From: an uncultured Mycoplasmatota bacterium
Lineage (GTDB): Bacteria; Bacillota_I; Bacilli_A; RF39; UBA660
DNA length: 38,848 nt
NCBI GenBank assembly: GCA_946498975.1
Contig: CAMMQC010000013.1
Coordinates: 1 to 38,848, forward strand
Direction of reading: 5' to 3'
The translations under genes were made by a program, and so were the position numbers. Numbering within the stretch: position 1 is the first letter of the stretch; each line of letters opens with the position of its first letter. Shown piece after piece: positions 1 to 38,848 of the stretch. Under the pieces are notes generated by a model, which saw nothing but the letters and a program-made list of their open reading frames with translations, did no database searches and had not been told where the DNA came from.

Positions 1-63
1 ATTTATCACATTTTTATAATTTTGTTAACCCCTTTTTAGAGGTTTCCGAACAACTTTAGTGTA

Positions 64-1884
64 GTGATAATACTAGTATTAGCTTTAGCAATATCATATG
101 CCTACTTTAGAACAGAATTATCAGGAAGTGAAGAAATAGTAAAAGTAGGAACATTAGACTTAGTATTAGATGAAACAAGTGAAGGGATAAGTTTAGATAA
201 TGCTATAGGTATAAGTGATAGTGAAGGATTATCATTAGAAGGTTCTACTTTTGAGTTAAGAAATAATGGTAGTAAAGCAGTAGATTATACCATTTATTTA
301 GATGATAATACGATAGGAGAAACTGATACTAGAATTGATGATAAGTATTTAAAGTATAATCTTAATAAGAATGGACAAAACAGAGGAGCGAAGCTTTTAA
401 CGTCAATTGGTTCTAATCCTAATAGAATATTAGACTCTGGAACAATAGAAGGAAAGAGTACAAATAAATATAAATTAAATCTATGGATAACAGATGAGGT
501 AGATGGAAATTATTCAGGACAAGTATTTAGTGGGAAGTTAAGAGTAGAAGTTAGTCAAGAAAGAGAAAAGGAAGTTGCAACTGTTTTGCTTGATAACATT
601 CCAAAAGAAAATCAATATGATGATGGAACAGATACATTTATAGCGGGAGAGGATCCTGATAACTATATTTGGTACTCAGGAAAGTTATGGAGAGCGGTTA
701 GTGTTGATAATGAAGAAAAGACAACTAAGCTTGTAACACAGTGGAATATAAGTACAGTTAACTATGATGATGATAGTAGTGCTTTTGAAGGGAGTTATAT
801 GGAAGAGTGGTTAAATGATACCAGTGTAGATGGTTTTCTTGGGAATTTAAGAGAACCAGAGAAGTTTATAGTAATGGATGCAAAATGGGATGCGACGATG
901 GATACTACAAATTTAGGAAGTATAACAAGACCAGATGGGGAGGCAACAGTAACAGATGCCATAGGACTTTTAAATATGTATGAGTATCAATCTAGTTATC
1001 ATAGTACTACATATGGTAATGGTTATTTAAATAATGGTCTTTGGTGGTATACTTTAACTCCTAATAGTATGTCTGATATTAGATGTGTTACTCATCTCGG
1101 CAATAATGGTATTTTTTCTTCTGTTAGAGCACTTGGTGTTCGTCCATCGATAAATCTAAAATCTAACGTTAAAATAGTCGATGGTGATGGAACAATAGAT
1201 AATCCTTATAGGCTTGACGGAGATAATGACACCAATCTATCAGGAACAAAGTTGTCAAACAGATATAGTGGAGAATATATAAGATTTGGAACTGGAGAAA
1301 ATACGTTGTATCGAATAGTGAGCCATGAAAATGGTACAGGTACAAAAATAACAAGTGCCGAACCATTAAAAAGTTCTGAAACGTTTATAACAAGTGCCTT
1401 TGGAAGTAATACAACATTTTCAAGTACAAATACAATAGGTATGTTCTTGAATGGAGACTATCTAACAAGTTATGTAGGAGATGATTATGCTAATATGATA
1501 GAAGATAGTACTACTTGGTATCTTGGAACAGTAGGAAGTGGTGCTTCATATAAATTAGCGAAATATACAGATACTAATATGAGTAGTATAACAGGGACTA
1601 CAACAAATGCAAAAGTAGGATTACTTCGCTATGGAGAATTAATGACAGGTCAATTTGAGAGATATACAATAAAAAACGGAGATTCTAGTACTGGTTTAAC
1701 AGCAACCTATTGGACGTTAGCACCATATAATATGTTTGGTATTTGGTATGTCAGTATGTCTTCTGATGCAAATACAATTGGTCTGTCACTTGCATATGGT
1801 GTTCATCCATCCTTAAATTTAAAATCTAATGTCATCATAACAGGTGGTGATGGAACCTTACAAAATCCATTTCAATTGAACTAG
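64..1884 (+). CDS. SipW/TasA-like secreted surface protein with two repeated C-terminal modules, 5' end probably missing
   Basis: The protein opens with a hydrophobic stretch (IILVLALAISYAYF) that looks like the core of a SipW-type signal peptide, followed by a camelysin/TasA-like beta domain to about residue 170. Two similar modules of about 200 residues follow (about 195-390 and 395-606). Each starts near a Y-I-W/R-F segment and ends with GVRPSINLKSN or GVHPSLNLKSN, then GDGT and NP(Y/F)xL. This resembles the DUF6273-type modules of surface proteins. The start is doubtful. An in-frame stop lies at 37-39, the only initiator is GTG at 64, no Shine-Dalgarno is correctly spaced, and the usual Lys-rich n-region is absent. 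I infer a lost or relocated 5' end, or a silent cassette. A hairpin terminator follows the stop. The protein is probably exported and surface-attached; its ligand is unknown. Confidence 0.6.
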   Translation: MIILVLALAISYAYFRTELSGSEEIVKVGTLDLVLDETSEGISLDNAIGISDSEGLSLEGSTFELRNNGSKAVDYTIYLDDNTIGETDTRIDDKYLKYNLNKNGQNRGAKLLTSIGSNPNRILDSGTIEGKSTNKYKLNLWITDEVDGNYSGQVFSGKLRVEVSQEREKEVATVLLDNIPKENQYDDGTDTFIAGEDPDNYIWYSGKLWRAVSVDNEEKTTKLVTQWNISTVNYDDDSSAFEGSYMEEWLNDTSVDGFLGNLREPEKFIVMDAKWDATMDTTNLGSITRPDGEATVTDAIGLLNMYEYQSSYHSTTYGNGYLNNGLWWYTLTPNSMSDIRCVTHLGNNGIFSSVRALGVRPSINLKSNVKIVDGDGTIDNPYRLDGDNDTNLSGTKLSNRYSGEYIRFGTGENTLYRIVSHENGTGTKITSAEPLKSSETFITSAFGSNTTFSSTNTIGMFLNGDYLTSYVGDDYANMIEDSTTWYLGTVGSGASYKLAKYTDTNMSSITGTTTNAKVGLLRYGELMTGQFERYTIKNGDSSTGLTATYWTLAPYNMFGIWYVSMSSDANTIGLSLAYGVHPSLNLKSNVIITGGDGTLQNPFQLN

Positions 1885-1909
1885 GATAGACCAGTCTTAG
1901 TTCTTTTTT
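1878..1909 (+). terminator. Rho-independent terminator after the surface-protein gene
   Basis: GAACTA (1878-1883) pairs with TAGTTC (1898-1903), with a small inner AGA/TCT stem, and six T follow directly. The stem includes the stop codon of the surface-protein gene. Confidence 0.6.
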
Positions 1910-1996
1910 GTATTTATTTTCTTTATTTACAAATACTATTAATATAATTTACACCACTTCTTAAATATGATAGAATATGAAACAAGGAGGGATTAT

Positions 1997-3202
1997 ATGT
2001 TTCGTAAAAATAATAAAAGTGATGAATTAGATTATAAAGCTATTAATAGATTCTTTTATACTTCTAATAACTTATTAAAATTTGTTCTTGCTTTAGTTAT
2101 TATACTTGCTATATTACTTGCAACTTACTTAATTAAAGAATGGAATATCTTAGGTATTATTGGAACTATTTTATCAATAATATCTCCTGTATTTATAGGT
2201 TTTGTTATTGCTTGGTTACTTGATCCACTTGCTACTAAATTATCTACTAAAATGCCAAGAGTTGTTGCTTGTATTCTTACATATTTAATTGTCTTTGGAG
2301 GAATTATTTTACTACTAGCATTTACTGTTCCAACATTTTCAAGTGGAGTTTCTGATATAGTATCAGTAGTTCCAGAACTTGTAGATAATGCTCAAGATTT
2401 TGCTAGCGATATGTTAGAAAGTTTAGGAGATAGTAAACAGATTGAAAGTTATAAAGATTCTATACTTGATAAGATTGAAAGTGTAGGAACTAATCTTGCA
2501 AGTGCTCTTCCTAATGCTATTTGGAATTTTGGTAGTGGAGTAGTTAGTGTTGCCACTAACATTGTTTTAGGAATTATGATTGGTTTTTACTTATTATCAT
2601 CATTTTGTAACTTTCAAGGGCATCTACTTAGTATTATTCCAAGAGATTGGCAAAACAGCGCGAAGGACCTAATGAGTCGTATTAATGGTAAACTTAGAAG
2701 CTATGTTGGAGGAGTACTTTTAATTATGGTACTTGTCTTTATTACTCAGTCAATTGGCTTTAGTTTAGCTGGTTTAAGCGCTCCATTCCTTTTCGCTTTG
2801 TTCTGTGCTATTACCGATGTAATACCTTATATTGGACCATGGATTGGAGGAGCTCCTGCAGTTATAGTTGGCTTTACAATTGATCCTATGGTAGGAGTAT
2901 TTTGCTTAATATCAGTGCTTGTATGTCAATTGCTTGAAAATAACTTCTATCAACCATTAATTATGGGTAAGACTATGAAACTTCACCCTGTTACAATTAT
3001 GCTTGGACTATTGCTTTTTAACTATTTCTTTGGTATGATAGGAATGATAGTTGCAACACCTGTTATCGCTACTATTAAGATAATTTTTGAGTTTATTATG
3101 GAATATTCTAGTTTAGGTGAGGCATTTAACAATTATCAAGAAAATAATAAGAAGACTGTGAAGGAAAAGAGTACAAAAGATAATCTTATCAAAGAGAGTT
3201 AA
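1997..3202 (+). CDS. AI-2E family (UPF0118) membrane transporter
   Basis: This is a 401-residue polytopic membrane protein of the AI-2E/UPF0118 permease family. Two hydrophobic helices near the N-terminus and another at about 90-110 precede a polar region with a predicted amphipathic helix (about 120-175). At least four more helices follow. The family signature region reads DVIPYIGPWIGG (Pro277 within it), followed by a QLLENNFYQPLIMGK segment. Length is slightly above the usual 350-380. I chose the ATG at 1997 because AAGGAGG (1984-1990) lies just upstream; the ATG at 1967 has no ribosome site. Family members have been linked to AI-2 export and to Na+/H+ antiport, so the substrate here is open. 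The last 40 bases of the gene also encode the first half of T-box Stem I. Confidence 0.9.
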   Translation: MFRKNNKSDELDYKAINRFFYTSNNLLKFVLALVIILAILLATYLIKEWNILGIIGTILSIISPVFIGFVIAWLLDPLATKLSTKMPRVVACILTYLIVFGGIILLLAFTVPTFSSGVSDIVSVVPELVDNAQDFASDMLESLGDSKQIESYKDSILDKIESVGTNLASALPNAIWNFGSGVVSVATNIVLGIMIGFYLLSSFCNFQGHLLSIIPRDWQNSAKDLMSRINGKLRSYVGGVLLIMVLVFITQSIGFSLAGLSAPFLFALFCAITDVIPYIGPWIGGAPAVIVGFTIDPMVGVFCLISVLVCQLLENNFYQPLIMGKTMKLHPVTIMLGLLLFNYFFGMIGMIVATPVIATIKIIFEFIMEYSSLGEAFNNYQENNKKTVKEKSTKDNLIKES

Positions 3203-3331
3203 TGTTTGGTGGAAATTAACTAAGATTCTTTTGGAAAGCTAGTTCTAGAGTTTTCTAGGGAGACCTTTATCAAAATTAAGACCAAAGTAGGATGGTAACG
3301 TGTATTATACACTCCTACAGTGGTCTTTTTT
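3165..3331 (+). promoter_or_regulatory. T-box riboswitch, probably alanine-specific, with terminator
   Basis: Stem I is formed by AAAAGA-TA-ATCTT (3175-3187) pairing with AAGATTCTTTT (3222-3232). AGTA (3170-3173) faces GGAAA-GCT-A (3233-3241), making GCT (Ala, 3238-3240) the likely specifier. The AG box AGAGAG (3193-3198) and the GGTG loop (3208-3211) sit in a hairpin closed by GTTAAT/ATTAAC. The T-box AGGATGGTAACGTG (3289-3302) matches the family consensus closely, and its TGGT bulge fits a tRNA with discriminator A. The competing terminator is AGACCA/TGGTCT plus GTAGGA/TCCTAC plus GTGTA/TACAC, followed by T5. Binding of uncharged tRNA should favour the antiterminator and raise expression of the genes at 3356, 3901 and probably alaS. 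The alanine assignment is inferred from GCT and the downstream alaS. Confidence 0.85.
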
Positions 3332-3355
3332 ATGTATAAAATGGAGTTGGTTTAG

Positions 3356-3904
3356 ATGAAGATATTTTTGTTAGCGGGTAAAGCTGGTTGTGGTAAAGAT
3401 TTACTTGGAAGTTATATGAAGACTAAATATGATTTTAAAGGAGATAGTGCTTGTATTCTTCATATAACGACACCTTTATATGAGTATGCTAAAAACTATT
3501 TTAGTTGGAATGGAGATATGAGGGAAAAACCAAGAGAGTTTTTACAAGAGATGGGAATAGAAGTAATTAGAAATACTCTTCATAAAGAAACATTCTTAGT
3601 AGATAGATTGTGTGAAGATATAGATATATTAAAACATTACTTTGATGTCTTTATTATTACTGATGGAAGACTTGTTAGTGAGTTTAATCTATTAAAAGAA
3701 AGATTCCCTGAAATAAAAATAATTCATGTAATTAGAGAAAATTATGATAATAAATTAACTCTTAAAGAAAAAGAACATATTACAGAGACTGATATGGAAA
3801 ATTATAAAGATTATGATTATGTAGTAAGAAATACTACTAAGGAAGAGTTATATAGGGAAGCAGATAAGATTATGGATATAGAAAGTGGGGTTGAGTATTT
3901 ATGA
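3356..3904 (+). CDS. P-loop kinase-like protein (deoxynucleotide monophosphate kinase-like)
   Basis: This 182-residue P-loop NTPase has Walker A GKAGCGKD at residues 8-15 and no other domain. Its size, the aromatic-rich substrate region and the later IITDGRLVSEFN segment resemble phage-type dNMP kinases and dephospho-CoA kinase folds. The substrate is not identifiable by eye. The start at 3356 is preceded by GGAG (3343-3346). It is the first gene after the T-box, so it should be induced when charged tRNA (probably alanyl-tRNA) falls. It overlaps the next kinase-like gene by ATGA, which implies translational coupling. A nucleotide or cofactor kinase linked to alaS regulation is unexpected. Confidence 0.65.
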   Translation: MKIFLLAGKAGCGKDLLGSYMKTKYDFKGDSACILHITTPLYEYAKNYFSWNGDMREKPREFLQEMGIEVIRNTLHKETFLVDRLCEDIDILKHYFDVFIITDGRLVSEFNLLKERFPEIKIIHVIRENYDNKLTLKEKEHITETDMENYKDYDYVVRNTTKEELYREADKIMDIESGVEYL

Positions 3905-4449
3905 AAAAATTAATTGCTATAGTTGGTATGAGTGGAAGCGGTAAAAGTGTTGCGACAACATACTTAGAAGATCAAGGTTATAAAAAGATATATTTTGGAG
4001 GAGTAATATGTAATACATTAAAAGAAAAAGGAATAGAAGTTACTCCTGATAATGAGAAAAAATTAAGGGAAGATTTAAGAAAAGAACATGGTATGGGAGT
4101 GGTTGCAAAGATTCTTTTACCTGAAATAGAAGAAGCTTATAGTATGGGTGATACTGTTTTAGATGGATTGTATTCTTGGGATGAATATTTAATTCTTAAA
4201 GATAAATTTAAAGATTTAAAGCTTATTTGTATTTGCACTGATAAAAAAATTAGATATAATAGAGTAAGTAAAAGGAAAGTTAGAGCTCTTAATCATGAAG
4301 AAATTATTAAAAGAGATGTCGCGGAGATTGAAAACTCTGCTAAAGGAGGTCCTATTGCCTTTGCAGATTATTATATCTTAAATAATGGAGATTTAAATGC
4401 TTTTTATAAAAGATTAGAGGAAATTCTTGAAAGTATTGATAATGAGTAA
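3901..4449 (+). CDS. P-loop NTPase, dephospho-CoA kinase/UPF0200-like
   Basis: The protein has 182 residues. Walker A is GMSGSGKS (residues 9-16), and the general layout (a Lys/Glu-rich segment, HGMGVVAK, then VLDGLYSWDEY) resembles the UPF0200 and dephospho-CoA kinase-like group of small kinases. It is shorter than typical CoaE, and I do not see enough to call it coaE. It overlaps the upstream kinase-like gene by four bases (ATGA) and lies downstream of the T-box. Two perfect hairpins without T-tracts separate it from alaS, so read-through into alaS is plausible. Role and substrate are unknown. Confidence 0.6.
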   Translation: MKKLIAIVGMSGSGKSVATTYLEDQGYKKIYFGGVICNTLKEKGIEVTPDNEKKLREDLRKEHGMGVVAKILLPEIEEAYSMGDTVLDGLYSWDEYLILKDKFKDLKLICICTDKKIRYNRVSKRKVRALNHEEIIKRDVAEIENSAKGGPIAFADYYILNNGDLNAFYKRLEEILESIDNE

Positions 4450-4450
4450 T

Positions 4451-4518
4451 TTTTGCCACCGCAGTGGCAAAATTAAGACTTTTAATAGAGGTATTTGTGC
4501 AACAGGCGTTGCACAAAT
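4451..4518. repeat. Two consecutive perfect hairpins before alaS
   Basis: The first is TTTTGCCAC (4451-4459), loop CGCA, GTGGCAAAA (4464-4472). The second is ATTTGTGCAAC (4493-4503), loop AGGC, GTTGCACAAAT (4508-4518). Both stems are perfect and GC-rich for this genome, but neither is followed by a T-tract on either strand. They may be RNA processing or stability elements, or protein-binding palindromes; a terminator role is doubtful. Confidence 0.6.
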
Positions 4519-4603
4519 CTAAATAAAAATAGTAATTAATTAGTGTAGATAGTATCTGCATAATTTATAGATTTTATAATTATACAAGAAGGAGAGAAGT
4601 AAT

Positions 4604-7294
4604 ATGAGATATATGACTAGTAATGAAATTAGAAAGATGTGGATTAAATACTTTGAAGAACATGGACATAAATATGTTAAATCTGCTCCCTTAATCCCTA
4701 TTAATGATGATTCACTACTTTGGATTAATGCAGGTGTTACACCATTAAAAAAATACTTTGATGGAACTGTTACACCTGAGTCACGTAGAATTGTTAATAT
4801 TCAAAAATGTATTAGGACTAATGATATAGAAAATGTAGGAGTTACTAAAAGACATCATACTTTCTTTGAGATGATGGGTAACTTTTCCATTGGAGATTAC
4901 TTTAAAGATGAAGCGATAGAATTTGCTTATGAACTATTAATAAGTAAAGATTGGTTTGATATTCCTAAAGAAAAGCTTTATGTAACAGTATATACAAATG
5001 ATTCTGATGCTTATAATAAATGGATAGAAGTAGGATTGGATGAAGACCATATTATAAAACTAGAAGGTAATTTCTGGGAGATAGGAGAAGGTCCATGTGG
5101 TCCTGATAGTGAGATATTCTTTGATCAAGGTGAAAAACTAGACCCTAATGGCGATGCTTGGGAGAAATTTATTCATGATGAAGAACAAGACCGTTATGTA
5201 GAAATTTGGAATAATGTCTTTAGTCAGTTTAACTCTAAATCTGGAGTTAAAAGAGAAAAATATGAAGAACTTCCTCATAAAAATATTGATACAGGTGCAG
5301 GATTAGAGAGATGGGCTTGTATATTCCAAGGTGTTGATTCTAACTTTGAGACTGATTTATTCAAACCTATAATAGAAAAACTTGAGGAGTTAAGCGGAGT
5401 TTTATATAATGGTGAAGTTGCTTTTAAAGTAATAGCAGATCATATGAAGGCAGTTACTTTTGCAATTAGTGATGGGGCAAGTTTTGGTAATACAGGACGT
5501 GACTATGTTTTAAGACGTTTAGTAAGACGTAGTGTTAGATTTGGAAGAACCTTAGGATTTAAAGAACCATTCCTTTATAAACTAGTTCCTACTATTGTTA
5601 ATGTTATGGGAGAAGCATATCCTGAATTAAAGAAAAATTCTGGAGAAGTAGCCGTTTATATTCTTGATGAAGAGAAACTATTCTTTAATACTCTAGAAGA
5701 TGGAGAAAGACGTCTAAAAGAGATTATGTCTGATGATAATGATAAAGTAATTAGTGGTTATGATGCTTTTAGACTTTATGATACTTTTGGTTTTCCAATA
5801 GAACTTACAGAAGAGATTGCAAGTGAATTTGGCTATACTGTTAATAAAGAAGAATTTAATGATTATATGACTAAACAAAAAGAACTTGCTAAAAAGAATT
5901 CTCGTAGTAAGACTGCTATGGCTAGTCAAAAGAAAGTCTTAATGGACTTTACTAAACCATCTACTTTTGTATATGGACTATATCGTTTAAAGAGTAGTGT
6001 TCTTGCAATAGTAAGTAAAGATAAACTAGAGAAATCTCTTGATCATTCTGGTTATATCATTTTAAAGCGAACTTGTTTCTATTCAGAGAGTGGTGGTCAA
6101 GTTAGTGATACAGGAATGATTGTAGGTAAAAACTTTAAAGCAAGAGTTGTTGATGTCTTTAAAGGCCCTAATGGACAACATATTCATAAGATTAAGTTAC
6201 TTGATGGTATAATTCACGTTAATGATGAAGTAGAAGTAATTATTGATAAACCTAGAAGAAAAGAAATCGAAGCGAACCATTCAAGTGTTCATATCTTACA
6301 ATATGCTCTACAGCAAGTAGTTGATAAAAATATTAGACAAGCTGGTAGTTATGTTGATGAAGAGAAACTTAGATTTGATTTTACTTGTCCATCAAAAATT
6401 AGTGATGAAGAAATTGTTAAGACAGAAGACTTTGTTAATAAAATGATAAGTAAAAATATTATAACTTCTACTGAGACTATGCCAATAGATAAAGCGAAAG
6501 AGTTAGGGGCAATGGCTTTATTTGGAGAAAAATATGGTGAGACTGTTAGAGTTGTTAAAATAGATAAATCTATAGAATTATGTGGTGGTACTCATATCGC
6601 TAATACTAAAGATATAGGTAAATTTGCAATATTTAATTTTGAATCTAAAGGAAGTAATACTTATAGAATTGAAGCAGTTACAGGTAGTAGATTAGAAAAC
6701 ACCTTATTTGAAGTGATTAAACCTTATAACGATGAGATGGTTAAACTATTAATAAAAGCTAAAGAAATACTTGCTCTTGCCAAAAGACAGAACATTAACT
6801 TAGATTTTGATGTTGAAATAGATAATAGCGCTCCAACTTCATATAAAGATATTATCTATAATCAAAATGAACTATCATATATTCAAAGTGAAGTTAAAGC
6901 TTTAGAGAAAACGTATAATAGTGAAGTAGAAAAACTTACAATATCAAGTTTAGATGCATATTTATCTAGAGTAAAAGAAATTAATGGTAAGAAACTTTTA
7001 TACTTAGAACTTGATAATATTGAGATGTTCTTAGTTAAAACAATGGCTGATAATTTATGTAATAAATTTGATGAAGTAGTAGTATTCTTAGCAAATATTA
7101 AAGAAGATAGTAGTGTAAACTTTATTTGTCGTAGTTCTATACCTTCTGTTAATGCTGGATATGTTGTTAAAAATATAACAACAACATTTGATGGTAATGG
7201 AGGAGGAAGTAATACTTTCGCTCAAGGTGGTATTAAAGATAAGAGTCATTTAAAAGATATAAAACAAGCTTTAGAGGATTTAATTAATGAATAA
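4604..7294 (+). CDS. alaS: Alanyl-tRNA synthetase
   Basis: The enzyme charges tRNA-Ala with alanine in the cytoplasm. At 896 residues it has the full class II layout: catalytic core (TSNEIRKMWIKYFEEHGH at the N-terminus, KCIRTNDIENVG, FFEMMGNFSIGDYF, GPCGPDSE), tRNA-recognition region, editing domain and C-Ala domain. The editing zinc ligands are visible as H559-xxx-H563 and C660-GGT-H664 (in ELCGGTH). The C-Ala glycine motif appears as GGGSNTFAQGG. The start ATG has AAGGAG at 4589-4594. The T-box with a GCT specifier about 1.3 kb upstream probably controls it through the two kinase-like genes; a local TATAAT at 4575-4580 lacks a good -35. It overlaps holA by eight bases. Confidence 0.98.
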   Translation: MRYMTSNEIRKMWIKYFEEHGHKYVKSAPLIPINDDSLLWINAGVTPLKKYFDGTVTPESRRIVNIQKCIRTNDIENVGVTKRHHTFFEMMGNFSIGDYFKDEAIEFAYELLISKDWFDIPKEKLYVTVYTNDSDAYNKWIEVGLDEDHIIKLEGNFWEIGEGPCGPDSEIFFDQGEKLDPNGDAWEKFIHDEEQDRYVEIWNNVFSQFNSKSGVKREKYEELPHKNIDTGAGLERWACIFQGVDSNFETDLFKPIIEKLEELSGVLYNGEVAFKVIADHMKAVTFAISDGASFGNTGRDYVLRRLVRRSVRFGRTLGFKEPFLYKLVPTIVNVMGEAYPELKKNSGEVAVYILDEEKLFFNTLEDGERRLKEIMSDDNDKVISGYDAFRLYDTFGFPIELTEEIASEFGYTVNKEEFNDYMTKQKELAKKNSRSKTAMASQKKVLMDFTKPSTFVYGLYRLKSSVLAIVSKDKLEKSLDHSGYIILKRTCFYSESGGQVSDTGMIVGKNFKARVVDVFKGPNGQHIHKIKLLDGIIHVNDEVEVIIDKPRRKEIEANHSSVHILQYALQQVVDKNIRQAGSYVDEEKLRFDFTCPSKISDEEIVKTEDFVNKMISKNIITSTETMPIDKAKELGAMALFGEKYGETVRVVKIDKSIELCGGTHIANTKDIGKFAIFNFESKGSNTYRIEAVTGSRLENTLFEVIKPYNDEMVKLLIKAKEILALAKRQNINLDFDVEIDNSAPTSYKDIIYNQNELSYIQSEVKALEKTYNSEVEKLTISSLDAYLSRVKEINGKKLLYLELDNIEMFLVKTMADNLCNKFDEVVVFLANIKEDSSVNFICRSSIPSVNAGYVVKNITTTFDGNGGGSNTFAQGGIKDKSHLKDIKQALEDLINE

Positions 7295-8216
7295 TTATTT
7301 AATTAAGAGTAATGCTATAAGTCTTATAAATAAGAAAATAGATGAATTAATTAAAGAAAAAGGCTTTGATTCTTCTAGTGTTACTACTTATGATTTAGAA
7401 GAGGATAGTATTACTTCTTTAATAGAAGATGCTGATACTATCTCTTTTCTAACTCCTAATAAAGTAATAATAGGTAAAAACTTATCTAATAACAATTTAG
7501 ATGAAAAGAACTTAAAAACACTATCTAAATACTTAGATAATCCTAATAGTGATGTTTTATTAATACTTGTAACTACTAATATAGATGCAAGAAAAAAGAT
7601 AGTTAAAGAAGTTATTAATAAGCTTTCTTTAGTTAATATAAGTACTGATACTAAGGAAATAGTTAAAGACATATTAAAAGGCTATGATGTAGAATATAGA
7701 GTTATTAATCTTTTAGAAGAGTATTATAGTGAAGATTTAGAAAGACTAATAAGTGAGACTAAAAAGTTAGCTTTAGCTTTCATTAATAATAAAAAAATTA
7801 CTTATAAAGATGCTTTAGAGTTATTGGTTAAACCTTTAAATAAACAAGATAGTCTTGCTTTTGATTTAGTTCGTGAGATAGCTTTAAAAGATAAGAAGAA
7901 GGCTGTTAATATTTATAATGAACTACTTAGTTATAATATCGAAAGTTATGCTCTTTTTGGACTGTTAGAAAGTCAATATAGGCTTCTATATCAAGTAAAA
8001 GTCTTAAATAAAAAAAATATTTCTTATAATGATATGGCAAGTATTTTAGAAGTACATCCTTTTAGAGTTAAGAAAACATTAGAACTAGTTAGATACTATA
8101 CCTTAAAAGAGATAAGAAAACTACTTAAGAATCTTTCTGATATCGACTTTAAAATAAAAAGTGGTGTCTATGAAAATAATATAATTATAGATTTGTTAAT
8201 ACTAAATATCAAGTAG
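7287..8216 (+). CDS. holA: DNA polymerase III delta subunit
   Basis: The 309-residue protein matches the clamp-loader delta subunit. An N-terminal segment ends in SDVLLILVTTNIDARKK, a typical delta motif. The middle contains YYSEDLERLISETKKLALA and the C-terminal collar contains LAFDLVREIALKDKKKA and LLESQYRLLYQVKVL, both characteristic. It opens the beta clamp and loads it on DNA as part of the clamp-loader complex. It is a little shorter than B. subtilis HolA. Its start overlaps the end of alaS, so the two are probably co-translated. A strong hairpin terminator overlaps its stop codon and closes the alaS operon. Confidence 0.9.
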   Translation: MNNYLIKSNAISLINKKIDELIKEKGFDSSSVTTYDLEEDSITSLIEDADTISFLTPNKVIIGKNLSNNNLDEKNLKTLSKYLDNPNSDVLLILVTTNIDARKKIVKEVINKLSLVNISTDTKEIVKDILKGYDVEYRVINLLEEYYSEDLERLISETKKLALAFINNKKITYKDALELLVKPLNKQDSLAFDLVREIALKDKKKAVNIYNELLSYNIESYALFGLLESQYRLLYQVKVLNKKNISYNDMASILEVHPFRVKKTLELVRYYTLKEIRKLLKNLSDIDFKIKSGVYENNIIIDLLILNIK

Positions 8217-8236
8217 ACGTGTACTTGATATTTTTT
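8204..8236 (+). terminator. Terminator of the alaS-holA operon
   Basis: AAATATCAAGTA (8204-8215) pairs perfectly with TACTTGATATTT (8222-8233), loop GACGTG, followed by more T. The stem includes the holA stop codon, and its right arm contains the -35 box of the next promoter. Confidence 0.85.
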
Positions 8237-8253
8237 CTTTCCTTTGTTATAAT
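8225..8253 (+). promoter_or_regulatory. SigA-type promoter embedded in a terminator
   Basis: TTGATA (8225-8230), 17-base spacer, TATAAT (8248-8253). The -35 lies in the right arm of the holA terminator. It should start transcription near 8260, about 23 bases before the ATG at 8283. Confidence 0.75.
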
Positions 8254-8282
8254 AAGCCTACGTTTTAAAGGAGATGACTATA

Positions 8283-9524
8283 ATGACTAATAAAGACAAT
8301 GAAGAGATGGTTAAAAATAATCTTGTAGCCTCTATGAATAATGCTAGTTCTATAGAAGAATTATTAGATTTAAAATGGCAGTTTACTAAAACTTTCAATA
8401 CAAAATACTACAATATTAAAGCTTCAGCTTTCTATAAAAATGTTGATAGACTTACCTATATCAATGCACTTAGAAATATGAGTAATATTGTTAATGATTT
8501 GATTAATAATAAAAATATTGAAGAAATAAAAGATAAATATAATACTACATTGAAATCTATTAAGAAGATGTTTAATGTCTATAGTAAGAATGGCACTTAT
8601 CAAGATAAAATATTAAAAGTTATAAAAGAAATTAATTCTCTAAATGTAAAAGAAGGAATAAATTATGACCTAGATTTTATCTGTGCTAAAACAGCAGTAC
8701 AATTGTTTATAGATAATGATGTTTATAATGGAAATGATGCTGATAAAAAAACTCATGTTAGTACTGGAGACTATAGCTTTTATCTTAACCTTTTAAAAGG
8801 AAAGAAACATCCTCTTTATTTTGAATATCACAATATTTCTTCTGAACATAAAAGCATGTTATATAAGGTTACATATAGGAAAAAACAAGCTCAAAAAAAG
8901 AAAGATACTCTTATAAGCAGATATACAAATATAGAACTAATTAGTATTTTAAGTAATAGTCATTCCCAAAAATTTATAAATTTTACATCTTATTATAATC
9001 TGAATAATATAGTATTTTCTTCTATATTAAAGATGAATAAAAATCTAATTTATGAAATTGCTAATAATAGAAATAATATATGGTACATATATAATTATTA
9101 TGTTGATTTATATAGACAAGTAGCAGAAGAAGTAATTAGAGATATTAAACTATTAAGTAAAGATAAATTTAAAACACCACTTGACTTATATAAATATTAT
9201 TCTAATAATTATAATCTTTTATATATTGCTAAAATTGCTAAAGAACTTCCTGATTTAAAAAATAATACTTTAATATTAAAATATGTAGATAAATTTTCCA
9301 GTTTATTTGAAGTTATAAATGAAAAAAATCTTAATACTATTAAACTTAGAGGACATTTATTCTGTCTTAGTGAAAATATCTCTTTTACTAATAGGGATTT
9401 AAAAAGTGCTATTAATGATATAGAAGGAAAAGGAATGCCTTTACTAAAAGGAGTACTTTATGGTTCTATTAAAAGACAAATAGATATTAAAAACAGTAAA
9501 GTTAAGAAGAAAACACTATGTTAA
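8283..9524 (+). CDS. Lineage-specific protein with HTH-like modules, shorter relative of the genes at 28176 and 29981
   Basis: This 413-residue cytoplasmic protein has no signal peptide or membrane helix and I recognise no known function. I chose the ATG at 8283, since AAAGGAG (8267-8273) is correctly spaced for it and abuts the ATG at 8274. Its C-terminal third aligns by eye with the two large minus-strand proteins. SAINDIEGKGMPLLKGV here corresponds to EVINFLEEKEIPLYIKV there. The segment KYNTTLKSIKKMFNVY corresponds to KYNINIDTFKEYIRAY there. A Lys-rich YRKKQAQKKKD stretch sits mid-protein. The repeated short helix pairs look like HTH units, so nucleic-acid binding is a guess. It has its own strong promoter, and no terminator hairpin was seen after it. 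Confidence 0.7.
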   Translation: MTNKDNEEMVKNNLVASMNNASSIEELLDLKWQFTKTFNTKYYNIKASAFYKNVDRLTYINALRNMSNIVNDLINNKNIEEIKDKYNTTLKSIKKMFNVYSKNGTYQDKILKVIKEINSLNVKEGINYDLDFICAKTAVQLFIDNDVYNGNDADKKTHVSTGDYSFYLNLLKGKKHPLYFEYHNISSEHKSMLYKVTYRKKQAQKKKDTLISRYTNIELISILSNSHSQKFINFTSYYNLNNIVFSSILKMNKNLIYEIANNRNNIWYIYNYYVDLYRQVAEEVIRDIKLLSKDKFKTPLDLYKYYSNNYNLLYIAKIAKELPDLKNNTLILKYVDKFSSLFEVINEKNLNTIKLRGHLFCLSENISFTNRDLKSAINDIEGKGMPLLKGVLYGSIKRQIDIKNSKVKKKTLC

Positions 9525-9569
9525 ATATTAATATATTTGATATAATATATTAAAGAGAGTTGATAAATT

Positions 9570-9857
9570 ATGAATAATAATTATATTAAAACAAGGCAAG
9601 GAACATTTCCTGTTACTGTTTTTGAAAAAGATATGTATGATGTTAATCTTCCTAAATATCTTGAGAATGATATTAAAGCTTTATTAAAAGGTATTAAAGA
9701 AAATAGTACACTACTTGATTGTTTGATGGATGAGGTTTATGGTTCTATTAATGGGGCTTACTGGGATGGACAGATTAGTGAAGAACACTCTAATCATTTA
9801 AGAGAAAAATATTTATTATTAAGTTGCAAGGAAAGTGGTGATAAAGATGTTAGATAA
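9570..9857 (+). CDS. Small protein paired with a HipA-like kinase
   Basis: The 95-residue protein is acidic, cytoplasmic and has no recognisable HTH. Features are TRQGTFPVTVFEKDM near the N-terminus and a central LLDCLMDEVYGSINGAYWDGQIS segment. The ATG has AAAGAGAG about 10 bases upstream. An extended -10 (TGATATAAT, 9538-9546) would start transcription at about 9553. Its 3' end overlaps the kinase gene start region, so the two genes are almost certainly one unit. It may be the cognate partner or antitoxin of the kinase, which is inference. It does not look like HipB, which is an HTH protein. Confidence 0.75.
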   Translation: MNNNYIKTRQGTFPVTVFEKDMYDVNLPKYLENDIKALLKGIKENSTLLDCLMDEVYGSINGAYWDGQISEEHSNHLREKYLLLSCKESGDKDVR

Positions 9858-10749
9858 TTTCAATAACTATGAAATAAATAGATTTAAATACTATGATGGT
9901 AGAAATGGGAATAAGATATGTCTTTTAGATGAACACGGAACTAAATATATGCTAAAAACTCCTCCAGTAAAGAATAAAAATACCAAAAATAAGTATTATA
10001 CTAATGGATGTATTTCAGAACATATAGGATGTTTAATATTTAAATGTTTAGGTTTTAATACACAAGATACTAAGCTTGGTATTTATACAGTTGATGGTAA
10101 AGATAAATTATGTGTATTATGTAAAGATTTTGAAACAGATAATAAGAAATTATTTAAGTTTGCTGAGATAAAAAATGGTATTATTTCATCAAGTGAAAAC
10201 GGATTTGGTGTAGAATTAACTAGTGTTTTAGAAGCAATAGAAGAACAAGAAAATATTAATCCTTCTATCTTAAAGTCATTTTATTGGGATATGTTTATTA
10301 CTGATGCTTTTTTAGGTAATTTTGATCGCCATAATGGTAATTGGGGATTGTTATTAGATGATGTAAACAAAACTAGTGAAATAGCACCTATATATGATTG
10401 TGGTAGTTGTTTATATCCTGCACTTAGTGATGAAGAAATGAAGAAAATATTAAATGATCCTAAGGAGATAGAGGCAAGAATATATGTTTTTCCTAATTCT
10501 ATTTTGAAGATTAATGATGAGAAGATTAATTATTTTAATTATATAAGTTCGCTTGAAAATAAAGATTGTAACGAAGCATTAAAAAGAATAGGAAGAAGAA
10601 TAGATTTAAATATGATTAATAAAATTATTGATGAAGTGGAAGGCATATCTGATATAAGAAAAGAATTTTATAAGACTATGTTAAGATTACGAAAAGAAAA
10701 GATTATAGATTATTCACTTAATTTATTATACGAAAAAGAAGGAGATTAG
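9847..10749 (+). CDS. HipA/CtkA-like serine/threonine kinase
   Basis: The 300-residue protein carries the HipA-type kinase signature: catalytic loop NFDRHNGNWG with Asp160 and Asn165, and a metal-binding IAPIYDCGS with Asp184 in place of DFG. An FWD-like segment (SFYWDMFITDAFLGN) precedes the loop, as in HipA and CtkA proteins. It lacks the N-terminal subdomain of full-length HipA (about 440 residues), so it is a minimal kinase core like CtkA. I prefer ATG 9847, with GGTGAT (9837-9842) as ribosome site, over the GTG codons at 9835 and 9838. It overlaps the 95-residue gene and ends convergently with rarA across a bidirectional terminator. Targets are unknown. HipA relatives phosphorylate tRNA synthetases or host proteins. 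Confidence 0.8.
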   Translation: MLDNFNNYEINRFKYYDGRNGNKICLLDEHGTKYMLKTPPVKNKNTKNKYYTNGCISEHIGCLIFKCLGFNTQDTKLGIYTVDGKDKLCVLCKDFETDNKKLFKFAEIKNGIISSSENGFGVELTSVLEAIEEQENINPSILKSFYWDMFITDAFLGNFDRHNGNWGLLLDDVNKTSEIAPIYDCGSCLYPALSDEEMKKILNDPKEIEARIYVFPNSILKINDEKINYFNYISSLENKDCNEALKRIGRRIDLNMINKIIDEVEGISDIRKEFYKTMLRLRKEKIIDYSLNLLYEKEGD

Positions 10750-10763
10750 TTTTCCTTCTTTTT
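10733..10763. terminator. Bidirectional terminator between the HipA-like gene and rarA
   Basis: AAAAAGAAGGA (10733-10743) pairs with TCCTTCTTTTT (10753-10763), loop GATTAGTTT. T-tracts are present on both strands. The loop holds both stop codons, which overlap (10746-10749). Confidence 0.8.
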
Positions 10764-11963
10764 TTGTTCTAAGTATAAATATATCTCTTTTAATTTATGT
10801 TCATAGCCTAAATCTTTAGGATGATAATACTTTTTATTCTTTAACTTATCTGGTAAGTATTGTTGTTTAACAAAAGCATTTTTATAGTCATGAGGATATT
10901 TATAAGTATCACTAGGATTTTTTAAGTGTTTAGGAATATCTCCAACATTACCTTTTTCTATATCACTTAAAGCTTCATCTAAAGCGATATGAGCAGTATT
11001 GCTTTTAGGAGATAGAGCCATTTCTGTAACAATAGTACCTAGTGGTATTCTTGCTTCTGGTAGCCCAACTAATTTAGCGGCTTCTATCGCTGCCATTACT
11101 TTAGGACCAATAGAAGGATTAGCAAGGCCTATATCTTCATAGGCAATAACTGCCATACGTCTAAATATACTATCTAAGTCTCCTATAGTAATTAATCTTG
11201 CTAAGTAGTGAAGAGCAGCATCTACATCACTACCTCTAATAGACTTTTGAAAAGCAGATAACATATCATAGTAACCATCACCATTTTTATCACCAAAGAA
11301 TACTGGTTTACTATTTATCTTTTTAACAACATCTAAATCTACTTTAAAATCATTAGTAGAGTAGTAAGATATCTCTAAAAGATTATAGGCATATCTTAAG
11401 TCATTTCCTGACAGTTTAGCGATATAATTAATTGTTTCATCATCTATCTTTATATTAGGTAAATAAGGGCTTTTAACCGCTCTTTTTAAACCATCTATAA
11501 TATCTTCTGTTTCAAGTTCCTTAAGTTCAAATAATTGACATCTTGACCTAATAGCAGGGTTAATAGAGTGATATGGATTACTAGTAGTCATACCTATTAA
11601 AGTAATAAGACCACTCTCTAAACAAGGTAGTAAAATATCTTGTTTATCTTTGTTTAATCTATGTATTTCATCCATAATAAGAACTAGTCCATCATACATT
11701 TTCGCTTCTTCTATAACAATATCTAGATCTTTCTTAGAATTAACAGTAGCATTTAAAAATCTGTGTCTTACTCCTAAATCATTAATAATAGCATTTGCAA
11801 TAGATGTTTTACCAATACCGGGTTTTCCATATAAAATCATGGAAAATAACTTCTTATTCTTAACTAAATTACTAAGAATCATATTATCTCCAACTAAATG
11901 TTTTTGTCCGATTACATCTTTTAGAGAATTAGGGGCAAGCTTTAATGCTAGAGGTTTATCCAT
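10746..11963 (-). CDS. rarA: Replication-associated recombination protein A (AAA+ ATPase)
   Basis: RarA/MgsA is a clamp-loader-like AAA+ ATPase that acts at stalled replication forks. The 405-residue protein has Walker A GKPGIGKT (46-53), Walker B/DExH IMDEIHRLNK (D98-H101), sensor 1 GMTTSNPYHSINPAIRSRCQ with the arginine finger, and the typical C-terminal block (GDGYYDMLSAFQKSIRGSDVDAALHYLARL, split here as GDGYYDMLSAFQKSIRGS and DVDAALHYLARL; then AYEDIGLANP and YKYPHDY). I place the start at the ATG at 11963, preceded by GGAAGTGAT; a start five codons upstream has no ribosome site. It is divergent from the 12049 gene and convergent with the HipA-like gene. Confidence 0.95.
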   Translation of the reverse strand: MDKPLALKLAPNSLKDVIGQKHLVGDNMILSNLVKNKKLFSMILYGKPGIGKTSIANAIINDLGVRHRFLNATVNSKKDLDIVIEEAKMYDGLVLIMDEIHRLNKDKQDILLPCLESGLITLIGMTTSNPYHSINPAIRSRCQLFELKELETEDIIDGLKRAVKSPYLPNIKIDDETINYIAKLSGNDLRYAYNLLEISYYSTNDFKVDLDVVKKINSKPVFFGDKNGDGYYDMLSAFQKSIRGSDVDAALHYLARLITIGDLDSIFRRMAVIAYEDIGLANPSIGPKVMAAIEAAKLVGLPEARIPLGTIVTEMALSPKSNTAHIALDEALSDIEKGNVGDIPKHLKNPSDTYKYPHDYKNAFVKQQYLPDKLKNKKYYHPKDLGYEHKLKEIYLYLEQKKKEN

Positions 11964-12048
11964 ATGTATCACTTCCATAATTATTTTATCAAAAAATACT
12001 GTTTTTTTAAAGATATTGATGTTATACTTTATTTATGGAGGGTTTCGT

Positions 12049-13017
12049 ATGAAAGAAAAGTTAGAAAAATACTATAAAGAATATAAAATAATCGATGCTT
12101 TTATAAGCCAAGAACTAAATAATAAAGAGGTTATATATAATAAATTAATTAAGACCAAAGCTGGTAAACTATACTTGAACTTAAATGATGAACAAAGAAA
12201 AGATTTTAGAGATATTTATAGTGATAGCGATATTACAAGATACTATAATACCGAAACTAATATTGAAAAATATACTAGGGATAAAACTATTTTGTTTTTG
12301 GATGTTGCAGGTAGTGATTGTTTTCCTTTAAATAAAGGAAATTTTTTAAATCTTTATATAAGAGATGGTGTTGATACTTATAATGCTTTAACTAATGAAT
12401 CTACTAAAGATTTAGATATTAATGGCGGTATTAAAAAATTCATACAAGAAATTATAGGCTATATATATGGCTTTTCTGATGAATTGTCTATTGATGATAT
12501 ACCATTAATTAAAGTGATTTATGATAAATTAAATAATAATAAAGACAAAGATTACTCTACAACAGTTTCTGTTACATTTGTACAAGATGTTATCTTAGAT
12601 ATAGTTAAGAGAATTCATACTATAGATAAAAAACATATTACTTATAAAGAAAATAGACGTAATGCTATTGCAGATTTAAAAGAGAAAATTAAGGAAAATG
12701 AGACAGAAATCAAAAACAGTGATAGTGGTTTTAAATATATACTTTTATATGCTATTGAAACTGCTAAATATGAAGTATCTTTATTAGAGGGAAATAGAGT
12801 AACTACTATTTTAAAAGAGATAGAAGAGAGTAATCTTAGTGAATCAGAAAAAGATTACTTTAAAGATGCTCTAGTTGAAGCATATTATAATTTAACAAAT
12901 ATTGAGTTTAGAAAACAAAGCGAATATTTTGATAATGACAATGATATTTGTTATGCAACTTTTGAGACGGCAAATCCTGAAATAAATAAAAGATTAATCA
13001 AAATGAGGCAAGGGTAG
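12049..13017 (+). CDS. Unknown protein, first of a tandem paralogue pair
   Basis: This 322-residue, Lys/Glu/Asp-rich cytoplasmic protein belongs to no family I recognise. Start ATG 12049 has GGAGGG at 12037-12042. An upstream reading-frame extension into the rarA antisense strand is not real. An extended -10 (TGTTATACT, 12020-12028) lies upstream. It is clearly related to the next gene. Both contain DDIPLIKV(I/L)Y near the middle and end with a (F/Y)ET(A/G)N-x-EINKR(L/M)(I/L)KM block. Between these, ILLYAIETAKYEVSLLEGN here matches LLFSIRCAFYEVELLSGN there. It is probably all-helical. Function unknown. Confidence 0.75.
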   Translation: MKEKLEKYYKEYKIIDAFISQELNNKEVIYNKLIKTKAGKLYLNLNDEQRKDFRDIYSDSDITRYYNTETNIEKYTRDKTILFLDVAGSDCFPLNKGNFLNLYIRDGVDTYNALTNESTKDLDINGGIKKFIQEIIGYIYGFSDELSIDDIPLIKVIYDKLNNNKDKDYSTTVSVTFVQDVILDIVKRIHTIDKKHITYKENRRNAIADLKEKIKENETEIKNSDSGFKYILLYAIETAKYEVSLLEGNRVTTILKEIEESNLSESEKDYFKDALVEAYYNLTNIEFRKQSEYFDNDNDICYATFETANPEINKRLIKMRQG

Positions 13018-13029
13018 TAGGAGTAAGTT

Positions 13030-14025
13030 ATGCAGTACGATAAGAAGGAATTTAAAATTTATTATAATAATTATATAGATATAAAAAATAGAATAGAAGA
13101 AACTAAGAATAAAATAAATGAACTTTTGCAAGATGACAAATTAAAAGAAACATTAGAGTTTTATGATGATTTAGATAAGGAAAAACAAGTTAAGTTTAAT
13201 AAAATTAATTGTAATAATGCCTTTGTTAGATATAAATTATATCAAAAACAGATTGAAGAGTTAGAAAAAAGTCTTAATAATTTATATTATGATTTTATGG
13301 AAAGTAAGGCTTTTCCTTTTTCTAAAGATGATTTTCATTTCTTTGTAAAGAAAGATACATATTTAGTTGATGCAATTAATGGTGAAGATAGCAGTAAGTT
13401 AAGCAAAGAAGAAAATATATTTTTAAGTGATAGTATAATTAAAGCATATAATTATAATCCTAATGATTATAGTGAAGATGATATACCTTTAATAAAAGTA
13501 TTATATTTAAGAAATAAAGATAATCATAAAGGTGCATTAGATAAAAAAACACTAAATAAATTAATAGCAGAGGATATTGATGATGAAGCTGATGTTGTTA
13601 AAGACCATGATAAAAATATATTTAGTAATTATGAACTACAATGCAATCATGCTCCTCTTTGGAAGATTAAACTCTGGAGGGAAAAATTATATAATCAACA
13701 AAAAAGAGTATTAAATAGTGATAGTAAAAATAAAGAATTATTACTATTTTCCATTAGATGCGCTTTTTATGAGGTGGAATTATTAAGTGGAAATAATATT
13801 AATAATATTTATAATAAACTAAGTATGATGGATGTTAGAAACAATCACGAAAGAATAAAAAAAGAAAAAGAAATAGATGCTCTAATCACCGCTTATTATC
13901 ATTTAATTGATGATAATTTTAGATGTAATAGTGGATATTATACTGATAATAATTATATGTTTGCAAACTATGAGACAGGAAATAAAGAAATTAATAAAAG
14001 AATGTTAAAGATGATGAAAAGATAG
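13030..14025 (+). CDS. Unknown protein, second of a tandem paralogue pair
   Basis: The 331-residue protein is a diverged duplicate of the upstream gene. It shares DDIPLIKVLY, YEVELLSGN and the C-terminal YETGNKEINKRMLKMM block. The N-terminal 90 residues (IKNRIEETKNKINELL, QKQIEELEKSLNNLY) have heptad character and may form a coiled coil. ATG 13030 has AGGAG at 13019-13023. It lies 12 bases downstream of the first paralogue and 11 bases upstream of mutS, so all three are probably co-transcribed. No catalytic motif or membrane helix is visible. Confidence 0.75.
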   Translation: MQYDKKEFKIYYNNYIDIKNRIEETKNKINELLQDDKLKETLEFYDDLDKEKQVKFNKINCNNAFVRYKLYQKQIEELEKSLNNLYYDFMESKAFPFSKDDFHFFVKKDTYLVDAINGEDSSKLSKEENIFLSDSIIKAYNYNPNDYSEDDIPLIKVLYLRNKDNHKGALDKKTLNKLIAEDIDDEADVVKDHDKNIFSNYELQCNHAPLWKIKLWREKLYNQQKRVLNSDSKNKELLLFSIRCAFYEVELLSGNNINNIYNKLSMMDVRNNHERIKKEKEIDALITAYYHLIDDNFRCNSGYYTDNNYMFANYETGNKEINKRMLKMMKR

Positions 14026-14036
14026 GTAGTGATAAC

Positions 14037-16607
14037 TTGAAACGTAGTGAAGTTGATAGAGATAAATTAAGTCCTATGATGAGACAATATTTAGAGATAA
14101 AAGATAATTATGAAGATACTATTATCTTTTTTAGACTAGGGGACTTTTATGAGATGTTCTTTGAAGATGCCATTATCGCATCTCGTGAGTTAGAATTAAC
14201 TCTAACAGGACGTAATGCTGGACTTGATGAGAGAGTTCCTATGTGTGGTATACCTTTTAAAGCTTATGAAGGGTATTTAGATAAACTAATAGATAAAGGT
14301 TATAAAGTAGCGATAGTTGAACAGCTGGAAGATCCTAAAACTACTAAAGATATGGTAAAAAGAGATGTCATTCAAGTAGTTACTAAAGGTACAAGATTAG
14401 ATTCATCTATTAATGCTAAAGATAATAACTTTATTGCATCTATTTATGATTTAGAATACTGTTATGTCTTATCATACTCTGATGTATCTACTGGAGAAGT
14501 CTATGTTTTATTAGAAAATGGGGATAAAGATTCTTTACTTAGAGAAGTATTAAGACACGAATTTAGTGAAATAATTGTTAATAATAAAATAGATAGAGAG
14601 TTTGTTAATATACTTAGAACTACATATCATTTAAATGTTACTATCTATGATGAATTATATAGTGGTAGTGAATATAGTTATGTTTATAAAAACTTAAAAG
14701 ATGTTAGAGAAGAGACTGGTATTAAACATTTACTTTCATACCTTACAAATACTAAAAAAGGAGATTTATCTCATTTAGGGGAAGCAAGAATTGAGAATGT
14801 TAAAGAACATTTATTAATAGATAATAATACGAAAAGGAATCTTGAACTTACTGAGACTGTTAGATTAAGAGAAAGAACTTATAGTCTCTTATGGCTTTTA
14901 GATAAGAATAAGACTGCTATGGGGAGTAGACTTTTAAAACAAAATATAGAGAGTCCTTTAACTAATAAGAAAGAAATAGAGAAAAGATATGACTTTGTAG
15001 ATAAGTTAAGAGTAGAATTTATTTTAAGAGATGATTTGAAAAACAACTTAAATGAAGTTTATGACTTAGAAAGACTTGCTAGTAGAATTACTTATGGTAA
15101 TTTAAATGCTAGAGATTTGTTACAACTTAAGAATAGTTTAAAGGTATTACCAGAGATTAAGAGAATCTTAAAAGAGTTAAACTATTATAAAGAAATAGAA
15201 GACTTTCCTGAAGTATTTAGTTTACTTGATAAAAGTATAGTAGAAGATCCTCCTATTACATTAAGAGAAGGACATCTTATTAAAGATGGCTATAACGTTG
15301 AGTTAGATGAATTAAGAAAAGTATCTAGTGGTTCTAAAGACTTTATCTTAGAACTTGAACAAAAAGAGAAAGAGAGAACTGGTATTAAGAACTTAAAAGT
15401 AGGTTTTAATAAAATATTTGGTTATTATATAGAAGTTAGTAAGGGACAAGTTAAAGAGTTAAAAGATGAATATGGGTATGAGAGAAAACAAACTTTATCT
15501 AATTGTGAGAGATTTATTACTCCTTTACTTAAAGAGAAAGAAAATATTATTTTAGGGGCAGAAGAAAAGATTGTTAACTTAGAATATGATTTATTTATGA
15601 AGATAAGAGAGACTATTAAAAGATATATTCATCCTTTGCAGAAAACAGCAGGTATAATTGCAGAGGTTGATATGTTACAGGCATTTTCTAGTGTTTCTGA
15701 TATGTATAACTTTGTAAGACCTACTATTACAGATAACCATTCAATTAAAATAATCGCATCACGTCATCCTGTAATAGAAGAAGTTATGGCTAAGGAAGAT
15801 AAGAAGTATGTTTCTAATGATATAATCATGGATGAAGATACAAGTATACTTTTAATAACAGGACCTAATATGGCTGGTAAATCTACTTATATGAGACAGT
15901 TTGCAATAACAGTTATAATGGCTCAAATTGGTTGCTTTGTACCTGCTAAGAGTTGTTCTATGCCTTTATTTGATAAGATATTTACAAGAATAGGGGCAAG
16001 TGATGATTTGGTTAGTGGGGAATCTACATTTATGGTAGAGATGAAAGAAGCTAATCTTGCCTTAGAGAATGCAACTAAAAATAGTTTAATTTTATTTGAT
16101 GAATTAGGACGTGGAACTGCTACTTATGATGGAATGAGTTTGGCTCAAGCAATACTTGAATATATCCATGATAAGATAGGAGCGAAGACAATGTTTTCTA
16201 CTCATTATCATGAACTTACTAGTCTTTCTAATAGTCTAAAACATTTACAGAATGTTCATGTCTCTGCTGTAGAAGAAGATGGAAAACTTACTTTCTTACA
16301 TAAGATAAAGCTAGGGGCTGTAGATAAGAGTTATGGACTTAATGTTGCTTCTCTTGCCCGCTTACCATCATCATTAATTAAACGAGCTGAAGAGATACTT
16401 AATGTCTATGAAAGTGAAGGAGTTAAAGAAAGAGAATTTACTCAGACTAGTCTATTTAGTCTAGATGAAGAAGAAGTGAAAGTTGAAGAGAGGGTTAATG
16501 AAATAGAAGAAGCCATCAAAGAAATAGATCCTTTAAATATGACACCAATTAATGCTTTAAATTTCTTATATGAATTAAAAGAAAAAATTAAAAATGAGGA
16601 GAAATAA
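14037..16607 (+). CDS. mutS: DNA mismatch repair protein MutS
   Basis: MutS recognises base mismatches and small loops in DNA. The 856-residue protein has the N-terminal mismatch-recognition motif F37-Y-E39 within FFRLGDFYEMF, Walker A GPNMAGKST (609-617), Walker B LILFDELGRGTATYDGMS, and the STHYHEL block. A likely beta-clamp binding motif QTSLF lies at residues 803-807. A C-terminal helical segment (NMTPINALNFLYELK) ends the protein. The start is TTG at 14037, with a GGTAGTGAT site just upstream; starting later would remove conserved N-terminal sequence. mutL, which usually follows mutS in Bacillota, is absent here and unknown genes follow instead. Confidence 0.97.
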   Translation: MKRSEVDRDKLSPMMRQYLEIKDNYEDTIIFFRLGDFYEMFFEDAIIASRELELTLTGRNAGLDERVPMCGIPFKAYEGYLDKLIDKGYKVAIVEQLEDPKTTKDMVKRDVIQVVTKGTRLDSSINAKDNNFIASIYDLEYCYVLSYSDVSTGEVYVLLENGDKDSLLREVLRHEFSEIIVNNKIDREFVNILRTTYHLNVTIYDELYSGSEYSYVYKNLKDVREETGIKHLLSYLTNTKKGDLSHLGEARIENVKEHLLIDNNTKRNLELTETVRLRERTYSLLWLLDKNKTAMGSRLLKQNIESPLTNKKEIEKRYDFVDKLRVEFILRDDLKNNLNEVYDLERLASRITYGNLNARDLLQLKNSLKVLPEIKRILKELNYYKEIEDFPEVFSLLDKSIVEDPPITLREGHLIKDGYNVELDELRKVSSGSKDFILELEQKEKERTGIKNLKVGFNKIFGYYIEVSKGQVKELKDEYGYERKQTLSNCERFITPLLKEKENIILGAEEKIVNLEYDLFMKIRETIKRYIHPLQKTAGIIAEVDMLQAFSSVSDMYNFVRPTITDNHSIKIIASRHPVIEEVMAKEDKKYVSNDIIMDEDTSILLITGPNMAGKSTYMRQFAITVIMAQIGCFVPAKSCSMPLFDKIFTRIGASDDLVSGESTFMVEMKEANLALENATKNSLILFDELGRGTATYDGMSLAQAILEYIHDKIGAKTMFSTHYHELTSLSNSLKHLQNVHVSAVEEDGKLTFLHKIKLGAVDKSYGLNVASLARLPSSLIKRAEEILNVYESEGVKEREFTQTSLFSLDEEEVKVEERVNEIEEAIKEIDPLNMTPINALNFLYELKEKIKNEEK

Positions 16608-16609
16608 TT

Positions 16610-17470
16610 ATGAGATACGACTTTTTTAGTATATTAGAAAAAATAATAGGAAAATTAGATGATAGAAAAGATGTTATTGATATCATAAAACATGAATTAG
16701 GTGAAAACCTAGAATATTTAGTAACATCATTTGATCTTAAAAAAAAGGTTATTACATTTAATGGTAATATTCGCTTAACACCTATCCTACGTGGCGATTT
16801 TTCTATAGGAATAAGTATTAAAAGAGAGGAAAAGGTAGGTACTGAGACATTTAAATTAACTAAGAATATAGTATTTGGTGGTTTTAAGGGACCTGGCGTA
16901 ATTGTATCAACTTTAGAGGAAGTAAATAATTCCAAATATAATATATATTTTGCTAATACCAAAAGAATAGCTAGAAATAGTAATGAAGAATACTTTATAG
17001 CAGATAATGATTTAGGATTATGGATCTATGATAAAAATGTCGTTTCTGATAGAAGATATGAAACGCTATTTACTGCTAAAACCGCTTGCGAAGTTTATAA
17101 TTTTTACTCAATGTATTACTCTACAACGGAAAAATTAAAAGAGCAATATATTTTACCTGATTATTTTAGAATAAGACATAATATAATCTATGAAGAAGAT
17201 GATAAATTAATAGATATTATACAAGGTAATAATATTTTTAATAATGATGATATAGTAGAAAATGTTATTAGAAATAAACATGAAAAAAATATAGAAACCG
17301 GTAAAGATGCATTTAATCAAAGTATCTATGAGGGGTTTGAAAGTGATGATATTTCAAGTTTTATTCCAATTAAAACTAAATTTAAACCAACAAGCAAAGA
17401 TATCTTTTCTTATAAAGATGATATTACAAAATCTAAAACAAAAACAAAAATAAAGAAAGATGTAAACTAA
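16610..17470 (+). CDS. Unknown protein, first of three tandem relatives after mutS
   Basis: The 286-residue protein is cytoplasmic and of unknown function. The ATG lies two bases after the mutS stop, with GAGGAG at 16595-16600, so it is part of the mutS operon. It shares with the next gene an N-terminal MR(Y/F)D..., a (S/N)FxL-x-x-K block, (I/V)IGIS-(I/L)KR, TF/FTLxKNI, (G/T)(L/I)WIYD and a (Y/C)ILPDY motif. The C-terminus is Lys-rich (KTKTKIKKDVN) and looks disordered. No catalytic residues are apparent. A role connected with MutS is not implied by sequence. Confidence 0.75.
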   Translation: MRYDFFSILEKIIGKLDDRKDVIDIIKHELGENLEYLVTSFDLKKKVITFNGNIRLTPILRGDFSIGISIKREEKVGTETFKLTKNIVFGGFKGPGVIVSTLEEVNNSKYNIYFANTKRIARNSNEEYFIADNDLGLWIYDKNVVSDRRYETLFTAKTACEVYNFYSMYYSTTEKLKEQYILPDYFRIRHNIIYEEDDKLIDIIQGNNIFNNDDIVENVIRNKHEKNIETGKDAFNQSIYEGFESDDISSFIPIKTKFKPTSKDIFSYKDDITKSKTKTKIKKDVN

Positions 17471-17472
17471 TT

Positions 17473-18315
17473 ATGAGATTTGATTATTTACTAGCTTTAC
17501 GTAAAATTTATTCTGACTTTAATAATAGAAATGATGTATTTGATATACTAGTTAATGAATTAGGTGACTTAGAGAGTGCTATTGCATCATTTAATCTTGA
17601 TACTAAAGAAATTGTTCTTAATAAAGATGAGACAGATGAATGCTATAAAATAATGCCTATAAAAAATAATGATAAAGTAATTGGAATATCACTTAAAAGA
17701 GTAAAGAAAGAATTTAATGGTGAACAATTTACTCTTGTGAAAAATATTATTCCTCAAAATGATCAGGAAAAAGGAATTACCATTTCTTCATTAGAAAAAG
17801 TTATAACTAAAGATTATACTGTTTTCTTTGTTAGTTCTAAAAACGTAGTCAATACTAAATTTTTATGTAAAACTAACGATGAAAAAACAGGAATATGGAT
17901 TTATGATAATATGGTTATTAATGAAAATGAAAAGTTATTTCAAGTTACTAGTATAGATTTCTATAAGAATTTTAAAGAAATAGAAGATAACATAAAAGAA
18001 CAAAAATGTATATTGCCAGATTATGTTAGTAAATTAGAAATTGATTACTCTAAAGTAATAGAGGATACTACGGCAGAAATAATATTTATTGATAATAATT
18101 ATAGGCTTAATAAATCTAAAATTAAATGTTCAACAGCTCCTACTTATATACCATTTTCTTGTGATGAAGTTGTTTTTGATAAATATAAACAAATTTTTAG
18201 ATTAATAGGAGAGAAGGTGCCTGTTTTACCTATAGATACATCTTTTATTCCTATTGATAAAACTACTGGTAACTATTTAATTAGAAATGTTAAAATTAAA
18301 AAGATAGGTGATTAA
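17473..18315 (+). CDS. Unknown protein, second of three tandem relatives after mutS
   Basis: The 280-residue protein aligns along most of its length with the gene at 16610: NDVFDILVNELGDL, VIGISLKRVKKEF, LVKNI, GIWIYDNMVI and KCILPDYV have counterparts there. The two genes are two bases apart. The C-terminal quarter (PVLPIDTSFIPIDKTTGNY) is different from its paralogue. The last codons contain AGGTGAT, which serves as ribosome site for the next gene. No known domain recognised. Confidence 0.75.
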   Translation: MRFDYLLALRKIYSDFNNRNDVFDILVNELGDLESAIASFNLDTKEIVLNKDETDECYKIMPIKNNDKVIGISLKRVKKEFNGEQFTLVKNIIPQNDQEKGITISSLEKVITKDYTVFFVSSKNVVNTKFLCKTNDEKTGIWIYDNMVINENEKLFQVTSIDFYKNFKEIEDNIKEQKCILPDYVSKLEIDYSKVIEDTTAEIIFIDNNYRLNKSKIKCSTAPTYIPFSCDEVVFDKYKQIFRLIGEKVPVLPIDTSFIPIDKTTGNYLIRNVKIKKIGD

Positions 18316-18316
18316 A

Positions 18317-19066
18317 ATGAAATATGATTTAGTACAATTAATAAAAGATAGAATGCCTAACTTGGAAGGAAATGAAGTTGTTTGCAAGTTATTGGATAAT
18401 TTCCTTCAGGATAGCTATTCTTCAAAACCATTCATATTGGATGATGATAGAATTAAACTTGAAGATGGCACTGATATGATTATTTATAATGATATGAATA
18501 TTGATATTGCAAGAACTAATGAAGAAATAGGTGTAGCAGAGGATATTAGATTTAACATTATAGATGATAATAGTTATGACATATTTTATTCAAACTATGT
18601 TGTTAATGATAATAGACCTTTAGTTAAAAACTTTAACTTATCATTTTTTAATAATAAGTTAAGTAGTGCAATTATTAGTGAATGGGATTTTTCTAAGGAA
18701 ATGGGAATACTTCTTCATATTATTGATAATATACTTGCTACTATAAAACCAAATATAGATTACTATAAAGAAGTTAAACAATTAATAGATAAATGGTCTG
18801 ATGAGAATATAATTGCACATTATAAAATTTTAAGTGTAGATGATAGAAAAATAACTACTGATGAGGATGATGTACTTTTAAAAGAACCACTTGATAAAGA
18901 GATTGTTGAGGTGTTGGATGGATTTTTTGACTTTTCTAAGGAAGAATATAGTAAGTCTAACCAAGCTATGTATGAAAGCCTATTAACGGTAGAAAATATT
19001 AATGCTCCTAAAGAAAGGCAATATATCTTACTTAATAATAGAAAAATAAAAAGGGATGATAACTAA
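18317..19066 (+). CDS. Unknown protein, third member of the post-mutS gene group
   Basis: The 249-residue acidic protein starts MKYDLVQLIKDRM, similar to the starts of the two preceding genes; the rest is strongly diverged and any relationship is tentative. The ATG at 18317 follows AGGTGAT (18306-18312), which lies at the end of the previous gene. It lies one base after the previous stop (TAAAATG) and ends overlapping the next start (TAATG). No signal peptide, membrane segment or catalytic motif is visible. Confidence 0.7.
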   Translation: MKYDLVQLIKDRMPNLEGNEVVCKLLDNFLQDSYSSKPFILDDDRIKLEDGTDMIIYNDMNIDIARTNEEIGVAEDIRFNIIDDNSYDIFYSNYVVNDNRPLVKNFNLSFFNNKLSSAIISEWDFSKEMGILLHIIDNILATIKPNIDYYKEVKQLIDKWSDENIIAHYKILSVDDRKITTDEDDVLLKEPLDKEIVEVLDGFFDFSKEEYSKSNQAMYESLLTVENINAPKERQYILLNNRKIKRDDN

Positions 19067-19587
19067 TGAATTATGTATTAGTATATAAAGATACTAAAAA
19101 GAATATAAACTATTATTATAATTTTAATGATAAGTTAGTTTATACTAGCGATAATAAAAATAATAATTGTAATATAGTAGGCATAATAGGTATTATAATT
19201 GGTTTTATCTTCTATCTTGCCTTTGCTTGCCTTAGTTACTATTTACCATATTCATATCTATTTATAGTATTAGTAGGTGTTATCTTCGGTGTAGTTATAA
19301 CACTTATTGCAAACTCTACTATTAAAAATATATTTAAAGAGAAAGGTAAGAAAATGTCTTTAGATAAATTAAAAGAAATGTATATGAAGAATAGATCGTT
19401 TAGAATTAAATACTTTATTTTACTAATTGCATTCTTTATGCTTACAGTTTTAAATTTAATACTATATCAAAATATTACTGCTATTAATTTTCTTTTGTTT
19501 ACAAGTACTATAATGACTTCGTTTTTATTTCTTTTATATAGACCAATTAATAGTTTTAGATTATTAAAGCTACTTGCTAGAAAGTGA
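19066..19587 (+). CDS. Small four-helix membrane protein
   Basis: The 173-residue protein has a short polar N-terminus (about 35 residues), then two hydrophobic helices (about 40-60 and 65-90), a basic loop containing KEKGKKMSLDKLKEMYMK, and two further helices (about 115-135 and 140-160). It ends LLKLLARK. The start overlaps the previous stop in TAATG, so it is translationally coupled. It is the last gene of the mutS run; no terminator is seen until 19691-19722, so read-through into the toxin-like locus is expected. Function unknown. Confidence 0.7.
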   Translation: MNYVLVYKDTKKNINYYYNFNDKLVYTSDNKNNNCNIVGIIGIIIGFIFYLAFACLSYYLPYSYLFIVLVGVIFGVVITLIANSTIKNIFKEKGKKMSLDKLKEMYMKNRSFRIKYFILLIAFFMLTVLNLILYQNITAINFLLFTSTIMTSFLFLLYRPINSFRLLKLLARK

Positions 19588-19630
19588 TATTTGTGATAAG
19601 ATGTATATGTAAAGAAAATTTACATAATAT

Positions 19631-19671
19631 AAAAAAGAGGAATACCTAGTTCTGCTTTTGGGTGTTACCTC
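19631..19671 (-). terminator. Minus-strand terminator of the toxin-like transcript; contains inverted-repeat copy R1
   Basis: Read on the minus strand, GAGGTAACACC (19671-19661) pairs with GGTATTCCTC (19646-19637) with one bulge, and TTTTTT (19636-19631) follows. The same DNA, read on the plus strand, is copy R1 of the inverted repeat whose partner is at 19837-19865. Confidence 0.7.
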
Positions 19672-19690
19672 AAATTCTTTTGTGTAAACA

Positions 19691-19722
19691 CCCTAATTAC
19701 AAAGTTGTAATAGGGCGTTTTT
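19691..19722 (+). terminator. Plus-strand terminator, opposing the toxin-like gene
   Basis: CCCTAATTACAA (19691-19702) pairs with TTGTAATAGGG (19705-19715) with one bulged A, followed by CGTTTTT. It is the first terminator downstream of the mutS operon and would end any RNA antisense to the toxin-like 3' UTR. Confidence 0.75.
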
Positions 19723-19723
19723 C

Positions 19724-19792
19724 TTAGTTGTATATTATTAAAAGTATAATAATAATTAGTAAAATAACTATTAGCATATCTTTCTTCTTCAT
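19724..19792 (-). CDS. 22-residue hydrophobic peptide, type I toxin-like
   Basis: The peptide begins MKKKDM and continues as an uninterrupted run of about 14 Ile, Leu and Val residues, ending YN. A charged N-terminus followed by one membrane-spanning stretch is the usual form of type I toxins (Fst, TxpA, Ldr, Ibs groups). A Shine-Dalgarno-like AAAGGGG (19801-19807) is eight bases upstream. A near-consensus promoter (19873-19901) and a minus-strand terminator (19631-19671) bracket it, giving a transcript of about 235 bases. Its ATG overlaps the stop of a 20-residue leader frame. Short hydrophobic frames arise easily in AT-rich DNA, so the case rests on the surrounding signals. Confidence 0.55.
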   Translation of the reverse strand: MKKKDMLIVILLIIIILLIIYN

Positions 19793-19851
19793 AAGCAAGA
19801 CCCCTTTCCAACCCCCTCGAATAAAGACAGTTGAAAGAGGTAAACACCCAT
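19789..19851 (-). CDS. Leader open frame coupled to the toxin-like peptide
   Basis: A 20-codon frame begins ATG 19851 (MGVYLF...) and ends in TGA that overlaps the toxin-like ATG as ATGA. AGGA at the 5' end of the predicted transcript is about ten bases upstream. The layout recalls the mok frame that controls hok translation, but in that system sequence and spacing differ. It could be chance, since the frame is short. Confidence 0.35.
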   Translation of the reverse strand: MGVYLFQLSLFEGVGKGSCL

Positions 19852-19865
19852 TACTAAGTATTCCT
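19837..19865. repeat. Inverted-repeat copy R2, in the toxin-like 5' leader
   Basis: On the minus strand this reads AGGAATACTTAG...GGGTGTTTACCTC. R1 (19637-19671, plus strand) reads AGGAATACCTAG...GGGTGTTACCTC. The 5' leader and 3' end of the toxin-like mRNA are therefore complementary over 8 and 12 bases (one bulge). In both copies AGGAATAC starts seven bases after a -10-like hexamer. Confidence 0.7.
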
Positions 19866-19872
19866 GGTTTGT

Positions 19873-19901
19873 ATAATAACACATGTATTATAGCGTGTCA
19901 A
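19873..19901 (-). promoter_or_regulatory. Promoter of the toxin-like transcript
   Basis: Minus-strand TTGACA (19901-19896), 17-base spacer, TATTAT (19878-19873). The predicted start is about 19866, directly at repeat copy R2. Confidence 0.75.
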
Positions 19902-19951
19902 TCGAACAAGATACATTTTTTAATAGAACAAACATTTTATAATGTTTGCTC

Positions 19952-19980
19952 TTTTCATATGTAACATTTTCTGATAAAAT
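19952..19980 (+). promoter_or_regulatory. Possible nusB promoter
   Basis: TTTTCA (19952-19957), 17-base spacer, TAAAAT (19975-19980), 24 bases before the chosen nusB start. Just upstream, CAAACATT (19929-19936) and AATGTTTG (19941-19948) form a hairpin followed by CTCTTTTC, a possible weak terminator. Confidence 0.4.
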
Positions 19981-20004
19981 AAAGTAAGAAAGCGAGTGAT
20001 ACTT

Positions 20005-20412
20005 TTGAAAACAAGAAATGAAGTAAGAGAAATAGCTCTTCGTATAATTTATAAAATAAATATATTTGATGATGCTAATGTTTATTATGATGTAGATGAT
20101 TTAATTAAAGAAGAGTATGAAGTTGAAAATGATTTTGTTAATTCTTTAGTTAATGGAGTAATCGAAAAAAGAGAAGAATTAACTAATTTAGTTAATAAAT
20201 ACATGTCTGATTGGGCTCTTAATAGACTTAATAAAGTAGATCAGGCTTTATTCCTTTTAGCAAGTTATGAATTGAAGTATCTTGATACTCCTAGTATTGT
20301 TAGTATTAATGAGTGGGTAGAGGTATCTAAAAAATATAGTGATGAGAAAATTACTAAGATGTTAAATGGGGTTTTAGATAATATTTATCATAGTGAGGAT
20401 GTAAATGAATAA
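20005..20412 (+). CDS. nusB: Transcription antitermination factor NusB
   Basis: NusB joins NusE (S10) on boxA RNA in rRNA antitermination. The 135-residue all-helical protein begins MKTRNEVREIALRIIYKI and contains the typical VNGVIEKREELTNLVNKY, WALNRLNKVDQALFLLASYEL and NEWVEVSKKYSDEKITKMLNGVLDNI blocks (quoted segments are separate). I prefer TTG 20005, after GAGTGAT, over GTG 19996, as it gives the usual NusB N-terminus. It overlaps xseA by eight bases, retaining part of the Bacillus nusB-folD-xseA-xseB order with folD absent. Confidence 0.93.
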   Translation: MKTRNEVREIALRIIYKINIFDDANVYYDVDDLIKEEYEVENDFVNSLVNGVIEKREELTNLVNKYMSDWALNRLNKVDQALFLLASYELKYLDTPSIVSINEWVEVSKKYSDEKITKMLNGVLDNIYHSEDVNE

Positions 20413-21658
20413 AGAATACTTAACAGTTAGCCAGTTAACTAAATATATTAAATATAAGTTAGATAATGATGTTAATTTAAGAGAAGTTTATCTTAAAGGA
20501 GAAATATCTAACTTTAAAGCTCATACTAGGGGACACTTTTATTTTACTATTAAAGATGAAGGTAGTAGAATTAATGCTGTTATGTTTGCAAGTAGTGCTA
20601 GTAAAGTTAAATTTACTCCAGAAGATGGTATGAAGATTCTTGTAACTGGAAGAATATCTGTTTATGAAGCGACAGGTGGATATCAGATTTACGTTAATGA
20701 AATGATGGAAGATGGAGTAGGTAATCTTTATGTAGCTTTTGAACAGTTAAAGAAAAAGTTAGCTTCAGAAGGATTATTTGATGAGGCTAGAAAAAAAAGA
20801 ATACCTAAAATACCAGAAAGGGTAGGAGTAATAACTGCACCAACAGGGGCGGCAATAAAAGATATAATATCTACTATTAATAGAAGATTTCCTTTAACTG
20901 AAGTAATACTTTTACCTAGTTTAGTACAAGGAGAAGGTGCTAAAGAAGATATTGTAAGGCAGATTAAACGAGCTGAAGACTATAATCTAGATGTTTTAAT
21001 AGTAGGTAGAGGAGGAGGCTCTATTGAAGACTTATGGGCCTTTAATGAAGAAATTGTGGCAAGAGCAATATTTGAGTGTCCTATACCGATAATAAGTGCC
21101 GTAGGTCATGAAATAGACTTTACTATTGCAGACTTTGTAGCAGATCTAAGAGCACCTACACCTACTGGAGCTGCAGAGATTGCAGTTCCTAATAAAACTG
21201 ATGTTATAAACTATATTAATCAATTAAATTTAAGAAGTAGGAAAGCAGTAGGAACAATACTAGAATTAAAGAAGAAGAAACTTGATAGTATTAAAGGACA
21301 TTACATATTAAATAATCCTTTAGATTTATACTCTGCTAAGATTCAAAAACTTGATTATTTAACAGAGAGCTTGGTCAAAAACTATAAAAATATTATTGAT
21401 AAAGAAAAGATTAAACTAAATAATATTAAAACAAGACCTTTATTCAGTAATCCCTTAGTAATATTAGATAAGACTAAACAGAAATATACTTTATTACTTG
21501 GTAAATTAGATGCCTTATCACCTTTAAAAACATTAGAAAGAGGTTATGGTATCATTAAACTTGATGATAAAGCTGTAACTAGTATAGAAGACTTAAAAAA
21601 GGATGATTTAATAAATATAGAATTAAAAGATGGTAGTAAGGAAGCTATCATAAAGTAG
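20405..21658 (+). CDS. xseA: Exodeoxyribonuclease VII large subunit
   Basis: This is the catalytic subunit of exonuclease VII, which degrades single-stranded DNA from both ends. The 417-residue protein has the N-terminal OB-fold (TVSQLTKYIKYKLD, LKGEISNFKAHTRGHFYFTI), the catalytic region (RVGVITAPTGAAIKDII, VGRGGGSIEDLWAFNEE, ISAVGHEIDFTIADFVAD, RAPTPTGAAE), a coiled-coil segment at about 270-340, and the C-terminal LERGYGII. Length is slightly below the usual 440-450. It overlaps nusB and is followed at once by xseB. Confidence 0.96.
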   Translation: MNKEYLTVSQLTKYIKYKLDNDVNLREVYLKGEISNFKAHTRGHFYFTIKDEGSRINAVMFASSASKVKFTPEDGMKILVTGRISVYEATGGYQIYVNEMMEDGVGNLYVAFEQLKKKLASEGLFDEARKKRIPKIPERVGVITAPTGAAIKDIISTINRRFPLTEVILLPSLVQGEGAKEDIVRQIKRAEDYNLDVLIVGRGGGSIEDLWAFNEEIVARAIFECPIPIISAVGHEIDFTIADFVADLRAPTPTGAAEIAVPNKTDVINYINQLNLRSRKAVGTILELKKKKLDSIKGHYILNNPLDLYSAKIQKLDYLTESLVKNYKNIIDKEKIKLNNIKTRPLFSNPLVILDKTKQKYTLLLGKLDALSPLKTLERGYGIIKLDDKAVTSIEDLKKDDLINIELKDGSKEAIIK

Positions 21659-21670
21659 GAGGAATTGATT

Positions 21671-21901
21671 ATGGAAAAGAAAGATAAGAAATTTGAAGAG
21701 AAAATAACTGAATTGGAAACACTTGTTAAAGCTTTAGAAAATGGCGATGTAGAACTAGATAAAGCGATAGATTATTTTACTAAAGCAACTAAACTTGCTA
21801 GTGAATGTGATAAAGATTTAAAAGAAGCAGAAAAAGCTTTAACATCTATAGTTAATGAAGATGGTAGTTTATCTGAATTTAAAGGAGAAGTAGAAGCATA
21901 A
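21671..21901 (+). CDS. xseB: Exodeoxyribonuclease VII small subunit
   Basis: The 76-residue helical-hairpin protein shows the XseB signature FEEKITELETLVKALENGDV followed by LDKAIDYF. Several small subunits bind the coiled-coil of XseA to make active exonuclease VII. ATG 21671 is placed eight bases after AGGAGG (21657-21662), which overlaps the xseA stop; TTG 21665 would be too close. It is three bases upstream of the DUF1653 gene. Confidence 0.95.
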   Translation: MEKKDKKFEEKITELETLVKALENGDVELDKAIDYFTKATKLASECDKDLKEAEKALTSIVNEDGSLSEFKGEVEA

Positions 21902-21903
21902 TT

Positions 21904-22164
21904 ATGAGAGAGATTAAAATACATGGTATATATAAACACTTTAAAGGAGACTTTTATTTAGTTGAAGAAATTGCAAAAGATTGTGAGACTTTAGAAAGTG
22001 TTGTTATTTATAGAAAATTATATGAAGATGGTTCGTGTTGGGTTAGGCCTTTAAAAGACTTTATGGAAAAAGTTAATCATGAAAAGTATCCTAATGTAGA
22101 GCAAGAGTATAAGTTTGAACTTATAGAACCATATAGTAAAAGAGAGAAATTTAAAGGAGAATAA
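21904..22164 (+). CDS. DUF1653 domain protein
   Basis: The 86-residue protein matches the DUF1653 pattern: GIYKHFKGDFYLVEEIAKD, then ETLESVVIYRKLYEDGSCWVRP and a C-terminal F-x-x-x-V segment (quoted parts are separate). These are small cytoplasmic beta-rich proteins of unknown function. The gene starts two bases after xseB; a ribosome site is weak, so translation probably depends on coupling. No membrane segment. Confidence 0.85.
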   Translation: MREIKIHGIYKHFKGDFYLVEEIAKDCETLESVVIYRKLYEDGSCWVRPLKDFMEKVNHEKYPNVEQEYKFELIEPYSKREKFKGE

Positions 22165-22169
22165 ATATA

Positions 22170-22835
22170 ATGGATAAAATAAGTTATAAAGAGTTTAGAA
22201 AATTTTTAGATAGTGATGTAGATGAAGCAGAGTATTTTGGATGTAATAAAGATAATTTAATTACTATGAGAGAATACTTATTGAGTTTAAAAGAAAGATT
22301 TGAAATGTGTGAGAGTGAATTAGCTTCTGATAAACAAAGAATTAAAGATAAATATAGCAAAATAACAAAATGGCAATATGATTATCAAAGAGATAATTTA
22401 CTTTTCTGTATTGATAAAACATTATTTTATTTGAAAAAGGATGAAAAAACAGGAATTTATAAAGCTAATATAGCAGGAGGTTCAGACTTAGCGTTGTTTT
22501 ATAATTTAAAAAAATATTATGCTAAATCTTTACAAATAGGAAAAAGGTTCCCTAATGAACTTGAGAATATTAAGAAATATGGAGAAATGTATTTTGATAA
22601 AGATAATAACATTGAATCAGTTAGTTCTATATTTTCTTTAACTGATGTTTATTACGATTCTATTATCAATTGTAATGGTAGTATGTTTTTCCGTGTATAT
22701 AAAGAGACATTAATTCCTAGTGAATCTACAAATAGTGCTTTTGATGATTTTCATTATAATACTGATAATGTTTCAGTTGAAGAAAAACAAAAACTATTAA
22801 CAAAGATAATGGTACCAAGAGGATTTTTAAATTGA
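22170..22835 (+). CDS. Unknown cytoplasmic protein
   Basis: The 221-residue protein has a helical N-terminal half rich in Lys and Glu (LLSLKERFEMCESELASDKQ) and a second half with more beta character (GSMFFRVYKETLIP). I recognise no family. AAAGGAG lies at the end of the DUF1653 gene. Its stop overlaps the start of the flavodoxin-like gene (TTGA), so the run from nusB to 23293 reads as one operon. No signal peptide, membrane helix or catalytic motif is visible. Confidence 0.75.
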   Translation: MDKISYKEFRKFLDSDVDEAEYFGCNKDNLITMREYLLSLKERFEMCESELASDKQRIKDKYSKITKWQYDYQRDNLLFCIDKTLFYLKKDEKTGIYKANIAGGSDLALFYNLKKYYAKSLQIGKRFPNELENIKKYGEMYFDKDNNIESVSSIFSLTDVYYDSIINCNGSMFFRVYKETLIPSESTNSAFDDFHYNTDNVSVEEKQKLLTKIMVPRGFLN

Positions 22836-23293
22836 GTAGAGTAATTATATATAAAAGTAAAACAGGGCATACTGAAAGATATGCTAGGATGCTTAGTAAA
22901 GAGTTAAATATCCCATGTTATTCATATAAAGATGCTAAAGTTAGTGAAAATGATGAAGCCATATTCCTTAGTTATATCTATGCTTCTAAAATAATGGGAT
23001 TATCTAAAATATTAAAGAAATATAAAGTAAAAGTAGTAATTGCTGTAGGTGCACTTGCCTATAGTGAAGATTATCTTAATACTTTAAAAGATGCTAATAA
23101 TATAAAACTTCCTTTCTTTTATCTAAGAGGAGGAATTGATTATAGTAAATTAAATTTTTTCTTTAGAAAGTTTCTTCCTGTTATTGGTAAAGATATTGCT
23201 AAAGATGATAAAGAGCTTTTAAACTTATTTAAAAATGGTGGAGACTTTGTTAATAAAGATAACTTAAAAGAAGTACTTAATTACTTAAAATAG
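22832..23293 (+). CDS. Flavodoxin-like protein
   Basis: The 153-residue protein starts MSRVIIYKSKTGHTERYARML, a flavodoxin-fold phosphate-binding loop (S/T-x-T-G-x-T), with the later AIFLSYIYASKIMG and VAVGALAY-like strands expected for FMN binding. It resembles the flavodoxin domain group related to menaquinone-dependent protoporphyrinogen oxidase, but its partner is unknown. The start is TTG 22832, overlapping the previous stop as TTGA with AGAGGA seven bases upstream. A weak hairpin and T7 (23291-23317) follow. Confidence 0.75.
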   Translation: MSRVIIYKSKTGHTERYARMLSKELNIPCYSYKDAKVSENDEAIFLSYIYASKIMGLSKILKKYKVKVVIAVGALAYSEDYLNTLKDANNIKLPFFYLRGGIDYSKLNFFFRKFLPVIGKDIAKDDKELLNLFKNGGDFVNKDNLKEVLNYLK

Positions 23294-23321
23294 CTATTAA
23301 TTTAGTTATTTTTTTATTTAA

Positions 23322-23349
23322 AAGAGTGTTAGTATTAACTAGCACTCTT
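23322..23349. terminator. Hairpin between the flavodoxin-like gene and spoIVB
   Basis: AAGAGTGTTAG (23322-23332) pairs with CTAGCACTCTT (23339-23349), loop TATTAA, with the spoIVB stop in the loop. TTT follows on the minus strand, and T7 precedes it on the plus strand. It probably ends spoIVB transcription. Confidence 0.65.
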
Positions 23350-24342
23350 ATCTCCTTCTTCTAACATAGTTGTTATAAAAATACCATACCCTTTCTTAGC
23401 ATCACTTACAATAACATGAGTAACCGCTCCAACTATCTTATTATTTTGGATAATAGGAGAACCACTCATACCTTGGATGACACCTCCAGTTTCATTTAAA
23501 AGTTCTTCATCTGTTATTTCAAAAAGAATATTTTTAATATCAGTATCTTTATTAACATTTAAAATATTTATCTTATATTCTTTTACTTCATTACCATTTA
23601 TAACAGTCCTAATTATCGCTTCACCTTTCTTAACATCATCTTTGGTTCCTACTTCTAAAGTTTCAGTATTTAAGAGTTCACTTGTATATTCACCGAATAT
23701 TCCAGACTCTTCATTAGAATTAATCTTACCATAAGTTACAGACTCATCATAAGTTGCATTTTTCTCACCTGGTGAACCATTCTCGCTTCTAGTATTATCA
23801 GTTACAGTTGCTTTAAAGATTTTTCCATCTTTTATCTCAAATTTTTCACCAGTTGTTCTCTCTGTAATTTCATGACCTAAAGCTCCAAAGATAGTTGTTT
23901 TAGGATCGATATAAGTTAGTGTACCAATACCTGTTATTTCATCCTTTACATAAAGACCTGTTTTACAAACATTACTACTATCACAAACCATATCTAAAGT
24001 TAAATTAGAAGACTTATTATCTCTAATAATAGTTACATCTAACTGATTATCATTTGCTGCTTCTTCATTAACTGCGTTTACCATTTCATCAATATTACTT
24101 ACTTTGGTATCGTTTATTTCTGTAATAGTATCACCAATTTCAAAACCAGCATCTTTTCCAATATATCTACTTTCTACTTCATAGAAGCCAACTACTAAAA
24201 CACCTTCAGAATTAACTTCTATACCAATGGTTTCTCCACCTGGGATAATATATTTGGAATAAGCATAGATGTTTATGGGCATAATAAAGAGTATAAGAAG
24301 AGGAAAAATTGTTTGTAGCTTTAATTTTTTTAAAAAATGCAT
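23335..24342 (-). CDS. spoIVB: SpoIVB serine peptidase (PDZ plus S55 domain)
   Basis: SpoIVB is secreted by the forespore and triggers SpoIVFB-dependent pro-sigmaK processing in the mother cell. The 335-residue protein has an N-terminal hydrophobic signal/anchor (about 11-28), a PDZ domain (about 45-115; GFEIGDTITEIND) and an S55 peptidase domain with GALGHE (catalytic His157) and IQGMSGSPI (catalytic Ser293). ATG 24342 is chosen because AAGGAGTGAT (24347-24356) fits it. A CATAATA hexamer-like -10 (24368-24374, minus) would suit sigma-G, but I see no matching -35. It is about 90 residues shorter than B. subtilis SpoIVB. spo0A, its usual neighbour, is absent here. Confidence 0.93.
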   Translation of the reverse strand: MHFLKKLKLQTIFPLLILFIMPINIYAYSKYIIPGGETIGIEVNSEGVLVVGFYEVESRYIGKDAGFEIGDTITEINDTKVSNIDEMVNAVNEEAANDNQLDVTIIRDNKSSNLTLDMVCDSSNVCKTGLYVKDEITGIGTLTYIDPKTTIFGALGHEITERTTGEKFEIKDGKIFKATVTDNTRSENGSPGEKNATYDESVTYGKINSNEESGIFGEYTSELLNTETLEVGTKDDVKKGEAIIRTVINGNEVKEYKINILNVNKDTDIKNILFEITDEELLNETGGVIQGMSGSPIIQNNKIVGAVTHVIVSDAKKGYGIFITTMLEEGDKSAS

Positions 24343-24406
24343 TTTAATCACTCCTTAGCTACATTACTATTATGGAGCGTTTTAAGAAAAAAAGACGTGT
24401 TAAATC

Positions 24407-24435
24407 TTGCCAATATTAATCAAATATGATATAAT
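24407..24435 (+). promoter_or_regulatory. SigA-type promoter for the 24461 gene
   Basis: TTGCCA (24407-24412), 17-base spacer, TATAAT (24430-24435), predicted start about 24442. Confidence 0.75.
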
Positions 24436-24460
24436 ATAGAGCTAATTAAGGGGGAATACT

Positions 24461-24763
24461 ATGAAAGTATGGAAGACTGCTAAATTTTTTAAAAAAGATA
24501 AGAATATAGAGTTAATTACTAGAAGTTATATTAATTATATATATAAATATGGTCCAATTAATGATATTATTAGAAAATATAATATTAATCCAAGTGATGT
24601 TTATAAATTGAATCAATATACTGCTAATAGAATTGCAGGATTACTTATATTATATCTTGCTAAAGATAAGAAAAGGCTTAATGATATAGTGTTAAAGTAT
24701 GATACTAGTGATTTGTTAGTTAGTGATATTATACCAGAAATAGAAGGATATATTGAAAGGTAA
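24461..24763 (+). CDS. Small unknown protein
   Basis: The 100-residue basic helical protein reads MKVWKTAKFFKKDKNIE at the start and has a central IIRKYNINPSDVYKLNQY segment that looks like a helix-turn-helix and recalls the KYNI units of the large paralogues at 8283, 28176 and 29981. That relation is tentative. AAGGGGG lies upstream of the ATG. It is the first gene of a three-gene run to 25913, driven by the promoter at 24407-24435. Confidence 0.7.
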   Translation: MKVWKTAKFFKKDKNIELITRSYINYIYKYGPINDIIRKYNINPSDVYKLNQYTANRIAGLLILYLAKDKKRLNDIVLKYDTSDLLVSDIIPEIEGYIER

Positions 24764-24772
24764 GGGGAGTTT

Positions 24773-24880
24773 ATGGAAGCGAAAAAAGTTAAAGGAAATT
24801 ATAATAAAAAGAAAAATGTTAAAAAAGTAAGTTGTCTATCTAATAGTAAAAGAGTTAATACAACAAAGTTATTTAAATAG
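24773..24880 (+). CDS. 35-residue lysine-rich peptide
   Basis: The ATG follows AAGGGGAG directly after the preceding stop, and the frame ends eight bases before the next ATG, so it fits neatly between two genes. About one third of the residues are Lys or Arg (MEAKKVKGNYNKKKNVKK...). It has no hydrophobic segment. It could be a nucleic-acid-binding or ribosome-associated microprotein; function unknown. Confidence 0.55.
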   Translation: MEAKKVKGNYNKKKNVKKVSCLSNSKRVNTTKLFK

Positions 24881-24887
24881 GTGTGAT

Positions 24888-25913
24888 ATGTATAGTAAAA
24901 AATTAATATATGACTATATTATAGGTAATGATATAGAAAAAGAAACTTTAGAAAAATTAGAAAGTGATAATGACTTTCTTTTTGAAGTCTTAAAAGCATC
25001 TCGTGATATATCATATTATAGTTATTTAGATATATCTTATAGAAGAAGTTATAATGTTATTAAGTATATGTTACTTAACTTTAAAGATAACTTAGATGTC
25101 TATCAGGAAGATGCTGATTACTTATTAGATAGTTTAGATGTAGAGAGTATGGAATATAAAGAGATTATAGTTTTAATAGCTGCTATAGATAAAAATAAAT
25201 TTAATGATTATAAAATATCAAGAGCAGGTTTTTATGTTACAGATAAAGTAGAAGTAGGTGCTATTCAAAATAGTGATAAAGAACTTGAAGAATTAATAGG
25301 CCTAGGTTTTGAAGTAGTTTTATCTAAATATGAAGATAAGCCTTTAATACTTGATTATTATGCTATATGTTTTTTATATGAAATATTTTATCAAGATAAG
25401 AATTTTGAAGAAATGGTTCATAAAAATATTAAAAATAAAGAGAAATTGATTAAAATAGGAAATGCTAAGTTTTTATTAGATTATATTGCTAATTTAGATT
25501 TTTATTTAAAAGAATATTTAGAGGGTCATTTATATCTTTTAGATAATTTATCTAAGGACTTAGAATTAGTTAAGAATAATTGGGATAACTATATTAAGAG
25601 AGTTAACGAACAAAGAGTAGCGATAGTTTATCAAGTAGTAGAACAATTTATGGAAGACTATCGAGGAAAGTTCTATTTTGATATATATGGTGCTTTAGAT
25701 AAAATAATTCGTAAATATCATTTAGAAGAAGTGTTTGAACTTGAAGAAGAGATAGAAGGATTTGATTTGAAAGATAATGAATACTTAAAAGAGAAATTTA
25801 CTTCTGATATGGATAAGTTAATAACTGAATTATTTAAAGATGATGTAATCTTTAATGATAATACTGATTATAATAGTACTAATGCAAAAGTTATAGAATT
25901 TAAAAAGAAATAG
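24888..25913 (+). CDS. Unknown acidic helical protein
   Basis: The 341-residue cytoplasmic protein is strongly helical and acidic (DLDVYQEDADYLLDSLDVES-type segments, LEEEIEGFDLKDNEYLKEKF). It belongs to no family I recognise. The ATG is preceded by AGGTGTGAT. It ends in a bidirectional hairpin terminator shared with the small membrane peptide on the other strand. A possible helix-repeat fold is a guess from composition only. Confidence 0.75.
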   Translation: MYSKKLIYDYIIGNDIEKETLEKLESDNDFLFEVLKASRDISYYSYLDISYRRSYNVIKYMLLNFKDNLDVYQEDADYLLDSLDVESMEYKEIIVLIAAIDKNKFNDYKISRAGFYVTDKVEVGAIQNSDKELEELIGLGFEVVLSKYEDKPLILDYYAICFLYEIFYQDKNFEEMVHKNIKNKEKLIKIGNAKFLLDYIANLDFYLKEYLEGHLYLLDNLSKDLELVKNNWDNYIKRVNEQRVAIVYQVVEQFMEDYRGKFYFDIYGALDKIIRKYHLEEVFELEEEIEGFDLKDNEYLKEKFTSDMDKLITELFKDDVIFNDNTDYNSTNAKVIEFKKK

Positions 25914-25939
25914 GTTTTGTTTAATCTATTTCTTTTTTT
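25902..25939. terminator. Bidirectional terminator
   Basis: AAAAAGAAATAG (25902-25913) pairs with CTATTTCTTTTT (25926-25937), followed by T on the plus strand and preceded by A for the minus strand. It serves the 24888 gene and the minus-strand peptide gene. Confidence 0.8.
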
Positions 25940-26030
25940 ATATTACATAATAAAATATTACACTAATTACACCAGCTAGTATTGCTACTAACATTATAGC
26001 AGAGACTATTTTAACTATCTTTTGATTCAT
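25938..26030 (-). CDS. 30-residue single-pass membrane peptide
   Basis: The frame starts MNQKIVKIVSAIML, has one clear membrane helix (about residues 6-28) and ends YYVI. A strong Shine-Dalgarno, GAGGTG, lies just upstream of ATG 26030, and a bidirectional terminator starts at its stop. Short N-basic, one-helix proteins of this kind (DUF4044-like) occur in many Bacilli; membership is not certain. It is divergent from spoIIM. Confidence 0.7.
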   Translation of the reverse strand: MNQKIVKIVSAIMLVAILAGVISVIFYYVI

Positions 26031-26132
26031 CTGTTTCACCTCATTTTTAATTATATATAAAAAGTCTATTTTTGTAAAATGAATTTAGGTAAATAATAGT
26101 TATTTTTGAATAATATTTACTAGGTGATTATA

Positions 26133-26762
26133 ATGGATTTAAAACTTAAAAAAGTAAAGAATAAAGTAACTAACAAATTAGCAGAACAAAAGAAAATATA
26201 TATCTTTTTAATAATAGTAATGACTATAGGTTTAATACTTGGTATTATATATGCTGTTGTATTAAATAAGAGTGATCATAATTTAGTAACTACAAGTCTA
26301 GATAGTTTCTTTACTAGTATAAAAAATAATGATATAGATTATAAGAGTGCTTTAATTAATAGTTTAATTGGCAATATTTCTTTTGTAACATTTATCTTTT
26401 TATTAGGTATATCTATTATAGGAATACCTTTAATTATCTTTAGTTTAGCATCATCTGCTTTTATCTTTGGTTTTTCTTTATCATCTATCATTTATACATA
26501 TCATTTTAATGGTATTTTAAAGGCCATTACTTATCTTTTTCCTCATCAATTGATTACTTTATTAATAAGCTTGTTTTTAGGCTTCTATGCCCTTTATTTT
26601 GGTATTAAATTATTTAAATATTTATTTAGAGGTATAGATATTAATTTAAGAAGTTCTATGAAGAGATATATTCAAGTATATGTAACAGTTTTATTAATAT
26701 TTATAGGTTGTAGTTTTATAGAAGTATTCTTATCTCCGGCTTTAATTAAATTAGTTGTTTAA
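26133..26762 (+). CDS. spoIIM: Stage II sporulation protein M
   Basis: SpoIIM works with SpoIID and SpoIIP in the membrane complex that drives septal peptidoglycan remodelling and engulfment. The 209-residue protein has five hydrophobic segments, starting at about residues 25-45, and the SpoIIM pattern FTSIKNNDIDYKSALINSLIGN, FLLGISIIGIPLIIF and FPHQLITLLISLFLGF (separate parts). I place the start at ATG 26133, four bases after AGGTGAT (26122-26128). Its stop overlaps the stop of the convergent zincin gene by four bases, and no hairpin is evident there. Confidence 0.88.
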   Translation: MDLKLKKVKNKVTNKLAEQKKIYIFLIIVMTIGLILGIIYAVVLNKSDHNLVTTSLDSFFTSIKNNDIDYKSALINSLIGNISFVTFIFLLGISIIGIPLIIFSLASSAFIFGFSLSSIIYTYHFNGILKAITYLFPHQLITLLISLFLGFYALYFGIKLFKYLFRGIDINLRSSMKRYIQVYVTVLLIFIGCSFIEVFLSPALIKLVV

Positions 26763-28165
26763 TTAAGAGTTAAAGTCTTATCTTTTTCTTCATTAAAATA
26801 GTAATAGGGAAGATAAACATTATAGTCTTCAACTTTTAAAACATTAGCACAAGTACATAATCTTACAAATTTATCTATATCCGTAAAAGAATCATTACCA
26901 AGACTAATAAGAGTATCAGCGATGTCATTATAAGTTTCATAATCATTAAGTCCTCTATATAAAGTATTTAGGAGGCTATCTATCTCTTTTTCTGCCTCAA
27001 TATCATTAGCCCAAGTATTAACATTTAAATCTATTAAAGCATTTTTAATTATATTTATATTATCATTACTCATTGCTTCTAAAAATTTATCTTTACCAAT
27101 AAGTTCTATAGTAGCTTTAGTAACAGCTGTGTTCTTAGTGTAAGGATTATTATTATTGTCTTCTTTAGTAAAATATTCACTTTCTATTATTTCTGTAAAA
27201 CCTTCTTCGTAAGCGAAAGGAATAGTTATAGTATCAACAACAGCATGAGTAACTTCGTGAGCGATTAATTCTTCAGTGGGATTAGTATAATAGGTAATAT
27301 CATCATAATCATAATCTGCTAAGATAACAGTTCCATTATTATTATCTTTTCCAGAAGAGAAGGGATTATAGTTACGGTCGAAGTCAAGGGAAACTAAATT
27401 AATATAAGTTTTTTCTTTATCTAAATAGGGGTTATCATTAAAGAAATCTAAAAAGTTATACATTACTTTTTTTTCTTTTTTATTAGCATAAGGATTATCA
27501 CTGATAGCATTAAGTAATAAATAATTATCAATTTCTTCTTTAGTATCAACACTATCAAGTTTAAACTTATTATCATTAGTTACTTTAATCATTTCAGTTT
27601 CAAGGTCATGTAAAATATTATTTAGTTCTTCTTTGTTAAGACTATCTTTTCCATCAAAGTAATCTAAAACTTTTTCAGTGGTTGAAGCATTAAATAAAAT
27701 GTTACAAGAGGTAGTTATAGAATTAAAACAGTTTAAAAGAATATATATAGTAAGTATTTTAAGAAAATTAAAGTAAGGCTTAGATTGCGACTTTTCTATT
27801 TTTAACTCTTTAATATTAGGATTTTCTTTTGTTAGTTCATTTTCTAATAAGTCGTTGACATTAATAGAAATTCCCTCAATATTCAATCTGTTTACTTTTC
27901 CTTTTAATTTCCTTTTACTTAGTTTTAACTTTTTCTTATTATTGTATCTATTAACACAAATTTCTCCAATATATTTAATAGTAAGAACTGGTATAGTAAA
28001 GTTAGCGATAAAAAGATTCATCTTTAATATTCTTAAAATTATATTTGCTATGAAATATAATAGTACGTTGTTACCAAGTTTTATAATATAAGAATCTTTT
28101 TTATCTTTATATATGTTAATATCTAAAATATCATTTATAATTTCATCATCAAGTACTTTCTTCAT
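26759..28165 (-). CDS. Membrane-anchored zinc metalloprotease-like protein
   Basis: The 468-residue protein has an HEVTH zinc site (His303, Glu304, His307) followed by YEEGFTE (Glu320-Glu325), where a Glu of the EGF segment is the likely third ligand, as in gluzincins. Hydrophobic segments near residues 30-70 and 135-155 suggest membrane anchoring, with the catalytic part after them. No family could be named. It is the third gene of a minus-strand operon after two large HTH-like paralogues, 10 bases from the upstream stop. AAAGGA at the end of the upstream gene is the only ribosome site, 13 bases away. Substrate and cell side are unknown. Confidence 0.75.
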   Translation of the reverse strand: MKKVLDDEIINDILDINIYKDKKDSYIIKLGNNVLLYFIANIILRILKMNLFIANFTIPVLTIKYIGEICVNRYNNKKKLKLSKRKLKGKVNRLNIEGISINVNDLLENELTKENPNIKELKIEKSQSKPYFNFLKILTIYILLNCFNSITTSCNILFNASTTEKVLDYFDGKDSLNKEELNNILHDLETEMIKVTNDNKFKLDSVDTKEEIDNYLLLNAISDNPYANKKEKKVMYNFLDFFNDNPYLDKEKTYINLVSLDFDRNYNPFSSGKDNNNGTVILADYDYDDITYYTNPTEELIAHEVTHAVVDTITIPFAYEEGFTEIIESEYFTKEDNNNNPYTKNTAVTKATIELIGKDKFLEAMSNDNINIIKNALIDLNVNTWANDIEAEKEIDSLLNTLYRGLNDYETYNDIADTLISLGNDSFTDIDKFVRLCTCANVLKVEDYNVYLPYYYFNEEKDKTLTLN

Positions 28166-28175
28166 ATGTATTATT

Positions 28176-29975
28176 TTATCCTTTCTTAATTAGTTTTTTC
28201 TCATCTTCTAATATTAAATTACCATTTATATGTCTTCTTAAAGCTTGTTTATATACTTTTATATAAAGAGGTATTTCTTTTTCTTCTAAAAAGTTAATAA
28301 CTTCTTCTTTTTCTTCTCTTGTTACTTCATAAGGCTCATTATCTATCATTAATATAGTAGTACCATTAAGCTCTTGATCAACAGTTATTTTATCCATTTT
28401 ATTATCGGCTATTACAGATGATATTTTATTGTTAACCATAAAATTTTTAAAAGCAGTTAAAGAAGATTTACTACAATCATTACTATTTATGTAAATATCA
28501 AAAAACTCACTATAATTTAATTTAGTATTAAGAAAATAATCTAATAATTCAAACGGTCTTATATTACAATCTTTATCTATAACTCCACATTCTATTTGCT
28601 TAACAATAGATATTATATTTTCAGTCGATTTGTTAATTTCTTTATTTTTCTTATTATGTTTTTCTATTTTTTCTTTTATTTGTAAATATAATGGATTATT
28701 AACTTCTTCAAGAATTTTTATGCATTTATAATATGTTCTCTCCGTGATACCTACTAGTTGGCAAAATTGTTTAATGCTTCGAATACTATTATCAAGAAAT
28801 AGAGTAAAATCAATATTCTTTAATATTTCTTTAGTATTTTCTACATCACTTTGTCTTCTCTTTATCATTTTTTTATAGTTAATTCTTTTTCTTGCCTCAT
28901 CTATTTTAGTAGTTATTTGTTCTTTTAAATTTTCTTTTTCTTCTTCTGTTAGAGTTTGTCTATAATTATTAAGAAACTTTCTAATATACTCAGGATGTAT
29001 CAAATTATTATTATTTTCTACTATGTTATCTATTATATTAAGATCTTCTTCTTTTTCTAGTTTACTCATAACGATAGAGTAGTGAATATATTTATATTTT
29101 TCGCTAAGACTTTCAATAGCTTTACTAACTTTAACATATAATTTATTATAAGTATCAGTATCAAAGTACTTATTTTCATATAAATAATCAAGTACATCTA
29201 AAGATATGTGTTTAGAAAATACAATATTTTCAAAGTTTTCATTATCATTAGAGTCTTTGTTTTTTTCAAGTACTTTAGCTAATACCTCTTTTGAACCAGT
29301 AATATTAATCTTTTTAAGTGCTAAAACAATTGATAAAATTTTATTATCTATATGTTTTAAGTCTGTGTTTAGATATAGCAAGCTGTATGCTCTAATATAT
29401 TCTTTAAATGTATCAATATTAATATTATATTTTTCTAGGAATAAATCAATTCTCTTATAATAATTATCTTTATCAGAATAATTATCGATGGTAAAGGTTG
29501 TGTAATATGCTTCTTTTAATATATCTATATTAAAATCCTGATATTTTTCTGATATATCTTTTTCTTTTCGATATGTTTTTAGTCTTTTAATTAAAGGAAC
29601 CTCATTTTGAAAGAGTTTAGATATAAAGTAATACTTATCGAAAAAAGTTTTATACCCTTTATAATAATCAATATTTTCTTCTTTTTTTATTTTTTCAAGG
29701 TTAGTTTTTCCATATAAAGAATACATGTAAAAAGAAAGCTGTCCTATTTTATAAGCAATATTATTATTTATAGTATAAACATCATGATCAATTTCAAAAA
29801 CTAAAGAACTTTTTGTAAAATAATAATTAATTAATGGCTTAAAATTATTTAAAAACTGTTTTTTACTATTATTATCTTTAACAGATAAAAAATATTCTAT
29901 TGCTTTAGTAAAATCTTTACTACTTATATCTTCTTTATCATTATTGATTATTTTATCGAAACTATCTTTATTCAT
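28176..29975 (-). CDS. Large HTH-like lineage-specific protein, paralogue B
   Basis: The 599-residue cytoplasmic protein is a paralogue of the gene at 29981. Shared segments are AIEYFLSVKDN/ALEYFITIKDN, KYKYIHYS or KYIHYSIA, ELLDYFLNTKLNYSEF/EILDYFLSTKLDFNEF, QELNGTTI/QELDGRTI, and the last about 50 residues (IPLYIKVYKQALRRHINGN, then ILEDEKKLIKKG). The segment SIKQFCQLVGITERTYYKCI looks like an HTH, and KYNINIDTFKEYIRAY may be a second. I infer nucleic-acid binding only weakly. The 3' end AAAGGATAA doubles as the ribosome site of the zincin gene. No catalytic motif recognised. Confidence 0.72.
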   Translation of the reverse strand: MNKDSFDKIINNDKEDISSKDFTKAIEYFLSVKDNNSKKQFLNNFKPLINYYFTKSSLVFEIDHDVYTINNNIAYKIGQLSFYMYSLYGKTNLEKIKKEENIDYYKGYKTFFDKYYFISKLFQNEVPLIKRLKTYRKEKDISEKYQDFNIDILKEAYYTTFTIDNYSDKDNYYKRIDLFLEKYNINIDTFKEYIRAYSLLYLNTDLKHIDNKILSIVLALKKINITGSKEVLAKVLEKNKDSNDNENFENIVFSKHISLDVLDYLYENKYFDTDTYNKLYVKVSKAIESLSEKYKYIHYSIVMSKLEKEEDLNIIDNIVENNNNLIHPEYIRKFLNNYRQTLTEEEKENLKEQITTKIDEARKRINYKKMIKRRQSDVENTKEILKNIDFTLFLDNSIRSIKQFCQLVGITERTYYKCIKILEEVNNPLYLQIKEKIEKHNKKNKEINKSTENIISIVKQIECGVIDKDCNIRPFELLDYFLNTKLNYSEFFDIYINSNDCSKSSLTAFKNFMVNNKISSVIADNKMDKITVDQELNGTTILMIDNEPYEVTREEKEEVINFLEEKEIPLYIKVYKQALRRHINGNLILEDEKKLIKKG

Positions 29976-29980
29976 AAGTA

Positions 29981-31753
29981 TTATCCTTTCTTAATTAGTT
30001 TTTTATCATCTTCTAATATTAAATTACCATTTATATGTCTTTTTAAAGCTTGTTTATATACTTTTGTATAAAGAGGTATATCTTTAACTCCTAGATAGTT
30101 AAGAACTGTTTGTTTTTCCTCTTTACTTACTTCATATGGTTTATCATCTACCATAAATATAGTTCTTCCATCAAGTTCTTGATTGATATTTAGTTTATTA
30201 GTTAGTTTATTTTTAGCAAAGAAGATCTTAATTGCTTTTAGTGATTCTATATCTATATTTCTGTTTTTATTATATAAGTCTATAAATTCATTAAAGTCTA
30301 ATTTAGTACTAAGAAAATAATCAAGTATTTCAAAATTTCTTCTACTACCATCTTCTAGTTCTATTCCATTAATAATGTTATCGGCAATAGAATTTACTTT
30401 GTTAATTAATACTGCATATCTTTGGCCTTGTAGATTTCTTATTTTTCCTTTAATTTTTAAGTATAGTTCATTATCTCTAACTTCTAACATTGAAAATAAA
30501 GTATTAAAGTCACTTTCTCTGATATCCATTAGTTTACAAAAATCATCCTTACTCTTAATATCAGAGCTTAAAAATATATTGAAATCAATACTATTATATA
30601 AATTTTCTTTTCTTCTTTCTATTCCTAATGCTCTATCAGCAGCATTGTCTTTTTTTATATCTTCTTTTGCTATTTCAGTTTTTTTGAGTAATTCTTCTTC
30701 TAATTCTTGTTTCTTTTTATCAGATAAAGTAACTCTATAAATTGTAATAAATCTCTCCACATTATCTTTTGTTAAATATGTTATATTGTTTTTTACTATA
30801 ATTTTAATTTCTTCTAAATCATTACTACTTTCTATTTTAGTTAAAGCGATAGAATAATGAATATATTTATGTTCTTTTTCTAATGATTTTATAGCAGTGT
30901 TTATTTTCTTAATTATATTATCTAAATTATTAGAGTATTTTCTATTATAAAATCTATATTTTTCAATAAAACTTTTTATTACATATGGAGAAAGATGATT
31001 AGTAAATACAATTTCTTTTATATAGTTAATATCATTACTATTTATGATATTGTTTAAAACTTCTTCAAATTTAAAGAAATCATTAGAGAAATGACTAGTG
31101 GCACTTTCAACAAAGTTTATCATCTTATCTATCTTTTTTAAGGGAATATTTAAATATAGCATTCCATATGTTTCAACATAATCTTTTAATGTACCTGGAT
31201 AAATATTATTTTTATCCATAAATTTTCTTTTTCTTTCTTCATAATCTTCTTTATCTAAAAAATTATTAAGACTAAAATATAAGTAATAAGCTTCCTCTAA
31301 TACATCTTTATTAATATCACTATATTTAGATTCTAATTCAATTGATTTACTATACATATCTAAATCTAACAGTAATTCTTTATCATCAAATAAATCTATA
31401 TTGACATTATTACGGTATCTATCTAAAGAGGCTAAATAAAGAGAGTTATCATTTATATTTTGTATATCTTTAGTAAATATAGGAAAAATTTTATTACCAT
31501 ATAAAAAATTAGCCCAATATAGAAGCCTATCTATTTTAAAAACTGTTTTGTCATATGATATAGAAATAGGATACTCATCTACCATAGGTAATAATTTATT
31601 AAGAAAAGATATAATAACTTTTTTACATTTTAATAGAAATTCTTCTTTTAAATCATTATCTTTGATAGTTATAAAATATTCTAAAGCTACTTTTAAATCA
31701 TCTATAGAGATATTTTCTTCTAAATTAATTATCTTTTTAAAGCTTTTATTCAT
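29981..31753 (-). CDS. Large HTH-like lineage-specific protein, paralogue A
   Basis: The 590-residue protein is the first gene of the minus-strand operon. It aligns with paralogue B along its length; the closing IPLYTKVYKQALKRHINGN and ILEDDKKLIKKG are nearly identical there, and weaker homology extends to the 413-residue protein at 8283. The HTH-like positions read DIKSKDDFCKLMDIRESDF and NIYPGTLKDYVETYGMLY. AAGGGGTGG precedes the ATG. The operon is transcribed from a promoter that overlaps that of mnmA. Function unknown; the repeated KKG-stop end supplies the next gene's Shine-Dalgarno. Confidence 0.72.
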   Translation of the reverse strand: MNKSFKKIINLEENISIDDLKVALEYFITIKDNDLKEEFLLKCKKVIISFLNKLLPMVDEYPISISYDKTVFKIDRLLYWANFLYGNKIFPIFTKDIQNINDNSLYLASLDRYRNNVNIDLFDDKELLLDLDMYSKSIELESKYSDINKDVLEEAYYLYFSLNNFLDKEDYEERKRKFMDKNNIYPGTLKDYVETYGMLYLNIPLKKIDKMINFVESATSHFSNDFFKFEEVLNNIINSNDINYIKEIVFTNHLSPYVIKSFIEKYRFYNRKYSNNLDNIIKKINTAIKSLEKEHKYIHYSIALTKIESSNDLEEIKIIVKNNITYLTKDNVERFITIYRVTLSDKKKQELEEELLKKTEIAKEDIKKDNAADRALGIERRKENLYNSIDFNIFLSSDIKSKDDFCKLMDIRESDFNTLFSMLEVRDNELYLKIKGKIRNLQGQRYAVLINKVNSIADNIINGIELEDGSRRNFEILDYFLSTKLDFNEFIDLYNKNRNIDIESLKAIKIFFAKNKLTNKLNINQELDGRTIFMVDDKPYEVSKEEKQTVLNYLGVKDIPLYTKVYKQALKRHINGNLILEDDKKLIKKG

Positions 31754-31781
31754 TAAACCACCCCTTAAAGTTGCACTACAT

Positions 31782-31809
31782 ATTATAACATATTTTCCTT
31801 GAAAGTAAA
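31782..31809 (-). promoter_or_regulatory. Promoter of the HTH-like/zincin operon
   Basis: Minus-strand TTTACT (31809-31804), 16-base spacer, TATAAT (31787-31782). Its -35 overlaps the -35 region of the divergent mnmA promoter. Confidence 0.6.
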
Positions 31810-31827
31810 GGTTAAATATAGTATAAT
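31799..31827 (+). promoter_or_regulatory. mnmA promoter
   Basis: TTGAAA (31799-31804), 17-base spacer, TATAAT (31822-31827), predicted start about 31834. Confidence 0.75.
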
Positions 31828-31851
31828 TAGTACGAATTAGAGGTGATATCT

Positions 31852-32961
31852 ATGAAGAAAGTTGTAGTAGGAATGAGTGGTGGAGTAGATTCATCTGTCG
31901 CTGCTATTCTTTTAAAAGAACAAGGCTATGATGTTATTGGTTTATTTATGCGTAATTGGGATAGCTCTATTAATAATGACTTCTTAGGTAATCCTAATTT
32001 AGGTAATAATATATGTCCACAAGAAGAAGATTATAATGATGCTAAAGCTGTGTGTGATAAGTTAGGAATACCTTTACATAGAGTAGATTTTATTAAAGAG
32101 TATTGGGACGATGTCTTTACTTATTTTCTAGATGAATTAAAGAAGGGGAGAACACCTAATCCTGATATCATGTGTAATAAATATATCAAGTTTGATTTAT
32201 TTGTTAGGGAAGCGAAAAAGTTAGGTGCTGAGCTTATTGCTACAGGTCATTATGCTAAAATTGAAAACGGTAGACTTATGAGAAGTCATGAACATAATAA
32301 AGATCAGACTTATTTTCTATCACAAGTATCTAAAGAACAATTACAAAATGTTTTATTTCCACTAGGAGATATTAAAGATAAAAAGGAAGTACGAGATATT
32401 GCCGAAAAATATGGTTTAATCACTGCTAAGAAGAAAGACTCTACTGGTATATGCTTTATTGGAGAAAGAAACTTTAAAAACTTTCTTAAGAATTATTTAC
32501 CTAATAAAAAAGGTAATATTGTTAATATAGATACTAATGAAGTATTAGGAGAACATATTGGTCTTATGTACTATACAATAGGGCAGAGAAAGGGACTTGA
32601 TGTTGGTGGTACTAAGGACAAGTTATTTGTTGTTGGAAAAGATTTAAATAAAAACGTTTTATATGTTGCAGAAGGGGAGGATAATGAATATTTATATTCA
32701 GATAGTGCTGTTTTAGAGACTATTAACTTTAACTGTGATGAAAGGCCAGTTGAATGCACTGCTAAATTTAGGTATAGAGCTCCTGATGTACCTGTTAAAC
32801 TAGAATATCTGGATAATGGAGACATAATCGTTAGGTATAATAATGTTAAAGCAGTAACTCCTGGACAAGCATGTGTTTTCTATGATGGTGAATACTGTTT
32901 AGGTGGTGGAATTGTTAAAGAAGTTAGAAAAGATGATAAAAAACTCTGGTATTTACTTTAA
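31852..32961 (+). CDS. mnmA: tRNA-specific 2-thiouridylase
   Basis: MnmA thiolates U34 of tRNA-Lys, -Glu and -Gln using persulfide sulfur and ATP. The 369-residue enzyme has the PP-loop [12 protein letters not shown] near the N-terminus, the first catalytic Cys in [12 protein letters not shown], the second in [12 protein letters not shown], and the C-terminal [10 protein letters not shown] and [13 protein letters not shown] segments. ATG 31852 is chosen with AGAGGTGAT (31839-31846); an upstream GTG at 31843 lies inside this site. It is a single-gene unit with its own promoter and terminator, divergent from the HTH-like operon. Confidence 0.96.
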
Positions 32962-32980
32962 AAGAGATTATCTCTTTTTT
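32960..32980 (+). terminator. mnmA terminator
   Basis: AAAAGAGA (32960-32967), loop TTA, TCTCTTTT (32971-32978), followed by further T. Confidence 0.8.
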
Positions 32981-33011
32981 CTTTTTGTAAAGTATTTTAC
33001 ACAGATTTTAC

Positions 33012-33040
33012 TTGACTAAACTTGTCAAACTAATTAAAAT
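33012..33040 (+). promoter_or_regulatory. Promoter with inverted repeat, likely operator of the HTH regulator
   Basis: TTGACT (33012-33017), 17-base spacer, TAAAAT (33035-33040). The inverted repeat TTGAC (33012-33016) / GTCAA (33024-33028) covers the -35 box and spacer, a usual place for a repressor site. Autoregulation by the adjacent HTH protein is inferred. Confidence 0.6.
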
Positions 33041-33061
33041 GTATTATAGGTGGTGTGTGAC

Positions 33062-33829
33062 ATGAAAGAATTAAATATATTATTAAGTGAACTTGGAATT
33101 TCAAAGGTAAGGCTTGCTAAGTATCTAGGAGTATCAAGACAAATGTTATATAACTATTTAGCAATGGATAGTCTATCACAATGGCCTAAAGAAAAAGCAG
33201 TTAGACTACTTGCCTTATTAAATATAGAAGATGAAGAAGGCGTAAGTGGTATTACTGTAACAAGTGATTACATTATTGAAGTTGAAAATAGATTAAATGA
33301 AGGAGTAAAAGACTCATCAAATAGAGAGGTATTAGCAGACCTTAAATGTTTTAATAAAAAAGAACAAGAAATAATGGCTGATATAATTAATCTATTAAAA
33401 GAAAAATTATCAGAAGATAAGACAAAAACTACTTATAATACATATGTATATTTATATCATTATTTACAATCAATGGAGACTGCTGATGAATTAAGATATA
33501 TTTTGGCTTATATGTCTAAATCTATGGGATTTACTGATCCAATGGAATTTACTTTTGATAAAGATAAACAGTTTATATTTGAAAGTATACTATTTTCTGC
33601 AATGACTCTATATCATAATGGTGGTGCATCAAAAAATAAAATAGCAGAAACTCATAAGAGATTTGTTCAAGATATTGAAGCGAAAAAAGAAGAAAAGCTT
33701 AGTCGTACTCAGGAATTAAATACTGCTAAAGTACAAGCATTAAGAGAACTAGGATACAGTGAAATTAATGAGACTAATGCTAAAGAAGTACTAGAGAAAA
33801 TAGCTGAGATTCAATCAAGGAAAGTATAA
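33062..33829 (+). CDS. XRE-like HTH transcriptional regulator
   Basis: The 255-residue protein begins with a helix-turn-helix of about residues 1-55 (LLSELGISKVRLAKYLGVSR, then MLYNYLAM), typical of the XRE or Cro/C1 fold. The rest is a helical domain of unknown kind with Lys/Glu-rich C-terminal helices. ATG 33062 is eight bases after AGGTGG; the GTG codons at 33050 and 33053 lie in that site. An inverted repeat in its promoter suggests autoregulation. Its last codons hold an AAGGAAAG site for a possible tiny frame downstream. Regulated genes are unknown; the small membrane protein and DUF1540 gene lie next. Confidence 0.8.
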   Translation: MKELNILLSELGISKVRLAKYLGVSRQMLYNYLAMDSLSQWPKEKAVRLLALLNIEDEEGVSGITVTSDYIIEVENRLNEGVKDSSNREVLADLKCFNKKEQEIMADIINLLKEKLSEDKTKTTYNTYVYLYHYLQSMETADELRYILAYMSKSMGFTDPMEFTFDKDKQFIFESILFSAMTLYHNGGASKNKIAETHKRFVQDIEAKKEEKLSRTQELNTAKVQALRELGYSEINETNAKEVLEKIAEIQSRKV

Positions 33830-33830
33830 A

Positions 33831-33931
33831 ATGTATAACTTTTTAATTCTAATAGCAATTATAATAATTATATGAAAAAATATGTTATTAATAAAACTAA
33901 AGAAAATTATTTAATCAAACAAAATAACTAG
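33831..33931 (+). other. Two overlapping tiny frames, possible microproteins
   Basis: A 14-residue hydrophobic frame (33831-33875, MYNFLILIAIIIII) starts six bases after AAGGAAAG in the end of the HTH gene. A 19-residue basic frame (33872-33931, starts MKKYVINKTKENY) overlaps its stop as ATGA. A terminator follows. Short frames of this kind are common by chance in AT-rich DNA, so support is weak. Confidence 0.25.
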
Positions 33932-33949
33932 ATTTAAGGTCTAGTTTTA
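33926..33949 (+). terminator. Terminator after the HTH regulator region
   Basis: AACTAGA (33926-33932), loop TTTAAGG, TCTAGTT (33940-33946), followed by T and TTATTTAT. Confidence 0.7.
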
Positions 33950-33992
33950 TTTATATGTTAAGTGTAAACTGTGTGTAAAGCATAAACTGAGG

Positions 33993-34023
33993 TAGGGGAG
34001 AAGTACTATATATTTGGTATAAT
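33993..34023 (+). promoter_or_regulatory. Promoter of the 34049 gene with a TAGGGGA element
   Basis: TAGGGGA (33993-33999) occupies the -35 position of an extended -10 promoter, TGGTATAAT (34015-34023). No TTGACA-like box is seen. A similar TAGGGGA lies 58 bases before the DUF1540 start codon; here the distance is 56. Confidence 0.5.
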
Positions 34024-34048
34024 TAAAGTGTAGAGAGGTGTTTATTTT

Positions 34049-34357
34049 ATGGTTGATAATAGTACAGTAGAAGCTATTTCTAATGTAATAACATATAATT
34101 CATATTATGGTTTATTTTTAACTTATGTTTTTCCAATACTTTTATTAGTTTTAATAGTTTTCGCCATTGGTTATTTAGCTAGTATAAATAAAAAATTGAA
34201 ATATGTTTTTGATGAAGAAAACTCTGAAACTGAATATATTGAAAAAGAGCAAACAAATAGCAAAACATTATATGATACTACAATAATACCTGCTGTAATT
34301 ATATCAGTATTAGGTATTTTCTTAATTCTTATGGCATTAATTTTTTCTTTTGATTAG
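34049..34357 (+). CDS. Small two-helix membrane protein
   Basis: The 102-residue protein has a first membrane helix at about 22-45 (FLTYVFPILLLVLIVFAIGY), a polar middle of about 30 residues rich in Glu, Lys and Asn, and a second helix at about 80-100 (IIPAVIISVLGIFLILMALI). GAGGTG lies upstream of the ATG. No family recognised. A promoter element shared with the DUF1540 gene suggests joint regulation. Confidence 0.7.
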   Translation: MVDNSTVEAISNVITYNSYYGLFLTYVFPILLLVLIVFAIGYLASINKKLKYVFDEENSETEYIEKEQTNSKTLYDTTIIPAVIISVLGIFLILMALIFSFD

Positions 34358-34801
34358 GTATAATATTAATGAGGTTGATATTAAGGACTGTATGTTTTTT
34401 CAGGTACAGAGCTTACTATATACTCTAGTTAACATAATATATATTATAGGAAGTTAAATATTTTAATCATTTAGACTAATAGTTGTTAATCTTTTAAATC
34501 TTACTAATTTATGATAATTGTTCTAATATATGTAATTAAAATTATTATTTAACTTAACCTCTATTAATTATTTGATTATATTTTTTTGTTTAAGATATCT
34601 ATACACTAATTAAATATAATACACTACTAAATTATCTACTTATTGTATATTAAATATTATAGTATTACAAAAAATAATATTTTAATGTTAAGTACTACTC
34701 TATTTTAGTTAAAAATCAAAGTAGGGGAAGTGAATTTTTAAAATAGGGGAATAAACTACTTATTTTTGGGAAATATAAATAGTGAAGGAGAGAGATAAGA
34801 G
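34358..34801. other. 440-base AT-rich spacer without a gene
   Basis: No frame with a ribosome site is visible on either strand. It holds a 6-bp palindrome (TAATAT/ATATTA) near 34368, a CTGTAT/GTACAG hairpin, and two TAGGGGAA copies at its 3' end. A small RNA is possible, but I see no clear promoter and terminator pair to delimit one. Confidence 0.5.
34722..34751 (+). repeat. Direct repeat TAGGGGAA upstream of the DUF1540 gene
   Basis: TAGGGGAA occurs at 34722-34729 and 34744-34751, 22 bases apart (two helical turns). The second copy is 58 bases before the ATG. The same heptamer is found at 33993. GGGG runs stand out in this AT-rich DNA. Confidence 0.5.
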
Positions 34802-34975
34802 ATGAAAAAACAAAATATTAAATGTGATGTCGATAGTTGCAAATATAATAGTAATAATAAAGAATGCAACTTAGATGAAATACAAGTTAGTAGCAACTGT
34901 GATTGTCCAAAAGATGAAGTTTGTGATCAAGAACAAACTGTATGTGCTAGCTTTGAAAAGCAAGAAGAAGACTAG
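34802..34975 (+). CDS. DUF1540 domain protein
   Basis: The 57-residue protein has the DUF1540 cysteine pattern: C-x4-C-x-(Y/F)-N ... C-x-L-x-x-I-x-V ... C-x-SF, with extra cysteines in NCDCPKDEVC. These proteins probably bind a metal (zinc or another) through the cysteines. GAAGGAGAG is close upstream of the ATG. A terminator overlaps its stop. The gene was too short for a length-filtered frame search. Its TAGGGGAA repeats point to special regulation. Confidence 0.85.
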   Translation: MKKQNIKCDVDSCKYNSNNKECNLDEIQVSSNCDCPKDEVCDQEQTVCASFEKQEED

Positions 34976-35000
34976 TAGAGTAATATCTGCTAGTCTTTTT
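34970..35000. terminator. Terminator of the DUF1540 gene, possibly bidirectional
   Basis: GACTAGTAGA (34970-34979) pairs with TCTGCTAGTC (34986-34995) with one G-T pair, followed by T5. On the minus strand it follows deoB, though T-richness there is lower (TTCTTCTT). Confidence 0.75.
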
Positions 35001-35024
35001 ACTATATTATAACACTACTCTTCC

Positions 35025-36194
35025 CTACTCTAGTTCATCTAATATACTAGTTCCTATTTCAGGTGGAGTTATTTCAAAATTATCTGCTATTGTCGCACCA
35101 ATTACGGCCATGGTATCCTGTATTTCTAATCTTTTAGGATTTTTAAAACTTCTACTATATATAATTAATGGAACATTTTCTCTAGTATGATCATTTCCTT
35201 TAAAAGTTGGATCATTACCATGATCTGCTGTTATAATAAATAAATCATCTACTTCTAGTTTATTTAAAATCATAGGTATTTCTACATCTAATTCCTCTAT
35301 TGCTTTAGCATAACCTTCTACATCTCTTAGATGACCATATAAACTATCAAAATCGCATAAATTAACCATACATAATCCAGTAAATTTTTTATCCATGATA
35401 TTAGTTAATTTATTAATAGCATCCATATTAGAGTTAGCTTTCAAAGTCTTGTTTATACTTGTTTTACTAAATATATCATTCATTTTACCTATAGCGATAA
35501 CATTATAGTTATTAGCATTTAAATCATCTAGAATTGTCTTAGATGGAGGTGCTACTGGATAATCTTTTCTACCAGCATTATTTAATTTATATTTACCATT
35601 ACTACCAGTAAAAGGTCTAGCAATTACTCTACCTACTAAAAAGTCATCTTTTAGTGTTAATTCACGTACCTTTTCACAATAACTATATAAAGTTTCAGGA
35701 CTAATAACATCTTCATGAGCAGCGATTTGTAAGTCTGAATCTGCTGATGTATAGACTATTAAAGAACCATAATCTACTTGTCTTTCTCCTAGTTCATTAA
35801 TAATACTATTGTCGTTACTACATTTATTACCTATAACTCTTCTTCCTGTAACAGTTTCAATCTCATCTATTAACTCAATAGGGAATCCGTTTTCATTAAA
35901 AGTCTTAAATGGAATATTAGAAGTAATTCCCATCATTTCATAATGACCCGCTAAAGTATCTTTACCAGCATTATTAGGTCTTGCAATTGTATAATATGCA
36001 TCAACCTCAGTATTTTCATCCATATTTAAAGTATTAAGAAAACCTATTTTAGCAAGGTTAGGGACAAATAAATCATAATTTTCTTTAATATGTCCTAATG
36101 TATTAGCACCACCATCTCCGTAACTTGCTGCATCACTCGCTTCCCCTACTCCTAAGGAATCTAAAACCATTAAAAATATTCTTTTAAATCTCAT
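35025..36194 (-). CDS. deoB: Phosphopentomutase
   Basis: DeoB interconverts ribose or deoxyribose 1-phosphate and 5-phosphate, linking nucleoside breakdown to the pentose phosphate pathway. The 389-residue protein is of the alkaline-phosphatase-type mutase family: MVLDSLGVGE (metal-binding Asp12), AGKDTLAGHYEMMG with the phosphorylated Thr, VYTSADSDLQIAAHE, NLCDFDSLYGH, and ITADHGNDP with NDHTRE for metal ligands. An AAGGAGAATT site precedes the ATG. It starts two bases after the xerD stop, as in the Bacillus xerD-drm arrangement, so the two are co-transcribed. Confidence 0.97.
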   Translation of the reverse strand: MRFKRIFLMVLDSLGVGEASDAASYGDGGANTLGHIKENYDLFVPNLAKIGFLNTLNMDENTEVDAYYTIARPNNAGKDTLAGHYEMMGITSNIPFKTFNENGFPIELIDEIETVTGRRVIGNKCSNDNSIINELGERQVDYGSLIVYTSADSDLQIAAHEDVISPETLYSYCEKVRELTLKDDFLVGRVIARPFTGSNGKYKLNNAGRKDYPVAPPSKTILDDLNANNYNVIAIGKMNDIFSKTSINKTLKANSNMDAINKLTNIMDKKFTGLCMVNLCDFDSLYGHLRDVEGYAKAIEELDVEIPMILNKLEVDDLFIITADHGNDPTFKGNDHTRENVPLIIYSRSFKNPKRLEIQDTMAVIGATIADNFEITPPEIGTSILDELE

Positions 36195-36196
36195 AA

Positions 36197-37096
36197 TTAA
36201 TTCTCCTTCTTGGCCCTTGGATGATTATTTAAGTAATCATTCCTAACTTTTTCATTAGTAATATGTGTATATATACGGGTAGTAGCAATATCAGAGTGTC
36301 CTAAGAGCATTTGAATACTTCTAAGGTCTGCTCCTCCATTTAATAAATGTGTTGCAAAAGAATGTCTCAAACTATGAGGAGATATATCAGGATCAAGTCC
36401 TTTTTCTTTTAAAATCTCTTTTAAATTCTTAAAAAAACCTTGCCTTGATATACCTGTTCCTCTAGAGTTTAAAAATAAAGCATCAGACTGTTTCTTTTTT
36501 AATAGTAGATGTCTTTTATTTAAATATTCCTTTAAATAGTACTTACAAACATCATTAATAGGAACAATTCTCTCTTTACTACCTTTACCTTTAATTCTAA
36601 TAATATCGTTATTAAAATCTATATCATAAACTGTTATACTAATAAGTTCAGATACTCTTAGCCCTGAACCATACATTAATTCTAACATAGCTTTATTCCT
36701 ATAGTCAAATGGGGTGTTTAGTTCTATATCTAAGAGTTTATCTACTTCTTCGATAGTTAAACTATGTGGAAGTGTTTTAGTAGTTTTAGGTCTATCTATA
36801 AATTCACTAGGATTGTTAGTCTCATGTTCTTCTTTTTCTAAATAGTTATGAAAGTTCTTAATAGTAGTAAGTTTATGAGCGACAGTTTTACTATCTTCAT
36901 TACGTTCATAACAGTATTTTAAATATTTAGTAATTATATCTTTTGAAATTTGTTTAGTATTATCTATCTTTTCTTTTTCTAAAAAACTAATATAGTCTTT
37001 CATCTCATAGCCATAACTTTTAATGCTATTATTAGAAAGTCCTTTTTCAAACTCACAGTAATTAAGAAAATTTTCATAAGCAGTTATAAGTTTCAT
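36197..37096 (-). CDS. xerD: Site-specific tyrosine recombinase XerD
   Basis: XerD with XerC resolves chromosome dimers at dif. The 299-residue protein has an N-terminal core-binding domain (about 1-100) and a catalytic domain with Arg147 (GLRVSE), Lys171 (GKGSKER), His241 and Arg244 (SPHSLRHSFATHLL), His267 (LLGHSD) and Tyr276 (TRIYTH). The start is ATG 37096, with AAGGATGAT just upstream and the usual XerD length. An in-frame N-terminal extension to 37210 is not supported. The xerD-deoB order is conserved in Bacilli. Confidence 0.92.
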   Translation of the reverse strand: MKLITAYENFLNYCEFEKGLSNNSIKSYGYEMKDYISFLEKEKIDNTKQISKDIITKYLKYCYERNEDSKTVAHKLTTIKNFHNYLEKEEHETNNPSEFIDRPKTTKTLPHSLTIEEVDKLLDIELNTPFDYRNKAMLELMYGSGLRVSELISITVYDIDFNNDIIRIKGKGSKERIVPINDVCKYYLKEYLNKRHLLLKKKQSDALFLNSRGTGISRQGFFKNLKEILKEKGLDPDISPHSLRHSFATHLLNGGADLRSIQMLLGHSDIATTRIYTHITNEKVRNDYLNNHPRAKKEN

Positions 37097-37163
37097 AACA
37101 TCATCCTTTACTATGTTAATTATATAACTGTTTAAGAACTTTGTAAATTTTACTAAATAATAA

Positions 37164-38768
37164 TTATAATAATTTTTTTGCGTTAGTCTTTTCTTGGCAT
37201 AATACTTCATTTCTTATTTTCCATAATTCATTAGGTAAGACAGTATGTTGATTAATTTTTGCATATGCAATACTATTATTATATAAAGTAAGCACTTGTT
37301 GTTTTATAGTAGTACTTTCTAAATTAACATCTGTAAAATCTGTAGAATAATCAAATAATGCACCATTAATAGAATCTATTGGAGATTCAAAAGAACATCC
37401 AGATAAATCCTTATGATAAACCATCTGTGGATCAAAATTCGGAGTTTTAATATTTGTATTTCTAAAATCAATTTCTCTAACATCCACATTATCAAAAAAT
37501 ATACTACTTAAATCATAATACTCTAAATCATCTCTGAACTCTGGTCGTATTACCCAGTGACCATTCTCTTCATCTTCAATCATCTTACATAAAATATCTT
37601 TCGTAATTGGTTGTCTCTCACCAAGCTCTTTATACAAGTCTTGATTTTTCTTTACCAATTTTACAATCCTTAAATTATTATTCGCAACCAATTGTTTTGT
37701 TTTGTCAACAATACGAAGTTCTTTAATTCTTTCCTTTTCTTTTCCTTTATCAAATCGATTCTTTCCTTCAATTAAATAATCCGTTCCAACGTATTTTTCT
37801 AAATAATCACTGAAAAAATTAGGTAAATCTTTTAAATATATTTTAAAATTAGGAAACGCTTCAGAAATCAAAAATTCTATTTCAGGATAAAGTCTACTAT
37901 CACTATCTTTTGTGACAAGTTTTGAAATATCATTAGTAAAAAAATTCCAACCTTCATAAAGAAAAGCATCTTGCAAATGATAATCTAAATCAAAACTAAT
38001 AAAGATATTACCATAATGCTTCCATGGCTTTAAACGAAAAAGCTCAACTTTCTTTATAAAAAGATTAATAGGGAACTGCTCACTATAATAATGTAAATGA
38101 TGTGTCCATTCTCCAGTTATATCTGGATCAACAGAAACATCCCTTCTTTCTGAACAATAAAAAGGAAGAAAATAAATTTCTAGATTAGATTTTTCAGTTT
38201 CACTAGCATTAACTTTTCCAACATAAGGAATAGAAGAAATAGACTTATAATATAGATTCATTATTTTTTTTAAATCCTTTTTATATTTTTGATATATATC
38301 ATCAAACCACTCTAAATTTTTATTTTTTAAATAAGAATCATGTTTATGCGACCAATATACTTCTTTTAATAAAAGCTGATTCTGATGATTGAAAAATAAA
38401 TTCATAGAAACAGTTTCCCTACAACAATCATTATATTTTCTATTATACCAATACTTTTTCATATTTTTAGGTGTTTTAATATCTTGACGCCATTCATCTC
38501 GAACTAAAGATAAGGACAAACGAACAGGATAAGATAATTCACTAGATAACTTTCTTTCTAACTCTCCTTTTGCATCATGGAAATCCTTAAAACAATCACT
38601 TAAATAAGCTTGATACAAAAGAATTACATCTCGTAATGACAGACAAACTTTACCACATATCAAATCTTTCAATTCTGTAAATGCATTTCTTCTTTTAGAA
38701 AGAAAGACTAAATCCTTTATTTCTTTTTGAAGTTTTTGAAATGAAACTTCCTTTTGTTCATCAATCAT
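37164..38768 (-). CDS. Unknown protein with C-terminal pentapeptide-repeat-like region
   Basis: The 534-residue protein has no signal peptide. Residues 1-400 form no domain I recognise and contain many aromatic and basic residues (SLSLVRDEWRQDIKTPKN, HHLHYYSEQFP). About residues 410-490 show five-residue periodicity with central hydrophobic residues (DLSSI, DVREI, DFRNT, NIKTP, NFDPQ; later ALFDYSTDFTDVNL), as in pentapeptide-repeat proteins. The ATG follows GGGGGA. Base use seems less AT-biased than its neighbours, hinting at transfer. An extended -10 (TGGTACAAT) lies near 38799. It is upstream of and co-oriented with xerD. Confidence 0.7.
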   Translation of the reverse strand: MIDEQKEVSFQKLQKEIKDLVFLSKRRNAFTELKDLICGKVCLSLRDVILLYQAYLSDCFKDFHDAKGELERKLSSELSYPVRLSLSLVRDEWRQDIKTPKNMKKYWYNRKYNDCCRETVSMNLFFNHQNQLLLKEVYWSHKHDSYLKNKNLEWFDDIYQKYKKDLKKIMNLYYKSISSIPYVGKVNASETEKSNLEIYFLPFYCSERRDVSVDPDITGEWTHHLHYYSEQFPINLFIKKVELFRLKPWKHYGNIFISFDLDYHLQDAFLYEGWNFFTNDISKLVTKDSDSRLYPEIEFLISEAFPNFKIYLKDLPNFFSDYLEKYVGTDYLIEGKNRFDKGKEKERIKELRIVDKTKQLVANNNLRIVKLVKKNQDLYKELGERQPITKDILCKMIEDEENGHWVIRPEFRDDLEYYDLSSIFFDNVDVREIDFRNTNIKTPNFDPQMVYHKDLSGCSFESPIDSINGALFDYSTDFTDVNLESTTIKQQVLTLYNNSIAYAKINQHTVLPNELWKIRNEVLCQEKTNAKKLL

Positions 38769-38848
38769 ATAATTCCCCCAACTTTTTTTCTAGAATTGTA
38801 CCAAATTTCTGACGAAAAGTCTTTAGTTCTATCAAAAAATATATTGCA

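Follow-up and report, generated by a model that had tools for sequence, protein, structure and literature searches.

Exchange of alleles at a fixed chromosomal slot is familiar from restriction specificity genes or surface-antigen loci. The locus described here is like such slots in its conserved flanks, divergent alleles and apparent between-species transfer, and the proteins encoded in it call to mind two further described systems. The first comprises the helix-turn-helix (HTH) units of small bacterial regulators (HTH_28, HTH_41, Mga HTH, SpoIIID, PapB), to which a central unit of these proteins is alike in length and pattern, with different members matching them weakly. The second comprises response regulators represented by PDB entries 5hev, 4wsz and 4wt0, which we take to be of the LuxR type and which a profile of one of the proteins, A, matches weakly over residues 70-126 (E 0.06-0.38, ranked behind a ribosomal protein at 0.023).

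The stretch of DNA analysed, hereafter the window (38,848 nucleotides), is an entire contig of a 1.50 Mb draft genome with a G+C content of 26%, which appears to belong to the genus Candidatus Onthousia, within the Bacilli, and probably to a gut bacterium. Three of its genes are at issue, and are listed with the C-terminal motifs of the latter two.

8283..9524, plus strand: gene A, 413 residues, predicted to be almost wholly helical; it comprises four HTH-like units of three helices each, followed by a C-terminal module.
28176..29975, minus strand: gene B, 599 residues, a paralogue of C.
29981..31753, minus strand: gene C, 590 residues, strand-mate of B across a five-base gap.
28254..28274, minus strand: IPLYIKV motif of B.
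30059..30079, minus strand: IPLYTKV motif of C.

The open reading frame (ORF) of gene A is real, and its start is placed at the ATG at 8283 rather than that at 8274 because the AAAGGAG at 8267-8273, nine bases 5' of the former and directly abutting the latter, has a spacing that fits only the former; residue numbers in the structural model of A run from the ATG at 8274. The calculated isoelectric points are 9.5 for A, 7.9 for B and 6.4 for C, the last two being near neutral, not basic.

B and C are plain paralogues, with 37% identity and a BLASTP E value of about 1e-75. Pairwise, A has no similarity to either (best BLAST E 0.29), and profiles were therefore built from disjoint strict match sets, 33 matches of A and 57 of B/C with no member in common, and compared with each other. 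The two align with 96.4% probability (P 1.1e-9) over 218 columns, pairing A 105-403 with C 347-574, as against a maximum of 1.1% in 24 control comparisons, in which 12 unrelated families from those same AT-rich genomes and loci were set against A and against C. Moreover, the A-branch profile retrieves B from the genome in six frames (E 6.5e-5). On these profile comparisons, the original prediction that the genes at 8283, 28176 and 29981 are related holds, and A, B and C can be taken as homologous members of a single family. The same prediction had noted a C-terminal IPL(Y/L)xxV shared by all three, and the pattern [IM]PL[YL]xxV, composed after the sequences had been inspected, does occur only there among 35 ORFs of the window searched for it. 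The repeated K-x-NI units that it had also invoked do not exceed shuffled expectation, with counts of zero in A (shuffle mean 0.66, P 1.0), two in B (0.96, P 0.25) and three in C (0.88, P 0.06); the longer K.NI...(F/L)KxY form occurs once in B (shuffle mean 0.02), once in C (0.01) and not in A. Nor does the protein at 24461, offered as a possible fourth member, belong, since its profile, made from that protein and three homologues, reaches probabilities of only 2.0% and 0.2% against A and C, respectively. The proposed grouping was thus correct in three genes and mistaken in the fourth, and it drew on weak motif evidence.

The 24461-24763 gene (plus strand) encodes a basic 100-residue protein between spoIVB and spoIIM, 70-92% identical at three loci in the genus, with no family match above cut-off. 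Its neighbours, a SpoIVB peptidase (23335-24351; PF05580, 1.1e-71) and SpoIIM (26124-26762; PF01944, 9.7e-18), suggest that some genes for sporulation survive in this reduced genome.

That the family has no recognised function is borne out by Pfam, PHROGs, NCBIfam and PADLOC, none of which assigns A, B or C to a family: every match in Pfam and NCBIfam lies below the cut-off, and scans with aligned members yield scattered weak matches only. A count of copies, as proposed with the prediction, finds three in the genome with profiles of both branches. Counting the window's own genome, single-sequence searches find A in 28 of 35 genomes of the genus and five of 145 of the taxonomic family, and C in 21 of 35 and 11 of 145. 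The B/C profile matches at least 65 of 385 genomes of the order (33 of 117 genera), at least nine of 395 of the class and at least four of 392 of the phylum, again with the own genome counted, and the A profile at least two of the 395 class genomes; these order, class and phylum counts are lower bounds because at most three or four candidates were scored per genome. All B/C profile matches fall within the window's own taxonomic family, to which A, B and C thus appear confined as far as these profiles reach. The description of the genes as lineage-specific and repeated within 24 kb therefore stands in regard to the single taxonomic family, but the family extends beyond this genome, this genus and a 24 kb stretch. 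Within the genus there are tandem copies of A (genomes G177 and G165) and, at loci L086, L087 and L091, a single copy accompanied by a fused double A protein (806-807 residues). A copy of C at L055 (1271-3040, genome G145) is broken by five stop codons, which indicates that family members also decay.

The distribution bears on one alternative, that the genes are relics of a mobile element or prophage, such as recombination or terminase-like HTH proteins, now chromosomal. It could draw on the apparent transfer of alleles and on weak PHROG matches of B at its HTH-like unit, to a DNA invertase (phrog_125, residues 334-457, E 0.0013) and a terminase small subunit (0.07). Against this, the 50,697 phage and 72,556 plasmid records searched contain no relative of A or C, the viral contigs searched contain none of either branch, and the neighbours that can be named are mostly housekeeping genes, which leaves such an origin barely plausible.

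An AlphaFold model of A from 25 sequences (pLDDT 88, pTM 0.52) is almost entirely helix, with four successive short-helix triplets linked by long helices and followed by a C-terminal module. These parts and their equivalents in C are as follows.

8478..8588, plus strand: unit 1 of A, model residues 69-105, with the weak match to LuxR-type response regulators.
8658..8801, plus strand: unit 2 of A, 129-176, which the profiles align with the HTH-like unit of C (30434-30592).
8928..9035, plus strand: unit 3 of A, 219-254, in a block absent from C in the profile alignment.
9186..9293, plus strand: unit 4 of A, 305-340, with a conserved PLDLYxYY whose counterpart in B and C is RxFExLDYF.
9321..9482, plus strand: C-terminal module of A, about 350-403 (in the model, to 415), predicted as a helix, a beta hairpin and two helices, with MPLLKGV at 9435-9455.
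30434..30592, minus strand: HTH-like unit of C, residues 388-440.
29984..30391, minus strand: C-terminal module of C, residues 455-590, modelled alone (pLDDT 84, pTM 0.77).

Relative to C, the block specific to A comprises a long helix besides unit 3. How units pair between the branches is less certain than homology itself, since the A-branch fragments of L041, L045 and L091 aligned at unit 3 of A, whereas the profile comparison and its alignment pair unit 2 with the central unit. In the shared regions, where unrelated folds had been named as the sign that would speak against kinship, the C-terminal modules of A and C are predicted with identical element order; the model of C (136 residues) is not independent of A, because its alignment consists of B and 21 A-branch C-termini. 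Conservation is among the highest in the last helix, around PLxKGVLYGAIKRQ in A and around IPLYxKVYKQALKRYI in B/C, and in A this helix and the tail are basic as well as highly conserved. As to the recurring HTH-like units of the original prediction, they are suggested by the predicted helices, but profile self-alignment yields internal repeats of marginal significance at most (lowest P 0.036 for A and 0.09 for C; 0.004 and 0.002 in two distant members), so that the word "repeat" rests mainly on those helices. Distant members are assembled from the same pieces; five of 19 (L132, L134, L135, L142 and L143) are short, with 155-240 residues, and four of these (155-170 residues) retain unit 4 and the C-terminal module alone, which implies that any reading of DNA by many units would not be universal. 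In units 1 and 3 the third helix is less conserved than the remainder of the unit, but in units 2 and 4 it is not, a mixed result that does not decide whether specificity changes.

Signs of an HTH nature come from weak matches. With the central unit (~55 residues) of 30 members, 34 Pfam families were matched weakly, and eight of the 25 listed are HTH-type, the best being PapB at 2.7e-5; six of these eight calls follow Pfam's own description, and the PapB and SpoIIID matches are presumed by us to be HTH-type. The same fragments reversed matched 16 Pfam families, none HTH-type, with an unrelated family the best at 3.4e-4. Since the central unit also matched CHIPS at 1.4e-4, and reversed fragments reached 3.4e-4, single HTH matches are not significant and only the excess counts. 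The fragment set, 29 of 40 non-redundant central-unit fragments together with that of C (dropped were L016, L017, L020, L041, L045, L052, L060, L091, L115, L116 and L118), is drawn from the B/C branch and distant members and has no close A-branch fragment, and the excess is consequently not a test of A. HTH-type families also make up four of 11 weakly matched families for the B/C alignment, and whole proteins of the A branch (23 members) match HTH_Mga in two cases, HTH_28 in two and HTH_11 in one. On the opposite side, just two of 17 weakly matched families are HTH-type for 22 mostly distant members. By these measures, the HTH signs for A itself appear weaker than for the B/C branch. No HTH family in Pfam matches A, B or C above its curated cut-off, and PDB sequence searches with profiles of A, B/C, distant members and a single unit return nothing significant. 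With Foldseek, neither A nor the C-terminal module had a PDB match at an E value of 0.001 or below, and A had no clear match in BFVD; nor was any match clear with VIA against the PDB (best Z 7.8 for A, on helices 1-61, and 4.5 for the C-terminal module). A classical winged helix would be expected to match, yet a missing match proves nothing, and the lack of structure matches is no evidence of a new fold. The basic final helix and tail of A and its isoelectric point of 9.5 accord with DNA binding, whereas the near neutrality of B and C counts against it. The suggestion that the genes encode nucleic-acid-binding proteins has thus gained indirect support through the HTH excess, less so for A, and DNA binding by the family is likely on this sequence evidence.

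The same results must be weighed against a second reading, in which the proteins would be helical scaffolds or adaptors with a solenoid-like protein-binding surface, and their HTH resemblance would reflect a common helix-turn-helix hairpin. By name, many of the Foldseek and VIA matches of A are helical-repeat or bundle proteins, none of them significant; the near neutrality of B and C would suit a scaffold, as would the pTM of whole A, which corresponds to loosely placed units. However, the Foldseek matches listed have E values no lower than 0.43 and query TM scores no higher than 0.20, and the prominence of HTH families among the weak Pfam matches of the central unit, absent in the reversed control, speaks for DNA binding. 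We consider the scaffold rather unlikely, although the strongest of the rivals.

In the genus, the family occupies two slots, A between holA and rarA and B/C between spoIIM and mnmA. At loci whose flanks reach these genes, A adjoins holA or rarA, or at least one variable gene intervenes. In the window, gene A follows holA directly and has a promoter-like pair of its own.

8204..8236, plus strand: AT-rich inverted repeat at the end of holA, its arms at 8204-8215 and 8222-8233 and accompanied by a run of T; judged by eye, it resembles a terminator.
8225..8253, plus strand: promoter-like pair TTGATA-17-TATAAT (11 of 12 matches), its -10 preceded by TG and its -35 inside the 3' arm of the inverted repeat.

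The inverted repeat has two G-C pairs, under the rule of three of the terminator scan, which leaves it unlisted. The pair TTGNNN-16..18-TATAAT occurs in the gap at 15 of 17 distinct holA-adjacent family loci, the remaining two having near variants, compared with 18 of 134 gaps between adjacent same-strand genes of the window and L076-L092, a control set that contains some A gaps. In this survey of promoter gaps, as in those of distant loci and upstream neighbours, family membership was assigned with profiles merged over four rounds (small set), which are looser than the strict sets. Between A and the small gene at 9570-9857 lies a near-palindrome, TTAATATATTTGATATAATATATTAA (within 9525-9569), possibly an operator or weak terminator.

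Variable genes share these slots, namely a HipA-like gene, relatives of the 37164 gene and HExxH membrane proteins, none of them constant. The HipA-like gene (9835-10749, plus strand), preceded by the small gene at 9570-9857, is a PADLOC candidate, PDC-M03A (7.5e-32), and adjoins A only at some loci and in some species. Ten bases after B and in the same direction, 26759-28165 (minus strand) encodes a membrane protein with HEVTH and YEEGF, gluzincin-like by eye, which matches nothing in the PDB and no Pfam family above cut-off. Directly upstream of A at L089 (8359-9936) and L088 (8279-9970) lies an HExxH protein, membrane-bound or secreted, that is unrelated to it, and a remnant upstream of A at L077 (9530-9976) is a short version lacking the HExxH middle. 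Among readable genus genomes (G148, whose contig ends there, excluded), the spoIIM-mnmA slot holds a family member with the protease in nine, a family member only in nine and the protease only in three, and the pairing is accordingly not obligate. On this tally, and with the HipA-like gene beside A at some loci only, we rejected the HEVTH protease and the HipA-like protein as constant partners. In other genera, family members lie by smc and holA (L133), by ileS (L140) and one gene away from mfd (L139). Elsewhere in the window, two unnamed paralogue sets (12040-13017 with 13030-14025, about 30% identical; 16610 with 17473, 35%), spanning 12040-14025 and 16610-19066, lie in the intervals separating rarA, mutS and nusB, and for the most part their conservation is lower than that of these neighbours.

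The varied content of the slots invites a third reading, that they are defence or competition hotspots whose cargo is under frequency-dependent selection, through phage defence or rival recognition, with A, B and C as the recognition or control part. The HipA-like candidate in the A slot, the different genes there in other species, allele exchange, and the tandem and fused copies of A would all accord with it. Yet A, B and C match no PADLOC-DB 2.0.0 model at E 0.01, the 19 distant loci have no constant partner recognised among the minority of neighbours that could be named, and dN/dS is well under 1 in diverged pairs (see below). A hotspot of this kind seems distinctly unlikely.

Exchange itself was gauged from synonymous divergence in the 66 pairs formed by 12 loci of A whose two flanks lie on its own contig. 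Between the window and L080, dS is 0.11 for holA, 0.76 for A and 0.26 for rarA; for L077 and L084 it is 0.12, 1.02 and 0.25, and for L080 and L081 the difference runs in the opposite direction, with 0.17, 0.01 and 0.35. C shows the same against its L050 copy, with a dS of 0.03 where mnmA has 0.21. Many other pairs of A have a synonymous divergence consistent with their flanks. Alleles of A far more or far less diverged than both flanks in some pairs suggest that the slot has been refilled by recombination. Mixed bins do not explain this, because gene and flanks share one contig, and chimeric assembly at both edges, possible in draft genomes, would have to recur; we infer that allele replacement by recombination is the simplest account of these sequences. 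In diverged pairs, dN/dS is 0.29-0.38 for A and 0.30-0.44 for C, above the 0.04-0.13 of holA, rarA and mnmA yet low, which implies a constraint that is real but relaxed. Positive selection was considered and set aside, with dN/dS about 0.3 in diverged pairs and not above 1; one fused pair has 0.79 at a dS of 0.02, too few changes to count.

We give about even chances to the reading in which A, B and C form a new chromosomal family of tandem-HTH proteins that bind DNA sequence-specifically through multiple units, control transcription locally and exist as slot-exchanged alleles. Each protein would consist of several tri-helical HTH-like units strung along long helices and ending in the conserved module with its basic last helix; most likely, several units would engage DNA at once and with sequence specificity. 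Such binding might then, by conjecture, give local transcription control. The A slot would supply a promoter to whichever allele occupies it, and homologous recombination through the conserved flanks would replace one allele by another. A bolder extension, which we hold to be very unlikely, is a hypervariable DNA-recognition system in which tandem HTH arrays, expressed from the slot promoter and swapped between species via the flanking core genes, change the DNA recognised much as a specificity subunit does, perhaps against mobile DNA. Whichever applies, the genes represent a protein family without a name in the copies of Pfam, NCBIfam, PHROGs and PADLOC searched, spanning a single taxonomic family of the Bacilli. 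They also offer a clear example of a rapidly evolving gene at a fixed position, with the promoter-like pair and the neighbours conserved and the coding sequence replaced. If the units do read DNA, the alleles would be a natural set for asking how tandem HTH arrays alter specificity.

Set beside the described systems, the locus differs from restriction specificity or surface-antigen slots in that no modification or restriction enzyme is seen adjoining it and no further copies turned up in the genome. From LuxR-type response regulators A is separated by the lack of any receiver or GerE match (Pfam, E 1), and the B/C profile does not match these PDB entries; an identity of A as a LuxR/GerE response regulator was therefore rejected, no receiver domain being matched and the resemblance confined to a weak HTH part. 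Compared with the small bacterial regulators, whose HTH units match over part of the length, the family has several units per chain and a C-terminal module of its own. Our best reading is that the kind of family is ordinary, tandem-HTH and probably DNA-binding, and that its turnover is unusual, the unexpected part being a fixed, promoter-bearing slot with swapped coding sequence.
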